Source: Chitinophagaceae bacterium
Lineage (GTDB): Bacteria; Bacteroidota; Bacteroidia; Chitinophagales; Chitinophagaceae
DNA: 64,000 nucleotides
Direction of reading: 5' to 3'
Assembly (NCBI GenBank): GCA_023957155.1
Contig: JAMLHK010000002.1
Span: 124,001-188,000, forward strand
Shown here: piece by piece, positions 1 to 64,000 of the stretch
Layout of the letters: each line of letters starts with the position of its first letter
Numbering within the stretch: the first letter of the stretch is position 1
Made by a program: the position numbers and the translations under genes
The notes under the pieces: model-generated
What the model was told of the DNA's origin: nothing
Database searches by the model: none
The model's input: only the letters and a program-made list of their open reading frames with translations

Positions 1-877
1 AATTCAGGGTTTCCTGAACTTTAGGAGTGGAAGAGGTGGGCTTAACGGCAATGCGGAACACCAGTTCGTTTCCATTGCTTATTCCGCCTACAACACCTCC
101 CGCATGATTAGTACGGGTTTTTCCATCCGGGCCGGTAATAGCATCATTGTGTTCACTGCCAAACATCCGGGTGGCGGCAAAGCCGGTACCGAATTCAATA
201 CCCCGTATGGCCGGTATAGCAAAAACAGCATGGCTGATCAGGGATTCGACTGAATCAAAAAACGGTTCTCCAAGCCCTGTAGGTAACCCGTTTACCCTAC
301 ATTCTACTACGCCGCCGATACTGTCTTTGGCATCAATGGCTTTTTGGAGTCCTTTTTCTATATCCCTTTCTCCCCCGATTTCGAGCAGGGCTGCTGTAAC
401 GGAAATTCCTCCAACGGTGCTGCTATTGGAGTCCGGGAATCTGCGTAATATTTTTTTTGCGATCACACCTGCAGCTACTAAAGCTACGGTAAGGCGCCCG
501 CTGAAATGTCCGCCACCCCGGTAATCCTCAAAGCCGCCAAATTTCTGGTGAGCTACGAAATCTGCGTGTCCGGGGCGGGGAACAGCCCTTTGTTTCTGGT
601 AGTCTCCCGAACGGGTATTGTTGTTTTCAAAGAGGATGGTAAGGGGGGCACCTGTTGTGGTATCATTAAAAATACCGCTTTTAAAAATCGGTAAATCGGA
701 TTCCTGCCGGGGGGTGGTTCCTTTTTGTTTACCGCCTTTTCGCCGTTCAATATCCTCCAGGAAATCATCCACTTTCAAAGGCAAACCGGCCGGGCAGCCG
801 TCAATGCAAATGCCTACGCTCTCGCCATGCGACTCACCGGAAATATGTACACGAAATAGTCTCCCAAAAGAATTCAT
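1..877 (-). CDS. aroC: Chorismate synthase, 3' end cut by window edge
   Basis: Chorismate synthase converts 5-enolpyruvylshikimate-3-phosphate to chorismate, the last common step of aromatic biosynthesis, and needs reduced FMN. The reading frame stays open from the ATG at 877 to the left edge (about 292 codons). It opens with MNSFGRLFRVHISGESHG, matching the conserved N-terminus of the family (GxxFRxxxxGESHG). Later it shows GRPGHADF-like (RPGHAD), the FSGRLT segment and the EFGTGF / GSEHND stretch that lines the active site. The start lies 29 bases downstream of the aroA stop, so it is the last visible gene of the minus-strand aromatic operon. The C-terminus, about 20% of the usual 350-380 residues, is missing only because the window ends. 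Confidence 0.96.
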   Translation of the reverse strand, partial: MNSFGRLFRVHISGESHGESVGICIDGCPAGLPLKVDDFLEDIERRKGGKQKGTTPRQESDLPIFKSGIFNDTTTGAPLTILFENNNTRSGDYQKQRAVPRPGHADFVAHQKFGGFEDYRGGGHFSGRLTVALVAAGVIAKKILRRFPDSNSSTVGGISVTAALLEIGGERDIEKGLQKAIDAKDSIGGVVECRVNGLPTGLGEPFFDSVESLISHAVFAIPAIRGIEFGTGFAATRMFGSEHNDAITGPDGKTRTNHAGGVVGGISNGNELVFRIAVKPTSSTPKVQETLN

Positions 878-906
878 ACACGAATTTACTTAAAGCTAAT
901 GATTGA

Positions 907-2226
907 TTATTGAATTGCTGCAGCCGCTTGTTTAATATTAATGATAGCTCCCAGCTTAATGAGATCAGTATAAAAGTCCGGGTAGGATTTGTTAATGGCA
1001 TCTGCCTCTTCAATAGTAGTCGGTCCTTCGGCACGAAGTGCAGCTACGGCACAGGCCATCGCGATCCGGTGATCGTGGCGGGAATGTACGGTTGCTCCTT
1101 TCAGTCCTTTCCCTCCATGTACGTGCATATCATCCTCCTGCAGATCTACCTGTAATCCCATTTTAGCAAATTCCTCCTGCAGTGTTAATCCCCGGTTGCT
1201 TTCTTTATGCCGCAACCGGCTTACGCCTTTGATGGTGGTTATCCCGCTACAGTATGCAGCTAAAGCCACTAAAGGGGGAAAAAGATCAGGGCAGTCAGTG
1301 GCATCAAAGCTAAAGGCTTTTAATGTTCCGGGAATTATTGCCATGCCATTGTCTGTGATTTCCATCCCTGCGCCGGCATCCCGTAATGCTTCCAGTATCT
1401 TTTTATCAGCCTGTGCAGAATCGGGATCAAGTCCATATACTTCTATCTTACCTGCAATAGCACCGGCTACCAACAGGAATGCTCCGCCGCTCCAGTCCCC
1501 TTCTACCGTATATGAAATTTCAGATGGCGGCAGTGGTGCAGGAGACTGATCAAAGTAAAAGGCTTTATAGTTTTTATTTTCCGGTGTTTTTAATCCGAAC
1601 GCCTGCATGACTTTAAAAGTAAGGTCTATATACGGCCTGCTTTTTAAGTTATTCACCTTTATGGTTACATCACGGGCTTTTGCCGCTGCATAGGCCATGA
1701 GCAACCCGGTTAAGAACTGGGAACTTAATGAGCCGTCAATTTCAATGTTCCGGGGTTGTAGCGGCCCGGAGAGCAGGATAGGCAGTCTGCCATTATTGGA
1801 ACGTATCGTTACATTTAACCCAGGCAGTATGTCATCAAAGAAATCCATAGGACGGGAAAGCAGGCTTCCTTCTCCGCTGATAGAAACCGGCAGCCGGCTT
1901 AAGGCAATAAGGGGGGCAAACATCCGGATACCTAATCCGCTCTCTCCGCAATTTATGGACAGTGCATTATGACCGGTGGCAGGAGAAGACAGGTCGGTAT
2001 TCGTGCTGTCAATTTCTATCGTGCTGTCACTACGGGTAGTTATTTTAGCTCCCAGAGCGGCTATTACTCCCAGGGCGGCTTTATCATCATTAGAGTGCCC
2101 CGGATTGTGAATGGTACTTCTTCCCCGCAATATCAGGGCTGCGGCGCAGGCTCTTTGCATAGCACTTTTAGATGCGGGAGCCTGGATTGTACGGGCGAGT
2201 GTGGATGGTTGAATGGTTGTTATCAT
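907..2226 (-). CDS. aroA: 3-phosphoshikimate 1-carboxyvinyltransferase (EPSP synthase)
   Basis: EPSP synthase joins phosphoenolpyruvate to shikimate-3-phosphate in the cytoplasm. The 439-residue length fits the family. The N-terminal substrate loop appears as APASKSAMQR, a variant of the usual PGSKSxSNR. The second signature is NCGESGLGIRM in place of GNAGTAMR. The C-terminal half has LRHKESNR, which binds the PEP phosphate, and DHRIAMACAV near residue 400. The gene ends 29 bases before aroC and starts 2 bases after aroB, so the three are surely co-transcribed. The variant loops are common in Bacteroidota homologues. I make no claim about inhibitor sensitivity. Confidence 0.96.
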   Translation of the reverse strand: MITTIQPSTLARTIQAPASKSAMQRACAAALILRGRSTIHNPGHSNDDKAALGVIAALGAKITTRSDSTIEIDSTNTDLSSPATGHNALSINCGESGLGIRMFAPLIALSRLPVSISGEGSLLSRPMDFFDDILPGLNVTIRSNNGRLPILLSGPLQPRNIEIDGSLSSQFLTGLLMAYAAAKARDVTIKVNNLKSRPYIDLTFKVMQAFGLKTPENKNYKAFYFDQSPAPLPPSEISYTVEGDWSGGAFLLVAGAIAGKIEVYGLDPDSAQADKKILEALRDAGAGMEITDNGMAIIPGTLKAFSFDATDCPDLFPPLVALAAYCSGITTIKGVSRLRHKESNRGLTLQEEFAKMGLQVDLQEDDMHVHGGKGLKGATVHSRHDHRIAMACAVAALRAEGPTTIEEADAINKSYPDFYTDLIKLGAIINIKQAAAAIQ

Positions 2227-2228
2227 GA

Positions 2229-3248
2229 TTAAAGTGCTTCTATTATTTTTTCCAGCTGAGACAAAGATATGGACTCCATCACCGCCTTACCTGTTTTTTC
2301 CAGTAATACATAATTCATTTCCTTACGTTCTCTTTTCTTATCCATCTTCAGCACTTCCATTACCTTTTTCTTATTAAAAGAAGCATAAGTAGGTAATTCA
2401 TACCGTTCCAATAATTTTACTACCCTGTCGGTATCCTTAAATCCTTTCAGCCGGGCAGATATATGAGCGGCATACGTCATGCCAATGGAGATAGCCTGCC
2501 CGTGAGACAGCTCGTATTGGTTTTCTAATGCGTGTCCAAGGGTATGCCCGAAGTTGAGCAGCCTCCGGTCTCCTTTTTCAAATTCATCTTTCTGAACTAC
2601 TTTTATTTTGATCATCGCATTACGGCGAACCAGGGCATGCAGGACTGCTTTTTTTTGCTGGTACGTTTTAAGCGTAGCGGCCTCCAGTTCTCTGAACATG
2701 GCGGCATCCTTTATACAGGCATGCTTGATGATTTCGGCAAAGCCGTTTACCCATTCATTTTGGGGAAGGCTGCGCAACAGGTTGTAATCGTGGAGAATGA
2801 AGCCGGGCTGCCGGATGGTACCCACCATATTTTTATATACGCCGATGTCAATCCCGTTTTTCCCTCCAATGCTGGCATCTACCATGGCCAGTACGGATGT
2901 GGGTACAAATCCAAAAGGGATACCACGCATATATATTGATGCTACATAACCTGTAATATCTGTAATTACACCTCCTCCAATACCAATAAGCGTGGTTTTT
3001 CGATCGGCAGCAAATGCGATCATTTGTTCAATTACCGAGTCTGCCGTTGCCTGTACTTTAAAGGCTTCCCCGGGTTTTAATACAATGGTATTCCAGTTCC
3101 TGAATGTAGCGGTGTGGCTGCTGAATAAATTTTCATCGGTAATCAGGATCGCTGATTTGGGGTCTGCTATTTTTTTTAGCTGTGAAAAATTATGATCGAA
3201 ATAGAATCGGGTGGAAGTATTGCTGAATTTAAATTGTATTGGATCCAT
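2229..3248 (-). CDS. aroB: 3-dehydroquinate synthase
   Basis: 3-Dehydroquinate synthase cyclises DAHP to 3-dehydroquinate using NAD and a divalent metal. The 339 residues carry the NAD-binding and substrate segment GIGGGVITDITGYVAS, then PTSVLAMVDASIGGKNGID. The metal ligands are visible in EIIKHACI (Glu), and in LNFGHTLGHALE (His residues about 240-250). The gene sits between the HUH transposase (33 bases upstream) and aroA (2 bases downstream). It is slightly shorter than enterobacterial AroB (about 360 residues), which is normal for this phylum. Confidence 0.96.
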   Translation of the reverse strand: MDPIQFKFSNTSTRFYFDHNFSQLKKIADPKSAILITDENLFSSHTATFRNWNTIVLKPGEAFKVQATADSVIEQMIAFAADRKTTLIGIGGGVITDITGYVASIYMRGIPFGFVPTSVLAMVDASIGGKNGIDIGVYKNMVGTIRQPGFILHDYNLLRSLPQNEWVNGFAEIIKHACIKDAAMFRELEAATLKTYQQKKAVLHALVRRNAMIKIKVVQKDEFEKGDRRLLNFGHTLGHALENQYELSHGQAISIGMTYAAHISARLKGFKDTDRVVKLLERYELPTYASFNKKKVMEVLKMDKKRERKEMNYVLLEKTGKAVMESISLSQLEKIIEAL

Positions 3249-3281
3249 GCTGAATAGTTCTGATTTTGGATATATAAATCG

Positions 3282-3722
3282 TCAGCTTTCGCCGATATGT
3301 ATTACCATACGTTCAAAGGCAGCGAGCTCTTCGTCCAGTTTTTTTTCCCGGTGGTAGGATTCCTGCCTGCTGATGTATTCAACCGCTTTGTCAACAGTGG
3401 AAGGGCTCACTGACCAGGCGGAGTAGGTATCCTCCCATGCAAACGGATCTGGTAATAACTTGTTATGGTTAAGCCAGTTTTCCGATTCCTGCTTCAGCTG
3501 ACTGACGATCGCTGAAACGGATTGTGCCGGCATCAGCTTAAACAGGCAGTGAATATGTTCTTCTCCTCCGTTTACCGCAATAGCCTGGATACCTTTTTCT
3601 TCCGCATTTCTTTTCATAAAAGGCAGGAATACTTTTCGTATGATGCCGGTCAGCACGGGCTGTCTTCCGGCAGTACACCATATTGCATGGATGTAGATAA
3701 AAGTGGTATTGCTGCCCTGCAT
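3282..3722 (-). CDS. Lone HUH (Y1/IS200-like, REP-associated type) transposase
   Basis: This 146-residue protein is a Y1-family HUH endonuclease of the IS200/RAYT type. The two metal-binding histidines are in EEHIHCLF (H56 and H58). The likely nucleophilic tyrosine is Y116 in the helix motif VEYISRQ, followed by SYHREK. All catalytic positions are therefore present. The gene lies inside the aromatic operon, 20 bases after the DAHP synthase stop and 33 bases before aroB, on the same strand. I saw no IS ends, target duplication, tnpB or accessory gene beside it. Single-copy relatives in other genomes act on short palindromic repeats. Whether this one is active, domesticated or just recently inserted cannot be told from sequence alone. 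Confidence 0.85.
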   Translation of the reverse strand: MQGSNTTFIYIHAIWCTAGRQPVLTGIIRKVFLPFMKRNAEEKGIQAIAVNGGEEHIHCLFKLMPAQSVSAIVSQLKQESENWLNHNKLLPDPFAWEDTYSAWSVSPSTVDKAVEYISRQESYHREKKLDEELAAFERMVIHIGES

Positions 3723-3742
3723 ATCTTTTTCCCGGGAAAATA

Positions 3743-4831
3743 TCAGGCGTTCATTATTTTATTCTGATGGTTGATAGATTCCATGTGAACCGCATCAAAA
3801 TATTTAGTAATAAACTCATTGCTCAACCCGATCTTTTCTCCTTTTTTATAAGCCCTTTCTAAGATTTCGTTCCAGCGGGATGTTTGTAAAATGGTAATAT
3901 TGTTTTCCTTTTTGTATTGCCCTATTTTTTCAGCAAGATGCATGCGCTGACTCAGTATCTGCATCATTTCATCATCAAGGTGATTGATCTGCTGACGTAG
4001 TTTTTCTAATGCCGCGTGAAATTCTTTTGAATCAGCATCTTCCTTTCTCCAGGTAATTGCATCCAGCATCTCCGCCAGTTTTTCAGGTGTTATCTGCTGT
4101 TTGGCATCGCTCCAGGCTTTGTCGGGGTCAATATGGCTTTCTATCATTAGTCCATCGTAGTCAAGGTCTATGGCCTTCTGGGCTACTTCTAAAAGAATAT
4201 CCCTCCTGCCGCAAATATGAGAAGGGTCGTTTATTATTTTCAGTTCGGGATTGCGTCTTTTCATTTCTATAGCCAGGTGCCACATTGGTGCGTTCCTGAA
4301 TTCCGTATTGCCATAAGCGCTGAAGCCGCGATGGATCAGTCCTATTGTTTTGATACCCGCTTTGGCAATACGTTCTACCGCACCTGTCCAGAGCTCAAGG
4401 TCCGGGTTGATCGGGTTTTTGATAAATACCGGAACATCGGCGCCTCTTAATGCATCCGCAACTTCCTGTACGCTGAAAGGGTTAACGGTAGTACGTGCGC
4501 CTATCCATAGCATATCTACTTCAAAATGCAGGGCGTCTTCAGCCTGCTTTCCGGTAGCCACTTCAACCGTAGTCGGTAACCCGGTTAATTTTTTTGCCTG
4601 TTGCAGCCAGGGCAATCCCTTTGTGCCTACTCCTTCAAAGCTTCCCGGGCGGGTACGGGGTTTCCAGATACCTGCGCGAAGCATGTCTACTTTGCCGGTT
4701 TTAGCCAGGCGTTGTGCTGTTTCCAGTACCTGCTCTTCAGTTTCCGCACTGCAAGGTCCTGAAATGATCAATGGCTTTTTGTTGAGCGTATTCAACACTG
4801 TAGCTTTTGTATGGGTTTCCACCGCTTCCAT
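3743..4831 (-). CDS. Bifunctional 3-deoxy-7-phosphoheptulonate synthase / chorismate mutase
   Basis: This fusion does the first step of the shikimate pathway (PEP + erythrose-4-phosphate to DAHP) and the chorismate-to-prephenate branch step. Residues 1 to about 255 form a KDO8P-synthase-like DAHP synthase barrel, with ISGPCSAET, LRAGIWKPRTRPGSFEG, GARTTVNPFSVQE, KNPINPD and DPSHICGRRD. Residues about 268-360 are an AroQ-type helical chorismate mutase, starting LRQQINHLDDEMMQIL and including AEKIGQYKKEN. The order and the 362-residue length match the DAHPS-CM fusion usual in Bacteroidota. It starts 50 bases after the helicase gene. Having the mutase here explains why pheA and tyrA in the same operon lack their own mutase domains. 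In related enzymes the mutase domain also mediates prephenate feedback; that is family knowledge. Confidence 0.95.
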   Translation of the reverse strand: MEAVETHTKATVLNTLNKKPLIISGPCSAETEEQVLETAQRLAKTGKVDMLRAGIWKPRTRPGSFEGVGTKGLPWLQQAKKLTGLPTTVEVATGKQAEDALHFEVDMLWIGARTTVNPFSVQEVADALRGADVPVFIKNPINPDLELWTGAVERIAKAGIKTIGLIHRGFSAYGNTEFRNAPMWHLAIEMKRRNPELKIINDPSHICGRRDILLEVAQKAIDLDYDGLMIESHIDPDKAWSDAKQQITPEKLAEMLDAITWRKEDADSKEFHAALEKLRQQINHLDDEMMQILSQRMHLAEKIGQYKKENNITILQTSRWNEILERAYKKGEKIGLSNEFITKYFDAVHMESINHQNKIMNA

Positions 4832-4881
4832 ATAAAATGTTTTAATAGTTACTAATCAGGTTTTTTTAATTAAACTGTATC

Positions 4882-6558
4882 TTATCTTCTCTGGTCGGCT
4901 TCGTTCATTCTCAGACTTCTGCCTTTATATTTTTTACCATCAATAGACCGGATCATTTGTTTGGCCGATTTTTTATCCACTTCAATCCAACTGTTCATCT
5001 CCTTCATGTCTATTTTTCCGAGGACCTCTTTTCTTAGATCACTCATATCTAAAATGAACTGCAGGAAACTGGCTTTGTAAAAGCCGTCTTTCGTGCCCAG
5101 GTTGACAAATAATTTGGTAAAGCCATTGCTTCCGGTTCTTCCAAATTCTCTTCCTTTGGTATCCCGCCAGGTTGTTTCTCTTTTTTCTGTATTTCCTCTG
5201 GTGTTTCTTTCCCGGTATTCGCGTGTTCTTTCTCTTACGTTGAGATCTTCCGCATGTTCATAATATTTTAAGAACCTGCTGAATTCGTGTGCCGCCAGCC
5301 GCCTGAGGATCTCTTCTTTACTTATACTGGCAAACTTTTCTTCCAGCATAGGTATATAGGGCTCATAGCTTTTATCATCAATATCCAATTGCAGCAGACC
5401 ATCCATAAAATGAAAAAACTGTTTGCGGCATACATCCTTGCCGGCAGGGATCTCCAGCTTACGAAAAGGCACCTGTACGATTCTTTCAATTTGCCTGATC
5501 TTACCTATTTCACGGCTATGTATAACCGACATGCATATCCCGGTATTTCCTGCCCGCCCGGTTCGCCCGCTCCGGTGGGTGTAAACCTCCACATCATCGG
5601 GAAGCTCATAATTGATAACGTGGGTAATTCCCTGCACATCAATACCCCTGGCGGCTACGTCCGTAGCTATTAAAAGCTGTAATGTCTTATCCCTGAATGC
5701 ACCCATTACCTTGTCTCTCTGCTGTTGGGTCAGGTCGCCATGCAATGCATCAATATCATAGCCTTCTCTTGTCAGCTTCTCGGCAATATCCTGGGCATCG
5801 GCTTTAGTGCGTGTAAAGATGATGCCATAGATCCCGGGATTGAAATCAATTAACCGCTTCAGCGTTTCATACCGGTGCTGGGCGCTGGTGATATAGTATT
5901 GATGGTCTACGTTTTTACTGGCGGTATTCATTTTTCCCACCGTTATTTCAACGGGCGCCTTCATGTATTTTTTGCTTACCCGCCGTATCTCAGGGGGCAT
6001 GGTAGCGCTAAACAGCCAGGTGCTTTCCCGCTTGGGTGTGTTTTGCAAAATGAATTCTATGTCATCCTGGAAGCCCATATTCAGCATTTCATCCGCTTCG
6101 TCAAGAATAACATATTTAATTTGTTCCAGGTTTATGGCTTTACGTTCAATTAAATCTATCAGCCTGCCCGGAGTGGCAACAACGATCTGTATTCCTTTTT
6201 TGAGCTCCCGGATCTGCGTGCCGATTGAGGCTCCTCCATAGACCGCCACTACGTGCATCCCGGTGATGAATTTTTTAAACAGCTCAATTTCATTTACAAT
6301 TTGCATACACAGCTCCCGGGTTGGGCAAACCACCAAAGCCTGTGGAAATTTATCCTTAGCCTGTATTAACTGGAGTAACGGTAATCCAAATGCGGCTGTT
6401 TTTCCCGTGCCTGTTTGTGCCAATCCTATCAGATCTGTGGTTCCGCCTAACAAAACAGGAATGGCTTTTTCCTGGATAGGCGTTGGTTCTTTAAATCCTA
6501 AGCTATCGGTAGCCTGTATTAATTTCCCTTCTAAACCTAACGCTTCAAATGTCATCAT
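4882..6558 (-). CDS. DEAD-box ATP-dependent RNA helicase with DbpA-type RNA-binding domain
   Basis: A 558-residue DEAD-box RNA helicase that unwinds short RNA duplexes using ATP, probably in ribosome assembly or cold adaptation. Visible motifs: Q motif (PTPIQ, residues 26-30), motif I AQTGTGKT (47-54), Ia PTRELC (about 79-84), Ib TPGR, II DEAD (153-156), III SAT (184-186), and VI HRSGRTGR. The C-terminal 75 residues (from about 480, FTKLFVNLGTKDGFYKASFL) match the DbpA RNA-binding fold. A charged RE-rich linker lies between. A near-perfect -7 box (TATCTTTG at 6586-6579) sits just upstream, and the gap to tyrA is 104 bases, so it probably has its own promoter inside the aromatic operon. The start could be either of the two adjacent ATGs. 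Confidence 0.93.
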   Translation of the reverse strand: MMTFEALGLEGKLIQATDSLGFKEPTPIQEKAIPVLLGGTTDLIGLAQTGTGKTAAFGLPLLQLIQAKDKFPQALVVCPTRELCMQIVNEIELFKKFITGMHVVAVYGGASIGTQIRELKKGIQIVVATPGRLIDLIERKAINLEQIKYVILDEADEMLNMGFQDDIEFILQNTPKRESTWLFSATMPPEIRRVSKKYMKAPVEITVGKMNTASKNVDHQYYITSAQHRYETLKRLIDFNPGIYGIIFTRTKADAQDIAEKLTREGYDIDALHGDLTQQQRDKVMGAFRDKTLQLLIATDVAARGIDVQGITHVINYELPDDVEVYTHRSGRTGRAGNTGICMSVIHSREIGKIRQIERIVQVPFRKLEIPAGKDVCRKQFFHFMDGLLQLDIDDKSYEPYIPMLEEKFASISKEEILRRLAAHEFSRFLKYYEHAEDLNVRERTREYRERNTRGNTEKRETTWRDTKGREFGRTGSNGFTKLFVNLGTKDGFYKASFLQFILDMSDLRKEVLGKIDMKEMNSWIEVDKKSAKQMIRSIDGKKYKGRSLRMNEADQRR

Positions 6559-6578
6559 ATAATTAAAAAAAATTTTTG

Positions 6579-6586
6579 CAAAGATA
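6579..6586 (-). promoter_or_regulatory. -7 promoter box before the helicase gene
   Basis: On the minus strand TATCTTTG matches the Bacteroidota -7 consensus TAnnTTTG exactly. It lies about 21 bases before the helicase ATG in the 104-base gap after tyrA. No good -33 TTTG is present at the right distance, so the promoter is a candidate only. Confidence 0.5.
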
Positions 6587-6662
6587 AATACGATTTTGCT
6601 GATTCTCCTTATTATTTACCCTGTCACGCAGCAAACGGATGTTGATATCAGCGGCGGATAAC

Positions 6663-7511
6663 CTATTTGATTATCCGGTTAATTTTATTGGCGTTTTCCA
6701 TCAGTTCCTGTAAGTAGGTATAATTTTCCTTTTCCAGGCAACTTTTAAATTTCCTTAACTGGGTGATGTGCTCATTCAGGACGTCTAATACATGCTCCCG
6801 GTTTTGTTTAAAAATGGGAAGCCACATAGACGGGTTGCTTTTTGCCAGGCGCACGGTACTTTCGAACCCCCCGCCGGCTAATTCGAAAATGGCGTTTTCT
6901 TCCTTTTCTTTTTCCAATACCGTATTGGCCAGTGCAAAAGAAGTGATATGTGAAATATGGCTCACGTAAGCTGCATGTATATCATGTGCTTCGGGATTCA
7001 TATAGGTAACATGCATGCCGAGCATTTTATAAATTGTCTCAACGGTATGCACGGCATCTGCATCACTTTTTTCTTTTTCACAGATCACACAGGTGCGGCC
7101 GGCAAAAGCGTCTGATACTGCAGCTTCCGGCCCGCTGTATTCGGTTCCCCACATCGGATGGGTGGCAACAAAACGGCTGCGCATGGGGTGGTTAGCCACC
7201 GCTTCGCAAAGCGCCTGCTTGGTAGAGCCGGCATCCACTACAATTTGTTTTTCATTTACCAGATCCATGACTTGCAGTACCACCGGTATAGTGGCATCTA
7301 CGGGTATGGCGATATAAATAAGTTCACTTTGCTTTACCGCCTCCTCCAGGGGCAATGACTCGTCAATGATCCCTAACTTAAGCGCTTTATCAATGCTCTG
7401 TGATGTGCGGCTCACCCCGATTACTTTTTTAACCCATCCTTTTTCTTTTAAGATCAGGCTGAATGAACCGCTTATCAAACCAACTCCTACTATCGTAATG
7501 GTATTAAACAT
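6663..7511 (-). CDS. tyrA: Prephenate dehydrogenase
   Basis: Prephenate dehydrogenase oxidatively decarboxylates prephenate to 4-hydroxyphenylpyruvate, the tyrosine branch. The 282-residue protein starts with a Rossmann fold (IVGVGLISGSFSL, GxGxxxG). It carries the substrate/catalytic segment ATHPMWGTEYSGPEAA near residues 118-133, and the helical dimer domain with HDIHAAYVSHISH. There is no chorismate mutase or ACT domain. It ends 104 bases before the helicase, and begins 3 bases after the aminotransferase stop, so the pheA-aminotransferase-tyrA trio is one unit. Confidence 0.95.
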   Translation of the reverse strand: MFNTITIVGVGLISGSFSLILKEKGWVKKVIGVSRTSQSIDKALKLGIIDESLPLEEAVKQSELIYIAIPVDATIPVVLQVMDLVNEKQIVVDAGSTKQALCEAVANHPMRSRFVATHPMWGTEYSGPEAAVSDAFAGRTCVICEKEKSDADAVHTVETIYKMLGMHVTYMNPEAHDIHAAYVSHISHITSFALANTVLEKEKEENAIFELAGGGFESTVRLAKSNPSMWLPIFKQNREHVLDVLNEHITQLRKFKSCLEKENYTYLQELMENANKINRIIK

Positions 7512-7514
7512 GGC

Positions 7515-8702
7515 TTATTCTTTTTCTTTCCGTGATGCTTTTACCCTGTCTATACTTTGCTGTATTTTTTGCTCCGTGCAACAAAGGCTTACTCTTACAT
7601 AATGATTACCTGCACTTCCGAAAATCCCGCCGGGTGTAATAAATACCCTGGCTTCGTCCAGTACTTCATCGCTCAATGCATATCCATCTGCATAGGATGA
7701 CGGGGTTTTAGCCCATACAAACATCCCCGCCTGCTGTTCTGAAAAAGAACATCCCAGCAGTCGCAAAAGTGTGAATACTTTCTCCCTACGGTTTCTGTAA
7801 AGTGTATTGATACCCTCGTACCAGTCTTTTCCGAGGGTAAGCGCTTTTGCGGCTGCTAACTGAAGCGGTAAAAACATGCCGCTGTCCATGTTGCTTTTAA
7901 AGCGCAGCACATCGTCAATTCTTTCTTTGGCTCCACATAGCATACCCACACGCCATCCCGCCATGTTCTGTGACTTGCTTAATGAATTTAATTCTATCGC
8001 TACCTCTTTGGCGCCTGCTATGCTTAAAATACTCTGTGGATGATCGTTTAAAATAAAGCTGTAAGGATTATCGTGAACGATTAAAACCTTATTTCTTTTT
8101 GCAAAGGCTATGAGAGACGAGAAGAACGAAAGACCGGGCAACTGCCCCGTAGGCATGTGCGGGTAATTGACAAATAGTAACCGGACAGCCTGTTTTTTTG
8201 TAGAGCCGCTTATTTGTTTTTCCAGCGCTTCCAGGTCAGGCAGCCAGTTGTTCTTTTCTTCCAGGCTGTACTCCACGAGGTTGCCCCCGGCTAATTGGGC
8301 TACACTCCGGTAGGTAGGATAACCGGGATTGGGAACAAATACATCGTCCCCTTCATTAATATACGTCATGCATATATGCATAATGCCCTCTTTGCTGCCT
8401 ATCAGCGGCAGGATCTCCGTATCGGCATTTAAAGTAGTGTCATACCATGTTTTATACCACGCTGCCATGGCCTGGCGCAATACGGGAGAGCCTTTATAGT
8501 TTTGATAACCATGAACTTCGGGCCTGGCGCTTTCTTCCTGCAGGGTTTTGATTACGTCCGGGTGAGGAGGCATATCCGGACTGCCGATACCCAGGTTAAT
8601 GATTTGCTTACCCTGCCGGTTCAATTCGTCAATGGCTCTCAATTTCTGAGAGAAATAGTATTCACCAATACCTTCTAATCGTTTTGCTGTTGAGATCGTC
8701 AT
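7515..8702 (-). CDS. PLP-dependent class I/II aminotransferase (probably aromatic)
   Basis: A 395-residue fold-type I aminotransferase. The Schiff-base lysine is in SLSKSQNMAGWRVG. Cofactor-ring and phosphate contacts appear as VPNPGYPTY, and NYPHMPTG replaces the usual NPTG. The sequence belongs to the broad aspartate / LL-diaminopimelate-aminotransferase-like group. Placement between pheA (20 bases upstream) and tyrA (3 bases downstream) suggests that it transaminates phenylpyruvate and 4-hydroxyphenylpyruvate as the last step to Phe and Tyr. That specificity is inferred from context. LL-DAP or alanine/aspartate aminotransferase activity cannot be excluded. Confidence 0.9.
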   Translation of the reverse strand: MTISTAKRLEGIGEYYFSQKLRAIDELNRQGKQIINLGIGSPDMPPHPDVIKTLQEESARPEVHGYQNYKGSPVLRQAMAAWYKTWYDTTLNADTEILPLIGSKEGIMHICMTYINEGDDVFVPNPGYPTYRSVAQLAGGNLVEYSLEEKNNWLPDLEALEKQISGSTKKQAVRLLFVNYPHMPTGQLPGLSFFSSLIAFAKRNKVLIVHDNPYSFILNDHPQSILSIAGAKEVAIELNSLSKSQNMAGWRVGMLCGAKERIDDVLRFKSNMDSGMFLPLQLAAAKALTLGKDWYEGINTLYRNRREKVFTLLRLLGCSFSEQQAGMFVWAKTPSSYADGYALSDEVLDEARVFITPGGIFGSAGNHYVRVSLCCTEQKIQQSIDRVKASRKEKE

Positions 8703-8722
8703 AGTGTGGTATATAGTTGATA

Positions 8723-9655
8723 TTATGAATAGTGTTTTCCTTTACGGTACACGCCATAGATCTTTAAATCTTCAGTAAGCGCTCTCATGTCTTTTATTAC
8801 CTGGTAAAATTGATGCAGGGTGTCAAACTCCATGTCGGCATGAAAAGAATATCTAAAGTCGGATCCGGGTATGGGAGAACTTTGCAATTTACTGAGGTTT
8901 ATTCCTCCCTCAGCAATAGTAGTCAGTACCTTAGCCAGGCTGCCTCTTGAGTGATCGGTATGAAAATTAACCGATGCTTTGTTGGCGTTTTCAATTACCT
9001 CCGCCAGGTCTTCATGCTGCAATATGAGAAAGCGGGTATAATTATTGGATAAGGTATGTATATCGGGGGCCAGTACGTTCAGGTTATACAGGTCGGCAGC
9101 CAGTGTACCGGCAATAGCGGCGATATGTTTACTTTTATGCTGGGCAATATGTTTTGCACTTAGCGCCGTATCCTCTGTTTCAACCAGTTTCCAGTTAAAT
9201 TGTTCGAGGTATTTGAGGCATTGCTGGATGGCCATCGGATGCGAATGGACTTCCTTTATATCTCCGGGCTGTACGCCGGGGTTAGCTAATAAATTTTGCC
9301 TGATCTGCAGGTAGATTTCACCAACAACTTTAAGCTTACTTTTTTGTAAGAGGTTATAATTGGGCAAGATACTTCCGGCAATAGAATTCTCAATAGCCAT
9401 TATACCTCCATCACTTTCTTTTTTGTCAGATGCTTTTTTAACTACTTCGCTAAAGGTGGAACAACAAATCACCCGGGTTTGTTTGCCATAAAAATGTTGT
9501 GCAGCCATTTGGTGAAAGCTTCCTTCATATCCCTGTATGGCTACAGCAACAGCCGTTCCATTTCGTGGCCCGCTTTGTTTTTCCGTTTCGGGGGAGAGGG
9601 TATTATCCGGGTAAGCCTGGTCTTTTATCTCCGATGTATTTCCTGTACTACTCAT
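8723..9655 (-). CDS. pheA: Prephenate dehydratase
   Basis: Prephenate dehydratase converts prephenate to phenylpyruvate. After a polar N-terminal stretch of about 35 residues, the catalytic domain runs from VAIQGYEGSFHQMAAQHF to about residue 215. It includes AIENSIAGSI and the catalytic-threonine motif NNYTRFLIL. Residues about 228-305 form an ACT regulatory domain (LAKVLTTIAEGGINLSKLQSSPIPG), which in this family binds Phe for feedback control. No chorismate mutase is fused; that activity is supplied by the DAHPS-CM gene downstream. It is the first enzyme gene of the operon. Its start lies 35 bases after the attenuator terminator, so its transcription depends on the leader region at 9690-9864. 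Confidence 0.96.
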   Translation of the reverse strand: MSSTGNTSEIKDQAYPDNTLSPETEKQSGPRNGTAVAVAIQGYEGSFHQMAAQHFYGKQTRVICCSTFSEVVKKASDKKESDGGIMAIENSIAGSILPNYNLLQKSKLKVVGEIYLQIRQNLLANPGVQPGDIKEVHSHPMAIQQCLKYLEQFNWKLVETEDTALSAKHIAQHKSKHIAAIAGTLAADLYNLNVLAPDIHTLSNNYTRFLILQHEDLAEVIENANKASVNFHTDHSRGSLAKVLTTIAEGGINLSKLQSSPIPGSDFRYSFHADMEFDTLHQFYQVIKDMRALTEDLKIYGVYRKGKHYS

Positions 9656-9689
9656 GTGATATTTATATAATATCGTTTAAAAAAGTCAT

Positions 9690-9715
9690 AAAAAAATCCC
9701 GGTGTTAAACCGGGA
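9690..9715 (-). terminator. Attenuator terminator hairpin before pheA
   Basis: On the minus strand TCCCGGT pairs with ACCGGGA (7 perfect base pairs, 5-base loop) and is followed at once by a run of seven Ts. This is an intrinsic terminator located between the leader peptide stop and pheA. Its 5' arm is the same sequence that pairs with the leader in the antiterminator, so the two structures exclude each other. Confidence 0.88.
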
Positions 9716-9772
9716 CTGTTTATGTTGAACTTTTTATGTTTTAGTTGTTTTTCAACAAAAGCAATCCCGGTC
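9708..9772 (-). promoter_or_regulatory. Antiterminator of the Phe/Tyr attenuator
   Basis: In the transcript, GACCGGGAUUG (9772-9762, inside the leader ORF) can pair with CAGUCCCGGUU (9718-9708): 11 consecutive pairs including two G-U. Nested inside, UGUUGAA (9757-9751) pairs with UUCAACA (9729-9723), 7 pairs. Together they make a long stem that sequesters the 5' arm of the terminator. Immediately upstream, CCGG-UAGA-CCGG can form a small protector hairpin covering part of the antiterminator strand. A ribosome stalled on the Phe/Tyr codons would leave 9772-9762 free and favour read-through. Confidence 0.82.
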
Positions 9773-9827
9773 TACCGGTAAAGTAGAAATAAAAATAAAA
9801 GAAACCGTATGCCTTTGTTGTGTTCAT
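9741..9827 (-). CDS. Phe/Tyr-rich leader peptide (28 residues)
   Basis: A 28-codon ORF with ATG at 9827 and TAA at 9743-9741. Residues 9-16 read FFYFYFYF, with one more Tyr at position 7, giving five Phe and four Tyr in ten codons and no Trp. It precedes pheA and is followed by overlapping antiterminator and terminator hairpins. By analogy with classical amino-acid leader peptides, its translation would sense charged tRNA-Phe and tRNA-Tyr and set transcription of the whole aromatic operon. It is too short for routine gene callers. A -33/-7 promoter ends a few bases before the ATG, so the peptide mRNA may be almost leaderless. Confidence 0.88.
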   Translation of the reverse strand: MNTTKAYGFFYFYFYFTGRPGLLLLKNN

Positions 9828-9834
9828 TGTGAAG

Positions 9835-9864
9835 CAAATGTAAGACTAAAAATAAAAAAACAAA
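9835..9864 (-). promoter_or_regulatory. Promoter of the aromatic amino-acid operon
   Basis: On the minus strand TTTG (9864-9861), an 18-base T-rich spacer and TACATTTG (9842-9835) closely match the Bacteroidota -33/-7 pattern TTTG-N19-21-TAnnTTTG. The expected transcription start falls only 2-4 bases before the leader-peptide ATG. Confidence 0.7.
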
Positions 9865-9890
9865 TATTTAGGTTCTATTTTTTTTCAAGA

Positions 9891-9919
9891 AAAAAATGCC
9901 ACCCCTTAACAGGAGTGGC
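9891..9919 (-). terminator. Intrinsic terminator of the small lipoprotein gene
   Basis: On the minus strand GCCACTCC and GGGGTGGC form an 8-pair stem (one G-T) around a 6-base loop, followed by a T run. It lies about 40 bases after the lipoprotein stop, and separates that gene from the pheA operon promoter. Confidence 0.8.
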
Positions 9920-9960
9920 CTCAACGATTGCTTGCCATATAAAAAAAAACTTCTGTCTGC

Positions 9961-10191
9961 TTATTGTTTTACTGCTTCTTTTGCAGCATTAACAGCGGCT
10001 TTTGCAGAATCAACTACGGCACCGGCTGCATTCTGTAACGAATCAATAGCAGCACCGGCATCGGCTTTTATGCTGTCTACGGTAGCTTCAGCGGCTGTTT
10101 TCAGGCTGTCTACAGTAGCTTCGGTGGATTCACTTGCATTGTTGCAGGCAGCAAAAGCGCCTATAGCGAGAATAACGAGTAACTTTTTCAT
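9961..10191 (-). CDS. Small lipoprotein made of four 11-residue repeats
   Basis: A 76-residue protein with a lipoprotein signal: positively charged MKK, hydrophobic core, and Cys16 in the lipobox-like AFAAC. After a short SES/T linker come four back-to-back 11-residue units (24-34, 35-45, 46-56, 57-67), each of the pattern xAxVDSxKxAA, and then a Lys-rich tail. Such hendecad repeats form long amphipathic helices, as in LEA-like and apolipoprotein-like proteins. The 33-bp DNA repeats are visible too. It is divergent from the ECF sigma gene, and its upstream region carries the same GGGTTAC/GTATTAA promoter-like motif. A role in envelope stress is inferred, not shown. Confidence 0.82.
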   Translation of the reverse strand: MKKLLVILAIGAFAACNNASESTEATVDSLKTAAEATVDSIKADAGAAIDSLQNAAGAVVDSAKAAVNAAKEAVKQ

Positions 10192-10230
10192 TCTTAATGT
10201 TTTTGAATAGTTTGATAATGAAATATATCT

Positions 10231-10259
10231 TTAATACAGCAGTGAAAAAAAAGTAACCC
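10231..10259 (-). promoter_or_regulatory. Candidate ECF-sigma promoter of the lipoprotein gene
   Basis: Read on the minus strand: GGGTTAC (10259-10253), 15 bases, then GTATTAA (10237-10231). The same two boxes occur on the plus strand before the sigma gene with a 16-base spacer. The predicted start leaves a leader of roughly 35 bases before the lipoprotein ATG. Confidence 0.62.
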
Positions 10260-10290
10260 GGTTTTAAAAAAAATATTTTTAGGCAATTTT

Positions 10291-10320
10291 GGGTTACCAA
10301 TTATGGTATTATTGTATTAA
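10291..10320 (+). promoter_or_regulatory. Candidate autoregulated ECF-sigma promoter
   Basis: GGGTTAC (10291-10297), 16 bases, GTATTAA (10314-10320), then the GTG start of the sigma gene 11 bases further on. The -35-like box is the inverted copy of GTAACCC at 10253-10259. It fits autoregulation of the ECF sigma factor. Confidence 0.62.
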
Positions 10321-10331
10321 TTATACGCTTC

Positions 10332-10901
10332 GTGAATAGTAACCTTACGGAACAAGCATTGATCAAAGGGCTGTCTGTCAGCGATAGAAGCGCTATTGAA
10401 GCCATATACCTTGAGCATTATGGTGTTATTCAGAGTTTCATTTTGAATAATAATGGATCGGAAGATGATGCAAAGGATATTTTTCAGGAAGCACTGGTGG
10501 TACTGTATGAAAAGTCAAAATCTCCGGAATTTGAGCTGAATTGCCGAATAAAAACCTATCTCTACGCGGTAAGCCGGAGGTTATGGCTGAAGCGGTTACA
10601 GAAAAACAGCCGCGTTGAGTTGCAGTCTAATGGATTTGAAGAAACCATATATGTGGAAGAAGATATAGGAGCGCATGAAAAGCGGAATATGGAGTATGGG
10701 ATGATGGAATATGCCCTGGCGCACATCGGCGAGCCCTGTAAAAGTATTCTTGAAGCCTATTATATCCGGAAAGAAAGTATGCAGGAGATTGCCGACCATT
10801 TTGGATATACTAACCCTGAGAATGCCAAGAACCAGAAATATAAGTGCCTGGTACGACTAAGGAAGATATTTTTTGCACAATATAAAAATGGTAACCCATG
10901 A
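10332..10901 (+). CDS. ECF-type sigma-70 family RNA polymerase sigma factor
   Basis: A 189-residue ECF sigma factor. Region 2 (about residues 20-95) carries the core-binding and -10-binding segments, including DAKDIFQEALVVLYEK and the following aromatic-rich KTYLYAVSRRLWLK. Region 4 (about 125-180) is a helix-turn-helix: KSILEAYYIRKESMQEIADHFGY, then NAKNQKYKCLVRLRK. The start is a GTG at 10332, 11 bases after the proposed -10 box; no better ATG exists. The stop overlaps the next ATG (ATGA), so the sigma factor is translationally coupled to the membrane protease that follows. It is not next to a SusC/SusD pair, so it is unlikely to be a FecI-type nutrient sigma. Confidence 0.92.
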   Translation: MNSNLTEQALIKGLSVSDRSAIEAIYLEHYGVIQSFILNNNGSEDDAKDIFQEALVVLYEKSKSPEFELNCRIKTYLYAVSRRLWLKRLQKNSRVELQSNGFEETIYVEEDIGAHEKRNMEYGMMEYALAHIGEPCKSILEAYYIRKESMQEIADHFGYTNPENAKNQKYKCLVRLRKIFFAQYKNGNP

Positions 10902-11995
10902 ATGATGTTCGTTTAATGGAAATGGTGGAGCGTTACCTCCGGGGAGGTTTGTCGGAGGATGAAAATGTATTGTTCGAGGAGTTGCGCAGAACGAATCCGG
11001 AAGTTGATCAGATGGTGGTAGAGCACCATTTCTTTGTTAACCGGATGGAGCAGTTTGAGCAGGACAGGCAATATCGTGCCATATTAAATGAGGTGCATGA
11101 TCAATTAACGGCTGAAGGAAAGATACAGCAACCCAAAGGAAGTCAGAAGCTGGTTTATCTGTGGACGCGCTATAAAAGAACAATAGCTGTTGCCGCTTCT
11201 ATTGCCGGCGTTACGGCATTAATTACCAGCGGTGTGATTACCTCGCTGGCGCCTAAGCCGGAAAAGGCACAGATAGAAAACCTGGGCCGGAAAATTGATA
11301 TTTTAGAAAAGAATCAGAACCATACCAGCCATGAGCTGACCGTTGTAAAAAATAAAATTGAAATCCCGGGTGTTCCTGCAAAATTTGGAGGAACGGGCTT
11401 TTTAATTGATGGGAAAGGCTACCTGGTAACCAATGCTCACGTGGTGAATAAAGCAGAAAAGGTTACCGTACAAAATAATTCAGGTGTAGAGCTCAATGCC
11501 ACGACCGTTTTTTCGGATGACAGTCTGGATATTGCGATACTGAAGATTAATGATAACCTGTATAAGCCTTTTAACGTATTACCGTACCTGATTAACCGGA
11601 AGTCGGTCGTTGATCTTGCGGAGCCGATATTTACTTTAGGCTATCCCAGGGATGAGATCGTATATGGAGAAGGTTACCTGAGCGCTAAAACCGGGTTTAA
11701 CGGCGATACGCTTACCTGCCAGATATCCGTTTCCGCCAATCCCGGGAACAGCGGCGGGCCGGTTATTAACAAAGACGGGGAAATCATTGGCGTATTGAGC
11801 ACACGTCAGACCAGTGCCGAGGGCGTTGTTTTTGCCATAAAGTCAAGAAATATTTTTAAGGCGATAGACCAGTTGAAGAAAGACAGTAGTAACCTGAGCA
11901 TCAGGCTCCCGTCTGCTTCTGTAATAAAAAATTTAGACAGAACCCAGCAGGTTAAGAAGATTGAATCCTGTGTGTTTATGGTTAAAGGGTATTAG
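10898..11995 (+). CDS. Single-pass membrane protein: anti-sigma-like N-terminus + periplasmic trypsin-like protease
   Basis: 365 residues in three parts. Residues 1-90 are a cytoplasmic helical region (MVERYLRGGLSEDE...FEELRRTNPEV) resembling the N-terminus of Bacteroidota anti-sigma proteins. Residues about 94-117 are one transmembrane helix preceded by RYKR, which predicts N-terminus in, C-terminus out. Residues 122-152 are a coiled-coil-like linker. Residues 160-330 are a trypsin/HtrA-like protease with the full triad: His181 (TNAHVV), Asp211 (DSLDIAIL), Ser285 (GNSGGP). There is no PDZ domain. ATGA overlap with the ECF sigma gene implies joint expression. Inference: the protein holds the sigma factor and links its release to a periplasmic signal or proteolysis. 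It could instead be just a sigma-controlled envelope protease. Confidence 0.85.
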   Translation: MNDVRLMEMVERYLRGGLSEDENVLFEELRRTNPEVDQMVVEHHFFVNRMEQFEQDRQYRAILNEVHDQLTAEGKIQQPKGSQKLVYLWTRYKRTIAVAASIAGVTALITSGVITSLAPKPEKAQIENLGRKIDILEKNQNHTSHELTVVKNKIEIPGVPAKFGGTGFLIDGKGYLVTNAHVVNKAEKVTVQNNSGVELNATTVFSDDSLDIAILKINDNLYKPFNVLPYLINRKSVVDLAEPIFTLGYPRDEIVYGEGYLSAKTGFNGDTLTCQISVSANPGNSGGPVINKDGEIIGVLSTRQTSAEGVVFAIKSRNIFKAIDQLKKDSSNLSIRLPSASVIKNLDRTQQVKKIESCVFMVKGY

Positions 11996-12139
11996 TGTTA
12001 AGCCCGATTTACCGGTTTTTTATGCTGGGCGAACACTTCGCCGTGTCTCGCGGAAACTACAGAAAACAGTACCTGCCAACAAAGATCAACAGGAAACCGG
12101 GATACGATGCTTTACGATTGACATGATTGATATAACGCA

Positions 12140-12541
12140 CTACTCTATGGTCAATGGCTTTTTAAAAGACCGGGCAAGACCATATAGTAAGTTCCAGGAC
12201 TCCCTTCCGGGGCTTCCGTCAGTACCATCATCGGTAATGGGCGCCTGGGGCTTTCCGGGTTCTGTATATTCTCCGGACAATAATATTATCCCGTCCCTGA
12301 TTTTTGCTTTTATTTGAGTAGCTACATTTAATTGCGGAACTTCTTTTAAGTGGGTTATAATGACGCTCATGGAAGCTTCACTTTTTTCAATAGAGTAACC
12401 TGCATTTAAAAGTCCGCTGATCAATTGTTCCATACTAATCCCGGATATTTTGATAATCTGCCTGTTATTTGACTGGCATAAGCAGGTGGCAGGCATCGCA
12501 GCGATAAGTAGAATAATGATTAATCTCATAAGGACCGGCAT
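12140..12541 (-). CDS. Small secreted protein of unknown function
   Basis: I do not recognise the family. From the ATG at 12541 the product is 133 residues, with a clear signal peptide (MPVLMRLIIILLIAAMPATCLCQ). A second in-frame ATG at 12529 would give an equally good signal peptide. A longer frame to 12577 adds 12 residues before the signal and looks wrong. The mature part has an amphipathic segment ISMEQLISGLLNAGYSIEKSEASMSVIITHLKEV, a beta-rich middle, and a Gly/Pro/Asp-rich patch before the C-terminus. It is convergent with the membrane protease and followed upstream by the repeat-rich gap. Confidence 0.6.
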   Translation of the reverse strand: MPVLMRLIIILLIAAMPATCLCQSNNRQIIKISGISMEQLISGLLNAGYSIEKSEASMSVIITHLKEVPQLNVATQIKAKIRDGIILLSGEYTEPGKPQAPITDDGTDGSPGRESWNLLYGLARSFKKPLTIE

Positions 12542-12819
12542 TCTTGATACTACAATATACAGTAAATATCGTTCCAATGATCTGCCTGGCTACGGACTGT
12601 GCATAAATATTTTTTCCAACTTGTCCAATATAGATCAGTAAATCATGAAAACAGAATTACCTGATTTCAATAATTTACACTTTAAGCATTTCAGGGGTAC
12701 ATAAATCAGACGTAAAACCCCGGTCTGCCGGATGATCTGTCCTGCATACCAGCCAACACAACAAAGGTAGCGGGGACATAAGCTGCGGAGCAGCCATAAT
12801 ATTTGTAGGAAATAAATAG

Positions 12820-12897
12820 AGAAAAGGTAAAAGGCGCGTGGCGCCGTAATATTAAAAACCGGTTTTATACAGGTGGGTTACCATTCCTGATAAAAGA
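12820..12897 (+). repeat. Diverged intergenic repeat, copy A
   Basis: Shares with copy B the order GAAAAGG, a 5-bp hairpin, (C/T)GTAATATTAAA, GGTTT(T/C)ATA, TA(C/G)A, GG(G/C)TTACC. In copy A the hairpin is GGCGC-GTG-GCGCC. Confidence 0.6.
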
Positions 12898-13061
12898 AAT
12901 CAAATAGATATTCCTTTTTGTACGTAGTCATTAGCCATAGCAAGGTGCTTTAATCTATCGAACAATTTAATATTGCGCCGCGCTGCGGCTTAAAGAAATA
13001 TGTTGAAACCCTTGCGGCTACAAATATTTTGGCGCGCTGCGCCGGATAAATGCAGTATAGC

Positions 13062-13140
13062 AAGGAAAAGGTGCGTAGTACTGTAATATTAAATCAGGTT
13101 TCATATAGATTGGCTTACCCATCTTCAGAGAATGATAACA
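13062..13140 (+). repeat. Diverged intergenic repeat, copy B
   Basis: Aligns to copy A 243 bases upstream. The hairpin is changed to GGTGC-GTA-GTACT (13070-13082), where a C-G pair has become T-A and two others G-T, so all five pairs can still form. Confidence 0.55.
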
Positions 13141-13336
13141 AATGGGTTAAAGCGTTTATTAGGTCAGCAAATCATGAAAGAATAAAAGTTAAATTATTGG
13201 TTTAAAATAACTTATGCTTTAAGTATTTTTTGTGTGGACAAGTCAGGTGCATAAATATTTTTCTTACCCTGCTGCGGGTTTGCTGTTTAAACAGGAAGAT
13301 ATTTTTTCATAAGTGACGGGTACCAGTGACAGATAT

Positions 13337-14434
13337 TCAAATTACTCTATGTTCACAGGCTTGCAAAAAACCTTTTTCTGCATCTGCACCAATACCATCT
13401 GCTTCCGGCAGTTCCAGGAAAAATTTATTATATGTTATGCCACCCGTTACCGGATCGAGCCGGTGCCCGAGCATACAGGTATCCATGTCATAGAATCTGA
13501 TATTAGGCATTGCTGAGGCGAAATGAGCAAATGCCGTAAGTGCCACCCGGCTTTCGAGCATGCCGCCCATCATGCAGGGAATATGATGCCGGCTGCAGAC
13601 TTCATGTATTTTTAAGGCTTCGTAAATACCTCCGCTTTTTGCGAATTTAATGTTTACATAGCGGCAACTTTTACTCTTTATTATCCTTTCTGCATCATAG
13701 TGGTCAAAAACGCTTTCATCTGCCATAATCGGAATAGCGGTTCGGATATTAAGCTCGGGGAGAAGAGGATCATTGTGTCTTCTCATGGGCTGCTCGCAAA
13801 ATTCAATGTTATATGAACCAATAGCGGTTAAAGCCTGCAGCGCTTCTTCAAAAGTCCATCCCTGGTTAGCATCAATCCGTAAGCGGATCTGATCTCCCAC
13901 GGTTTCCCGGATCTGCCTGACCCGCTCGGTATCTTCTTCCGGCTTCCTGCCTAATTTTATTTTCAGTATGCTTGCTCCTTTGTCTTTAAATTCACCCGCT
14001 TTTTTCGCCATCACTTCCGGCGTATCAATTCCAATGGTGATATCCGATTCCAGGGCTTTTTTTTCTCCTCCTAAAAAGGCATAGAGCGGCATCCGGGCAA
14101 CCCGGGCGTTTATATCGTACAGCGCCATATCAAAAGCGCTTTTAATTGTGCTGTTGAAGGCCGTAAACGCATGTAATTCATACAGGCGTGCCGGTATATC
14201 TAAAGGATCTTTATTTTTCCATAGTGAGGCGAAGTCATGGGCCATGGCATAACAGGTAGACTGGGATTCACCGGTAATCACCGGGAAGGCAGAACATTCG
14301 CCCACACCGTAAAACCCTTCGCTGGTATGGATCCTGATAAAAATATTCTGGGCATAATGCATGGTTCCCGTAGCAATGGTAAAAGGATGCATGGGAATAC
14401 TGAACTTATAAATATCGGTATGGGTAATTTTCAT
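13337..14434 (-). CDS. Dipeptide epimerase (enolase superfamily, L-Ala-D/L-Glu epimerase type)
   Basis: A member of the muconate-lactonising subgroup of the enolase superfamily. It probably epimerises dipeptides such as L-Ala-D-Glu released from murein. I chose the ATG at 14434 (MKITHTDIYKFSIP), because the capping domain starts there in homologues; the frame continues to 14506 but adds an unrelated 24-residue leader. Catalytic elements: the acid/base lysine in ILKIKLG (KxK), metal ligands in RIDANQGW, CEQP and ADES, and the second lysine in NIKFAKSGG. A C-terminal MGGMLES follows. It is divergent from proline dehydrogenase. The dipeptide specificity is from family resemblance; other dipeptides are possible. 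Confidence 0.88.
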   Translation of the reverse strand: MKITHTDIYKFSIPMHPFTIATGTMHYAQNIFIRIHTSEGFYGVGECSAFPVITGESQSTCYAMAHDFASLWKNKDPLDIPARLYELHAFTAFNSTIKSAFDMALYDINARVARMPLYAFLGGEKKALESDITIGIDTPEVMAKKAGEFKDKGASILKIKLGRKPEEDTERVRQIRETVGDQIRLRIDANQGWTFEEALQALTAIGSYNIEFCEQPMRRHNDPLLPELNIRTAIPIMADESVFDHYDAERIIKSKSCRYVNIKFAKSGGIYEALKIHEVCSRHHIPCMMGGMLESRVALTAFAHFASAMPNIRFYDMDTCMLGHRLDPVTGGITYNKFFLELPEADGIGADAEKGFLQACEHRVI

Positions 14435-14546
14435 GTCGTGGGCTGTATCACGGAAAGGTAGGAACAAATTAGATACGGGCGGGGCTTCCGTAAGGCAGAA
14501 GTGCATAGGATGTGCCCGAAAATATGGTTGGCAGGGTTCCCTTACT

Positions 14547-14554
14547 TACATTTG
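14547..14554 (+). promoter_or_regulatory. -7 promoter box before proline dehydrogenase
   Basis: TACATTTG matches TAnnTTTG exactly and lies 17 bases before the ATG at 14572. It falls inside the longer open frame that starts at 14512, which argues for the ATG at 14572 as the true start. Confidence 0.6.
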
Positions 14555-14571
14555 ATATAAATATTTCAGGT

Positions 14572-15810
14572 ATGGATACGGATATGCCTGTTTCCTTTGA
14601 TAATACCGAAAACGCTTTTGCTTATAAAACTACCCGGGAGCTCAAAAAAGCCCGGTTCCTGTTCGCCATGATCGGATATCCGGCGATTGTGCGATGGGGT
14701 ATTCGCATTATTCCCTGGGCTTTAAAGAACAGGCTGCCGGTTACGGGACTGATCCGCCATACCCTTTTCAGGCAATTTGTAGGTGGCGAAACACTCGAAG
14801 AAACAGCTCAGGTAGCAAAAAAGTTAGGCGATTATAATGTACGTGTTATCCTGGATTATGGTGTGGAGGGGGGAGAAAAAGAGGAAACTGCCTTTGAACA
14901 TTCCATGGAAAAATTTATAGAGGTTATCCGGTATGCTGCTACCCGCCCCAATATCCCGTTCATAAGCGTTAAGGTTACCGGCTTTGCACGGGTGGGGCTA
15001 TTGGAAAAATTGGATTCTTCTGTTTCCGATCAGCAGGGACCGCTTATTAAGAGATACACCAAAGCGCTTGAAACGCTTAATGATGAGGAGCGTTCCGAAT
15101 GGGAGCAGGTTTGGAGAAGAATGGAAAGAATTTGCAGCGTTGCAGCGGAGAAAGGGGTGGGAGTGCTTGTAGATGCGGAAGAAACCTGGATACAGGATCC
15201 GGTAGATGTAATGACCATCCTCATGATGGAGAAATTCAACATGGAGAAGGCGGTAGTATATAATACTGTTCAGCTTTACCGTCATGACCGGTTAGGTTTT
15301 TTGAAAGATGCCCTGGAAGCCGCCGAACTTCGCCATTTTATTCTTGGGGTAAAGTTAGTCCGGGGTGCTTATATGGAAAAGGAAAGAGAGCGTGCGGCTA
15401 CAATGGGATATCCTTCGCCCATACAACCCGACAAAGCAGCTACGGATCAAGATTTTGATGATGCAATACGTTTTTGTATTGAGCATATCCATCGTATCTC
15501 GGTCATAGTGGCTTCTCATAATGAAGCCAGCAATCTCTATACCACCCGGCTGTTACGACAGCAAAACCTGCCTTTTGATCATCCCCATATCCATTTTTCA
15601 CAGCTGTATGGTATGAGCGATAATATCACTTTTAATCTTGCCCGGGCAGGTTGCGTGGTAAGTAAATACCTTCCCTTCGGACCAATTAAAGATGTGGCGC
15701 CTTACCTTATGCGCAGGGCACAGGAAAACAGCGCTATTGCCGGGCAAACGGGCAGGGAGCTAAGACGTATTAAAAAAGAACTGGAACGCCGGAGCCGGCA
15801 AAGGATATGA
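14572..15810 (+). CDS. Proline dehydrogenase
   Basis: Flavin-dependent proline dehydrogenase oxidises proline to 1-pyrroline-5-carboxylate and feeds electrons to quinone. The start at 14572 (MDTDMPVSFDNTENAFAYKT) fits monofunctional Bacteroidota homologues and the -7 box just upstream; the frame extends 20 codons further to 14512. The barrel shows VKLVRGAYMEKERERA, VASHNEASN and the substrate-carboxylate motif YLMRRAQENS near the C-terminus. The product is about 412 residues, so this is the stand-alone enzyme, not the PutA fusion. The next enzyme, P5C dehydrogenase, is encoded 27 kb away at 42204-43835. Confidence 0.93.
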   Translation: MDTDMPVSFDNTENAFAYKTTRELKKARFLFAMIGYPAIVRWGIRIIPWALKNRLPVTGLIRHTLFRQFVGGETLEETAQVAKKLGDYNVRVILDYGVEGGEKEETAFEHSMEKFIEVIRYAATRPNIPFISVKVTGFARVGLLEKLDSSVSDQQGPLIKRYTKALETLNDEERSEWEQVWRRMERICSVAAEKGVGVLVDAEETWIQDPVDVMTILMMEKFNMEKAVVYNTVQLYRHDRLGFLKDALEAAELRHFILGVKLVRGAYMEKERERAATMGYPSPIQPDKAATDQDFDDAIRFCIEHIHRISVIVASHNEASNLYTTRLLRQQNLPFDHPHIHFSQLYGMSDNITFNLARAGCVVSKYLPFGPIKDVAPYLMRRAQENSAIAGQTGRELRRIKKELERRSRQRI

Positions 15811-15926
15811 CCTCTTGAAAGCCTTGCAGGCAGAAGAAGTAAAGGTATAGTATATCTCCCGCTATATTATCGTAAACGATGCTTAAAGACGTATAAGCAG
15901 CAAATTACCCCTTACTATTAAATATT

Positions 15927-15934
15927 TATCTTTG
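15927..15934 (+). promoter_or_regulatory. -7 promoter box of the lipid/polyene tailoring operon
   Basis: TATCTTTG, an exact TAnnTTTG match, 31 bases before the GT2 start codon. No clear -33 TTTG was found at the right distance. Confidence 0.5.
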
Positions 15935-15964
15935 TGCGGGCTATCTAAACCTTACTGATTATTA

Positions 15965-17161
15965 ATGAGCGATATTCTATCTCTGACCACCCTTTTCAAC
16001 CGGTACCGTACCTGTGTAATTATTCCCACCTACAATAATGCAGATACCCTGCCGGCCGTAATTGCAGCCGTTAGTGAGTATACCCGGAATATTATTGTGG
16101 TCAACGATGGCTCTACTGATGATACGGCTTCCCTGTTGTCTTCTATACCGTATATTGATGTTATCGGGTATGGAGGTAACAAAGGTAAGGGAATGGCATT
16201 GCGGAAAGGGTTTAAAAGGGCGGTGGAATCGGGTTATCTGTATGCTATAACCATTGATTCTGATGGACAACATTTTGCCAGGGACCTGGAGCGGTTTATC
16301 GGCCGGCTCACAGAAGTTAAGGACACGATTATTATCGGCGCCCGTAATATGGATCACTCTTCTGTTCCGGGAAAGAGCAGCTTCGGCAACAGGTTTTCAA
16401 ATTTCTGGTTTAAAGTAGAAACCGGGATAAAAGTGCCCGATACTCAGTCCGGATACAGGCTTTACCCGGTAGATGCAATGAAAGGGATGCGTTTTTTTAC
16501 ACGCAGATATGAGTTCGAGGTCGAGGTGCTGGTAAGCGCTGCATGGAAAGGAATACCTGTTGAATCTGTTCCGGTTTCGGTATACTATGCCCCCAAAGAA
16601 AAACGGGTATCGCATTTTCGTCCATTCAAAGATTTCCTGAGAATAAGTCTGTTGAATTCCCTGCTGGTGCTGATTGCTTTTTTATATATCAAACCACGCA
16701 ATTTCCTGAGGTTGCTTTTTAAGCGAAAAAGCTGGGAAGCATTTTTCCGTGAGCAGGTATTAAATATAAATGAACCTCATTATATCAAAGCTTTTTCTGT
16801 TGCTTTGGGGGTTTGCATGGGTATTATGCCCGTTTGGGGATTTCAATTGATTACGGCTGTTTTTCTATCCATCATTTTTAAATTAAACAAGGCGCTGGTT
16901 ATTATAGCCGCTAATATTAGCATCCCCCCCATGATCCCCTTAGTTATTTTTTTCAGCTATAAAGCCGGTGCTATATGGATGGAAAACGGGGGAGACCAGC
17001 TGGCATTATCCGGCAGTCTTTCTTTTGAATCCGTTAAAAATAATTTCCGGCAATATCTTTATGGCGGTATTACACTGGCGCTGGTGTCGGGCATTGTTAG
17101 CGGGTTGCTTACCTGGGCATTGCTTGCATTTTTTAAAAAGAAAACAAGTACCGCAGTTTAA
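15965..17161 (+). CDS. Family 2 glycosyltransferase with C-terminal DUF2062 membrane domain
   Basis: 398 residues. The N-terminal GT-A domain (about 15-215) begins CVIIPTYNNADTLPAVI. It shows the nucleotide-binding VNDGSTDDTASLL and the metal-binding DSDGQH, typical of DPM-synthase-like GT2 enzymes acting on lipid carriers. The C-terminal part (about 270-390) is DUF2062: hydrophobic segments with GVCMGIMPVWGFQ and ISIPPMIPLVIFFS. This GT2-DUF2062 combination recurs in flexirubin and aryl-polyene-like clusters of Bacteroidota. It starts the operon; the MMPL fusion begins 11 bases after its stop. Donor and acceptor are unknown. Confidence 0.87.
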   Translation: MSDILSLTTLFNRYRTCVIIPTYNNADTLPAVIAAVSEYTRNIIVVNDGSTDDTASLLSSIPYIDVIGYGGNKGKGMALRKGFKRAVESGYLYAITIDSDGQHFARDLERFIGRLTEVKDTIIIGARNMDHSSVPGKSSFGNRFSNFWFKVETGIKVPDTQSGYRLYPVDAMKGMRFFTRRYEFEVEVLVSAAWKGIPVESVPVSVYYAPKEKRVSHFRPFKDFLRISLLNSLLVLIAFLYIKPRNFLRLLFKRKSWEAFFREQVLNINEPHYIKAFSVALGVCMGIMPVWGFQLITAVFLSIIFKLNKALVIIAANISIPPMIPLVIFFSYKAGAIWMENGGDQLALSGSLSFESVKNNFRQYLYGGITLALVSGIVSGLLTWALLAFFKKKTSTAV

Positions 17162-17172
17162 AACAGTCATTT

Positions 17173-20100
17173 ATGGAGAAGCTTTTTGCAGGCATATACC
17201 ACTATTTTAAAAAACGCAAGTGGCAATTGTACCTGCTCTTCTCTGTATTTATGTTAGGCGCAGCCTTTTTTGCCCTTCGGTTAAAATTTGAAGAAGATAT
17301 CACCAAGATACTCCCCAGGGATAAAAAAATTGACAAGCTAAACTATGTCTTCCAGCATGCCAAGTTTATGGATAAGCTGGTAGTTATGATATCCCTTAAG
17401 GATACCACGCAGTCTGTACCCGACAGCCTTATTGCTTTTGGAGATGCTTTTACGGAACAGTTGCAGGAAAAATGCGCTCCTTATATCAGCGGGATCAGTT
17501 ATAAGGTAGATGACGATATCCTCATGGAGTTGTTTGATGTGATCAATGCGCACCTGCCGGTTTATCTCACCACGGATGATTACCGCACTATTGACAGTCT
17601 TATTTCCCCGAAGGAAATAAGGCGAACCCTGGAACAGAATATCCGGACTTTAAGCTCTCCCGCAGGGATGGCATTGAATACGATGATCAGTAATGATCCG
17701 GTAGGGATTTCATTCATCGCGTTGAAAAAACTCCGGCAGCTTCAGTATGATGACACGTTTGAATTATACGATAATGCGGTATTAACTAAAGATCATAAAA
17801 ATCTTTTACTCTTTATAACGCCGGCATATCCACCTGGTAATACGGGTAAAAATGCTTTGTTTTTACAGGAGCTGGATAGCCTGATCCTTTCCCAGACCTC
17901 ATCGGCTTTCCCCGGGATCACGGCTTCTTATTTTGGCGCTACAGCAGTATCGGCGGGTAATGCTGCTCAATTAGAAAAAGATACTTTATTTACACAGACG
18001 GCTACTGTTATTTTTCTTATCCTCTTTATAGGGTTTTATTTTAAACGGGTAGCTGCACCGCTGCTGGTTATGATCCCGGTGGTATTCGGTGCTTTGTTTG
18101 CATTAATGATGGTCTATTTTATACGGGGTAGTATTTCGGTAATCGCTATGGGTACCGGTTCGGTAATATTAGGCATTGCTGTAAATTATTCCCTCCATGT
18201 ATTCAATCATTATCGTCATACCGGTGATATGCGGAAGGTGATTGGCGACCTTGCCTTCCCGCTTACACTTGGAGGTATTACTACCATTGGCGGTTTTTTT
18301 TGTCTCAACTTTGCCGCCTCTGAAATGTTAAAAGACCTGGGCCTTTTCGCCGGGTTTAGTCTTATAGGCGCTTCCATCTGTTCTCTCGTTTTCTTACCTC
18401 ATTTTCTTTCCTCCCGGAAGAAGGAAGAGGCGGTAGCCGCAACCCGGCACTCCTGGATAGACCGGGTTGCGGCACTCCGTCCCGATCAGAACCGGTATTT
18501 TATCATTGGCATTGTTATCCTTACCGTTGTATTTTTCTATACTTCCGGCCGGGTTGGTTTTGAAACCGAGCTGAATAATATGAACTACATGCCGGAGCAT
18601 TTGAAGCAGGCAGAAGCAAAGCTGAATCGTATCAATGAGGCGGCATTGCAATCGGTTTATCTGGTTGCCGAAGGAGAAACGCTTGATGAAGCATTAATGA
18701 ATAATGAGGAGCTGACGAAAGAAATAGAAAAATTTAAAAAGGAAGAGATCATCACTACCTATTCAGGAATAACCTCACTGCTGGTATCCGATACGTTACA
18801 ACGGCAAAGAATTGCGCAATGGAATACGTACTGGACCCCGGGAAAAAAGCAGCAGCTGTTATCGGCATTAAAACGGGAAGGTGCAGCTCTTGGATATAGC
18901 AATACGGCATTTGATGTGTTTGCATTGTTGCTGAACAAATCGTTTTACCCGCTTGACAGTACGGCAACACGTACGGTAAAAAATATCCTGCCCGGTGATT
19001 ATATTATTGAAGAACCGGGGAAAGCAACAATAGTTACCCTCTTAAAAGTGCCGGCACAAAATAAAGCGGCTGTTTACGAAGCCTTTGATAGCCGGCCCGG
19101 CGCAACGGCAACTGTGTTGGATAAGCAATACCTCACCGGCAAATTTGTTGAGCTGATCAATGCCGATTTTACTTATATAGCGTTCATTACCTCGCTGCTG
19201 GTATTTCTCGTGCTGCTGGTTACCTACGGAAGAATAGAACTGGCGCTGATGGCTTTTTTACCCATGCTTATAAGCTGGATATGGATATTAGGCATAATGG
19301 GTATGGCCGGTATCAAATTCAATATTATCAATATTATTGTGTCCACGCTGATATTCGGACTTGGCGATGATTATAGCATATTCATCATGGATGGATTGCT
19401 GCAGGAATATAAAGCCGGTAAGAAAAACCTTTCTTCCTTTAAGTCGTCCATCCTGCTTTCTGCCATTACCACTACGGTGGGACTTGGCGTGCTGATATTT
19501 GCCAAACATCCTGCGCTCCGGTCTATTGCCATGATTTCCATTATTGGTATTTTATGTGTCGTGCTGGTAGCCCAGGTATGCATACCCTTCCTGTTTTCGG
19601 TGTTGATCAGGAACAGAACCCGCAAAAAATTATTCCCGTGGACGTTTTGGGGATTATGTAAATCCCTGTTTGCCCAGCTCTGGTTTATGGGAGGCAGCAT
19701 TATTTTGGTTATTGTTGGTTTTTTGCTGGTAAAATGGAATCCTTTCAACCGGGAAAAAGGGAAAGCACTCTTTCATATTGTTATTGCACGGTTTTCAAGA
19801 TCGCTGATCTATGTTATGGCTAATGTGAGGAAAACCATCCTTAATCCGGCAGGTGAGGATTTTTTGAAGCCTGCGGTTATTATCTGTAATCACCAGTCGG
19901 GGTTGGATAACTTTGTCATGATGATGCAGTATCCGAAATTGATATTGCTTACGAGCGACAGGGTAAGACATGCTCCTGTTTCGGGTATGGTGGTACGTAT
20001 GGCCGATTATTATCCGGCATCAGATGGGGCCGAGGGTAGTATAAAAGAGATGAAGGAGAAAGTAAGGCAGGGCTATTCCATTGTCATATTTCCTGAAGGA

Positions 20101-21042
20101 ACCCGGTCGTCAGACGGGAAGATCAGCAGGTTTCATAAGGGCGCATTTTATATTGCAGAACAGCTTCAGATGGATATATTGCCTGTGGTTATTCACGGTA
20201 CCGGCTACACGATGACCAAGCATGATATCCTGGTAAAGGATGGAAAAATAACGGTTCAGATCTTACCCCGGATCACACCTGATGATATGACTTATGGCAA
20301 CGGGTATCGCGAACGGGCAAAACAGGTTGGACGCTATTTCCGAGCTGAATATGAAAAGCTGCGGGCATCGGTGGAAACGCCTTCGTGGTTCAGGGAGCAA
20401 TTGTTTTATAACTATATCTATAAAGGACCGGTGCTGGAATGGTATATGCGTGTTAAAGTAAGGCTGGAAAAGGATTATGCGCTTTTTCATGAGCTTTTAC
20501 CCCTGAAGGGAAAATTGCTGGATATTGGTTGCGGCTATGGATTTATGTCATATATGCTGCATTTTGCCGCAAGGGACAGGAATATTACGGGAATTGATTA
20601 TGATGAAGCAAAAACGGATGTGGCCGATCATTGTTTCAGTAAGAATGAGCAGATCAGCTTTAAACATGCAGATGTATTGCACTATCCTTTTCAAAAATAC
20701 GATGGTATTATTCTTGCTGATATGCTGCATTATCTTACCCCGGAACAGCAAAAGCAAATCATCCGGCAATGTATGGAAAGTTTAAATGAAGAAGGCGTAC
20801 TGCTGATCCGGGATGGAGATAAAGAACTGAAAGAAAAACACAAAGGCACGATGCTGACCGAATTTTTTTCTACCCGGCTGTTCCGTTTTAATAAAACCAC
20901 CCGGTCGGGGTTATCTTTTTTATCAGGAAGCATGATTGTTGAAACTGCGGCAGCCTGTAATATGGATTGGCGTAAAATAGATGAAACGAAATATACCTCT
21001 AATGTTATTTTTGTCATTCAAAACCGCAAAGGACTACAATGA
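17173..21042 (+). CDS. Triple fusion: MMPL/RND-type exporter + PlsC-like acyltransferase + SAM methyltransferase
   Basis: A 1289-residue, three-enzyme membrane protein. Residues 1 to about 860 are an MMPL/RND-like lipid exporter: one N-terminal membrane helix (17-37), a periplasmic loop, a bundle near 275-415, a second loop, and a second bundle near 665-815 containing the FGLGDDYSIFIMD motif. Residues about 890-1060 are a lysophospholipid acyltransferase with NHQSGLD (catalytic His and Asp, near 906) and FPEGTRS. Residues about 1090-1275 are a class I methyltransferase with LDIGCGYGF (near 1115). The stop overlaps the next start (ATGA). Inference: it exports a lipid-like product and modifies it at the inner membrane. 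I found no frameshift or internal stop, so the fusion looks genuine. Confidence 0.9.
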   Translation: MEKLFAGIYHYFKKRKWQLYLLFSVFMLGAAFFALRLKFEEDITKILPRDKKIDKLNYVFQHAKFMDKLVVMISLKDTTQSVPDSLIAFGDAFTEQLQEKCAPYISGISYKVDDDILMELFDVINAHLPVYLTTDDYRTIDSLISPKEIRRTLEQNIRTLSSPAGMALNTMISNDPVGISFIALKKLRQLQYDDTFELYDNAVLTKDHKNLLLFITPAYPPGNTGKNALFLQELDSLILSQTSSAFPGITASYFGATAVSAGNAAQLEKDTLFTQTATVIFLILFIGFYFKRVAAPLLVMIPVVFGALFALMMVYFIRGSISVIAMGTGSVILGIAVNYSLHVFNHYRHTGDMRKVIGDLAFPLTLGGITTIGGFFCLNFAASEMLKDLGLFAGFSLIGASICSLVFLPHFLSSRKKEEAVAATRHSWIDRVAALRPDQNRYFIIGIVILTVVFFYTSGRVGFETELNNMNYMPEHLKQAEAKLNRINEAALQSVYLVAEGETLDEALMNNEELTKEIEKFKKEEIITTYSGITSLLVSDTLQRQRIAQWNTYWTPGKKQQLLSALKREGAALGYSNTAFDVFALLLNKSFYPLDSTATRTVKNILPGDYIIEEPGKATIVTLLKVPAQNKAAVYEAFDSRPGATATVLDKQYLTGKFVELINADFTYIAFITSLLVFLVLLVTYGRIELALMAFLPMLISWIWILGIMGMAGIKFNIINIIVSTLIFGLGDDYSIFIMDGLLQEYKAGKKNLSSFKSSILLSAITTTVGLGVLIFAKHPALRSIAMISIIGILCVVLVAQVCIPFLFSVLIRNRTRKKLFPWTFWGLCKSLFAQLWFMGGSIILVIVGFLLVKWNPFNREKGKALFHIVIARFSRSLIYVMANVRKTILNPAGEDFLKPAVIICNHQSGLDNFVMMMQYPKLILLTSDRVRHAPVSGMVVRMADYYPASDGAEGSIKEMKEKVRQGYSIVIFPEGTRSSDGKISRFHKGAFYIAEQLQMDILPVVIHGTGYTMTKHDILVKDGKITVQILPRITPDDMTYGNGYRERAKQVGRYFRAEYEKLRASVETPSWFREQLFYNYIYKGPVLEWYMRVKVRLEKDYALFHELLPLKGKLLDIGCGYGFMSYMLHFAARDRNITGIDYDEAKTDVADHCFSKNEQISFKHADVLHYPFQKYDGIILADMLHYLTPEQQKQIIRQCMESLNEEGVLLIRDGDKELKEKHKGTMLTEFFSTRLFRFNKTTRSGLSFLSGSMIVETAAACNMDWRKIDETKYTSNVIFVIQNRKGLQ

Positions 21043-22547
21043 ACAGGTATGACATCGTGATCATCGGCAGCGGTATTGGCGGGTTAGTATGCGGCGCTAT
21101 ACTCAGCAAAGAAGGTTACCGCGTTTGTGTACTTGAAAAAAACAGGCAGATCGGCGGTAGCCTGCAAACCTTTTCCCGTGAGAAGGAAATATTCGATTCG
21201 GGTGTTCACTATATAGGGGGATTAGATAAGGGGCAGAATCTTTACCAGGTATTTAAGTACCTGAACGTGATAGACAAGCTGAAACTACAGCGGATGGATG
21301 AGGTCTTTGATAAGATTATTATCAGTGATGATCACAACATCTACCGGCAGGCGCAGGGGTATGATAATTTTATTAAGCATCTTGTAGCTGATTTTCCTGA
21401 AGAGGAAGCCGCCATTCGCCTTTATTGTGACAAGGTAAAAGAAGTATGTAGCCGGTTTCCCTTATATAATTTAAGAACAAACGGGCTATATGAGGAAAAG
21501 GCAGATGTGCTGACATTAGATACCTGCTCGGTGATCTCGTCTTTAACAAAAAACAAAATATTGCAGGCGGTGCTCGTTGGCAACAATGCGCTGTATGTGG
21601 GTAAGCCGGATGAAACCCCTTTCTATGTTCACGCGCTGATCATCAACAGCTATATTGAAAGTTCCTGGAAATGTATTAACGGAGGTTCGCAGATCGGAAA
21701 GGTTCTTGCCGCCAATATCAGGGATAGCGGGGGCGAGGTGATCAGGAATTGTGAAGTCACCCGGATCGTTACGGAGGGGGGCAGGGTAGTTTACGCAGAA
21801 GCTGCCAGTGGCGCCCGCTATTATGCCGATCAGTTTATCTCGAATATGCATCCGGCAAAAACCCTGGAGATGACCCATACGAACGTGATAAAAAATGTTT
21901 ACCGCAGGCGTATCGGTAGTCTGCCACATACCATTTCTTCTTTTTTAATTCATATCGTGTTAAAGAAGAATTGTTTTCGTTATTACGGGCATAACTTTTA
22001 TTATCATAAATCTGGTGAAATATGGAACCTGGCGGATTATACCGAAGACAATTGGCCGCTGGGTTATGCGTTGTTTTTTCCTCTTTCCTCTAAAACCGGG
22101 GTATACGCCGATACGATGAGCATATTTTCCTATATGCGATACGATGAGATGAAACCCTGGGAGCATACTTTTAACACGGTTTCTGCCGAAAGCGACCGGG
22201 GCGCAGACTATGAAGCGTTTAAAGAACATAAAGCGAAAATATTGTTGGATTGTGTAGAGGAAAGATTTCCGGGGCTGCGTGATTGTATCCGGTCTTATAC
22301 CACATCAACGCCGCTTTCTTACCGGGATTATATCGGTAATTATGACGGCTCTTTATATGGTATAGCAAAAGATTATAAAGATCCTTTAAAAACATTTATA
22401 TCGCCCCGTACCAAGCTGCAGAATCTGTATCTTACCGGGCAAAATATTAATATACATGGTGTGCTGGGATCTACCATTAGCGCTTTGTTAACTTGTGTAA
22501 CATTACTGGGTAACGAAAATGTGGTTGAAAAAATCAGGAATGCATAA
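21039..22547 (+). CDS. Phytoene-desaturase-like NAD(P)/FAD-dependent oxidoreductase (first copy)
   Basis: A 502-residue flavoprotein of the phytoene desaturase / carotenoid isomerase type. The dinucleotide-binding motif GSGIGGLVCGAIL is at residues 9-21, followed by EKNRQIGGSLQTF (the GG-doublet region), and a C-terminal FAD segment LYLTGQNINIHGVLGS. Its ATG overlaps the stop of the MMPL fusion. Members of this group in flexirubin and aryl-polyene clusters act on polyene or long acyl chains, but the reaction is unknown here. A related but distinct copy lies at 24686-26437. Confidence 0.87.
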   Translation: MNRYDIVIIGSGIGGLVCGAILSKEGYRVCVLEKNRQIGGSLQTFSREKEIFDSGVHYIGGLDKGQNLYQVFKYLNVIDKLKLQRMDEVFDKIIISDDHNIYRQAQGYDNFIKHLVADFPEEEAAIRLYCDKVKEVCSRFPLYNLRTNGLYEEKADVLTLDTCSVISSLTKNKILQAVLVGNNALYVGKPDETPFYVHALIINSYIESSWKCINGGSQIGKVLAANIRDSGGEVIRNCEVTRIVTEGGRVVYAEAASGARYYADQFISNMHPAKTLEMTHTNVIKNVYRRRIGSLPHTISSFLIHIVLKKNCFRYYGHNFYYHKSGEIWNLADYTEDNWPLGYALFFPLSSKTGVYADTMSIFSYMRYDEMKPWEHTFNTVSAESDRGADYEAFKEHKAKILLDCVEERFPGLRDCIRSYTTSTPLSYRDYIGNYDGSLYGIAKDYKDPLKTFISPRTKLQNLYLTGQNINIHGVLGSTISALLTCVTLLGNENVVEKIRNA

Positions 22548-24213
22548 GATATGGAAAATAGGGCAATGGCTGTTGTATGGCATTGGCTTTTTGATACTGC
22601 TGTTGCTGTGTGGGCTGGGTTATGTGGTTTATGTAAGTAAAACGGATCCACCTGCTGTTACACAGGTGGATAGTATACAATGGCAGCGTGAAGATCATGG
22701 GAATGGTTTTTATACGCTGGGTAACAACTGGCTGAGGAAAAGCGAATCGGGCTTATATGAGCTGTATGTAGAAGGTGATGCATTTGAAAGGGGAGTGGTG
22801 AATGGAAAGCTTTCCAAAGAATTGCTGGAAACCCAGGAAGACTATTTCAGTGCGCAAATCCGCAAAATGATTCCTTCTTCTTTTTACCTGCGTTTTTTAA
22901 AATACGTGATCGGCTGGTTTAACCGCAACCTGGACAGGTATGTGATTGATGAATATAAGCAGGAAATATACGGCATATCTGAATCTGCTTCTGACAGGTA
23001 CGGATATATCGGAACAAACTACCAGCGGATATTGAATTATCACGCTGCACACGATATTGGTCATGCGTTACAGAACATGGCGCTTGTCGGATGTACCTCT
23101 TTTGGCACCTGGGGAGGCGCATCGTCAGACAGTACCCTGATTATCGGAAGGAACTTCGATTTCTATGTAAGTGATGATTTTGCCAAAAACAAGATTATCC
23201 TGTTTGAAAATCCTTCACAGGGTTATTCCTTCATGAGTGTTACCTGGGGAGGTTTTATCGGCGTGGTATCGGGCATGAATGAAAAAGGTGTTACCGTAAC
23301 CCTTAATGCAGCTAAAAGCAGCATCCCTGCCGGTTCGGCCACCCCGGTGTCGCTCGTTGCAAGGGAGATCCTGCAATATGCGGCAACGATTGACGAGGCG
23401 GTTGCTATTGCGCATAAACGGACCATGTTTGTGTCTGAATCTTTTTTGGTTGGATCGGCAGCGGACAATAAGGCGGTGATCATTGAAAAAACACCGGATA
23501 CCCTGGATGTGTATGATCCGGGTTCGGATCATATTCTTTGTGCCAATCATTTTCAAAGTAAAGCCCTGGCAGGATCTGAACCTAATATCCGGCAGATCAG
23601 CGAGAGCGCATCGGATTACCGGTATAAACGGCTACAGGAGCTTTTAGGAGAAAAAGAAAAAAACACCGTGCTCAACACGGCGCGTATTCTGAGAGACAGG
23701 AAGGGGCTGCACGATACGGATATCGGTATGGGTAATGAAAAAGCGCTGAATCAGCTCATCGCCCACCACTCCGTTATTTTTGAACCCCAGAAGCTGTTGG
23801 TGTGGGTATCCACTTCTCCCTGGCAGCTCGGCGAATATGTAGCTTATGATCTGCATAAGGTTTTTGCCTCCGGCAGGTTACAGGAAAACCGGGAAATACA
23901 GGAACCGGCACTGGCGATTCCTGCCGACACTTTTCTGCTTAGCCGGCAGTATAATGAATTTGAAAAGTTCAGTGAATATAAGCGCCGGATATCTGAGGGT
24001 AAAGAGATCAGTACAGACAGCTTGGTCAGCAGTAATCCGCAATTTTACCATAGTTATGTACTGGCAGGAGATTACTGTTTTAAGCGTAAGGACTTCAGCC
24101 GTGCCATCACCTATTATGAGCAGGCGCTAACTAAAGAAATTGCTACCAGCCAGGAAGAAGCGTATATCAGGCAGCAGATAGCCCGTATTCAAAAACAACT
24201 TCAATCAAAATGA
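22540..24213 (+). CDS. C45-family autoproteolytic acyltransferase/hydrolase, membrane anchored
   Basis: A 557-residue protein of the C45 (acyl-CoA:6-aminopenicillanate acyltransferase-like) Ntn-hydrolase group. The start at 22540 overlaps the previous stop by 8 bases; an upstream ATG at 22519 is less likely. Residues about 5-30 form one membrane helix. The autocatalytic cleavage site is at VGCTSFG: Cys185 would become the new N-terminal nucleophile. NFDFY and WGGFIGVVSGMNEKG follow, as in the family. A TPR-like segment (FKRKDFSRAITYYEQAL) closes the protein. Homologues occur in flexirubin-type clusters, where an acyl-transfer step is suspected. Here it could acylate or deacylate the exported product. 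Confidence 0.85.
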   Translation: MHKIWKIGQWLLYGIGFLILLLLCGLGYVVYVSKTDPPAVTQVDSIQWQREDHGNGFYTLGNNWLRKSESGLYELYVEGDAFERGVVNGKLSKELLETQEDYFSAQIRKMIPSSFYLRFLKYVIGWFNRNLDRYVIDEYKQEIYGISESASDRYGYIGTNYQRILNYHAAHDIGHALQNMALVGCTSFGTWGGASSDSTLIIGRNFDFYVSDDFAKNKIILFENPSQGYSFMSVTWGGFIGVVSGMNEKGVTVTLNAAKSSIPAGSATPVSLVAREILQYAATIDEAVAIAHKRTMFVSESFLVGSAADNKAVIIEKTPDTLDVYDPGSDHILCANHFQSKALAGSEPNIRQISESASDYRYKRLQELLGEKEKNTVLNTARILRDRKGLHDTDIGMGNEKALNQLIAHHSVIFEPQKLLVWVSTSPWQLGEYVAYDLHKVFASGRLQENREIQEPALAIPADTFLLSRQYNEFEKFSEYKRRISEGKEISTDSLVSSNPQFYHSYVLAGDYCFKRKDFSRAITYYEQALTKEIATSQEEAYIRQQIARIQKQLQSK

Positions 24214-24575
24214 TTAAGGGTATTGGAACAGATATTGTTGAAACCGACCGGATTGCAAAAGCAATTGAAAAAGAGCAGGGTTTCCGGGAACTGGTTTTTT
24301 CTAAGCATGAGATAGCCTATTGCGAATCCAGGGCGAATAAATATGAACACTATGCTGCGCGGTTTGCAGCAAAGGAGGCTTTCTTTAAAGCAATAGGCAC
24401 GGGCTGGAAAACCGGAACGGCTTTTAATGAAGTGGAAATATATCATGCGGAGAATGGTAAGCCGGAACTCCGTATTCATGGTGAAACGGAAAACACGATT
24501 GGCACCGTGCAGATCCAGGTTTCGTTATCACATATCAAGACTATGGCGGTGGCTGTGGTGCTGGTTATGCAATAA
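24210..24575 (+). CDS. acpS: Holo-[acyl-carrier-protein] synthase (AcpS type)
   Basis: A 121-residue phosphopantetheinyl transferase of the trimeric AcpS type. It shows GIGTDIVETDRIAKAI with the metal-binding Asp at the N-terminus and AARFAAKEAFFKAIGTG with the second acidic ligand in the middle. Its ATG overlaps the C45 stop (ATGA). Its place in the operon suggests that it primes a carrier protein used in this pathway, or that it is the housekeeping enzyme captured here. No carrier protein or ketosynthase gene is in the window. Confidence 0.92.
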   Translation: MIKGIGTDIVETDRIAKAIEKEQGFRELVFSKHEIAYCESRANKYEHYAARFAAKEAFFKAIGTGWKTGTAFNEVEIYHAENGKPELRIHGETENTIGTVQIQVSLSHIKTMAVAVVLVMQ

Positions 24576-24685
24576 ACGGGTATAAGGTGTACTTCCTTCT
24601 TCGCTTTTAATACCGCAATTTCGATATCTCTAAAGTAGGGCATTGAAAAAGTTTACAAGTGAAGTATGTTTATTAACTTTCTGTA

Positions 24686-26437
24686 ATGAAGAAACCGGAG
24701 TCGGATTACGATGTGGTTGTTATAGGGGCAGGCATAGGCGGATTAACTGCTGCGGCCATACTAAGTAAAGCCGGGCTTTCTGTTTGTGTGCTGGAAAAAG
24801 AACCGCATGTGGGAGGCTACCTGGCGGGGTTCAGGAGAAAAGGTTTTATATTCGATACGGCTATTCACTGGCTGAATCAATGCGGTCCCAACGGTGTCGT
24901 AACCCGGCTTTTTGATATGCTGGGTATGGATCATCCCCGGCCGGTTACCCTGCAGCGTACCCGCAGGTATTTAGGCAACAGCTATAATTATCTTCTTACC
25001 AACCATCCCGATGATCTGAAAGATCAGCTGATCAGTTTGTTTCCCGGTGAGAGAAAAGGAATAGAGCGTTTTTTCTTCCGTGCAAGAAAAATAGGTCATT
25101 CACTGAACAGCCTGAGCCATATCTTCCGTTCGGAAGAGACCATGTCCGTCTGGGAAAAGCTGCGCAATAAATTAAAAGTGCTTAAAGTGATCCTGCCATT
25201 TATGCCTTATATTTCTTATAGTGGTGATAAAGGTTTAAAAAGGGGATTAAAGTGTTTTTTTAAAGACGAACAGCTGCATAACATTTTTGCCTCTGAAACG
25301 GAGATGATTGGTTGTATGGTTCCCATTGGCTGGTCCTATGCCGATGATTTTCAGTGTCCGCCAAAGGGAGGAGCACGGGTCATACCGCTTTGGCTAAAGT
25401 ATGTGGTTGAATATTATGGTAGCGTGATATGTACCCGGTGCAGCGTGAAGGAAGTCATAGTACAAAACAATACGGCTACGGGAGTATTAGTTGAGCATAA
25501 AGGTCAATTACAGCAGGTTAACAGCAAATATGTCATTGCCGCCTGCGATATAGAAACCCTGTATGAAAAAATGTTACCGCGTGAGGCCGTTCCCGAAAAA
25601 TTGAAAAGGAAGCTGAGGCAGGCAGAATTATATTCTTCTTCCGTTACCATCTTTATCGGGCTGGATTGTACTGCGGAAGAGCTGGGTTTTGGTGAAGAGA
25701 TGATTCATATTGCTGATGAAAGACAGCCTTATGGAAGTCACCATACCGGAGATCCTGCTACTACCGAAATCAGTATCCTGGCTCCATCCGTTCGGGATAA
25801 ATCCGTGACGCCGGAGCAGTGCGGTTCGCTCGTCTTTTTTATGCCGGCATTAATGGACAGTAATGATTACTGGGGTACTGTGAAAGATAGCCACGGGGAG
25901 TATACAAGAGGAGCGGCCTATAAAGCCTTAAAGCAGCGTACGGCTGAGGTGATCATTGCAAGAGTAGAAGCGCTGGCGGCACCGGGACTGCGGTCTCATA
26001 TTTTGTTTTATGAGGTGGCAACGCCCATTACCCATTACCGTTATACGGGTAATAAGAATGGTACTATGATGGGGGCAAAGCCCGGCAGGAAAAATATGCA
26101 AAATAAAATTGCCCATTATCAAACACCGGTAAAGCACCTTTTACTGGGAGGGCATTGGGCTGAGTTGGGCGGAGGGGTACCGGTTGCTGCTAAAGCCGGA
26201 ACCAATGCGGGGCTGATGATATTAAAAAAAGAAAACAGGCCGGCCTTCAATGCATTGTGCAGGTATATAGAAGGTAAATTAACTTTGCAGGACCTGTTAG
26301 CCCGTAACTGTTTTAAATCCTATGATCATTCCTGGGTTCAGCCGCTTACGCCGGCTCAGTCCCGTGCAGCAGAACCGGTTCCTGGTTCTTATCCTGATCT
26401 TCCCGGCATGACGGGAGCGCAGGATGATGATGTGTAA
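24686..26437 (+). CDS. Phytoene-desaturase-like NAD(P)/FAD-dependent oxidoreductase (second copy)
   Basis: 583 residues, same superfamily as the gene at 21039 but clearly divergent. It has GAGIGGLTAAAILSKAGLSVCVLEKEPHVGGY near the N-terminus, then RRKGFIFDTAIHWLN typical of carotenoid-isomerase/desaturase proteins. Late in the protein are HLLLGGHWAELGGGVPVAA (FAD contacts) and an unusual Pro/Ala-rich tail of about 40 residues. It starts 110 bases after acpS, on the same strand. A reductase or desaturase role on a polyene or retinol-like substrate is possible; no specific reaction can be assigned. Confidence 0.85.
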   Translation: MKKPESDYDVVVIGAGIGGLTAAAILSKAGLSVCVLEKEPHVGGYLAGFRRKGFIFDTAIHWLNQCGPNGVVTRLFDMLGMDHPRPVTLQRTRRYLGNSYNYLLTNHPDDLKDQLISLFPGERKGIERFFFRARKIGHSLNSLSHIFRSEETMSVWEKLRNKLKVLKVILPFMPYISYSGDKGLKRGLKCFFKDEQLHNIFASETEMIGCMVPIGWSYADDFQCPPKGGARVIPLWLKYVVEYYGSVICTRCSVKEVIVQNNTATGVLVEHKGQLQQVNSKYVIAACDIETLYEKMLPREAVPEKLKRKLRQAELYSSSVTIFIGLDCTAEELGFGEEMIHIADERQPYGSHHTGDPATTEISILAPSVRDKSVTPEQCGSLVFFMPALMDSNDYWGTVKDSHGEYTRGAAYKALKQRTAEVIIARVEALAAPGLRSHILFYEVATPITHYRYTGNKNGTMMGAKPGRKNMQNKIAHYQTPVKHLLLGGHWAELGGGVPVAAKAGTNAGLMILKKENRPAFNALCRYIEGKLTLQDLLARNCFKSYDHSWVQPLTPAQSRAAEPVPGSYPDLPGMTGAQDDDV

Positions 26438-26562
26438 TAATGTCATTGTGATCTGCTGCTTATATTTTGATATTATCGAAATCGCCTGTTAACATTAATT
26501 AACGTGCACTAATTGATCAATGTCGCATGTTACAACTTCAAATTGTATTAGCTTCGCATTCC

Positions 26563-27600
26563 ATGGAAAAGTTACATTTATATCTGGTAGCCTTTTTTTT
26601 CCTGTTTGCCTGTTCCGAGAAAAAGAAAGAAGGCACTGTTCAGCCCAGAGAGAGAAGCCGTACGGTTCTTGCGGATGGTTTTATTGTTAAAACCATCCCC
26701 TTAAGTGAAAACATTGAGGTAGCGGGATCCCTGCTGCCGGCAGAAGCTACGGATATCCGTCCGGAAATCAGCGGCAGGCTCGTAAGCATTAATTTTAAAG
26801 AAGGCAGTTTTGTAAAAAAGGGAACCTTATTAGCCAAGTTGTTTGATGAAGACCTGCAGGCGCAGTTAAAAAAGCTGGAAGTCCAATTGGCGATCAATGA
26901 AAAAACAGTTGAGCGGTATAAAGAATTGTTAAAAATCCAGGGGGTTAGCCAGCAGGATGTGGATCTTAGTGAGCTTCAGGTGAATAATAATAAGGCGGAT
27001 ATAGAACTGGTAAAAGTATCTATTGCCAAAACGGAGATCCGATCTCCGTTTGATGGCCGGCTCGGGTTAAGAAAGATCAGCTTAGGCGCCTATGTTTCTC
27101 CCAATGACGTAATAGCAACGATTAGAGAAGTAGATCATTTAAAACTGGAATTTACCGTACCTGAAAAATACGGTACTAACTTTATTCCGGGTAAAAACAT
27201 CAGTTTCACCATTGACGGGGTGCGGCAGCGGTTTGAAGCAACCGTAATAGCCAGCGAATATTTCATAGATGCCAATACCCGCAGTCTGAATATAAAAGCA
27301 TTGGTGAATAACACGCATGCCTCGCTGATACCGGGAGCTTTTGCAAAGGTTGCCTTAGAGCTGGCAAAGGACAATAACGCCGTTATCATACCTACCCAGG
27401 CGGTAATACCGCTTAGCCGGGGTAAGCAGGTGATTGCGTATAAAGACGGGCAACCCCGGTTTTTACCCGTTACAACAGGCATCAGGGATTCGGTATATGT
27501 GCAGGTGATAACCGGTGTGAACATAGGGGATACCGTTTTGATTTCCGGCCTGATGAGCGTTAAACCCGATTCTCACATACAACTCACCAAGATACAATAA
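26563..27600 (+). CDS. RND efflux periplasmic adaptor (membrane fusion protein), lipoprotein
   Basis: The adaptor of a tripartite drug pump, bridging the inner-membrane RND protein and TolC. From the ATG at 26563 it is 345 residues with a lipoprotein signal (MEKLHLYLVAFFFLFACSEK, lipobox LFAC); the frame extends 12 codons upstream, before the signal. The mature part has a barrel-sandwich half IRPEISGRLVSINFKEGSFVKKGTLLAKL, a short alpha-hairpin, and the second half IRSPFDGRLGLRKISLGAYVSPND. The stop shares one base with the transporter ATG. It is HlyD/AcrA-like of the MdtA type. Confidence 0.93.
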   Translation: MEKLHLYLVAFFFLFACSEKKKEGTVQPRERSRTVLADGFIVKTIPLSENIEVAGSLLPAEATDIRPEISGRLVSINFKEGSFVKKGTLLAKLFDEDLQAQLKKLEVQLAINEKTVERYKELLKIQGVSQQDVDLSELQVNNNKADIELVKVSIAKTEIRSPFDGRLGLRKISLGAYVSPNDVIATIREVDHLKLEFTVPEKYGTNFIPGKNISFTIDGVRQRFEATVIASEYFIDANTRSLNIKALVNNTHASLIPGAFAKVALELAKDNNAVIIPTQAVIPLSRGKQVIAYKDGQPRFLPVTTGIRDSVYVQVITGVNIGDTVLISGLMSVKPDSHIQLTKIQ

Positions 27601-30600
27601 TGAATATTTCCGAAATAAGCCTTCGACGCCCGGTGCTGGCCACTGTTGCAAGTATCCTGATAGTGGTGTTTGGTATAATTGGCTTTACCTTCTTAGGCGT
27701 AAGAGATTACCCCGCTATTGATCCGCCTATCATTAATGTGCGGACAAACTATGCGGGAGCTAACGCGGATATTATTGAGTCGCAGATCACCGAACCCCTC
27801 GAAAAGTCAATCAATGGTATTGCCGGTATAAAAAACATGACTTCGTCCAGCAGCCAGGGTATCAGCAATATCTCTGTTGAATTTGACCTGGGAGTGGACC
27901 TGGAGGCTGCTGCCAATGATGTAAGGGATAAAACTTCACAGGCACAGCGCCGCCTGCCCCAGGATTTAGATGCGCCTCCTGTGGTTTCCAAGGCTGATGC
28001 CAGCTCTGATGCCATTATTTCCATGACGGTGCAAAGTAATACGCGCAACCAGCTGGAAATAACAGAATACGCTACCAATGTATTACAGGAAAGATTACAA
28101 ACCATCCCCGGGGTTAGCAGCCTGAATATATGGGGAGAAAAGAAATACGCCATGCGTATATGGTTTGAGCCTTCCAAGCTGAATGCCTATGGGCTTACTT
28201 TCCAGGATGTACAGGCGGCGCTCTTAAAAGAGAATGTGGAATTACCCTCCGGGAAAATTGCCGGGTATAATACGGAGTTAACCGTAAGAACATTTGGGCG
28301 CCTGTCTACAGAGGAAGAGTTCAATAATATTATTATTAAAAACTTTGGGGGCAGTGTTATCCGGTTAAAAGATATCGGCGAAGCCGTGTTGGGACCTGAA
28401 AATGAAGAAACGATATTGAAGCTGAACGGTGTACCGATGATTGCCCTGGCTATTGTGCCGCTGCCGGGATCTAACTATGTTGCCATAGCCGATGAGTTCT
28501 ATAAACGCTTTGAGCAGCTAAAGAAGGAAGTACCTGAAGACATTAAGCTTGACATTGTATTGGATCAGAGCGTGTTTATTAAGCGTTCTATTTCAGAAGT
28601 GGAAGAAACATTGGTCATTGCTATCGTACTGGTTATCCTGATCATCTATCTTTTCTTCCGGGACTGGCTGATGGCTATACGTCCTTTAATAGATATTCCG
28701 GTTTCATTGATCGCTGCATTTTTTATCATGTACCTTTCCGGGTTCACCATAAATGTATTGAGCCTGCTGGGTATTGTGCTGGCCACCGGTCTGGTGGTGG
28801 ATGATGGTATTGTGGTCACGGAGAATATTTATAAGAAAATGGAAGCCGGAATGAATAAATGGCAGGCAGCGAAGGAGGGCTCCAAAGAAATCTACTTTGC
28901 GGTAATTTCTACTTCTATCACGCTTGCCGTGATCTTTTTACCGATCATTTTCCTTCAGGGCTTTGTAGGCCGGCTTTTTCGGGAATTTGGTATTGTGGTG
29001 GCAGGGGCTGTGCTGGTATCTGCTTTTGTGTCCTTAACGCTTACGGCTGTACTGAATGTAAAGCTGGCACGGAAAAAGCATACGCATGGCTGGTTTTACC
29101 GGGTAACCGAACCTTTCTTCAGTGGTATGGAAAACGGCTATCACGGTTTGCTGGGCAGATTTATGAAAGTAAAATGGCTGGCATTACTCATTGTGGTAAT
29201 TTGCGGCGGACTGATTTGGGGAATCGGTACTAAATTGAAATCGGAGCTGGCCCCGATGGAAGACAGAAGCCAGTTCCGTCTCCAGGTAACAACACCCGAA
29301 GGTTCTTCTTTTGAATATACTGACCGGTTCATAGGTGATATTACCAGCCTGATCATGGACTCTGTTCCCGAATTTAAGACCGTTCTTACCGTAACCGCAC
29401 CGGGCTTTTCCGGGACGGGTTCTGTTAATACCGGCTTTTTAAGAACGATGCTTATTGATCCCGACCAGCGTACCCGTTCCCAGCAGGAGATCGTAGATAT
29501 GATCAACAGGAACCTGCCCAGGTTTTCTGAAGGAAGGGTTTTTGCCATCCAGGAGCAGACCATATCGGTTAACCGCAGGGGAGGGCTGCCGGTTCAGTTT
29601 GTAATACAAAATAATAATTTTGATAAGCTCACTGAGGTAGTGCCTAAATTCCTGGAAGAAGCCAATAAAAACCCTGCTTTTCAAGGGGTGGATATTGATC
29701 TTAAATTTAATAAGCCGGAGCTTTCCGTTGGTGTTGACCGCCTGAAAGCAAGTGACCTCGGGGTTAGCATTGATGCCATATCAGAAGCGCTGCAACTGGC
29801 ATACAGTAACCGCCGTTTGGGCTATTTTACAAGACAGGGAAAACAATATGAAGTAATCGGGCAGGTGCCCCGGGACGACCGGAACAAGCCTACCGATCTG
29901 AAAAACATATATATCCGTAACCAGCGTGGAGAAAGCATCTCGTTAGATAACCTGGTAACGGTGCAGGAGGGAACAACGCCTCCCACGATTTATCATTTTA
30001 ACCGGTATAAATCGGCTACGATATCTGCCGGTCTCGCGCCGGGTGTTGCTCTGGGAGATGGAATTAAAGCTATGGAGAGTATAGCAGACAAATTGCTTGA
30101 CGATACCTTTGCTACTTCATTATCCGGAACTTCGCGCGACTTTGCCGAAAGTTCGGGAAATACCATGTTTGCTTTTGTACTGGCGCTTCTCCTGATCTTC
30201 CTGGTACTTGCTGCGCAGTTTGAGAGCTTCATAGATCCGTTCATTATTATGTTTACGGTACCGTTGGCTATTGCCGGAGCCGTATTGACCTTGTGGTTAT
30301 TTAACCAGACGCTCAACATTTTTTCGCAGATCGGTATGATCATGCTTATCGGGCTGGTAACCAAGAACGGGATACTTATCGTAGAATTTGCAAACCAGAA
30401 ACAGCGATCCGGGATGCCCAAAGCACAGGCCGTTATTGAAGCTGCCGTTGCTCGTTTAAGACCTATCTTAATGACGAGCCTGGCGATGGCGCTTGGTGCA
30501 TTGCCCATCGCCATGTCCATTGGTGCGGCTTCAACAAGCCGTATACCGCTGGGTCTTGTAATTGTCGGCGGGATCATATTTTCACTTGTGCTTACTTTGT

Positions 30601-30731
30601 TTGTGATCCCTGCCATGTATAGTTTCCTTTCGGCAAAAAAGGGCGAAAGTCATATTGATGAATATTTTACAGAAGTAAAAACGAATGAAAAGATATGGAG
30701 TGGAAAAGAATCTTCGGAATCATTACCATAG
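27600..30731 (+). CDS. RND multidrug efflux transporter (HAE1/AcrB type)
   Basis: A 1043-residue inner-membrane proton antiporter of the AcrB/MexB type. It has the two-fold repeated layout: N-terminal helix, large periplasmic porter/docking loops, and membrane bundles near 335-500 and 855-1020. The proton-relay Asp pair is visible in GLVVDDGIVVTENIY. The second repeat carries IGMIMLIGLVTKNGILIVEFANQ, typical of the HAE1 (hydrophobic/amphiphilic) group rather than metal pumps. It is translationally coupled to the adaptor upstream, and its last 37 bases overlap the TolC gene. Substrates cannot be read from sequence. Confidence 0.95.
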   Translation: MNISEISLRRPVLATVASILIVVFGIIGFTFLGVRDYPAIDPPIINVRTNYAGANADIIESQITEPLEKSINGIAGIKNMTSSSSQGISNISVEFDLGVDLEAAANDVRDKTSQAQRRLPQDLDAPPVVSKADASSDAIISMTVQSNTRNQLEITEYATNVLQERLQTIPGVSSLNIWGEKKYAMRIWFEPSKLNAYGLTFQDVQAALLKENVELPSGKIAGYNTELTVRTFGRLSTEEEFNNIIIKNFGGSVIRLKDIGEAVLGPENEETILKLNGVPMIALAIVPLPGSNYVAIADEFYKRFEQLKKEVPEDIKLDIVLDQSVFIKRSISEVEETLVIAIVLVILIIYLFFRDWLMAIRPLIDIPVSLIAAFFIMYLSGFTINVLSLLGIVLATGLVVDDGIVVTENIYKKMEAGMNKWQAAKEGSKEIYFAVISTSITLAVIFLPIIFLQGFVGRLFREFGIVVAGAVLVSAFVSLTLTAVLNVKLARKKHTHGWFYRVTEPFFSGMENGYHGLLGRFMKVKWLALLIVVICGGLIWGIGTKLKSELAPMEDRSQFRLQVTTPEGSSFEYTDRFIGDITSLIMDSVPEFKTVLTVTAPGFSGTGSVNTGFLRTMLIDPDQRTRSQQEIVDMINRNLPRFSEGRVFAIQEQTISVNRRGGLPVQFVIQNNNFDKLTEVVPKFLEEANKNPAFQGVDIDLKFNKPELSVGVDRLKASDLGVSIDAISEALQLAYSNRRLGYFTRQGKQYEVIGQVPRDDRNKPTDLKNIYIRNQRGESISLDNLVTVQEGTTPPTIYHFNRYKSATISAGLAPGVALGDGIKAMESIADKLLDDTFATSLSGTSRDFAESSGNTMFAFVLALLLIFLVLAAQFESFIDPFIIMFTVPLAIAGAVLTLWLFNQTLNIFSQIGMIMLIGLVTKNGILIVEFANQKQRSGMPKAQAVIEAAVARLRPILMTSLAMALGALPIAMSIGAASTSRIPLGLVIVGGIIFSLVLTLFVIPAMYSFLSAKKGESHIDEYFTEVKTNEKIWSGKESSESLP

Positions 30732-32017
30732 CAGGTTGCTTACATGGCCCTGCAACCGGGCAGCAGGTCATTACATTACATGAAGCGATAGCTGCCGGGC
30801 TGCATAACAATTATGATATATTACTGTTGAGTAACGATTCCGTTGCCGCAGCTACGGATCAACGTTTTGTATATGGTGCTTTCCTGCCTAACCTCAACGG
30901 AACGGTAGGTACTTTGTGGAGCACTTCTGCCCAAAAACAAAAATACCAAACCCGTGATGATGCGGAGGGATCAGGTATAAAAACCGATAATATTAATGCG
31001 GCGCTGAATCTGAACTGGACTTTGTTTGACGGGTTAAAAATGTTTGCAACAAAAAGGAAGATAGAAGAGCTGCACGGGCTGGCCGGAATTAATCTTAAAA
31101 ACCAGGTAGTGAATACCACGGCTGAGATTGTTAACAACTACTACCTGATTGTGCGGCAGAAGCAATTGCTCAAAGCCATAGAAGAGCAGATGTCTATTAA
31201 CGAGGAGAGGGTAAAATTAGCCGACCGGAAACTTTCAGTGGGGTTAGGTTCAAAACCCGAATTGTTACAGGCTAAGGTGGATCTCAATGCCCAGAAAGCC
31301 GCTCACCTGCAGCAGCAGACCGCTATGCTCCAGCTGCGTGACCAGCTTAACCAGCTTACCGGTATGCAATTGCCTGCAGTATATGATGTTGCTGACTCTA
31401 TTCCTTTAAATTTGTATTTGAATATTTCAGATATTCAAAACCAGGCTGTAACTTCTAATCCTACCATTTTACAGGCGCTCAAGAATGCGGATATTGCGGC
31501 GATCTCGCTGAAAGAAGCGAAGGCCTCGCGGTGGCCGTTGGTTAGTTTTGTATCCGCCTATAGTTTTACGCGTAATGCGAACAAAAATAATATCAGTCCT
31601 TTTGCACCTTATTTTAGTCGTAACCAGGGATATAACCTGGGACTTACTGCTTCCATCCCGATACTTAATAATTTAAGTGTTAAGCGAAATATTGAAAGAG
31701 CTAAGCTGGACGTAGAATATCAGCATATTGCGGTATCCAAGCAGAAGAGCTTAGTGGATGTTTGGGTGAAAGTGGCATTTAACAGCTACCAGTATCAGGT
31801 AAGTGCGCTCCTGCTTGAAGAAGAAAATATTGAGCTGGCAAAAGAAAACGTGATGATCGCCCTCGAGCGTTTCAGGCAGGGCGTATCTACCTACCTTGAG
31901 CTGCGGGAAGCACAAAAAAGTCTGGAAGACGCTTACGACCGCCTGATCGCAGCGCGGTATAATACCAAAGTGTCTGAAACGGAGCTGTTGCGCTTAAAAG
32001 GCGATATTATACACTAA
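30695..32017 (+). CDS. TolC-family outer-membrane efflux protein
   Basis: 440 residues, with a signal peptide (MEWKRIFGIITIAGCLHGPATGQ) whose coding sequence overlaps the end of the transporter gene by 37 bases. The body has the long-helix, twofold-repeated layout of TolC proteins, including ALNLNWTLFDGLKMFATKR and FRQGVSTYLELREAQKSLEDAYDRLIAARYN near the C-terminus. It completes the HAE1 pump operon (adaptor, transporter, outer-membrane channel). It converges on the metal-efflux adaptor gene with a 15-base gap and no obvious terminator. Confidence 0.94.
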   Translation: MEWKRIFGIITIAGCLHGPATGQQVITLHEAIAAGLHNNYDILLLSNDSVAAATDQRFVYGAFLPNLNGTVGTLWSTSAQKQKYQTRDDAEGSGIKTDNINAALNLNWTLFDGLKMFATKRKIEELHGLAGINLKNQVVNTTAEIVNNYYLIVRQKQLLKAIEEQMSINEERVKLADRKLSVGLGSKPELLQAKVDLNAQKAAHLQQQTAMLQLRDQLNQLTGMQLPAVYDVADSIPLNLYLNISDIQNQAVTSNPTILQALKNADIAAISLKEAKASRWPLVSFVSAYSFTRNANKNNISPFAPYFSRNQGYNLGLTASIPILNNLSVKRNIERAKLDVEYQHIAVSKQKSLVDVWVKVAFNSYQYQVSALLLEEENIELAKENVMIALERFRQGVSTYLELREAQKSLEDAYDRLIAARYNTKVSETELLRLKGDIIH

Positions 32018-32032
32018 CGGATCTGACATGGA

Positions 32033-33163
32033 TCAATCCTCTTCTCCAGTATTTTTTATTTGAGACAGTATGGTATAAGCGTTTTTCACAATCACTTTTT
32101 TCCCTTCCAGGTCTTCGGTACTGCCGCTCACTTCTACTATTCCGTTTTCTTTTATACCGGTTTGAACGGCTATAAGCTGAAAATTGTTGCTTTCTTTTTC
32201 TTCCAGCAGGTACTCGCTATTGCCATAGCGCACTACGGCTGCTTCGGGAACGGCAGTTACTTCGGCGCTGTGTATTTTGATGCGGGCATTTAAAAACATA
32301 CCGGGTAGTAATTGCTTGGGCTGTTTTTCAAAATGACAATGAACCAGCGCGCTGCGGTTATCATCCACATTCTTAGTGATCAGCAGCACCTCACATTCAT
32401 ATTCGGTAGCAGGATCGTCCACGAAAGTGATCATTACCTTTTGTTTGGGGCGTATCTTACCCAGGTCTTTTTCAAATACCGTAAGCACGGCGTGTATATC
32501 ATTGGGGTTGATCAGCTCAAACAATACATCAGATGCATTTACATATTTCCCGGTATTGATATTTACCCGGGAAACGAACCCGTTAATAGGTGAATAAACA
32601 GGGACGCTTCTCGAAATATTATTTTCATCCAGTCTGTCAGGGTGAATTCCAAAGAGCCGGAGCTTTTCATTGTATCCTTTTACCAGCACTTTTTGCGAAA
32701 TAAAATCGGCTTCAGCCTGCTGGAATATTTTATCGGCATTCACTTTGTTTTCGTTCAGTAGCTTCTGCCGTTCATAATCCTTTTCAATATAGGTCAGTTT
32801 TGCTTTGGCAACTAAGTACTCCTGTTGTAATTGTATCAGTCCCTCGTCTTCCATTATGGCAATGACTTCACCTTTATTTACATGCATGCCGGGTATCAGC
32901 TTGGTGCTTTTAAGATATCCGCCGGATGGAAAACTGACAGAGACGATGTTTTGCGGAGGTACATCTACCAAACCGTGTATTTTAAGCTCACTGCTCAGCA
33001 CCTGCTTTTGTACAGGGGCTGTTTCGATGCCTGAATTTTTAACCTGTTCGGTAGTGAGCTGTACCGCATCTTTAGAAACGTGATCTTGTTCTTTTATTGG
33101 CTCGTTTTTGGAAGTACATGCCATCATTAATCCTGTCAGCAGCCATATATTTATGTAACGCAT
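32033..33163 (-). CDS. Heavy-metal RND efflux periplasmic adaptor (CusB/CzcB type), lipoprotein
   Basis: 376 residues, with a lipoprotein signal (MRYINIWLLTGLMMACTSK, Cys16). The mature part has barrel-sandwich segments VSFPSGGYLKSTKLIPGMHVNKGEVI and YSPINGFVSRVNINTGKYVNASDVLFEL, a two-helix hairpin between them, and C-terminal beta domains with MTFVDD-like strands. It resembles CusB/CzcB adaptors. It starts 5 bases after the end of the CusA-TolC fusion gene, so it is the last gene of the metal-efflux operon. The metal is not certain. Confidence 0.92.
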   Translation of the reverse strand: MRYINIWLLTGLMMACTSKNEPIKEQDHVSKDAVQLTTEQVKNSGIETAPVQKQVLSSELKIHGLVDVPPQNIVSVSFPSGGYLKSTKLIPGMHVNKGEVIAIMEDEGLIQLQQEYLVAKAKLTYIEKDYERQKLLNENKVNADKIFQQAEADFISQKVLVKGYNEKLRLFGIHPDRLDENNISRSVPVYSPINGFVSRVNINTGKYVNASDVLFELINPNDIHAVLTVFEKDLGKIRPKQKVMITFVDDPATEYECEVLLITKNVDDNRSALVHCHFEKQPKQLLPGMFLNARIKIHSAEVTAVPEAAVVRYGNSEYLLEEKESNNFQLIAVQTGIKENGIVEVSGSTEDLEGKKVIVKNAYTILSQIKNTGEED

Positions 33164-33168
33164 ACGTT

Positions 33169-36100
33169 TTATTTTCTGTTTAAGTATTCTAATTCAATAA
33201 GCGCCTGGTTATACTGATGTACCGCATCTAAATAGTTTATCCGGATAGTAATTGCGTTATTCATCAGGGCGGACCATTCTAAGTAGCTGATCTCTCCTTT
33301 TTCAAAGCTGAGATTTGCAGATTGTATGATCAGTTCCGCTTGTTGCAATCCGGTGCTTTCATAGTATTGCAGGTTATTCTGCTCTTTCCTGATGACCGTT
33401 GCCAGTTGTTGCAGTTGGTGTTTCATCAATCCGATCGAAGTTTCTGTGCGGATTGCCGCTACTTCTTCCTGTATCCTGCCGGCTTTGATCCTTGCTTTGG
33501 CAGCGCCGTTAAACAGCGGTATACCTACGGTAATACTGGCAATATGAAAGCGATTGCTGCCGCTGTAATATTTTTGACTGATACCGTCTGCGCTATGGTA
33601 CCCGATGACCGACTGGTTACTGTAACCAACGGAAAATTCGGGGGATAATTTTGCTTTTTCCACGCCGGTTTGTGCTATTGCGACTTGCTCCTGCGTTTCG
33701 CTATACTGTATTTGCGGATGTGCATTAATACGGAAGCTGTCTGCAGGCATATTGTTTTCCATTTTTAAGGAGGTATACGCAGGGAGGAAAAGTGTACCGG
33801 TTTGCAGCAGCCATTGTAGTTGCTGCTGTAGCATCAGTATGTCGGCGTCTGATTGTTGTAGTTGTAATTGTAACTGCTGGAACTGTGCTTTAGCCGTGGT
33901 TTCTTCTAATATATTGCTTTCTCCCGCCCGGAAGCGAAGTGTGGCGGATTGATGAAACCGGCCGTAAACCGAATCCAAGTGTCGGAGTAGCTGTTTCCTT
34001 TCCAGTTGGTCAACCAGGGAATAAAATACCTGTTTGATCTCCCTGTGCAGTTCCGCTTCTTTCCAGTCTGCTAACTGCTCACGGGCATTTTGTTCTTTTT
34101 TATATAATTGTTGCTGCCGGTGATATACCACCGGCATACTAAAGCCCTGTCCGAGGAAAAAACGGGTATCGTTTTTTATGCCGTTAATCCCCCCATACTC
34201 AGCGCCTAACTGTGTTTTTCCGGGGTCAAAAACATGGGTTTGTAACTGATGCCAGTAACCTGCTTCTTTTTTTATTGCCTGGAGGTTCAGGTTTTGTATG
34301 CTGCCCATTTTCAACATTTCATCCAGTCTGATGCTTTGCTGGGCCCGGGCAGCAGGATAGAGCAACAGGAATGATATAAGTATGGCAACGGGTTTACTCT
34401 TTATTTTTTTCATTTCTCCTCTTTCAAACCAGCGGTATAAAACCGGCAGCACAACGAGGGTGAGCAGGGTAGCGGTTATCAACCCGCCAATAACAACTGT
34501 GGCTAAGGGACGTTGTACCTCAGCGCCTGATCCCCGGCTTAAAGCCATCGGTAAAAAACCCAGGGAAGCTACGCTGGCGGTCATCAGTACCGGGCGTAGC
34601 CTGATTCGTGTACCTTCCATAATAATTTGTTGAATGTCTTCTAATCCGGTTTGCTTTAAACGGTTAAACTCGGTGATTAAAACAATACCATTTAGTACCA
34701 CTACTCCAAACAGCGCTATAAAACCTATACCGGCGGAGATGCTGAAGGGCATATCCCTGACCCATAAGGCCAGGATGCCCCCGATAGCCGACAAGGGAAT
34801 AGCAGAGAAGATGAGTAGACCGTATTTTAAGGAGCCGAATGCAAAATAGAGCATCACCAAAATAAGCAATAAGGCTACGGGTACGGCTATGGATAAACGC
34901 TGTGTGGCTTCCACCAGGTTTTCAAATTGACCGCCGTACTTTATATGGTAACCTGACGGTAATTTTAGCTGGCGATCTGCTTTTTTACTCAGCTCGTCTA
35001 CCACCGACTCCACGTCTCTGCCTCTTACATTAAAACCTACAATGATCCTGCGTTGTGCGTTTTCACGCTGGATCTGGTTCGGGCCAACCTGTATTTTTAC
35101 CGATGCTACCTGGTATAGAGGTACCTGCAAACCGGAAGGAGTAGGGATCAGCAGTTGCTGTACATCCGAAAGATCTTTCCTTCCTTCATCTTCTAACCGC
35201 ACCACGAGATCATAGCGTTTTTCATTTTCGTAAATGATCCCTGCCGCCTCACCGGCAAAGGCTGTGCGAACAAGCCGGTTTACATCTGTAATATGCAGCT
35301 GGAAACGGGCCATAGCCTCGCGGTTGTATTGAATAACCACCTGCGGCAATCCGGTTACGGTTTCTATATATATATCTTTTGCACCTTTCACGGTTGATGC
35401 AATATTGCCCATAACATGGGCGTAGGCAGAAAGGCTGTCCAGGTCTTCTCCGAAAATTTTACATACCACATCCTGTCGCGCACCGGATATCAGTTCATTG
35501 AACCGCATTTGTACCGGATACTGGAAGCCGTGCGTCATACCCGGTATTTCTTCCAATGCTTTACCCATTTTATTAGCAAGCTCGTCAAATGTTGACGCGG
35601 AAGTCCATTCTTTTTTGGGTCTTAAGGTGATCATAATATCCGTCATTTCCAAGGGCATGGGATCGGTAGGTATTTCACTGGCGCCGATACGGGTAACGAT
35701 TTTTTCTACTTCCGGGAACCGGTTTTGTAAGATAGACACCGCTTTCTGTGTTTGCCGGATGGTTTCGGTTAATGAGCTGCCGGTAAGTAAACGGGCATCA
35801 ACGGCAAAGTCGCCTTCTTCCAGTTTGGGAATAAATTCACCGCCTAACCGGCTCATGATAAATACCGCTATGGCAAACAGGAGTACAGCCAGTGCGATTA
35901 CTACTTTAGGGAAATGCAATGCCTTTTTGAGAACAGGGCTGTATCCTTTTTGTATGCGATGCATCATCTTGTCGGCCCAACTGTCCTCGTGCCTGTGCTT
36001 TTTGCTCAGTACCAGCGAAGACATCATCGGCACATAGGTAAACGAGAGCAGGAAGGCGCCGATCAGGGCAAAGGAAACGGTTTGCGCCATAGGGCGGAAC

Positions 36101-37533
36101 ATTTTCCCTTCAATACCCGTGAGTGTAAGAATAGGTAAATAAACGATAAGAATGATGATCTGTCCAAAAACGGCAGCGTTCATCATCTTCCCGGCTGAAT
36201 GTGTTACTTCTTCATCTAAACGGGTTTGTGTGATGCGGGTTAACCCGCTGAACTGCCTGCTATGTCCGAGCCGGTGAAGTACGGCTTCTACAATAATGAC
36301 GGCTCCGTCTACGATCAATCCAAAATCCAGGGCGCCCAGGCTCATCAGGTTGCCGGACACACCAAACAGGTTCATTAAAATAATAGCAAACAGCATGGAC
36401 AGGGGAATAACGGATGCTACAATCAGCCCTGCCCTTATATTACCGAGGAACAGCACCAGCACAAAAATGACGATGAGCGCACCTTCAAGCAGGTTGGTTT
36501 TTACGGTTTGAATAGCACTGTCTACCATTTTGGTACGGTCGTAAAATGATTCAAGAACAATGCCTTCCGGTAGTGTTTTCCGGATTTGTTCAATCCGGAT
36601 CTTAACATTTTCTATTACCTGCGATGCATTGGCGTCTTTTAGCATCAATACTACTGCACCGGCTACTTCACCCTGGTCTTTATACGTCATTGCCCCGTAC
36701 CGTATGGCATGCCCGGTGCGAACATCAGCCACATCTTTTATAAGTACCGGGATTCCCGAGCTGGTATGTTTTACAAATATGTTTTCCAGTTCTCCGGTAG
36801 AAGCAGCCAAGCCTTCTGTTCGGATGAACAGCGCTTCAGGTCCTTTTTCGATATAAGCGCCGCCGGAATTTTCATTGTTTTTTTCTAATGCGGTAAATAT
36901 ATCGGAAACCGTAACATTCATGCTTTTGAGGTGGTCGGGTTGTACGGCTATTTCATATTGTTTCAGGTAGCCGCCAAAGCTGCTTACATCAGCTACTCCC
37001 GGAGTGCCTAACAACTGGCGACGTACTATCCAGTCTTGTATGGAACGGAGTTCCGCCAGATCATACTTCCCTTCGTATCCTTTCTGCGGCCGAAGAACGT
37101 ACTGGTATATTTCACCGATACCGGTTGTTACCGGCGCCAGTTCGGGATGGCCTGTGCCCGAGGGAATTTGCTCACGCACCATGCTGAGCCTTTCGCTCAC
37201 CTGCTGACGTGCCCAGTAAATATCGGTTTTGTCATCAAAAACTATGGTTACAACGGATAATCCAAACCTGGAAATGGAACGCATTTCCTTTAATCCGGGA
37301 ATATTGGAGTTTGCCTGCTCCAATGGAAAGGTGATCAGCCTTTCTACTTCCGGTGCGGCTAATGAAGGAGAAGCCGTTATGATCTGGATCTGATTGCTGG
37401 TAATATCCGGCAAAGCGTCTATCGGTAAATTTTTCAGGTCTATTGTTCCCCACACAATGAGCGCAAGGGTAAATAAACCTATAATCAGCTTGTTCCTTAC
37501 GGAAAAGCGAATAATAGCATTTAACATATACAA
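33169..37533 (-). CDS. CusA/CzcA heavy-metal RND transporter fused to a TolC-like channel
   Basis: 1454 residues. Residues 1 to about 1035 are a heavy-metal-efflux (HME) RND transporter, with the family signature DFGLIVDGAVIIVEA in the membrane and GVVVLNGIVLITEFNRLK in the second half. Residue 1041 onward reads MKKIKSKPVAILISFLLLYPAARAQQ in two halves: charged start and hydrophobic signal-like segment. After it comes a complete TolC-like outer-membrane channel (about 390 residues). The joint is in frame with no stop. The internal ATG at 34413 is preceded by GAAAGAGGAGAA, so separate initiation of the channel is possible. Such fusions are known in Bacteroidota. The adaptor gene follows 5 bases downstream and a small His-rich protein precedes it. 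Confidence 0.92.
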   Translation of the reverse strand: MYMLNAIIRFSVRNKLIIGLFTLALIVWGTIDLKNLPIDALPDITSNQIQIITASPSLAAPEVERLITFPLEQANSNIPGLKEMRSISRFGLSVVTIVFDDKTDIYWARQQVSERLSMVREQIPSGTGHPELAPVTTGIGEIYQYVLRPQKGYEGKYDLAELRSIQDWIVRRQLLGTPGVADVSSFGGYLKQYEIAVQPDHLKSMNVTVSDIFTALEKNNENSGGAYIEKGPEALFIRTEGLAASTGELENIFVKHTSSGIPVLIKDVADVRTGHAIRYGAMTYKDQGEVAGAVVLMLKDANASQVIENVKIRIEQIRKTLPEGIVLESFYDRTKMVDSAIQTVKTNLLEGALIVIFVLVLFLGNIRAGLIVASVIPLSMLFAIILMNLFGVSGNLMSLGALDFGLIVDGAVIIVEAVLHRLGHSRQFSGLTRITQTRLDEEVTHSAGKMMNAAVFGQIIILIVYLPILTLTGIEGKMFRPMAQTVSFALIGAFLLSFTYVPMMSSLVLSKKHRHEDSWADKMMHRIQKGYSPVLKKALHFPKVVIALAVLLFAIAVFIMSRLGGEFIPKLEEGDFAVDARLLTGSSLTETIRQTQKAVSILQNRFPEVEKIVTRIGASEIPTDPMPLEMTDIMITLRPKKEWTSASTFDELANKMGKALEEIPGMTHGFQYPVQMRFNELISGARQDVVCKIFGEDLDSLSAYAHVMGNIASTVKGAKDIYIETVTGLPQVVIQYNREAMARFQLHITDVNRLVRTAFAGEAAGIIYENEKRYDLVVRLEDEGRKDLSDVQQLLIPTPSGLQVPLYQVASVKIQVGPNQIQRENAQRRIIVGFNVRGRDVESVVDELSKKADRQLKLPSGYHIKYGGQFENLVEATQRLSIAVPVALLLILVMLYFAFGSLKYGLLIFSAIPLSAIGGILALWVRDMPFSISAGIGFIALFGVVVLNGIVLITEFNRLKQTGLEDIQQIIMEGTRIRLRPVLMTASVASLGFLPMALSRGSGAEVQRPLATVVIGGLITATLLTLVVLPVLYRWFERGEMKKIKSKPVAILISFLLLYPAARAQQSIRLDEMLKMGSIQNLNLQAIKKEAGYWHQLQTHVFDPGKTQLGAEYGGINGIKNDTRFFLGQGFSMPVVYHRQQQLYKKEQNAREQLADWKEAELHREIKQVFYSLVDQLERKQLLRHLDSVYGRFHQSATLRFRAGESNILEETTAKAQFQQLQLQLQQSDADILMLQQQLQWLLQTGTLFLPAYTSLKMENNMPADSFRINAHPQIQYSETQEQVAIAQTGVEKAKLSPEFSVGYSNQSVIGYHSADGISQKYYSGSNRFHIASITVGIPLFNGAAKARIKAGRIQEEVAAIRTETSIGLMKHQLQQLATVIRKEQNNLQYYESTGLQQAELIIQSANLSFEKGEISYLEWSALMNNAITIRINYLDAVHQYNQALIELEYLNRK

Positions 37534-37563
37534 TGTGATTTGGCCTGGGAAAAAATAAGCGGT

Positions 37564-37956
37564 CTATATCAGTGCGGCCTGCCGTGGGGGCTGAAAAATA
37601 TCAAAGTCGGAGAATTGAGGTTTATTGACCTCATTGTAGCTGAAAAATATTAAAGGAGGGGTTGCCGTAGGAGCAATTTTGATGAGCGGTGGCTCGTAAA
37701 CGCAAATAAGCGTATTTACGGTATGGCAATCCACATTGCGAAAAGGTAGTTGCTGATCCTGTTTAAAATCATCGGTTATGACCAGGGGACTTAAATAATG
37801 GATTTTAATGAACTTCCTGAAGTCCATATCGGGGTCAGTTGCGCAGTGTTGCTGAAAATGCTGTAACAGGTAGGGGAAACGCAATAACTGGTGACATTCC
37901 GTATATGCCAGTAAATACAAAAAGATAAATGATATACCGATGATCCGCTTCATCAA
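37564..37956 (-). CDS. Small secreted His/Cys-containing protein linked to metal efflux
   Basis: 130 residues with a signal peptide (MMKRIIGISFIFLYLLAYTEC). The mature part holds conserved-looking TECHQLLRFPYLLQHFQQH, KFIKIHYL, DQQLPFRNVDCHT and ends FQPPRQAALI. I recall this family as a recurrent, uncharacterised neighbour of CzcA/CusA genes in Bacteroidota (HQLLKLP..., DxxLPFK, WQPPK patterns). The number of His and Cys residues suggests metal binding, but this is inference. It is 30 bases upstream of the transporter fusion on the same strand, so it is the first gene of the operon. Confidence 0.75.
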   Translation of the reverse strand: MMKRIIGISFIFLYLLAYTECHQLLRFPYLLQHFQQHCATDPDMDFRKFIKIHYLSPLVITDDFKQDQQLPFRNVDCHTVNTLICVYEPPLIKIAPTATPPLIFFSYNEVNKPQFSDFDIFQPPRQAALI

Positions 37957-38050
37957 GCTGCAATTTACAAAAAGGATATGTAATTCAGGCCCGGCATCGT
38001 CTATATTTTACCGATACGATGTTTTATAAAGACCATTTTCCCTTTTATCT

Positions 38051-40195
38051 TCAGTCAAAAAACCCGTAGTATCTTCCCATCCAGTAGGCAAAAAGAAAGT
38101 AAGTTCCGGCTTCTTCCGTTTTTCCGCCCTGGCCGGAATTTAATTGCTTGGGATTGGTATTCCATCTCGACACGCTGCTTTCGGCGCTGGGTACAGGCAT
38201 TACCGATTGCGCTTTTCCCTGCCGGTCAGGGAGAGGATCATGCAACAGATCCCACCGGTGGCTGTTTTCCATGCTCCAGTCAATAAGATCAAGCGGGTAT
38301 TGTTGTAATTCCCGGAGCGCAATGTCCAGGTCGCAGTTTTTTCCGAGTAAAGCGCTTGCTATAATATTCCATACGGGCATCCGGTCACTGCGAACGGCAT
38401 TCCAGCTCCGTTCAAGGCTTCTCACGTACAAAGGGTGATAGGAGTCGCCTTCAGCATATCGCAATAGTCCGTAATAGGGGAAGAAATTCAGAATGTCATC
38501 GGAATGGCTGTTCTCAAATGGTCCGAACATTTTTGCATACAGCGCATTTTGTGCATAGCCATGTTGTTCTGTCAGCGTTTGATAGGCCGCTTCAAATTTT
38601 TTGTTGCCGGTATAATGAAAAGCTGTTTTCAGGAAGGACAGGATCTGCAATGAATTTAACCCACGCTCATACATCCGGTGGGGAGAGTGGTTTAAAGAAT
38701 CGGGGTTCCATATTCCCCAGCGTGTAGGCAATCCGTCAAAATCAATTAAAAGGAAATTATGATCAACAATATGGGTCACTATACGATTGATCAACCCGGT
38801 TACGCGTTGTTTTTGTGTATCATCAGCAACCAGTTCGTAAAATAAAGAGAGGGCAAACAGGTGCCCCGTTATCTCATCAGAGCTGGTGTCGTCAAGCCAT
38901 TGCCATTTGCCATCCGGGGAAGAGTGCCAGTGCTTGGGATGTGGAGAACGGGACTGCACAACCTGGTCAGATGCTAAAGCATAGGAGCGGGCGGGGTATC
39001 CCGGGATACCGGATACGGTTTCGAGACGTTCCAGCGCTTCAAAAGTACGGACGGCGGATTCCAATGCTGCAGACTCTTTGGTAACAGCATACCTGAAACA
39101 CGATGCTGCGAGGTAACAGGCGGTCCATAGCCCGTCATTGTCTTCGTTTTGTGTTTTGCTGGAAGAGAGGTCACCCGGAATACTCAGTCGCGAGATGTTA
39201 ATCAATCCCCTGCGGTTATGACGCAGTGCAATAGTCTGCTCATAAGAATCCGCTTTTTGTTTTAAGGTTATTGAAGTTTGTTTTATTTCATTGATTCCTT
39301 CCGGGGTAGCGATCCATACCGCCCCGTTTTTTAATGCCAGGATATCATTCACCTGGTTATCGGACAGCCAGCGTTTCCCGTTGTAATAGTGCCAGGCCGT
39401 ATCTTTTTTTATAGCGCCCTTATCTGTGCCCAGCCACATATCATTGCCCGACCAGCGGATCATTTTTGCAGGACCATAAGGCAACCCGTTTACGCTGCTC
39501 CATACTTTATGATCGCCATTCCCGGCAATGCAACCTACGGATCGCAAGGCGCTGAAAAAGACATCTGCACCATCGTTTCCCGTGGCTAAGGCGAAATATT
39601 TTCTTTCATTCGCTGATGCCATTACGACATCGTCAAGATTTTGCCATTTATTATTTTCCTTTCTCCATAAACCATCCATCGTGGCTACATATAAGCGGTG
39701 TTGTGCATCCGGAACCATATCGTTTACACGGGTAGTATTGATTTCATTTTGCCGGCTCCACTTTCCGTTCCAGGTATAGAGACCGCCGGAAGTACCGATG
39801 TGTAATGTTTTATTATCCTCCCACAGCGCACATAATATCGTATCCTTTTGTGCAGGCGGCGGCAATGCTATTTCTTTTTTTGTACCGGGTATCCACGCCT
39901 TGTCTTTTGAAATGACCCATACGCGATGTTCCATATCCGCTACGGCGACTATACATTCACGGTTGAGCACACGGCTATTCCATTTACCATTTGCATATAC
40001 GGCTATGGCTTTGGGTGTAACGGCAATAATGCCATCGGGTGTATCAAACAAACGCAGTATATTCCCGGCGCTGCCTGCAGGCAGCGGTACAGGTTGCTGT
40101 ATATCCTGTAAAAAATAATTTTCCTTTACCTGGGCGGTTCCTGTCCGACAGGTGAAAATAGAATGGCAGACCAAAAAAAACACGATTCGGTACAT
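38051..40195 (-). CDS. Secreted protein: beta-propeller-like N-terminus and helical C-terminal domain
   Basis: 714 residues with a signal peptide (MYRIVFFLVCHSIFTCRTGTAQ). Residues about 40-310 contain repeated blades such as TLHIGTSGGLYTWNGKW, RLYVATMDGLWRKENNKW, DMWLGTDKGAIKKD and AVWIATPEGINEI. These match the two-component-regulator-propeller repeat usually found in hybrid sensor kinases. Residues about 330-700 are helical, with DDGLWTACYLAASCFRYAVT, RWGIWNPD and ENSHRWDLLHDP, suggesting an alpha/alpha toroid. There is no transmembrane helix or kinase. I do not know its function. A sugar- or polysaccharide-related enzyme is a guess from the fold and the nearby Gfo/Idh/MocA gene. Confidence 0.75.
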   Translation of the reverse strand: MYRIVFFLVCHSIFTCRTGTAQVKENYFLQDIQQPVPLPAGSAGNILRLFDTPDGIIAVTPKAIAVYANGKWNSRVLNRECIVAVADMEHRVWVISKDKAWIPGTKKEIALPPPAQKDTILCALWEDNKTLHIGTSGGLYTWNGKWSRQNEINTTRVNDMVPDAQHRLYVATMDGLWRKENNKWQNLDDVVMASANERKYFALATGNDGADVFFSALRSVGCIAGNGDHKVWSSVNGLPYGPAKMIRWSGNDMWLGTDKGAIKKDTAWHYYNGKRWLSDNQVNDILALKNGAVWIATPEGINEIKQTSITLKQKADSYEQTIALRHNRRGLINISRLSIPGDLSSSKTQNEDNDGLWTACYLAASCFRYAVTKESAALESAVRTFEALERLETVSGIPGYPARSYALASDQVVQSRSPHPKHWHSSPDGKWQWLDDTSSDEITGHLFALSLFYELVADDTQKQRVTGLINRIVTHIVDHNFLLIDFDGLPTRWGIWNPDSLNHSPHRMYERGLNSLQILSFLKTAFHYTGNKKFEAAYQTLTEQHGYAQNALYAKMFGPFENSHSDDILNFFPYYGLLRYAEGDSYHPLYVRSLERSWNAVRSDRMPVWNIIASALLGKNCDLDIALRELQQYPLDLIDWSMENSHRWDLLHDPLPDRQGKAQSVMPVPSAESSVSRWNTNPKQLNSGQGGKTEEAGTYFLFAYWMGRYYGFFD

Positions 40196-40346
40196 GGTAT
40201 GTCTTTAATATTTTATTTATCCGACAAATCTAAACCGGCGATGGTAAGATAAAAATTTTTCCATCTTAATTATAACCCTTTTTGTTTTGGTTGGCAAAGC
40301 GTTGGGTTCTGTGTATATTTAGATTTTATTTCAATCACGAAGAAAG

Positions 40347-41624
40347 ATGCACAGGAAAGAATTTATAAGGAGCAGCCTCTTAGGTGCCGCAGCAGTTACC
40401 ATTGTTCCCCGCCATGTATTGGGTGGAAAGGGTTATATAGCGCCGAATGACCGTATTAACCTGGGTTATATCGGTACGGGCAAGCAGTCCAGGGGGCTTT
40501 TAAACGCGATTGCAGGTGTAAAAGATTCTATGGTTCTTGCCGCCTGTGATGTAGATAAAAAGAAGCTGGCTTATTTTGTAAAGCTGGCGCAGGAAGCTAA
40601 TGCAAAAAAATCCGGCGCTGATGTGGCATCGTATGGCCATTACCGTGAATTGTTGGACCGGAAGGATATAGATGCGGTGGTAATAGCTACACCCGACCAC
40701 TGGCATGCGCAAATATCCATTGATGCGGCAAAGGCAGGTAAAGATATTTATTGTGAAAAGCCCCTGGCTTTAACCATAGCAGAAGGGCGGGCGATGGTTG
40801 AGGCAGTCCGTAAATACAAAAGGGTATTGCAGACCGGCAGCATGCAGCGTTCTCAGAAAAACTTCAGGCAGGCCGCCGAACTGGTCCGTAACGGCTATAT
40901 CGGTCAGATCAAAGAAATTAATGTTTCAGTTGGAGAACCGGTAAAGGAATGTGATTTGCCTTCCTTACCGGTACCGGATTATCTGGACTGGGATATGTGG
41001 ATAGGTCCTTCTTTTTACAGGGGCTATAACCCGGTATTATCACCTCCTATCGAAGAAAACTCCTGGGCATGGTGGCGCGGCTATAAAGGATTTGGCGGTG
41101 GCTATATTACCGATTGGGGCGCTCACATGTTTGATATCGTGCAATGGGCATTAGGCATGGATGATTCGGGGCCGGTAGCATTTGATCCACCTTCAGTTCC
41201 CGGGGCGGAAACCGGCTTGTCCTTTACCTATGCCAACGGAGTGGTAGTTAATCATAAGCAATGGGGTGAAGGGAATGCCATTCAGTTTATAGGCACAGAA
41301 GGCAGGATTGAAGTATCCAGGTCTTTTTTACGCTCCAACCCGGTGCATATTACCGGCCAGGAATTAAAATCATCCGACAGGAGATTATATTATAGTGATA
41401 ATCATTATGAAGACTGGGTGAGCGCCATAAGGAAAAGAACACGTCCTGTTGCTGATGTAGAAATAGGACACCGGACGGCTACGGTATGTAATGCCGTTAA
41501 TATTGCATATCAATTGCAGCGTCCGTTAAAATGGAATCCGAAAAAAGAAAGGTTTGATGATGAATCTGCCAACCAGATGATCTCAAGGCCCTTCCGTGCC
41601 CCGTGGAATTTTAAAGACTTTTGA
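40347..41624 (+). CDS. Gfo/Idh/MocA-family oxidoreductase with Tat-like signal
   Basis: 425 residues. The N-terminus MHRKEFIRSSLLGAAAV resembles the twin-arginine signals (R-K/R-x-F-I/L) found on many Bacteroidota members of this family, so export is likely. A Rossmann fold follows (NLGYIGTGKQSRG). The signature IYCEKPLALTIAEGRAMVEAV holds the catalytic lysine. The C-terminal substrate domain has WAWWRGYKGFGGGYITDWGAHMFDIVQWAL with conserved Asp and His. It is a sugar or cyclitol dehydrogenase-type enzyme. The substrate is unknown. It is divergent from the propeller protein. Confidence 0.9.
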   Translation: MHRKEFIRSSLLGAAAVTIVPRHVLGGKGYIAPNDRINLGYIGTGKQSRGLLNAIAGVKDSMVLAACDVDKKKLAYFVKLAQEANAKKSGADVASYGHYRELLDRKDIDAVVIATPDHWHAQISIDAAKAGKDIYCEKPLALTIAEGRAMVEAVRKYKRVLQTGSMQRSQKNFRQAAELVRNGYIGQIKEINVSVGEPVKECDLPSLPVPDYLDWDMWIGPSFYRGYNPVLSPPIEENSWAWWRGYKGFGGGYITDWGAHMFDIVQWALGMDDSGPVAFDPPSVPGAETGLSFTYANGVVVNHKQWGEGNAIQFIGTEGRIEVSRSFLRSNPVHITGQELKSSDRRLYYSDNHYEDWVSAIRKRTRPVADVEIGHRTATVCNAVNIAYQLQRPLKWNPKKERFDDESANQMISRPFRAPWNFKDF

Positions 41625-41664
41625 GTATAGTTTTACCGCATCGGGCATGATATCGGGGAAGAGT

Positions 41665-42174
41665 TTAAAAAAGAACGACTTCTTCCTCATCCCATTTCAC
41701 GGTTACTTTCTGTGAAATGATGGAGTCAATGGCTTTACCGCAATAATCAGGCTGGATGGGCAGCTCACGGCTGAAACGCCGGTCAATTAATACGCAAAGT
41801 TCAACCTGCAGGGGGCGTCCGTAGGCGAGCAAAGCGTCTAATGCTGCCCGTATGGTTCTGCCTTTGTATAATACATCATCAATGAGTACTACTTTTTTGT
41901 CCTCGATGGAAAACGGGATATCCGTTTCATTGGCGGTATGCAGCTCATTCCGTACATCATCCCGGTAAAAAGTAATATCAAGCTTTCCGTATTTCAGATC
42001 GGCGGCGGGATAGAGCTTCCGGATATGCGCAGCGATCCTGTCGGATAAAAACACGCCCCGGGGCTGGATGCCGATCAATACGGTATCTGACAGCTCGCTA
42101 TGCCGTTCTATGATCTCGTATGACAGCCGCTGTATGGTAAGGTTTAACTGGTAGGGATCCAAAATAATTTTCAA
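41665..42174 (-). CDS. pyrR: Bifunctional PyrR: pyr operon regulator / uracil phosphoribosyltransferase
   Basis: 169 residues of the type I phosphoribosyltransferase fold. The PRPP-binding signature VVLIDDVLYKGRTIRAAL is at about 94-111. The N-terminal LIGIQPRGVFLSDRIA and the C-terminal VCVLIDRRFSRELPIQPDYCGK match PyrR rather than Upp. In Gram-positive bacteria PyrR binds pyr mRNA attenuators. In Bacteroidota the RNA-binding role is less established, so it may serve mainly as an enzyme. No pyrimidine gene or obvious PyrR-type attenuator is nearby. The gap to P5C dehydrogenase upstream is 29 bases, so the two may be co-transcribed. Confidence 0.9.
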   Translation of the reverse strand: MKIILDPYQLNLTIQRLSYEIIERHSELSDTVLIGIQPRGVFLSDRIAAHIRKLYPAADLKYGKLDITFYRDDVRNELHTANETDIPFSIEDKKVVLIDDVLYKGRTIRAALDALLAYGRPLQVELCVLIDRRFSRELPIQPDYCGKAIDSIISQKVTVKWDEEEVVLF

Positions 42175-42203
42175 TGCATGAATATTTAAACAGTGAATAT
42201 AAA

Positions 42204-43835
42204 TTATTTTTCACTCAGGAACGGATAGCTGTAATCTGTTGGCGGGGTATACGTTTCTTTAATGGTTCTTGCACTAAGCCAGCGATACAGATTTAGCATA
42301 CTTCCTGCTTTGTCATTTGTACCGCTGCCTCTTGCGCCGCCGAAAGGCTGCTGCCCGACAACAGCGCCGGTAGGCTTGTCATTGATATAAAAATTACCGG
42401 CTGCATAGCGGAGCCTGTCCGTTGCCAGCGCTATTGCCCGTCTTTCACGGGCTATAATGGATCCGGTTAAGCCGTAGGGAGAGGTTTCGTCTACCCGTTG
42501 CAGGATATCTTCAAATTTTTCCGCTTCATAAACATAAATAGAGAGCACCGGTCCGAAAATTTCTTCGCACATGGTAACGTGATCAGGATCGGTAACTTCA
42601 ATTACCGTGGGTTGGATAAAATAGCCCCGGCTGTTGTCGCATTTGCCACCGGCCAGCACTTTGGCATTTTTATCCTTTTTAGCTTTATCAATATATCCCT
42701 TTATTTTATGAAAAGCCTTTTCATCAATAACGGCATTGATGAAGTTGGAAAAATCCTCCACCGTTCCCATTTTAAAACGTTTTATCCCTTCTGTTAACTT
42801 CTTTTTTACTTCCCCGGCTATGTTATCGGGGATATAGGCACGGGAAGCAGCTGAACATTTTTGACCCTGGTATTCAAATGCACCGCGTAACAGGGCGGTA
42901 GCAACAATATCCGGATCAGCGCTTTTATGTGCAATCACAAAGTCTTTTCCGCCGGTTTCTCCCACAATACGCGGGTAGCTTTTATACGTCTGGATATGAT
43001 CCCCTATGGTCTTCCAGATGTTGTTGAATACCGCTGTAGAACCGGTGAAATGAATACCGGAAAAATCGGGATGGGCAAAACAGATCTTTCCCAGAGCCGG
43101 TCCATCTACATAAATCAGATTGATCACGCCGTCCGGTAACCCGGCTTCTTTTAGAATACGCATGAACATCTGTGCAGCGAAAATCTGGGAGTAGGCGGGT
43201 TTCCATACTACTACGTTACCGCATATTGCTGCTGAAGCAGGCAGGTTACCGCTGATTGCGGTAAAGTTGAAAGGGGTAATAGCCAGGACGAAACCCTCCA
43301 GTGCGCGCCATTCCATACGGTTGTGTGTTCCTGCGGAGTGCTGCGGCTGCTGCTTATATATTTCATTGAGATAATACACATTAAACCTAAGAAAATCAAC
43401 CAGTTCACATGCAGCATCTATCTCTGCCTGGTAAACATTTTTGCTTTGTCCGAGCATTGTTGTACCGTTCATATAAGAGCGGTACCTGGTTGCTATGAGC
43501 TCTGCAGCTTTTAAAAAAATATTAGCCCTGTTTTCCCAGCTCATCCCTGTCCATGCAGTCCTCGCAGCCAAAGCTGCGTTTATCGCCTGTTGTACGTGTT
43601 TTTCATTGCCCTCATGAAAATACCCCAATACATGGCTGATCTCATGCGGAGGGCGGATCGCCACTTTTTTACCCGTTCTTACCTCCTTACTGCCAATATA
43701 CATGGGGATGTCGGCAGTTTCTTTTTTAAGTTTAACCAGCGTTTTTTTTAACAGTTTTTTTTCGGGGCTTCCCGGTCCGTAATTCAGCACGGGCTCATTG
43801 GCTGGTAAAGGATAGCAGAAATAACCTGAGCTCAT
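42204..43835 (-). CDS. pruA: 1-pyrroline-5-carboxylate dehydrogenase
   Basis: An aldehyde dehydrogenase superfamily enzyme oxidising P5C / glutamate semialdehyde to glutamate with NAD. I prefer the ATG at 43835 (MSSGYFCYPLPANEPVLNY), giving 543 residues; the frame extends 11 codons further. Motifs: VLAITPFNFTAISGN (cofactor), GETGGKDFVIAH (catalytic Glu), QGQKCSAASRAYIP (catalytic Cys), EEIFGPVLSIYVY. It matches the eukaryote-like P5CDH type (about 540 residues). It is the second enzyme of proline breakdown; the first, at 14572, is not linked to it. Confidence 0.93.
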   Translation of the reverse strand: MSSGYFCYPLPANEPVLNYGPGSPEKKLLKKTLVKLKKETADIPMYIGSKEVRTGKKVAIRPPHEISHVLGYFHEGNEKHVQQAINAALAARTAWTGMSWENRANIFLKAAELIATRYRSYMNGTTMLGQSKNVYQAEIDAACELVDFLRFNVYYLNEIYKQQPQHSAGTHNRMEWRALEGFVLAITPFNFTAISGNLPASAAICGNVVVWKPAYSQIFAAQMFMRILKEAGLPDGVINLIYVDGPALGKICFAHPDFSGIHFTGSTAVFNNIWKTIGDHIQTYKSYPRIVGETGGKDFVIAHKSADPDIVATALLRGAFEYQGQKCSAASRAYIPDNIAGEVKKKLTEGIKRFKMGTVEDFSNFINAVIDEKAFHKIKGYIDKAKKDKNAKVLAGGKCDNSRGYFIQPTVIEVTDPDHVTMCEEIFGPVLSIYVYEAEKFEDILQRVDETSPYGLTGSIIARERRAIALATDRLRYAAGNFYINDKPTGAVVGQQPFGGARGSGTNDKAGSMLNLYRWLSARTIKETYTPPTDYSYPFLSEK

Positions 43836-43971
43836 AACTATTTTTTTAATGCGGTTACGTACATACAAAGATACGTCTCCGGCTATATAGCCGGTAGAAG
43901 GTACTGTAGTAGTGGTTTGCCATACCTGCCATCCGTAAGCAAGGAGCCCGTGCCGGGATCAGTGACCCCGT

Positions 43972-45435
43972 TTAAATGGGGGCATTGGTCCATTCATTGT
44001 TCACGATCCGCCATATTTTTAACGGGTTATTGTTCTTCAATGCATCCGGAAGCATACTGTCTTTAAAACCCTGGAAACAGACCGGGCGCACCCAGCGTTT
44101 GATAGCGGAGGTTCCGACAGACGTAAACCGGCCATCCGTTGTAGCGGGGAAGGGACCGCCATGTACCATGCTTGCGCATACTTCCACTCCGGTAGGTACA
44201 TCATTTAAAATGATCCTGCCGGCCAGTGTTGTCTGCAGGTCAATGATATCCCCGTTACCGGCAATGTCGGTATCGGTAGCCATGATGGTGGTGGTGAGCT
44301 GCCCTTTCAATTGCCTGAGTACTGTTTTCAGCTCATCTTTATTTTCACAGCATACGGCTAAGGAATAGGGACCGAAAACCTCTTCCCGGAAATGCGGGTT
44401 TTGCAAAAATATACCGGCTTTTACTTTAGCTACGGTAGGGAATGCTTCGCCCTCTCCTGCATTTTTCCCGGCTTCACCGACTTTCTCAATACCTTTTTGT
44501 TCCAGGGCTTTATTCAGCGCTGTATAGTAAGAGCTGTGAATATTACTGTTGAGCATCTTTTCCGGGTTAATCCTGGTGAATTCTTCGCCCAGCAGGCCTA
44601 AAAATTGATCCAGGGCTTCACTTTGTACGGCAATCAGCAGTCCGGGATTGGTACAAAACTGCCCCATTCCCAGCGTGATGGATGCCGCATATTGTTTGGC
44701 CAGCGCTGCCGCATTTGCCCGGAGGGTATCCGGCAAAAACACTACGGGGTTAATGCTGCTCATTTCGGCAAAAACCGGGATAGGCGTTTCCCGCCGGTTG
44801 GCATATTCCCATAAGGCTTTCCCGCCGTTGAAAGAGCCGGTAAAACCTACCGCAGTGGTATAGGGATGTTCTACTAATGCTTTACCAACGGTGCTGCCTG
44901 AGCCCAGCACGTGTTGCACGGTATAGGGATGTACACCGGTTTTTGCTATGGCTTTTTGCATGGCCTCGAAAACGAGCTGGGAGGTACGGGCATGAGATGA
45001 ATGTCCCTTAATGATTACGGAGGAACCTGCAGCGAGTGCGCTGGCGGTATCTCCCCCGGCTGTGGAAAATGCAAACGGGAAATTGCTGGCGCCAAAAACC
45101 ACCACAGGTCCTACGGGAAGTAACATTTTCCGGGTATCGGGTTTCCTGGGGGTTCTGTTTTCATCTGCCGTGTCAATAACTGCTTCTATCCAGCTGCCCT
45201 CTTCTATAAGGCGGGCAAACATTTTTAACTGGTTGGTAGTACGTGTCAGTTCCCCGTTTAAGCGGGGGAGAGGAAGATTAGATTCTTCATGAGCTACCGG
45301 TACCAACTGTTCTCTTGCTGCTTCAAGAGCAGATGCTATTTCATGTAGAAAACCGGCGCGTTTTGTCGGGCTGAGGGTCTTGTAGCTGTCAAACGCTTCC
45401 TGTGCGTTTCCCATTATGATTTCTATTTCGTTCAT
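43972..45435 (-). CDS. Aldehyde dehydrogenase, 2,5-dioxovalerate / alpha-ketoglutaric semialdehyde dehydrogenase type
   Basis: 487 residues, NADP-preferring aldehyde dehydrogenase of the ketoglutarate-semialdehyde group. This group oxidises 2,5-dioxopentanoate to 2-oxoglutarate in pentose, glucarate or hydroxyproline breakdown. The N-terminus lacks a long leader. Cofactor segment PVVVFGASNFPFAFSTAGGD, catalytic Glu in PVFAEMSSINPVVF, and catalytic Cys in GMGQFCTNPGLLI are clear. FREEVFGPYSLAV follows. Its neighbour is P5C dehydrogenase, and a dipeptide epimerase is elsewhere in the window. Hydroxyproline or sugar-acid use is possible, but no other gene of such a pathway is here. Confidence 0.85.
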   Translation of the reverse strand: MNEIEIIMGNAQEAFDSYKTLSPTKRAGFLHEIASALEAAREQLVPVAHEESNLPLPRLNGELTRTTNQLKMFARLIEEGSWIEAVIDTADENRTPRKPDTRKMLLPVGPVVVFGASNFPFAFSTAGGDTASALAAGSSVIIKGHSSHARTSQLVFEAMQKAIAKTGVHPYTVQHVLGSGSTVGKALVEHPYTTAVGFTGSFNGGKALWEYANRRETPIPVFAEMSSINPVVFLPDTLRANAAALAKQYAASITLGMGQFCTNPGLLIAVQSEALDQFLGLLGEEFTRINPEKMLNSNIHSSYYTALNKALEQKGIEKVGEAGKNAGEGEAFPTVAKVKAGIFLQNPHFREEVFGPYSLAVCCENKDELKTVLRQLKGQLTTTIMATDTDIAGNGDIIDLQTTLAGRIILNDVPTGVEVCASMVHGGPFPATTDGRFTSVGTSAIKRWVRPVCFQGFKDSMLPDALKNNNPLKIWRIVNNEWTNAPI

Positions 45436-45686
45436 TCCTGATTTTTTTTTGAAGCGCCAAGTTACGCTTTTTTAGCCAGCTACAGATGGACGGAATGGTT
45501 TGAAGCACCTCAAATTTTTGATGCACGCCGTTTTGCTTCACGTATTACTGCTGTCAGGTTATGCTATCAAAACATACTCCCTGTTCCGGCATAAGTTCAT
45601 TGTTAAAAGAACGAAGGTAGCCGGGTTGTGTAGCAGATAGGGATCGCGCGACTTTTATAGAAGGGTTAAGGCTTATGGTATGGGTG

Positions 45687-46436
45687 TTAATGTGCCAATA
45701 CATGCGATAATATGATACCCGTTGCCACAGCTGCATTTAAAGATTCTGCTTTCCCGGTTCGGGGGATCGTTATCTGATCCTTGCAAAAATGCAGCAAGGA
45801 GGGATGAACGCCTTTTGACTCGTTACCCATCAGGATAGCTCCGCGGGTTATAGGAGAACACTGGTATATTGATTTTCCGTATAATGTGGCGGCAAATATA
45901 TCGGTTCCGGTATTTGTTTTACACCAGTTTTCAAGAGAAGCATATATCACATTTACCCTCAGTAAGCTGCCCATGGTTGACTGCACGACTTTGGGATTGT
46001 ACATATCGGCACATTCCGGACTGCACAGTAAGGTATGAATGCCAAACCAGTCGGCTATACGTATAATAGTACCGAAATTTCCCGGGTCCTGGATGCCATC
46101 CAGCATCAAAAAAACACCGGAAGGAACGGTATGTGCCGGCAGTGTTTTCTTTTTTTGTACGATAGCGAGCACCTGGTTCGGCGTCTTTTGATATGAAATT
46201 TTTTCCAGGTCGGCAGATTCTACAGGAAAAATTGCAGCAGGAGAGATCAGCCTGGTGAGGATATCATTATTATTTAACCAGTTATTAACGGCATATAAAG
46301 CAAGTATTTCATCCGGCGCCTGCAACAGGAACTCTTCCGTGATCTTAGGTCCTTCGATAATAAAACAGCCTTCTTCATCCCTTAATTTTTTATGGTACAA
46401 ACTTTGGATATATTTGACCCTTGATTTGCTGAGCAT
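45687..46436 (-). CDS. TrmH/SpoU-family RNA 2'-O-methyltransferase
   Basis: 249 residues. A small N-terminal substrate domain starts MLSKSRVKYIQSLYHKKLRDEEGCFIIEGPK, as in RlmB/TrmH-type enzymes. The SPOUT knot carries LDGIQDPGNFGTIIRIADWFG, ILMGNESKGV and the C-terminal IPRTGKAESLNAAVATGIILSH. It methylates the ribose of rRNA or tRNA. The exact target is not clear. Its start is 14 bases from the divergent tamL ATG, so the two share a very short promoter region. Confidence 0.92.
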   Translation of the reverse strand: MLSKSRVKYIQSLYHKKLRDEEGCFIIEGPKITEEFLLQAPDEILALYAVNNWLNNNDILTRLISPAAIFPVESADLEKISYQKTPNQVLAIVQKKKTLPAHTVPSGVFLMLDGIQDPGNFGTIIRIADWFGIHTLLCSPECADMYNPKVVQSTMGSLLRVNVIYASLENWCKTNTGTDIFAATLYGKSIYQCSPITRGAILMGNESKGVHPSLLHFCKDQITIPRTGKAESLNAAVATGIILSHVLAH

Positions 46437-46450
46437 TCTTATCTTTATTT

Positions 46451-48868
46451 ATGCCTGATTCGCCAACGAAAATACATTCTTCTTTTTTCAGTCGTTTCTA
46501 TTTTATTGTAATCATTTTAGGATTGGCGTCTTCATGTACGGTTGTAAAAAAATATCAGCCTAATAAGCCTTTTGTTTTTGAAAATGAGATATCTGTCAAA
46601 GGCAAAATAAGCACATCTGAAAAGAAAGAGCTGGAAAAAAAGTTAGAAACACAAATAGAGGATAGCGTAAAGCCGGTGTTTAAAAGTGTTTTGTTTATAC
46701 GGCATGTATTAACCCGGCCGGCGTTATTTGACAGTAATTATGTTAAGCGGTCGGTTGAAAATATGAATAACCTGCTGTATAACAATGGATATTACAGGGG
46801 TAAGGTTGAAGCAGAATGGAAAATGGTCATGAGCGATAAAAAACCCGACCAGTACCGGATGAAGGTGCAATACCATGTTAACCCGGGAAGGGTATTCCGT
46901 ATGGATTCTATATCCTATTATTTTGCGGATACCACGCTGCAACGGCTGGTAAGCGAAAACAGGGATAAGTCGCTTTTAAAAAAATCCGATCCTTTTAGCA
47001 AGCAAAAGATTGATGAAGAGCTGAACCGGCTGATTGACCTGTTTCGCAATAATGGCTTTTACCGGATCAACCGGGAGATGCTGAAAGCCCAGCTGGATAC
47101 GGTAAACGTATCGCTGATTGATGCATCGGCTGATCCGTTTGAACAGATCCGGCTGCAGGTAGAAGCCCAACGGAAAAAGGAAAATCCGACCATAAGTGTT
47201 TCCATTTTAGAGGTTCCTTTAAAAGACAGTTCTATTACCCGGTTGTATAAAGTGGGGAGGGTACTCGTATTTCCCGATGAGCCTGCGGAGTTAATTGCCG
47301 GGATGAGGCAGGGATTGCAGCGAAGCGAATATGGTAATTACAGTATCCTCAGCTATTTTGACCTGTTTAAGCCATCCTTCCTGGTGAAAAGAATTCAATT
47401 GAAGCCGGGAAACCTGTTCCGTTCATCAGATTACAATAAGACCTTACTTAACTTTAACCGGATTGAAGCGTGGCAAAATGTAACCATCAATGCCCGTCCT
47501 ACAGATTCTGTTGAGCCGGTGGTTGATTTTTTTATCCGGATGGTTCCGGCAAGGAAGTATTTTTTCAGTGCCGATTTTGAGGGATCAAGTATACTTTCTG
47601 CGCAAAACCAGTTGTATAATGCCGGTAATAAAGGGCTTGCACTGAATTTCCAGTTAAAGAACAGGAATGTTGCCCGCCAGGCCTTGCAATTAGAGAATGT
47701 ATTGCGGACAGGTATCGAATTTACCGATTTCAGTAAAATACTTTCAACGGAAATAGGTTTAAGTAACCGGTTGATTTTCCCTGACTTACTTATTCCTTTT
47801 AAACTTAAAAATAAAGCTGATTTTTTAAATGCCCGGACCTATGTGAACTTAGACGGGGCGTATATAGACCGGTACAAGTATTATAAGATCAATACGGTAA
47901 ATGCCTACCTCGGGTATGAATTTCAGAAAAAATCGAATAGTAACTGGCTGGTACGGTTCCCCAATATTGAATATACCCGCATTTATGATATTGACCTCGG
48001 CTTTGAACAGTTGATACGCGATTACCCGCTCTTATCCTATTCTTATAATAACGGGCTTATCATAGGCATCAACGGAATGTATAGCCGCCGTTTTAACTCT
48101 GCCAACCCGAGAATATTTAATTATTTAAAGTTATATGGCGAAGAATCGGGATTAATTCTCGGTGAAGTGCTTAAAAAACAAACGGCTAGCGGCAAGCCGC
48201 TCGGACAACTCTACCGTTTTATGAAGTTAAGCGCAGATTTCAGGCACTATGTGACGCATCCCAAATCCATGTGGGCCTACAGGTTTTTTGCGGGATACGG
48301 GATTGGTTTTCAAACGGAGAGCCGGCAGGGGGATATTTCTCTTCCCTTTTTCCGGCAGTTCTTTGCGGGCGGACCTAATAGTATGAGGGGCTGGCAATTG
48401 CGTAAACTGGGACCGGGTTCCAGCATCTTTTATGATACGCTCCGGTTCCGGACTATCACCACTGATCCACCCGGCGTGATAGAAAAAAAATTCGATGACC
48501 GGTATGCCGATATACAATTAGAGGGGAATATTGAATATCGCTTTGATATTTTTCCTGTGTATGGTTACTGGCTGCGGGGCGCTTTGTTTACCGATATCGG
48601 CAACGTATGGGTTCGGAAATCCTCCGGTCCGGAATCCAAATATGCCGTATTTGATGTGGACCGGCTGTATAAAGATATTGCAGTGGCCGGCGGGGCCGGA
48701 CTAAGATTGGATTTTAAGTATTTCTTATTGCGTTTCGATTTTGGCTGGCGGCTAAAGGATCCGTTGTATGCTTCTGATGAATATATAAACCCGCAGCGTA
48801 GCGGTTGGTTCATTAGTTCCAATATGAGGAGGCCGATGCTCCAGTTTGGTATCGGGTATCCCTTCTAA
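46451..48868 (+). CDS. TamL-like BamA/TamA-family outer-membrane assembly lipoprotein
   Basis: 805 residues. The N-terminal signal ends in the lipobox LASSC (Cys29), the mark of Bacteroidota TamL rather than TamA. POTRA-like segments follow (about 45-400; for example NNLLYNNGYYRGKVEAEWKM and RLIDLFRNNGFYRINREML). A C-terminal beta-barrel of the Omp85 type starts near residue 400; it has the conserved FFAGGPNSMRGWQLRKLGPGS motif (loop L6 region, R-G) and ends with an aromatic residue (GIGYPF). It inserts proteins into, or links lipids to, the outer membrane with TamB. No tamB gene is nearby. Confidence 0.92.
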   Translation: MPDSPTKIHSSFFSRFYFIVIILGLASSCTVVKKYQPNKPFVFENEISVKGKISTSEKKELEKKLETQIEDSVKPVFKSVLFIRHVLTRPALFDSNYVKRSVENMNNLLYNNGYYRGKVEAEWKMVMSDKKPDQYRMKVQYHVNPGRVFRMDSISYYFADTTLQRLVSENRDKSLLKKSDPFSKQKIDEELNRLIDLFRNNGFYRINREMLKAQLDTVNVSLIDASADPFEQIRLQVEAQRKKENPTISVSILEVPLKDSSITRLYKVGRVLVFPDEPAELIAGMRQGLQRSEYGNYSILSYFDLFKPSFLVKRIQLKPGNLFRSSDYNKTLLNFNRIEAWQNVTINARPTDSVEPVVDFFIRMVPARKYFFSADFEGSSILSAQNQLYNAGNKGLALNFQLKNRNVARQALQLENVLRTGIEFTDFSKILSTEIGLSNRLIFPDLLIPFKLKNKADFLNARTYVNLDGAYIDRYKYYKINTVNAYLGYEFQKKSNSNWLVRFPNIEYTRIYDIDLGFEQLIRDYPLLSYSYNNGLIIGINGMYSRRFNSANPRIFNYLKLYGEESGLILGEVLKKQTASGKPLGQLYRFMKLSADFRHYVTHPKSMWAYRFFAGYGIGFQTESRQGDISLPFFRQFFAGGPNSMRGWQLRKLGPGSSIFYDTLRFRTITTDPPGVIEKKFDDRYADIQLEGNIEYRFDIFPVYGYWLRGALFTDIGNVWVRKSSGPESKYAVFDVDRLYKDIAVAGGAGLRLDFKYFLLRFDFGWRLKDPLYASDEYINPQRSGWFISSNMRRPMLQFGIGYPF

Positions 48869-48898
48869 AGGGTACTCTGGTCATTTCACCGGGATGAA

Positions 48899-49600
48899 CT
48901 ATTGGCCGGCCGGGTTCTTTAATGTATTCGCCATTTGTTGGAAATCTTCCATGCTCATGGCATCTTCCAGCTTAAATTCGCCTATTCTTGTCCGGCATAA
49001 GCTGCTCAGGTGGGCTCCGCATCCTAATGCTTCTCCAAAGTCGTTGGCCAGGCTGCGGATATACGTCCCGGTAGAGCATACTACGGTAAAGTATACTTTA
49101 GGCAGCTCAATACCGGTAATAGTAAATTCATTTATGGTAATTGTTCTGGGCTCTATTTTTACTTTTATTCCCCTGCGTGCCTTTTCGTATACGGGCTTAC
49201 CGTCCTGCTTGATAGCCGAATGTGCGGGCGGAACCTGTTGGATCTGTCCTGTAAATTGTTGCGTAACTTCCTGTAATCTCTCTCCTGTTATGTTTTGATA
49301 GTCTTTAAAGTTTTCAGGCTCGCTTTCCAGGTCGTAGGTGGGGGTGGTGGCGCCAAGGGTAAAGCTACCGGTATATTCTTTTTCCCGGGCCATGTATTCG
49401 TTGATCTTCTTCGTAAACTTTCCCGTACATACAATCAAAAGTCCTGTAGCTAAAGGATCAAGGGTTCCGGCATGACCTACTTTTTTTATTTTTATGGTGG
49501 AACGGATCTTTTTTACCACATCAAAGGAGGTCCAGTTTAAGGGCTTATTGATCAGCAGAAGTTTTCCCTCGGCAAATGGATTGGTTTGTTCAGACAGCAT
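48899..49600 (-). CDS. truB: tRNA pseudouridine synthase B
   Basis: Makes pseudouridine 55 in the T-loop of tRNAs. I chose the ATG at 49600 (MLSEQTNPFAEGKLLLINKP), because the motif INKPLNWTSFDVV lies just after it; the frame extends 48 codons upstream into a palindrome-rich spacer, with no family likeness. The catalytic Asp is in KVGHAGTLDPLATGLL. Later come PPAHSAIKQDGKPVYEKARRG and STGTYIRSLANDFGEAL. At 233 residues it is a short TruB without a PUA-like tail, normal for Bacteroidota. It ends 30 bases from the convergent tamL stop. Confidence 0.93.
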   Translation of the reverse strand: MLSEQTNPFAEGKLLLINKPLNWTSFDVVKKIRSTIKIKKVGHAGTLDPLATGLLIVCTGKFTKKINEYMAREKEYTGSFTLGATTPTYDLESEPENFKDYQNITGERLQEVTQQFTGQIQQVPPAHSAIKQDGKPVYEKARRGIKVKIEPRTITINEFTITGIELPKVYFTVVCSTGTYIRSLANDFGEALGCGAHLSSLCRTRIGEFKLEDAMSMEDFQQMANTLKNPAGQ

Positions 49601-49692
49601 GGAGATGGAGATGATCTTTATTTTATAAATCCGGTATAATCCGGGTGGCGAAATTAAGGGATTAGGGGGTAAAACCGGTTTCCCGTTTGTAA

Positions 49693-49722
49693 CTGCGGTC
49701 AGTACCGAAGGTCGGACCGCAG
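49693..49722. repeat. Inverted repeat between DUF58 gene and truB
   Basis: CTGCGGTC and GACCGCAG form an 8-pair stem, with an inner CCGA/TCGG stem. It follows the DUF58 stop by about 24 bases on the minus strand, but has no T run, so it is not a normal intrinsic terminator. It may be a REP-like element or a read-through barrier. Confidence 0.6.
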
Positions 49723-49745
49723 ACCATCGCCTGACGCAGGGCAAC

Positions 49746-51089
49746 CTACAAAGCCTGTCTTGTTTTTAATTCAATATACTTATTTATTGTGCTTACGCTT
49801 ACCTGCTGGGGAGTAGTTAATATGGAAAGGATGCCATGCTGTTGCAATGCTTTTACCATCTGTCTCTTTTCAAATGCAAATTTATTGGCGATGGTTTTAA
49901 TATAGATGTCTTCCAGGTTTTCAGCCGGTCTTTCCCGGAGCGCTTTCAGCTCGGTATTTTCAAAAAATACAACCAGCAATAAGTGATGCCTGGCCATTCT
50001 CCTTAAATAAGGCAACTGGCGTTGAAAGCCGGGAATGGATTCAAAATTGGTAAAGAGGATTAATAATGCCCTGTTCTTTACTTTACCCCGGACATGTGTG
50101 TACAACGCTTCAAAATCCGTTTCTGAAAATTGGGTTTGCTGCCGGTATAAATTCTCCAGGATCCTTTCCATTTGTATGCTCCTGCTGTCTGCCGCTAAAA
50201 AGCTCTCAGGCTCTTTGGCAAAAGTGAGCAACCCGATCTTATCATGCTTTAATAATGCAACATTAGATAAGACCAGCGAGGCATTGATTGCATAATCCAG
50301 CAACGTCATTCCTTCAAAGGGCATTTTCATATTCCGTCCCTTATCAATAAGACAATAGACGTGCTGGCTTTTTTCATCGGTGAAGATATTTACCATCAGG
50401 TCGCTTCTTCGTGCCGTAGCCTTCCAGTTCACGTTTCTCCGGTCATCACCGGTTACATATTCTTTAATTTGCTCAAACTCCATACTGCTGCCGGTCTTTC
50501 GCAAACGGCGGGTGCCCGTTTCATTCAGACTGCTGCTGACAGCCATTAGCTGGTATTGTTTTAAATGGAGGAATGAGGGATAGGCTGGTATGGTTTGCGG
50601 TTGTTCAAAAATATACCTGCGTTGCACCAGAGCGAGGGGACTGGTAACAAAAACATTTATATTTCCGAAAGCATATTCCCCCCTTTGCAAAGGGCGGAGG
50701 GTATAGGATATCCGGCATTCCTGCCCTCCTTTCAGTACGGCTTTTCTTTTCCAGCTTCTTTGTTGAAAGGCGAAAGGCAGTTCATCAATAATTTTTATAC
50801 CAGTAGTAAATGTATAATGGTTTTCAATGTTCAGATGTATGCTGTTGTCATCTCCGTTGCTAAAACGTTCGGGAGTGATGCGGCTGCCTTTTATGCCTGC
50901 CCGTTTACTATACAATACAACAGCATCTGTGCATACCAGGAAGACCAGTACAAATAAAAATAAACGGGTTATGCTAAACAGTAAGGGAATAAAGAAAGAA
51001 AGGACAAACAGCAATACTACCGCTGCCAGTAATACATAGGCGTTGCGGGTAAGCATAAAGGAGCGATATAACACCCAAAGCTTTTTCAA
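49746..51089 (-). CDS. DUF58 domain protein (vWA-like)
   Basis: 447 residues. Two membrane helices are near the N-terminus (about 17-55). The DUF58 signature follows as SSMEFEQIKEYVTGDDRRNVNWKATARRSDLMV near residues 205-235. The C-terminal part has von Willebrand A-like strands (VYCLIDKGRNMKM with DxGxxM). DUF58 proteins are regular partners of MoxR ATPases, and are thought to be loaded or remodelled by them. It starts 3 bases after the moxR stop, as the last gene of the SpoIIM-DUF4129-DUF4350-MoxR-DUF58 operon. Confidence 0.9.
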   Translation of the reverse strand: MKKLWVLYRSFMLTRNAYVLLAAVVLLFVLSFFIPLLFSITRLFLFVLVFLVCTDAVVLYSKRAGIKGSRITPERFSNGDDNSIHLNIENHYTFTTGIKIIDELPFAFQQRSWKRKAVLKGGQECRISYTLRPLQRGEYAFGNINVFVTSPLALVQRRYIFEQPQTIPAYPSFLHLKQYQLMAVSSSLNETGTRRLRKTGSSMEFEQIKEYVTGDDRRNVNWKATARRSDLMVNIFTDEKSQHVYCLIDKGRNMKMPFEGMTLLDYAINASLVLSNVALLKHDKIGLLTFAKEPESFLAADSRSIQMERILENLYRQQTQFSETDFEALYTHVRGKVKNRALLILFTNFESIPGFQRQLPYLRRMARHHLLLVVFFENTELKALRERPAENLEDIYIKTIANKFAFEKRQMVKALQQHGILSILTTPQQVSVSTINKYIELKTRQAL

Positions 51090-51092
51090 GGA

Positions 51093-52070
51093 TTACCGGG
51101 GAATTTCAAGGGTTTGAATAATCTCTTTGATCACATCATCTTCCGTAACCCCCTCCATTTCTTTTTCCGGAGTTAAGATAATACGGTGACGTAATACGGG
51201 GGCAGCCATTTCCAGGATATCTTCCGGGGTTACAAAATCACGGCCCTGGATGGCCGCAGTAGCTTTGGCTGACGTCATTATGGCTAAGGAGGCTCTGGGA
51301 GAGGCGCCCAGGTAAATTGCTTTATGTGAGCGGGTAGCGGTAACGATCCTGGCAATGAACTGTAGCAGCTTTTCTTCAATCCGTACTGATCTTGCCAGGC
51401 GCCTGAGCTCACTTATTTGTGAGGCCGATAATATCGCATCGAGCCCTGCCGTTATTTCTTCTCCTGGCGTTTGATGGAACCTGTTCAGAATAGCCAACTC
51501 TTCTTCTTCGCTGGGGTATGGAACAATGATCTTAAACAGGAACCGGTCTAATTGGGCTTCCGGCAAACGATAGGTGCCTTCCTGTTCTATAGGATTTTGT
51601 GTAGCCAGTACCATAAAGGGTTTTTCCATAGGGTGTGAGAATCCGTCAACCGTTACCTGTTTCTCTTCCATTACCTCAAACAAAGCCGCCTGTGTTTTTG
51701 CCGGAGCGCGGTTGATTTCATCTGCCAGTATAATATTACCGAAAATCGGGCCATGCTTAAACTGGAAGCTTCCTTCCCGGGGATTAAAAACGGATGTACC
51801 CAATACATCGGAAGGCATAAGATCCGGTGTAAACTGTATACGCGAAAATTGTAGTGCAATACATTTGGCCAGCAGCCTCGCGGTTAGCGTTTTTGCCACA
51901 CCGGGAACACCTTCTATTAGTACATGCCCGTCTGACAGGAGGGCGGTGAGGATCAATTTGACCATTTCCTGCTGCCCGATAATTACCTTACCTATTTCGT
52001 TACGCATCCGGGTAACGGCTTCATGCAATGGGGAAAGGTCTGTACGATTGTTAAATATATTTTCATCCAT
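51093..52070 (-). CDS. MoxR-family AAA+ ATPase
   Basis: 325 residues. Walker A is EGVPGVAKT (about 56-64), followed by LQFSRIQFTPDLMPSDVLG, Walker B ILADEINRAPAKTQAALFEVMEE, sensor 1 ATQNPIEQEGTYRLPEAQLDRF and a C-terminal lid domain with GASPRASLAI. MoxR ATPases remodel or mature partner proteins, often with vWA/DUF58 proteins. It is 1 base from the DUF4350 stop and 3 bases from DUF58, so tightly co-transcribed. The client protein is unknown. Confidence 0.94.
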   Translation of the reverse strand: MDENIFNNRTDLSPLHEAVTRMRNEIGKVIIGQQEMVKLILTALLSDGHVLIEGVPGVAKTLTARLLAKCIALQFSRIQFTPDLMPSDVLGTSVFNPREGSFQFKHGPIFGNIILADEINRAPAKTQAALFEVMEEKQVTVDGFSHPMEKPFMVLATQNPIEQEGTYRLPEAQLDRFLFKIIVPYPSEEEELAILNRFHQTPGEEITAGLDAILSASQISELRRLARSVRIEEKLLQFIARIVTATRSHKAIYLGASPRASLAIMTSAKATAAIQGRDFVTPEDILEMAAPVLRHRIILTPEKEMEGVTEDDVIKEIIQTLEIPR

Positions 52071-52071
52071 G

Positions 52072-53298
52072 CTATGTCGTTTTATAAAAGCGATCCAATA
52101 AATGATAAAACTCGAATACCTGCCGGTCGTTGACGGCAGGTGCTTCCTGAATAACGTGTATATAGTCCCTTATTTGCTGAATGGTATCCATACTGCATCC
52201 CGATTTTTGTGAAAGACGGGAGATGAAATGATCGTCCATATTACCTGAAGGTATATTAAACCGGCGATAAACGTGTTCCGTAAAATGAACACTCATTTTC
52301 TGACAAAGGTTCTTATTGTCTTTTTTCTGAAAATATAAGCGTCCAATGGTTTTTATGAAGTCTAATGATTCATTTCCCGGCGAGGTGATAACCGGTATCA
52401 TGCGCTGGTTTCTTTTTATACCGAGTAAAATGTAAACGATTAGTCCTGCGATTGCCGTAAGGAAAGCCATCCGAAAAGCCGGCTGATCCATGAGCACCCG
52501 AAGCGGGGAGAGGTTATATTCCCTGCTCTGTTGAGGTTTTTTGAGATAATACTCATCCCATATCACCGATGTAGCCTCTGTATTTAAAGCCGAAAGCAAC
52601 TGGTTGTAATAACCTATATTCTGCTTATGGAGCAGGAAATAGTTACTGAAGGCGAGTGGAGCGGTGTGAATGAAAAAGCTGCCTTCCCCGGCACGCAACC
52701 GGATAAAAGAAGGTTTGCCTTGTTCTGATGTACCCAGCAGGTAGGTGGTGGATGAGTCGAACCGGTTGAACCATGAATTGTATTTTCTTCCCGGGTAGGC
52801 ATACGTATCCCGTTCTTTAGAAAACGGGGGATGTATGAGCTCAAGGCTGAGCGTATCAAATGCAGCAAAATCATCGAACAGCGGGAACCCCGCATCTGCA
52901 TAACTTAAATCCAGGTTAAAAAAGCGCTGCGCATCATTACTTAAATCGTATGCTGAGATCAGCACATCATTACCCATGCTTACAAAATGGAACAGGTTGG
53001 CCAGTTCGTCATCAGTTGCATTAAATTCTTTACAAATAATGATCATCACCCGGCTGCGGGGATCATATTCGGCTACGGTCTTCTCCCAATAGCCCGATTC
53101 TTTTTTATTAGTGAAGAGCTTTGCCCTGGGAAAGAGGTAATGAAGGTTTTCATAAGCAATAAAAGTACCATAAGGGATCTTATCTTTTTTGTTAAGGGTA
53201 ATCCGGTGATCAAAATTCCTGTTGCTTCCCCCTGTTAACAGGGAGAATAACAACAGGAGCAGGAGACCGCCCAGCAGGTATGGTAATATTTTTTTCAC
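52072..53298 (-). CDS. DUF4350 domain membrane protein, GTG start
   Basis: 408 residues from the GTG at 53298, which overlaps the upstream TGA (GTGA). The frame runs 30 codons further to an ATG at 53388, but that part lies inside the DUF4129 gene and has no signal. The product starts with V(M)KKILPYLLGGLLLLLLFSLL, a signal anchor. A Rossmann-like DUF4350 domain follows (IPYGTFIAYENLHYLFP, VMIIICKEFNATDDELANL). A second membrane helix lies near 320-340 and a helical cytoplasmic tail closes it. It is a standard but uncharacterised member of the MoxR cluster. Confidence 0.87.
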   Translation of the reverse strand: MKKILPYLLGGLLLLLLFSLLTGGSNRNFDHRITLNKKDKIPYGTFIAYENLHYLFPRAKLFTNKKESGYWEKTVAEYDPRSRVMIIICKEFNATDDELANLFHFVSMGNDVLISAYDLSNDAQRFFNLDLSYADAGFPLFDDFAAFDTLSLELIHPPFSKERDTYAYPGRKYNSWFNRFDSSTTYLLGTSEQGKPSFIRLRAGEGSFFIHTAPLAFSNYFLLHKQNIGYYNQLLSALNTEATSVIWDEYYLKKPQQSREYNLSPLRVLMDQPAFRMAFLTAIAGLIVYILLGIKRNQRMIPVITSPGNESLDFIKTIGRLYFQKKDNKNLCQKMSVHFTEHVYRRFNIPSGNMDDHFISRLSQKSGCSMDTIQQIRDYIHVIQEAPAVNDRQVFEFYHLLDRFYKTT

Positions 53299-54164
53299 GC
53301 GGGTAGTCCTGATTTTTGATAAAGCAAAGAGAACATCTCCCGGATGCTTTCGTATTGTTCCCTGCTTACCGGCAGGTTTCCATACCATGTATATTCATAG
53401 CTTCGCATAACCTGGAAAAAATCGCGGTAATAGGGTTGTGTATACAAGCTGGCAAGATATTCGTTGTTGGTGGTGCTGGCAGAATAGCTGATCAGGTTGT
53501 GCAGGGAAAAGATTTTTAATAAATGCAGGTAAGAAAAACGGATGGCAAGCCGATAGTTTCCTTCTGCTGCAGCCTGGTTAGATGCCGCCTGAAGATTAAC
53601 CGTAAATATATTTTCCACTTCTATTTCCTCCTGCTGTGCCGGGAGGCTGGTATCCTTACGGCGGCTGAAGAGGCTCATTTTATTTTGCAGGAGAAACCAG
53701 ACGATAGTAACAAAAAACAGGATAAGAACGAATATCCAGATCAACCGGATGAACACGGGAGATTGGAGCAGGCTCAACAGGTTATACCATATCTTATCCC
53801 GGAATGAAAGCTGGTTCGTGTTCTTCTTTTGAACCTGCTTTTCTTCATTGGCATACCAGAATGATTTATCACTTTGCTGATCTTGTATAGCTCCATTGGG
53901 AACATACAAATTACGGATAACGGAAGAATCATAGAGAGACGAAGGATTTGCTTTTTGGGAAAAAAGCAGCGTATCCTGGTCCATATCTTCATCTTCTTTG
54001 TACAGCAGATCGTTTGCTAAGCTGTCTGTTGTATCCGCGATGGGAGGGGCTATATCAGGCAACAGGGTACTGTCGTTCGGTTCACGTGCAAAGCAGGCGG
54101 CAGGGGTTAGCAAAGCCATAGCAATGGAAACCAGCAGGTAAAAAATAATAAGATGTCGGGTCAC
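53295..54164 (-). CDS. DUF4129 domain membrane protein
   Basis: 289 residues: signal peptide (MTRHLIIFYLLVSIAMALLTPAACFA), a polar extracytoplasmic region rich in Asp, one membrane helix (about 150-172, SPVFIRLIWIFVLILFF), and a cytoplasmic C-terminal part with AEGNYRLAIRFSYLHLLKIFSLHNLISYSASTTNNEYL. The last part is the DUF4129 signature. It overlaps spoIIM by 4 bases and DUF4350 by 4 bases. The function is unknown; its partner genes suggest a membrane complex with the MoxR ATPase. Confidence 0.88.
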   Translation of the reverse strand: MTRHLIIFYLLVSIAMALLTPAACFAREPNDSTLLPDIAPPIADTTDSLANDLLYKEDEDMDQDTLLFSQKANPSSLYDSSVIRNLYVPNGAIQDQQSDKSFWYANEEKQVQKKNTNQLSFRDKIWYNLLSLLQSPVFIRLIWIFVLILFFVTIVWFLLQNKMSLFSRRKDTSLPAQQEEIEVENIFTVNLQAASNQAAAEGNYRLAIRFSYLHLLKIFSLHNLISYSASTTNNEYLASLYTQPYYRDFFQVMRSYEYTWYGNLPVSREQYESIREMFSLLYQKSGLPA

Positions 54165-55120
54165 ATTATTTCCTTTTTTTCAGTTTGCCGATGCTGCCGT
54201 ACCGGGTAAATAATATAATACCAGGTAATATACGCTGCGGAAAGCAGCAGGATCGTGCTGCTTAGCCACCAGGGCATTGTGTAGTACCGGGTAATAAATC
54301 CTTCAAAAAAAGCAGCTACGATAAAGACCGGGATAAGACTGGCTAATATGATAGCGCCCTCTTTTGCTCCGTGCATAAATGCTGCTGATCTTTTTCCCGT
54401 ACCCGGAAACAGCCAGCTCTTACCCAGTACAATACCGGCGGCCCCCGCTATTATTATAGCAGATATTTCGAGGGTGCCATGAATGAAAACCGTTAATACG
54501 GAGTGCATGCCCAGACCTTTTGCAAAGAACATTTGTTCAAAGGCCCCCAGCCGGATGCCTTCTGTAAGCAGGGAGCTGAGGAGCGGGATGCAAAGCAGAA
54601 GCCCCTGGGCAAAATAACCGAATGCCACAAAAAGGTTGTTGATCATAATTCCCATCCACATCAGAAAGGCGCCACCTTCAGCGTATACACCGAAAGGTTT
54701 CCCGTTCTCAATATTTTCTTCTGTCATATTTACATAGCTGTCGCCCAGCATTTCACGAACAAAAGTTTCATCATGTTGTGCCGAGTAAAAACCGGTGATA
54801 AAGAAAGAGATAAAAAATACCGCACAAAATAATAATACACCATGATGTTTCCGGACGGTAAGGGGGACGGTAAACGTCCAGAATTCTTTAATTCTGCTGT
54901 GTTCTTCTTTCCTGTTCTGATAGATGTTCATATAGGCCTTTGACGCCCTTGCATTCAGATAACGGGTTATTTTGCTGTGAGGATAAAAAGTTTTTGCGTA
55001 GGAGAGGTCATCTACCAGTTGTGTAAATTCTGATGCGGTTTCATCGGCATCCTCAATGGGCGTATGCTGATCTTTAAGCCATCTGTCTTTGTTTCTCTTT
55101 ATGAATAAGGCCTCGCGCAA
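54161..55120 (-). CDS. SpoIIM-like (DUF95) membrane protein, TTG start
   Basis: 319 residues. The start codon is TTG at 55120: MREALFIKRNKDRW is the conserved N-terminus of Bacteroidota homologues, and no ATG or GTG lies close by. After a cytoplasmic helical domain, five or so membrane helices follow (from about residue 98). They include the SpoIIM signature GTLEISAIIIAGAAGIVLG near residues 217-236. The family is named for a sporulation protein, but here it belongs to the MoxR/DUF58 cluster of a non-sporulating lineage. It is the first gene of this operon, divergent from the RDD gene. Confidence 0.9.
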   Translation of the reverse strand: MREALFIKRNKDRWLKDQHTPIEDADETASEFTQLVDDLSYAKTFYPHSKITRYLNARASKAYMNIYQNRKEEHSRIKEFWTFTVPLTVRKHHGVLLFCAVFFISFFITGFYSAQHDETFVREMLGDSYVNMTEENIENGKPFGVYAEGGAFLMWMGIMINNLFVAFGYFAQGLLLCIPLLSSLLTEGIRLGAFEQMFFAKGLGMHSVLTVFIHGTLEISAIIIAGAAGIVLGKSWLFPGTGKRSAAFMHGAKEGAIILASLIPVFIVAAFFEGFITRYYTMPWWLSSTILLLSAAYITWYYIIYPVRQHRQTEKKEIM

Positions 55121-55201
55121 CGTGAATTAAATTTGCTCCAATTTAAATAAATACTTAACATCGTTTAAGAACTGCTCCAAAAATTTATTATTGTATACGG
55201 T

Positions 55202-56002
55202 ATGGGGAAGATTTTAATTTCTACCGGCTTTAATATTGACCTTGAATTTGAAATCGCGCCTTTTCACACCCGGATGATTGCGTGGATCATTGACCTTATG
55301 CTACAGGTGTTCTATATTATGATAGTCTATCGGGTATATGGTGCGGCGGCAGGCATATATGCCGGCAACATTTCGGGATACGATATGTGGGCGTTGCAGC
55401 TCATTATCCTGCTCCCGGTGTTTACCTATCATTTTTTCTGTGAGCTGTTTTGGAACGGGCAGAGTGTCGGTAAGAAATTGTTAGGGATAAGGGTGGTTAA
55501 TGATAATGGAGGTAAAGCCTCACCGGGTCAGTATATGATCCGGTGGCTACTTCGCTCTTCCGATCTTTCTATCCCTGTTATTATTATAGCTGTTGTTTTT
55601 GGATGGTTTGGGGCATTAAAGGCTTTATTAATTACCGGGCTGATGTTTATTACCGATCTGCTTTTAGTAGCCCTGAATAAGAAATCAAAGCGGCTGGGAG
55701 ATCTCGCTGCCGGAACCTTGCTTATTAAAGCCAATCCCAAAGGGAATCTGGAGGATACCATCTTCATGGATATGAATGAAGCGTATGTTCCCGTCTTTAA
55801 CCAGGTAATGCGCCTGAGCGACCGGGATGTAAATATTATTAAAAGTATCCTGGATACCAGCCGGAAAACGGGGCAGAAGCAGATGGTAGAAAATACTTCA
55901 GACCGGGTTAAAAAGGCATTAGGCATTGAAACCGCCATGCCTGCATCCGAGTTCCTGGAAACGCTGCTTATGGATTATAATTTTCTGGCAACAAAGGAAT
56001 AG
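55202..56002 (+). CDS. RDD-family membrane protein
   Basis: 266 residues. The RDD domain spans about 10-165 with FHTRMIAWIIDLMLQVFYIMIVY (the R and D residues that name the family), FWNGQSVGKKLLGIRVVND and DLLLVALNKKSKRLGDLAAGTLLI. Three or four membrane helices are visible. The C-terminal 95 residues are soluble and helical. It is divergent from the SpoIIM/MoxR operon and regularly occurs with it in Bacteroidota. No function is known; some RDD proteins act in ion transport. Confidence 0.9.
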   Translation: MGKILISTGFNIDLEFEIAPFHTRMIAWIIDLMLQVFYIMIVYRVYGAAAGIYAGNISGYDMWALQLIILLPVFTYHFFCELFWNGQSVGKKLLGIRVVNDNGGKASPGQYMIRWLLRSSDLSIPVIIIAVVFGWFGALKALLITGLMFITDLLLVALNKKSKRLGDLAAGTLLIKANPKGNLEDTIFMDMNEAYVPVFNQVMRLSDRDVNIIKSILDTSRKTGQKQMVENTSDRVKKALGIETAMPASEFLETLLMDYNFLATKE

Positions 56003-56051
56003 CCATGATCGTAACGGGTATTCTATTTTATCTGCACCGCCTGTGCTTTCA

Positions 56052-56408
56052 TCATGGTGCTTTATTGAACATTAAGTAGGACGTCAGCTTGCTGATTTTC
56101 CCGTTTGTAAAATGGAAAACATCACAAAAAACGGCATCCAGCTTATTTCCGTCTTTCATTTTTGCTTTTACTGCTCCTTCGGCAATTACAATGTTCCCTT
56201 CTTCTACAAGCCGGGTTACTTTGATGTCAGGATGTCCATCGGCATTTGGGTTTTCAATTTCTTTATCAAATGCTGCTTTGCCATAATGAAGGTAAAAGCC
56301 GGGCATTTCCCAGATTACATCGTCCGTTAAGCAGGATAATATCTTTTCGTGGTTGGTTGAACGGAATCCGTCCATATATGTTTCCACGATTTGCTTTTGT
56401 CTGCTCAT
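56052..56408 (-). CDS. SnoaL-like / NTF2-like protein
   Basis: 118 residues with the cone-shaped NTF2/SnoaL fold pattern: helical start KQIVETYMDGFRSTNHEKILSCLTDDVIWEMPG, then YLHYGKAAFDKEI, and beta strands VIAEGAVKAKMKDG and FCDVFHFTNGKISKLTSYL. Such proteins may be isomerases, lyases or ligand binders. No function can be given. It is a single gene with an AT-rich 219-base gap upstream. Confidence 0.85.
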   Translation of the reverse strand: MSRQKQIVETYMDGFRSTNHEKILSCLTDDVIWEMPGFYLHYGKAAFDKEIENPNADGHPDIKVTRLVEEGNIVIAEGAVKAKMKDGNKLDAVFCDVFHFTNGKISKLTSYLMFNKAP

Positions 56409-56627
56409 TGCGTTATTATTTAAAATTTTTTTATAATAATATATACGGTCAGACCAATGACAAGCGGGAATTAGTTATACTGGTAAGGCTCTTTGTTATA
56501 TGCCATTTGTCTTATATTATTTAATACTCGTTTCATATATATTTTCCAGGTTAAAGATTTTGCGGCATAAACTTTTTTTTCCGAACCCACCTGTTGGAGT
56601 TGGATTAAAAGTGCAGGCGAAAAATGA

Positions 56628-58052
56628 TTACTCTTTTGTTGTATCTACTTCCCAGTCGTCTGTTCTGAATGGATTTACCGGCAGACCTTCTTTACTGAAA
56701 ATATTTGCTATTGCCGTATTGCTGAAAGCAAAGCGGACGGCCACCGGGTTTTTGATTTGCTTATGGGTAAGCACCACATGATCACCTTCTATCTTTACTT
56801 CAGCAGGTAAAAAATTTTTATCCTCACCGGCAATAAAAAATTCAGTGGCTTTTTTCTTATCTCCTTTTAAGATCAATCCATTGGGTGCATTATCGAAGTA
56901 TACGGTAGCCTTATTTTTATTGATGACCATGTTTTTATACATGGGACTTTTGTAAGCCAATCCGACCTTATTATAGGTTTCAGCCAGGGCCCATGCGGCA
57001 AGTCTTGCGCCCACATCTTTCTTATTTTGAGGATGAACGTCTTTTATATTATCCACCAGGTCGGTTATAACCACCATGCCTGTATTGGGATGAGTGAGGG
57101 TTTGTGTTTGAGCCTCCCTTAATAAAGCACCCATATGCTTATTGCCGTAGGCAAAGGGTGCGATCTGCACATAATAGAAAGGAAAATTCGTATTCCAGTC
57201 CTTACGCCAGCTGTCAATAAGCGAAGTCATTAGTTTTTTATATGTAGAAGCCGTTCCGGTGTTGCTCTCGCCCTGGTACCAGATGGTTCCGGCGATATGA
57301 AAGGGCGTGATAGGAGCAATCATGGCATTATACGCCCTGCCGGGAAGATGAGGCCACCAGTTTGTTGCCCCGATTTTTTCCGCTGCCGATTTCAATTCGG
57401 GATCTTTTTCTACGACATCTTCCGGCGCCCAGACTTCTGCTGCTGTTCCGCCCCAACTGGTATTAATGAGCCCTATGGGTACATTGAGCTGTTGTTGTAA
57501 TTGCTTGCCAAAATAGTATGCTACGGCGCTGAACCCCTTTAATGTTTCTGCATTGCATTCCGTCCATGTAGACGCACAATCTTCCTGCGGATCAAGCGCT
57601 GTGGTTTTGGGGATGTGAAAGAAACGGAGATTTGTATTGGCACTGTTCGGTAATTCCTCTTTTACCTGAGTCAGCCCGTTCAGACTACTCCACTCCATAT
57701 TCGACTGGCCGGAACAAACCCATACTTCGCCTATCATTACATTTTCAAGCACTATGCGGTTACTCCCTTTAATAGTGATGGTATAAGGTCCTCCCGCAGC
57801 AGGCGTTTTGATCTTTATATTCCATTTGGCATCACCCGAACCCGTTGTGGAATCGGTGATTGCATTCCAAGAAGTAGTGATATAAATTTTTTCAGCGGGA
57901 GCAGACCATCCCCAAAGGGTTACCGTTGACTGTTGCTGTAATACCATATTGCTGGAGAGAACTGACGGCAGGCGTACTCTGGCAAAAACGCCGGGATTAA
58001 GAATCATACAAGTCAGACCGGTCAGAAGAAGGGAGATGATTTTTTTATTCAT
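56628..58052 (-). CDS. Sialate O-acetylesterase (SGNH type), secreted
   Basis: 474 residues with a signal peptide (MNKKIISLLLTGLTCMILNPGVFA). After an N-terminal Ig-like region (SVLSSNMVLQQQSTVTLWGW), the SGNH hydrolase core starts with GEVWVCSGQSNMEWSS holding the catalytic Ser, then INTSWGGTAAEVWAPE and IWYQGESNTGTA. A His in VHPQNKKDVGARLAAW closes the triad. It removes O-acetyl groups from sialic acid or plant/host glycans. It is divergent from the DinB gene, with a near-consensus -33/-7 promoter at 58100-58070. Confidence 0.92.
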   Translation of the reverse strand: MNKKIISLLLTGLTCMILNPGVFARVRLPSVLSSNMVLQQQSTVTLWGWSAPAEKIYITTSWNAITDSTTGSGDAKWNIKIKTPAAGGPYTITIKGSNRIVLENVMIGEVWVCSGQSNMEWSSLNGLTQVKEELPNSANTNLRFFHIPKTTALDPQEDCASTWTECNAETLKGFSAVAYYFGKQLQQQLNVPIGLINTSWGGTAAEVWAPEDVVEKDPELKSAAEKIGATNWWPHLPGRAYNAMIAPITPFHIAGTIWYQGESNTGTASTYKKLMTSLIDSWRKDWNTNFPFYYVQIAPFAYGNKHMGALLREAQTQTLTHPNTGMVVITDLVDNIKDVHPQNKKDVGARLAAWALAETYNKVGLAYKSPMYKNMVINKNKATVYFDNAPNGLILKGDKKKATEFFIAGEDKNFLPAEVKIEGDHVVLTHKQIKNPVAVRFAFSNTAIANIFSKEGLPVNPFRTDDWEVDTTKE

Positions 58053-58069
58053 GAAATAATTTTATGCCC

Positions 58070-58100
58070 AAAAGGTAGTAAAGAAAAAAAGTTTCACAAA
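58070..58100 (-). promoter_or_regulatory. Promoter of the sialate O-acetylesterase gene
   Basis: On the minus strand TTTG (58100-58097), exactly 19 bases, then TACCTTTT (58077-58070), one base off TAnnTTTG, 17 bases before the ATG. Confidence 0.6.
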
Positions 58101-58108
58101 ATCAATTG

Positions 58109-58116
58109 TACCTTTG
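58109..58116 (+). promoter_or_regulatory. -7 promoter box before the DinB-family gene
   Basis: TACCTTTG matches TAnnTTTG exactly, 16 bases before the ATG at 58133. It overlaps the longer open frame from 58106, and so supports the shorter start. Confidence 0.55.
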
Positions 58117-58132
58117 CCAAAATTTTTTTGAA

Positions 58133-58627
58133 ATGGCATTGCACACGGCATTTGTAAATGAGCTCCGTCACGAAGCGGCTAATACCCGTAAGATATTAGA
58201 AAGGATACCTGAAGATCAGTGGAACTGGAAGCCGCACGATAAGAGCTCAACCTTAGGTAAGCTGGCTTGTCATATTGCCGAATTACCCCGATGGGCAGAT
58301 CAGATCGTATCCAAATCGGAATTTGATATAGTGAAGGATCATTTTGACCGGGTTTCGGTTACTTCAAAAAGTGAATTGATAGCAACTTTTGATGCAATAA
58401 TAAAGCAGACTACGGCAATCTTAGAAAACACAAAAGATGAAGAGTTCAGTTCAGGCTGGACTTTTAAAAGGGGAGGTGTTACGGCTTTTGAATTACCCCG
58501 TACGCTGGCTATCCGTAATATGGTGTTGAATCATATTGTTCATCACCGGGGACAACTATCGGTTTACCTTCGCCTGCTCAATGTGCCGGTACCAGGGATG
58601 TACGGACCTTCTGCAGATGAGAAATAA
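58133..58627 (+). CDS. DinB-family protein (putative metal-dependent hydrolase fold)
   Basis: 164 residues from the ATG at 58133 (MALHTAFVNELRHEAANTRKIL). The frame opens 9 codons earlier, but across the -7 box. The four-helix DinB/YfiT bundle shows its three metal-site histidines: KLACHIAEL, and MVLNHIVHHRGQL (the HxxxHRGQ motif). DinB-like proteins include thiol transferases and uncharacterised hydrolases. No substrate can be named. It is a single gene, divergent from the esterase. Confidence 0.9.
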   Translation: MALHTAFVNELRHEAANTRKILERIPEDQWNWKPHDKSSTLGKLACHIAELPRWADQIVSKSEFDIVKDHFDRVSVTSKSELIATFDAIIKQTTAILENTKDEEFSSGWTFKRGGVTAFELPRTLAIRNMVLNHIVHHRGQLSVYLRLLNVPVPGMYGPSADEK

Positions 58628-58692
58628 ATTTGCCGCTTATGAACGGTAGCAGATCAGTATTTCAAATGAGGACTATATCTTGATTATACCGG

Positions 58693-59331
58693 TTATTCCT
58701 CTTTTTTGTATCGGAACTGGTTCCCTTTCAGCAGGGGATGCTGCCCGGTAAGCACGTTGTCTTTTAAAACCAGCGTAAAATTATCGAAGAATACTTCCCG
58801 GATCCATTTTTCAAATGCAAATTCAAAGCTGTTTTGTATTTTATTCGTTACGATATAGGTAAACGGATGGTCCGGGAAAAGAGGTGAAAATACCTGGATG
58901 GAGTCTACTACATTTTTGGGAAATTGTACCCTGCCGTCATCTCCCGTAAATAGTTTCTGTCTTCCTCTTGCCGTGTATAAAATACATTCGATATTGCGGA
59001 TTAATCCCGGGTTGTCGTCTGTAAATTGTATCGTCACAAAATTATCATTGACCCTCCTTGCCGATAAAAGCTTGAAGTCTCTTGCAGGTTTTGTACGGCT
59101 GTTAAAAACGATCGTGTTTTTTCCGGGGGTCCAGCTTCCCGAGCCATAACGATCCAGTCCGGAGTAGGTGAAGAAGAAGCTAAAAGTATAATTAGGCTTT
59201 AGCCTGAAGCCGCTGGTCGTTTCTTTTACTCCTTCAAGAAAATAGCTTCCTGAAACATCGCCGGACTCCTGGGCAAACAGTGACAGGTTAAAAAATACGA
59301 AATGGATGAATACCAGGATTATTTTTTTCAT
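58693..59331 (-). CDS. Secreted protein of unknown function
   Basis: 212 residues with a signal peptide (MKKIILVFIHFVFFNLSLFAQ). The mature part is mostly beta: VSGSYFLEGVKETTSGFRLKPNYTFSFFFTYSGLDRYGSGSWTPG, in parts, looks like a lipocalin/DUF-type opening seen in Bacteroidota secreted proteins. I do not recognise the family. It lies 29 bases downstream of the NIPSNAP gene on the same strand, so they may be co-transcribed. Confidence 0.75.
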   Translation of the reverse strand: MKKIILVFIHFVFFNLSLFAQESGDVSGSYFLEGVKETTSGFRLKPNYTFSFFFTYSGLDRYGSGSWTPGKNTIVFNSRTKPARDFKLLSARRVNDNFVTIQFTDDNPGLIRNIECILYTARGRQKLFTGDDGRVQFPKNVVDSIQVFSPLFPDHPFTYIVTNKIQNSFEFAFEKWIREVFFDNFTLVLKDNVLTGQHPLLKGNQFRYKKEE

Positions 59332-59360
59332 GGCTTGAAGACCTCGTTGTTTTATTCGGG

Positions 59361-60164
59361 TTAAAAATCAGAATATGGTGTAGCACGGGTTAATATCTGC
59401 TCGTTTTTGATCACATTATTCTGGTATTCCGGCTTTGCCGAAAGTACTTTCCATTCCGGATCTGCCCTGAAGGTTTGCCAGTGGGCTTCCCGGTCGGCCA
59501 GGTTTTCAAAGCTGGTCATATACATCAGGTTGGGCATACGGCTTCCGGCAATCACTTCTCCATAAAAGATGGCATTGAAGTTAAGCCTTTTGAAAAGAGG
59601 GATTTCACCTCCTTCATTAAACATGTGAACCTTATTCCAATATAATTTTTCTGTAGGACTTTCATAGCTGCGCAGCTCATATATCCTGTCTTTTTTGTCA
59701 GATTGTAAAGCAGGCAGGTTAGCGTGGGGAGCAAATGTAAAGGCACGTAAGATAATGGATTCTATCCGGGTATAGGGAGCGGTATGATATGGAGCATCGC
59801 TGTATGATCCGGAGGATTTGATGTAACCGGCATCCTGTTGCAGCTGCTGCGGCAGGGTAAGCAACTGGTCTAATGACGAGAGCGGTGTAAGTACATATAT
59901 TCTTTTGTCTGTGGCGGTATCGTTTCCTAAGGGCTTAAAAACGCCGATATGCTTAATGCCTGACCTGTGCATGGCCGGTATAAAGGATTCGGATAAATAC
60001 CTGTCGAGTATTTCTTCCTGGGCAGTTGTATTGAAATGATATAGCTTTATTTCATAAAATTCACGGTTCATATTTTTAGATTGGGCGTTTATCTGATTAA
60101 AAAAGATAATACCTGAAACAACGATCCCCAGAAAGCGATTTCTTTTTAAAACCATACGGGTCAT
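59361..60164 (-). CDS. NIPSNAP-family protein, secreted
   Basis: 267 residues with a signal peptide (MTRMVLKRNRFLGIVVSGIIFFNQINAQ). Two NIPSNAP-like ferredoxin-fold units follow: YEIKLYHFNTTAQEEILDRYLSESFIPAMHRSG (about 37-140) and YELRSYESPTEKLYWNKVHMFNEGGEIPLFKRL (about 155-265), the latter with the conserved W-x-x-F-x-x-D-P-E-W. This duplicated layout is common in Bacteroidota. The role is unknown. Confidence 0.88.
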   Translation of the reverse strand: MTRMVLKRNRFLGIVVSGIIFFNQINAQSKNMNREFYEIKLYHFNTTAQEEILDRYLSESFIPAMHRSGIKHIGVFKPLGNDTATDKRIYVLTPLSSLDQLLTLPQQLQQDAGYIKSSGSYSDAPYHTAPYTRIESIILRAFTFAPHANLPALQSDKKDRIYELRSYESPTEKLYWNKVHMFNEGGEIPLFKRLNFNAIFYGEVIAGSRMPNLMYMTSFENLADREAHWQTFRADPEWKVLSAKPEYQNNVIKNEQILTRATPYSDF

Positions 60165-60326
60165 TTTTTCAAAAGTAAATGAAATTTACCGGAGAAAACA
60201 TTTGGATCGCCTGATAGAGACGCTGCTTTTCAAAGCGTCTGCCCAACAAAACGGTTTTCGGGTAAATCTTTCTTATCCGGTTTGATGAATAAATGTCCCG
60301 AACGGGTTAAGATTACGGCTTATCTT

Positions 60327-60334
60327 TACCTTTG
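60327..60334 (+). promoter_or_regulatory. -7 promoter box before yajQ
   Basis: TACCTTTG, an exact TAnnTTTG match, 19 bases before the yajQ ATG. No clear -33 element. Confidence 0.5.
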
Positions 60335-60353
60335 TACCTGAAAATTTATTGTT

Positions 60354-60845
60354 ATGCCCTCATTTGATATGGTAAGCAAAGTTGATGCGCAGCTATTGGA
60401 TAATGCTGTGAATGTAACGAAAAAAGAGATCACGAATCGTTTTGATTTTAAGAATGCCCACGTGGTGATTGATCTTAATAAGAAGGAATTTAAGCTAAAT
60501 GTTGAAACGGATGATGAAATGAAAATGCGCCAGTTGATAGATGTATTGATCAACCGGGCACACAAGCAGGGTATTGCGCCGGAGGCTTTTGACTTGTCGA
60601 AGGAAGGAGCTCAAAGTGGTAAGGTCTGGAAGAAGGAAGTATCGGTAAGGAACGGATTGAAGCAGGACGATGCCAAAAAGATCGTTAAGCTGATTAAGGA
60701 TACGGGTTTAAAAGTACAGGCTGCTATTAATGATGACCTGGTACGCGTGACGGCCAAGAAAATTGATGATTTGCAAGCCGTAGTCCAGGCTTCGAAATCC
60801 TGGGAACTGGGGATACCGCTTCAGTATGAAAATATGAGGTCATGA
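60354..60845 (+). CDS. yajQ: YajQ-family nucleotide-binding protein
   Basis: 163 residues, the full length of YajQ. It begins MPSFDMVSKVDAQLLDNAVNVTKKEI, and contains RFDFKNAHVVIDL, KEGAQSGKVWKKEVSVRNGLKQDDAKKIVKLIKD and VQAAINDDLVRVTAKKIDDLQ. Members have two ferredoxin-like domains and bind nucleic acids; some bind cyclic di-GMP and act as regulators. The ligand here is not known. A single gene with its own promoter box and a likely terminator. Confidence 0.94.
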   Translation: MPSFDMVSKVDAQLLDNAVNVTKKEITNRFDFKNAHVVIDLNKKEFKLNVETDDEMKMRQLIDVLINRAHKQGIAPEAFDLSKEGAQSGKVWKKEVSVRNGLKQDDAKKIVKLIKDTGLKVQAAINDDLVRVTAKKIDDLQAVVQASKSWELGIPLQYENMRS

Positions 60846-60876
60846 TGGTATTGATGTGGGGTACCCCAATGTGGTA

Positions 60877-60909
60877 AACCTGATGGGTTATTAACCAGGT
60901 TTTCTTTTC
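60877..60909 (+). terminator. Probable terminator of yajQ
   Basis: AACCT and AGGTT form the outer stem, with GGTT/AACC nested inside, followed by TTCTTTTCC. The stem is interrupted by a small bulge, so it is a moderate candidate. Confidence 0.5.
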
Positions 60910-61116
60910 CATGTGGAATACCTTGTAGAAAACCTGCATATATTGTAGAAATCGGTGTATAAAATGGTGGATATCCTGTGTATATCGGGTAGCATTACAG
61001 TGTTGCAAACCTCCTATAGCATATTCCAAATTTTTGTTGGTTAGTGGAAAGCAACCTACTGGTCAGGCAGGGACAGGCAGTCTTCCTTTTAGCGCTAAAC
61101 CCTCCGCTTTTTCTTT

Positions 61117-61141
61117 GCTACTTTTTGCGGAAAAAAGTAGC
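61117..61141. repeat. Strong hairpin, probably a dispersed repeat
   Basis: GCTACTTTTT and AAAAAGTAGC pair perfectly (10 bases) around the loop GCGGA. The surrounding CCTCCGCTTTTTCTTT and GCGCAAAAAGCC sequence looks like a multicopy intergenic element I associate with Chitinophagaceae-type genomes. Only one copy is in this window. Confidence 0.6.
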
Positions 61142-61368
61142 GCAAAAAGCCGCCGGGGAATCCAGCCTGCCGGTTGGCAGGAATTACCGCAATTTCCCGG
61201 TGCGCCCTGATTAAGCTTTTGCACTACTGTAAATCCAGCTATAGAACCTTGATATTGTGAAAACTTGAAATGTACCAAATCTCTTATGTTTGATTGCTAT
61301 TTATTTTATATTTGATCAGTATTGATTTTCGATTGCAGCTATGGTATCAAACATCATATTAGATCATT

Positions 61369-62241
61369 ATGCGATTGTTGATAGTTTTGTTGGTCTTGTT
61401 TGGTATTTCCTCCTGTCATACTAACGAGGGCAATATACCCGATGGAGGCTATTATTACCCGGATAGTTTTTCCGATAAGGATACATTAGTGTTTTTCTAC
61501 CCGCTCAAAGATTCCATGTCAAGTAAAGATTCTTTTGAGCTTTCCATGTATACCACGCTTCTGTTCGGCTCGTTTGAGGAGCCCAATCTCAGCCTGGCTC
61601 CTCCGGAAAAGCCGTTGTACAGAATGGTTTATATACCGAGTATTATAGGAAATACGACCATCATTACACTGCACGAGCATATGCTGGAAGTGAAGGAAAT
61701 AAAACAAGGGGGACCGACCCCCTGGGTGGATACTGAAAACCTTGATTCATTGGAAAGAGAACATTTGCATATCCTGGAAAGTTATTTTCCGATAGAAAAG
61801 TATGAGGGGAAAATATGGACAAAAAACTACCTGGATTCCCTGGCAAAAGCATCTCCTGAATTACTGGATGTAAACTATTACAGAAACCTGGTCGAAAGCA
61901 ACAGGGTTGTTTTCGACGACATATTTGCCTACAATAAAAGAAAAGTACCCCTGACCAAAGAGCAGTATAGCGATCTTGTGAATTTAATTGATAAATCAGG
62001 TTACTGGAAAATGAGGCCGTCTATAAGCTGTCCGGCCGCTCCTATGGATGGTGACACTTATATCTTTGAAGCTGCAACAAAGCACAAATATAATTTTGTG
62101 GAGTACCATGCAGAATGCAACGATAATCCCTCGGACTTTTTACTGCTTATCAGGGAAATCATGCGTATTTCCGGGGTTGAAGAAAGTGAAGAAAAATTTC
62201 GTGAAGACTTTTTCGAAAAAAGAAGAAAAGGAGAGCTGTGA
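61369..62241 (+). CDS. Lipoprotein of unknown function
   Basis: 290 residues with a lipoprotein signal (MRLLIVLLVLFGISSCHTNEG, lipobox ISSC, Cys16). The mature part is acidic and Tyr-rich (GGYYYPDSFSDKD) with no domain I recognise. An almost regular helix-strand segment LTKEQYSDLVNLIDKSGYWKMRPSISCPAAPMDGDTYIFEA near residues 210-250 contains a Cys and Pro cluster. The end is highly charged (EEKFREDFFEKRRKGEL). It is a single gene. Confidence 0.8.
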   Translation: MRLLIVLLVLFGISSCHTNEGNIPDGGYYYPDSFSDKDTLVFFYPLKDSMSSKDSFELSMYTTLLFGSFEEPNLSLAPPEKPLYRMVYIPSIIGNTTIITLHEHMLEVKEIKQGGPTPWVDTENLDSLEREHLHILESYFPIEKYEGKIWTKNYLDSLAKASPELLDVNYYRNLVESNRVVFDDIFAYNKRKVPLTKEQYSDLVNLIDKSGYWKMRPSISCPAAPMDGDTYIFEAATKHKYNFVEYHAECNDNPSDFLLLIREIMRISGVEESEEKFREDFFEKRRKGEL

Positions 62242-62381
62242 AATATAATTGTGCATCTTCGTGCCCTGATGCCTTTGTGGTTCTTGGATTTTAAGAATAC
62301 GAAAAAGCAAAAGCTCACAAAGTAACCAGGTGACATTCGCTATATTGTAGCATTAGTATAAGTTAAAAATGCAAAGGCTTT

Positions 62382-64000
62382 ATGAAAAGGAATCTTCGTT
62401 ATTGGATGCAATGCTGGCTGATCTTTTCAACCGTAGCATTTGCACAGGCACAGGACAGGAGTAAGAACATAATCGTTGAACATGAATTCAACAAAACATC
62501 GCAGATACGGGTAGAAGTCATATCCGATGCTATTATAAGAATTTCGATTGTGCCAAAAAGCGCAGTATTTCAACAATCGGGATTGAACCGCTATGGATTT
62601 ATTACACCGGTTGTGCAGCAGACTACTAAACCGCAGGTTTCCAAAACTAGCCAGGGCGTAACTATAAAAACGGATAAGCTGGCGCTGAAGGTCAATTATT
62701 CTACAGGCAGCATCCGGGTTACGGAAGGAAATACGGATAACGTGTTGCTGGACCAGGTGGCTGCTAATTTTAAAGACGGGGTAACCGAGGCCGTGTTCAA
62801 AGCTGCTAAGGAAGAAGACTGGATCGGCTTCGGCGACCAGGCCAGAACGCATTTATATCACCGGGGACGTATAGCAGACTGCGATATCCGCTACAAAACA
62901 TCTACCTATATTCCGGTTCCTTTCTTTATGTCAACCAAAGGAGTGGGTGTGGTGGTAAATACCACCTATCGTACCATCTTCGATATGTGTAAAACCATCC
63001 CCGATACCTATAACTGGATCAATGAAAGCGGCACTATTGATTACTACCTTTTTGCAGGTAAAGATTACAGGCAGATCCTTGATCTGTATACTTCGCTGAC
63101 GGGCAGACCGAAATTGCCGCCGCACTGGGCTTTTGGTCTGTGGTTTATCTGCCGTGAACAGGCAAACGATTATGAAGTAATAGACTGTGCTGTCAATCTT
63201 CGCCGGGAAGAAATACCCTGTGATGTGATCGGGCTGGAGCCGGGATGGATGTCAAAGAATTATGACTATTCTGTCAAAAAGCAATGGCATCCCGAACGTT
63301 TTCCGCATCCCTGGTGGTTTGGTGATACCCGGCCGCCGGCCTTTGTCCCACCTTTAAAAAATATGGGCTTCAGGCTGAAGCTATGGCTTTGCATGAATTA
63401 TGATCTCAGCTATGAAGCAGAGCGGCAGGTGGGTAATAATCCAACCTTAGCAGCTTTGGCGCCTGCCGGTAATGCCAATGCAACATCTCCCGTATTTTTT
63501 GACCCCAACCTCGGAAGGGTAGTGCGGGCAGATACCGTAACAGTCATTGACGAACCCTGGTTTAAGCATCTTGAGAAGTTTGTGGACCAGGGCGTGGATA
63601 TGTTCAAAATGGATGGCTCCACGCAAATGGATTTCCATCCTGACAGGTTATGGGGAAACGGGATGAAGGATAAGGAAATGCATAACCTGTATCCCCTGCT
63701 GTATTCCCAGCAGATGTATGACGGCTTCAAGAAAAAGACCAACAGGCGTCCGGCTTCGCTTACTCCCGCCGGCTGGGTGGGATACCAGGCTTTTTCTACT
63801 GTATGGACGGGTGATACCGGCGGAGAGCTGACCACACTGGGAGGTGTTATGAATAACTCGATCGTAGGGCATAGCTGGTCTACTGTGGACATGGAAGTGT
63901 ATAAAAAGGAAGGTATCCATTACGGGTACCTGTTACCCATTAGCGAGATATGCAGTTGGGCCTATTTTAAAATGCCCTGGATACAGGGAAAGGAATTAAC
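62382..64000 (+). CDS. Glycoside hydrolase family 31 (alpha-glycosidase), 3' end cut by window edge
   Basis: The frame opens at the ATG at 62382 with a signal peptide (MKRNLRYWMQCWLIFSTVAFAQA) and stays open to the right edge (539 codons). After the N-terminal beta domain, with the galactose-mutarotase-like turn DWIGFGDQARTHLYHRG, comes the catalytic barrel: PPHWAFGLWF, DVIGLEPGWM, the nucleophile Asp in FKMDGSTQ and the probable acid/base Asp in WTGDTGGE. These fit GH31 (alpha-glucosidase, alpha-xylosidase and relatives). The usual WxDMNE is not there; the KMDGS form is typical of a divergent subgroup, so the exact sugar is unknown. The C-terminal part lies beyond the window. Confidence 0.92.
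   Translation, partial: MKRNLRYWMQCWLIFSTVAFAQAQDRSKNIIVEHEFNKTSQIRVEVISDAIIRISIVPKSAVFQQSGLNRYGFITPVVQQTTKPQVSKTSQGVTIKTDKLALKVNYSTGSIRVTEGNTDNVLLDQVAANFKDGVTEAVFKAAKEEDWIGFGDQARTHLYHRGRIADCDIRYKTSTYIPVPFFMSTKGVGVVVNTTYRTIFDMCKTIPDTYNWINESGTIDYYLFAGKDYRQILDLYTSLTGRPKLPPHWAFGLWFICREQANDYEVIDCAVNLRREEIPCDVIGLEPGWMSKNYDYSVKKQWHPERFPHPWWFGDTRPPAFVPPLKNMGFRLKLWLCMNYDLSYEAERQVGNNPTLAALAPAGNANATSPVFFDPNLGRVVRADTVTVIDEPWFKHLEKFVDQGVDMFKMDGSTQMDFHPDRLWGNGMKDKEMHNLYPLLYSQQMYDGFKKKTNRRPASLTPAGWVGYQAFSTVWTGDTGGELTTLGGVMNNSIVGHSWSTVDMEVYKKEGIHYGYLLPISEICSWAYFKMPWIQGKEL

Follow-up and report, generated by a model that had tools for sequence, protein, structure and literature searches.

A probable ribosome-mediated Phe/Tyr attenuator ahead of the aromatic operon of Chitinophagaceae

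The pheA gene of Escherichia coli is controlled by attenuation in response to charged tRNA-Phe (PMC11802643). Its leader resembles the one described here in the target gene and in a phenylalanine leader peptide, whereas the present leader mixes Phe and Tyr codons, has an AUG apparently located at the RNA 5' end and heads a whole aromatic operon. The leader peptide aroR of Corynebacterium glutamicum, with the residues Phe-Tyr-Phe, also precedes an aromatic operon, but it belongs to another phylum, has aroF as the first gene and is reported to respond to Phe and not to Tyr (PMC11802643); in our case the run extends over eight codons. Leaders that begin at or near their AUG have precedents in other phyla: the leader RNA of Sinorhizobium meliloti trpL starts at the leader AUG (PMC7298713), and C. 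glutamicum ilvBNC is treated as leaderless, its first hairpin being said to block initiation and to leave the terminator intact (PMC11857589).

Leader-peptide attenuators are also described for Actinobacteria and, by prediction, for Firmicutes (PMC2965389), and the attenuator-like element Bacteroid-trp (RF01692) is known from Bacteroidetes (PMC2864571, PMC6414381). In Flavobacterium psychrophilum and other Flavobacteriaceae, structured 5' elements lie upstream of pheA and hisG, and clues for leader-peptide attenuation were reported upstream of amino-acid operons (PMC9723704). Going by the accessible parts of these sources, the premise of an earlier sequence-only reading of our locus, namely that such leaders are described mainly from Proteobacteria, is outdated. 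The flavobacterial pheA element shares with ours the phylum, the gene, its transcription and the lack of an Rfam hit; it differs in that the accessible part of the paper makes no mention of Phe/Tyr codons, of a leaderless spacing or of a pairing segment within the first codons (PMC9723704). Membership in Bacteroid-trp was rejected, with no match at the gathering threshold in the analysed DNA and none in the genome. That element belongs to the Trp operon; here, the trpE of the genome has a leader with a Trp run despite the missing RF01692 match. No paper on a Phe/Tyr leader peptide of Bacteroidota was found in the open-licence literature searched, in which PMC9723704, as far as its accessible text goes, names the pheA 5' element. 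A structured element ahead of pheA is therefore already in print for Flavobacteriaceae; within the literature searched, a class-wide Phe/Tyr leader with covariation, its near-leaderless spacing and the use of its first codons as a pairing segment are apparently new.

The locus lies in a stretch of 64,000 nucleotides, hereafter the window, from a Chitinophagaceae genome of 4.6 Mb that is 88% complete. The closest pheA records are metagenome-assembled genomes with 85 and 84% identity, and the closest named strain is Agriterribacter humi with 81%, in line with a place in this family. Promoter, leader ORF, antiterminator and intrinsic terminator follow one another on the minus strand from 9864 to 9690, and pheA begins 34 nt after the terminator. 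The promoter reads TTTG-N18-TACATTTG; its -33 element TTTG (9861..9864) was read from the sequence, and the -7 element TACATTTG (9835..9842), of the Bacteroidota sigma-A type, was assigned by the published box position (PMC9723704) and by conserved spacing. Seven nucleotides separate TACATTTG from the ATG of the leader peptide ORF MNTTKAYGFFYFYFYFTGRPGLLLLKNN (9741..9827, 28 codons), whose residues 9-16, FFYFYFYF, are the putative regulatory codons (9780..9803). Segment 2, the 5' arm of the antiterminator (TAGACCGGGATTG, 9762..9774), pairs with segment 3 (9706..9718), the antiterminator 3' arm that is common to the 5' arm of the terminator. A nested stem of 7 bp, UGUUGAA/UUCAACA, extends the antiterminator (5' arm TGTTGAA, 9751..9757; 3' arm TTCAACA, 9723..9729). 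The intrinsic terminator (9690..9717; stem 9717-9709 / 9703-9695, T run to 9690) consists of the hairpin AGTCCCGGT-TTAAC-ACCGGGATT at 9717-9695 and seven T at 9696-9690. The leader with its flanks folds at -46.8 kcal/mol (z -4.75), better than 200 of 200 dinucleotide shuffles.

These parts agree with the sequence-only reading, which had placed the 28-codon ORF with its FFYFYFYF run, the promoter, the T-run terminator and the nested 7-bp stem where they are found. Its antiterminator likewise uses the 5' arm of the terminator, but it had been given 11 bp, whereas 9774-9762 and 9718-9706 form 13 consecutive pairs, G-U counted. A small ORF resembling a lipoprotein gene lies further upstream in the same orientation, from 10191 to about 9964. 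It has its own terminator-like hairpin at 9919-9898, hence the leader terminator is not needed for this ORF.

The conservation of the leader was followed in regions upstream of pheA. Of 147 family genomes, 103 yielded this gene; 52 of 198 class genomes did so too, including three family members. A collection that includes named records added 80 family loci, kept out of 282. In all, 183 family regions (the 103 genomes plus these 80 loci) and 49 regions from the rest of the class were scanned for an ATG-initiated ORF with at least six Phe or Tyr in eight residues within 450 nt upstream of pheA. After removal of regions sharing a 60-mer with an earlier one, which reduced the sets from 183 to 139 and from 49 to 48, such an ORF preceded pheA in 130 of the 139 distinct Chitinophagaceae regions and in 25 of the 48 others. 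Before this strict removal, in counts that still included genomes present in both collections, the run was found in 170 of 179 family regions and in 26 of 47 other-class regions (two regions, shorter than 100 nt or with non-ACGT letters, were omitted). Dinucleotide shuffles yielded means of 0.2 of the 179 and 0.1 of the 47, and the reverse strand gave a run in one family region and in no other-class region. Among 11 control residue pairs, nine hit 0-7 family regions, and the Phe-sharing pairs LF and FI hit 28 and 22. The Phe/Tyr run is not due to chance. Nine of the 139 family regions fell below the cut, two of which (L062, with a GTG start, and L090) do carry a leader; below the cut were also 23 of the 48 other-class regions, three of them scoring 5 (e.g. 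L118-L120, L130, L139 and L141 among the 23).

Order and number of the codons vary between relatives (FFYFYFYF, FYFYYFFF, FFYFFFYF). Beyond the run, the RNA is read in different frames by different lineages (..TGRPGLLLL, ..SSRVVFA, ..GAGVFC-stop), and therefore RNA, and not peptide, is conserved there. A short upstream ORF of biased composition ahead of a terminator would suit an arrest peptide as well, whose nascent chain stalls the ribosome on a free amino acid or another molecule instead of on uncharged tRNA. Arrest peptides usually require fixed residues; with Phe/Tyr content kept in varied order and number and the following residues changing frame by lineage, this explanation appears improbable.

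The structural part of the leader is conserved as well. A terminator of set quality was present in 136 of 153 family leaders (122 of 135 after stricter duplicate removal), 17 being without one by the rule used, and in 23 of 26 other-class leaders; the same rule accepted 3 of 765 mononucleotide-shuffled regions. Measured from the ATG, the terminator starts at 110 nt (median; quartiles 107 and 113, range 80-148). In an alignment of 50 leaders, hand-picked for variety among the 136 with a terminator found, 94.4% of the terminator cells were paired, a fraction raised by this choice, and seven of eight pairs had changed on both sides (0 of 500 shuffles). The antiterminator had 76.9% of its cells paired and 13 of 16 pairs changed on both sides (0-1 of 500 shuffles). 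Sliding the partner by one column reduced the paired cells to 61-63% for the terminator and to 48-49% for the antiterminator. For the antiterminator, a slide of +1 column retained 12 of 16 doubly changed pairs, with 36 doubly changed cells compared with 45, so that this measure is weak here; the paired fraction and the covariation score, 0.205 against 0.090 after the slide, are the better measures. An all-versus-all column scan of 114 sequences, to which no structure was given, returned the columns of both terminator and antiterminator, along with some pairs fitting neither helix.

Segment 3 lacks TCCCGG in 23 of the 136 leaders. In these 23, the native segment 2 regions pair with a total of -391.5 kcal/mol compared with -281.1 ± 12.9 for foreign ones, and none of 2000 random foreign sets matched the native total; a poor fit of segment 2 was seen in three (L172, L191 and L206). 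Taken over the full set of 136, the native region was equalled in pairing by a median of 24% of foreign segment 2 regions. Covariation gave no support to a local hairpin CTTC:GAAG that immediately precedes segment 2, and this candidate was discarded. The sequence-only reading had proposed ribosome-mediated Phe/Tyr attenuation and had named conservation in related Chitinophagaceae as its check; on this point it held, with leader ORF and stems conserved and covarying across the family. Features expected of an attenuator were thus found together, namely a run of end-product codons in a short leader ORF, an intrinsic terminator between this ORF and pheA, and an antiterminator that excludes the terminator by engaging its 5' arm.

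The distances between these parts suit a moving ribosome. Counted from the A of the ATG, the medians place the run at 24-48, segment 2 at 59-68 and the end of the stop codon at 87; the terminator follows 24 nt past the stop, with the end at about 136. From the end of the run to segment 2 there are 11 nt, approximately the distance between the A site of a ribosome and its front edge, and the stop codon is placed such that a terminating ribosome would hide segment 2. When the window RNA was folded with a masked ribosome on each of the eight Phe/Tyr codons, the antiterminator reached 0.99-1.00, and with the ribosome at the stop codon the terminator reached 1.00. Folding and segment 1 tests in the family covered 134 of the 136 leaders, two with late runs (L113 and L219) being left out. 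With a mid-run ribosome, segment 3 was paired upstream before segment 4 existed in 133 of 134 leaders, and with the ribosome at the stop in 0 of 134; an alternative measure gave 132 and 1. Shuffling of the segment 2 region left segment 3 paired upstream in 90 of 402 cases. The other-class leaders with a terminator behaved alike (23 of 23 mid-run, 0 of 23 at the stop). By folding, a stalled ribosome thus frees segment 2 and a ribosome at the stop covers it.

Equilibrium folds of the full-length RNA gave a different picture. With the ribosome on the first, middle or last codon of the run, the antiterminator exceeded 0.5 in 35, 49 and 40 of the 134 leaders; most relatives form the terminator in preference to the antiterminator even when a ribosome is stalled, and a kinetic choice of structure must therefore be assumed for them. 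Ribosome-free folds favoured the terminator in 122 of 134 relatives and gave 0.37 for the terminator and 0.63 for the antiterminator in the window. That the terminator wins at equilibrium in most relatives regardless of the ribosome would fit a fixed leader that senses nothing, in which the terminator sets a constant low level of expression and the ORF only aids ribosome loading or coupling. Such a leader leaves unexplained the Phe/Tyr run, an antiterminator that tracks the changes in segment 3 and the conserved spacing, and is very improbable.

The Rfam scan of the window returned no family at threshold. The best match below it was Phe_leader (RF01859; 30.6 bits, E 0.0024; gathering threshold 55), which aligned over the full length of the model (1-125 of 125) at 9820-9688. 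A T-box or riboswitch that binds tRNA or an amino acid directly, of the kind that controls aromatic genes in Firmicutes, has a negligible probability, as none occurs among 32 permissive matches at 9600-9950 and a translated leader accounts for the parts. Judged by the sequence comparison, the best explanation of the locus is with high probability ribosome-mediated attenuation of transcription in response to charged tRNA-Phe and tRNA-Tyr.

Which strand would protect the terminator when no ribosome is present was read differently by us than before. The sequence-only reading had assigned this role to the small hairpin CCGG-TAGA-CCGG. The hairpin is present (9767..9778), but as a general protector it fails, only 10 of the 136 leaders carrying CCGG-UAGA-CCGG in a lineage-specific manner. 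In the best fold, segment 1 (CAACAAAGGCA, 9810..9820), which falls within the initial codons of the leader ORF, is base-paired to segment 2' (TGCTTTTGTTG, 9753..9763); the latter lies downstream of segment 2 and shares positions with the 5' arm of the nested stem. Many relatives have CAAAAGCAT (residues KAY) opposite ATGCTTTTG, another group has GCAAATACA (residues ANT) opposite TGTATTTGC, and single cases include CAACAAAGAG:CTCTTTGTTG, AACAAGACG:CGTCTTGTT and CAAAGCAC:GTGCTTTG; in some leaders the best pairing sits elsewhere. A count of this pairing on an alignment of 44 leaders, chosen for variety from the 136 with a terminator, was dropped, as its register moves by six columns between lineages. 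Support was therefore taken from a permutation test, in which the duplex of the segment 1 and 2' regions had a mean of -16.2, whereas permuted partners gave -13.4 ± 0.24 (0 of 5000; n=134), kinship being ignored. On these grounds the start of the leader ORF appears to be the better-supported protecting strand.

Shine-Dalgarno sequences are missing in Bacteroidota, where few transcripts have a short 5'UTR or none (PMC7366714, PMC9723704): 5'UTRs below 10 nt amount to about 3.7% in Bacteroides thetaiotaomicron (PMC7366714), and 5.5% are leaderless in F. psychrophilum (PMC9723704). The -7 box of the latter organism, TAnnTTTG, occupies positions -12 to -5 (PMC9723704), and so the 5'UTR is taken as the gap between box and AUG minus 4. 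For the window this predicts a transcription start near 9830, 3 nt ahead of the ATG. The spacing was determined in 89 of the first 90 distinct leaders, L062 with its GTG start being left out. TTTG or TTG at a spacing of 17-21 was present in 73 of the 89, and the gap measured 4-10 in 86 and 1, 15 and 17 in the remaining three; the leader with gap 1 (L095) has an in-frame upstream ATG, its main ATG being at 7. Over all 153 family leaders, a perfect box occurred within 45 nt in 133, with a gap of 4-10 in 117, farther in 16 and below 4 in none; tolerating one mismatch, 132 of the 153 had a box at 4-10. Removal of duplicates left 114 distinct family leaders that have a perfect box; the gap measured 4-10 in 100 of them and was never below 4. 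By comparison, the 41 long ORFs of the window include 10 with a box no more than 45 nt away, one of these at 4-10.

These gaps imply a 5'UTR of 0-6 nt for the family leaders, and the sharp edge at gap 4 would be the point at which the AUG itself starts the RNA. The suspicion of the sequence-only reading that the leader is translated almost leaderless agrees with this family-wide spacing, the start being placed by the distance from the -7 box. Among other-class leaders, a perfect box was found in 14 of 26 at gaps of 15-35 and in none at 4-10. Allowing one mismatch adds a box at 7-8 for three of them, L124 and L127, which share another family, and L144; the short spacing may thus not be restricted to Chitinophagaceae, and the three are possibly independent short 5'UTRs.

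Leaders for other amino acids occur in the same genome on contig C20, where a His leader MNYRTHHHHHFLPIG lies upstream of hisG (L241) and a Trp leader MMKNNTNKYWWWHTNSRWGL upstream of trpE (L258), with about 12.5 kb between hisG and trpE. Same-genus genomes carry the His leader in 11 of 12 cases and the Trp leader in all 12. A perfect box stands at 18-23 in each of the 11 genus His leaders; a twelfth His leader, of another family, has none. An imperfect box (GAnnTTTG or TATTTGTG) is located at 5-10 in all 11 Trp leaders counted of the 12 genus Trp loci. A scan upstream of ilvD at 23 loci yielded one clear leader (L276) and one possible leader (L284), both Ile/Val leader candidates: the ORF MGTIRRYNFVDAVIIIVVVIIIPAMHGGGICM of the former lies 314 nt and the ORF MNNKQLSVILSIIISVVNIY of the latter 244 nt upstream of the ilvD match.

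For the attenuator sensing charged tRNA-Phe and tRNA-Tyr, we infer the following course of events. RNA polymerase would start about 0-6 nt ahead of the leader AUG, so that a ribosome could load immediately on the 5' end. If Phe and Tyr suffice, the ribosome would reach the stop codon and hide segments 2 and 2'; segment 3 would then pair with segment 4, and transcription would stop ahead of pheA. With Phe-tRNA or Tyr-tRNA in short supply, it would stall in FFYFYFYF with its front edge at about the start of segment 2, leaving segment 2 and the nested stem to pair with segment 3 and the stretch preceding it. Once this antiterminator has formed, the terminator would come too late, and pheA, the aminotransferase, tyrA and probably the later aromatic genes would be transcribed. 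In the absence of a ribosome, the pairing of segment 1 with segment 2' would be expected to shift the balance to the terminator, and it may block the start site as well.

The genes under this presumed control are all encoded on the minus strand. The prephenate dehydratase gene pheA (8723..9655, PF00800) is followed by a class I/II aminotransferase gene (7515..8702, PF00155) and the prephenate dehydrogenase gene tyrA (6663..7511, NF006307 above cut-off). A DEAD-box RNA helicase with a DbpA domain comes next (4882..6558), likely with its own promoter TATCTTTG, 20 nt before the start. It is followed by a DAHP synthase/chorismate mutase fusion (3743..4831, PF00793 and PF01817), the 3-dehydroquinate synthase gene aroB (2229..3248, TIGR01357), the EPSP synthase gene aroA (907..2226, TIGR01356) and the chorismate synthase gene aroC (2..877, named by eye), which extends beyond the window. 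An IS200-like (Y1) transposase gene (3282..3722, PF01797) lies within the operon between the DAHP synthase gene and aroB, also in four further genomes (G028, G123, G085 and G114), as a lone gene kept in the operon. In another locus (L305, G141), the aroC match falls into two pieces about 450 nt apart, perhaps by an insertion.

The order pheA, aminotransferase, tyrA, DAHP synthase/chorismate mutase, aroB, aroA and aroC was found in 16 of 16 family genomes fetched; in four class genomes outside the family, only parts of it were found. The helicase lies inside the operon in 9 of 16 relatives, and in two others its matches end just upstream of pheA; a perfect -7 box stands 17-23 nt before its start in 8 of 12 matches, a count that takes in the window and the two partial matches upstream. 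For the other genes, a perfect -7 box no more than 80 nt from the start was found in 0 of 17 cases each for the aminotransferase, tyrA, DAHP synthase and aroB genes, in 2 of 17 for aroA, one being the window aroA with its -7-like box 35 nt upstream, and in 1 of 17 each for aroC and pheA. With no -7 box before the aminotransferase or tyrA, the genes from pheA to tyrA should depend on the attenuator. The later genes may have a second supply, given the likely helicase promoter and the -7-like box of the window aroA. The proposal that control might reach as far as aroC fits the conserved gene order, but in view of the likely helicase promoter and the aroA box these genes may also be served otherwise.

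The finding extends a textbook switch, by comparison, across a class of Bacteroidota for which the literature, as far as its accessible parts go, only hints at it, and it describes an element below every Rfam threshold in the window and predicts control of the aromatic operon. It also shows how an attenuator is built in cells without Shine-Dalgarno sequences, and its apparent near-leaderless start, of a kind rare in the phylum, makes it a natural test bed for initiation by these ribosomes. More tentatively, the Chitinophagaceae leader might be truly leaderless, with a 5'UTR of 0-6 nt and the guard strand of the antiterminator being the ribosome landing site itself, which we consider possible though somewhat doubtful. 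If true, a similarly short 5'UTR would be expected for the genus Trp leader, where 5-10 nt separate the AUG from the imperfect box, and not for the His leader at 18-23. The pairing of segment 1 with segment 2' would then both protect the terminator and close the leader to further ribosomes, and the sensor would have two gates, one at initiation and one at the Phe/Tyr run.
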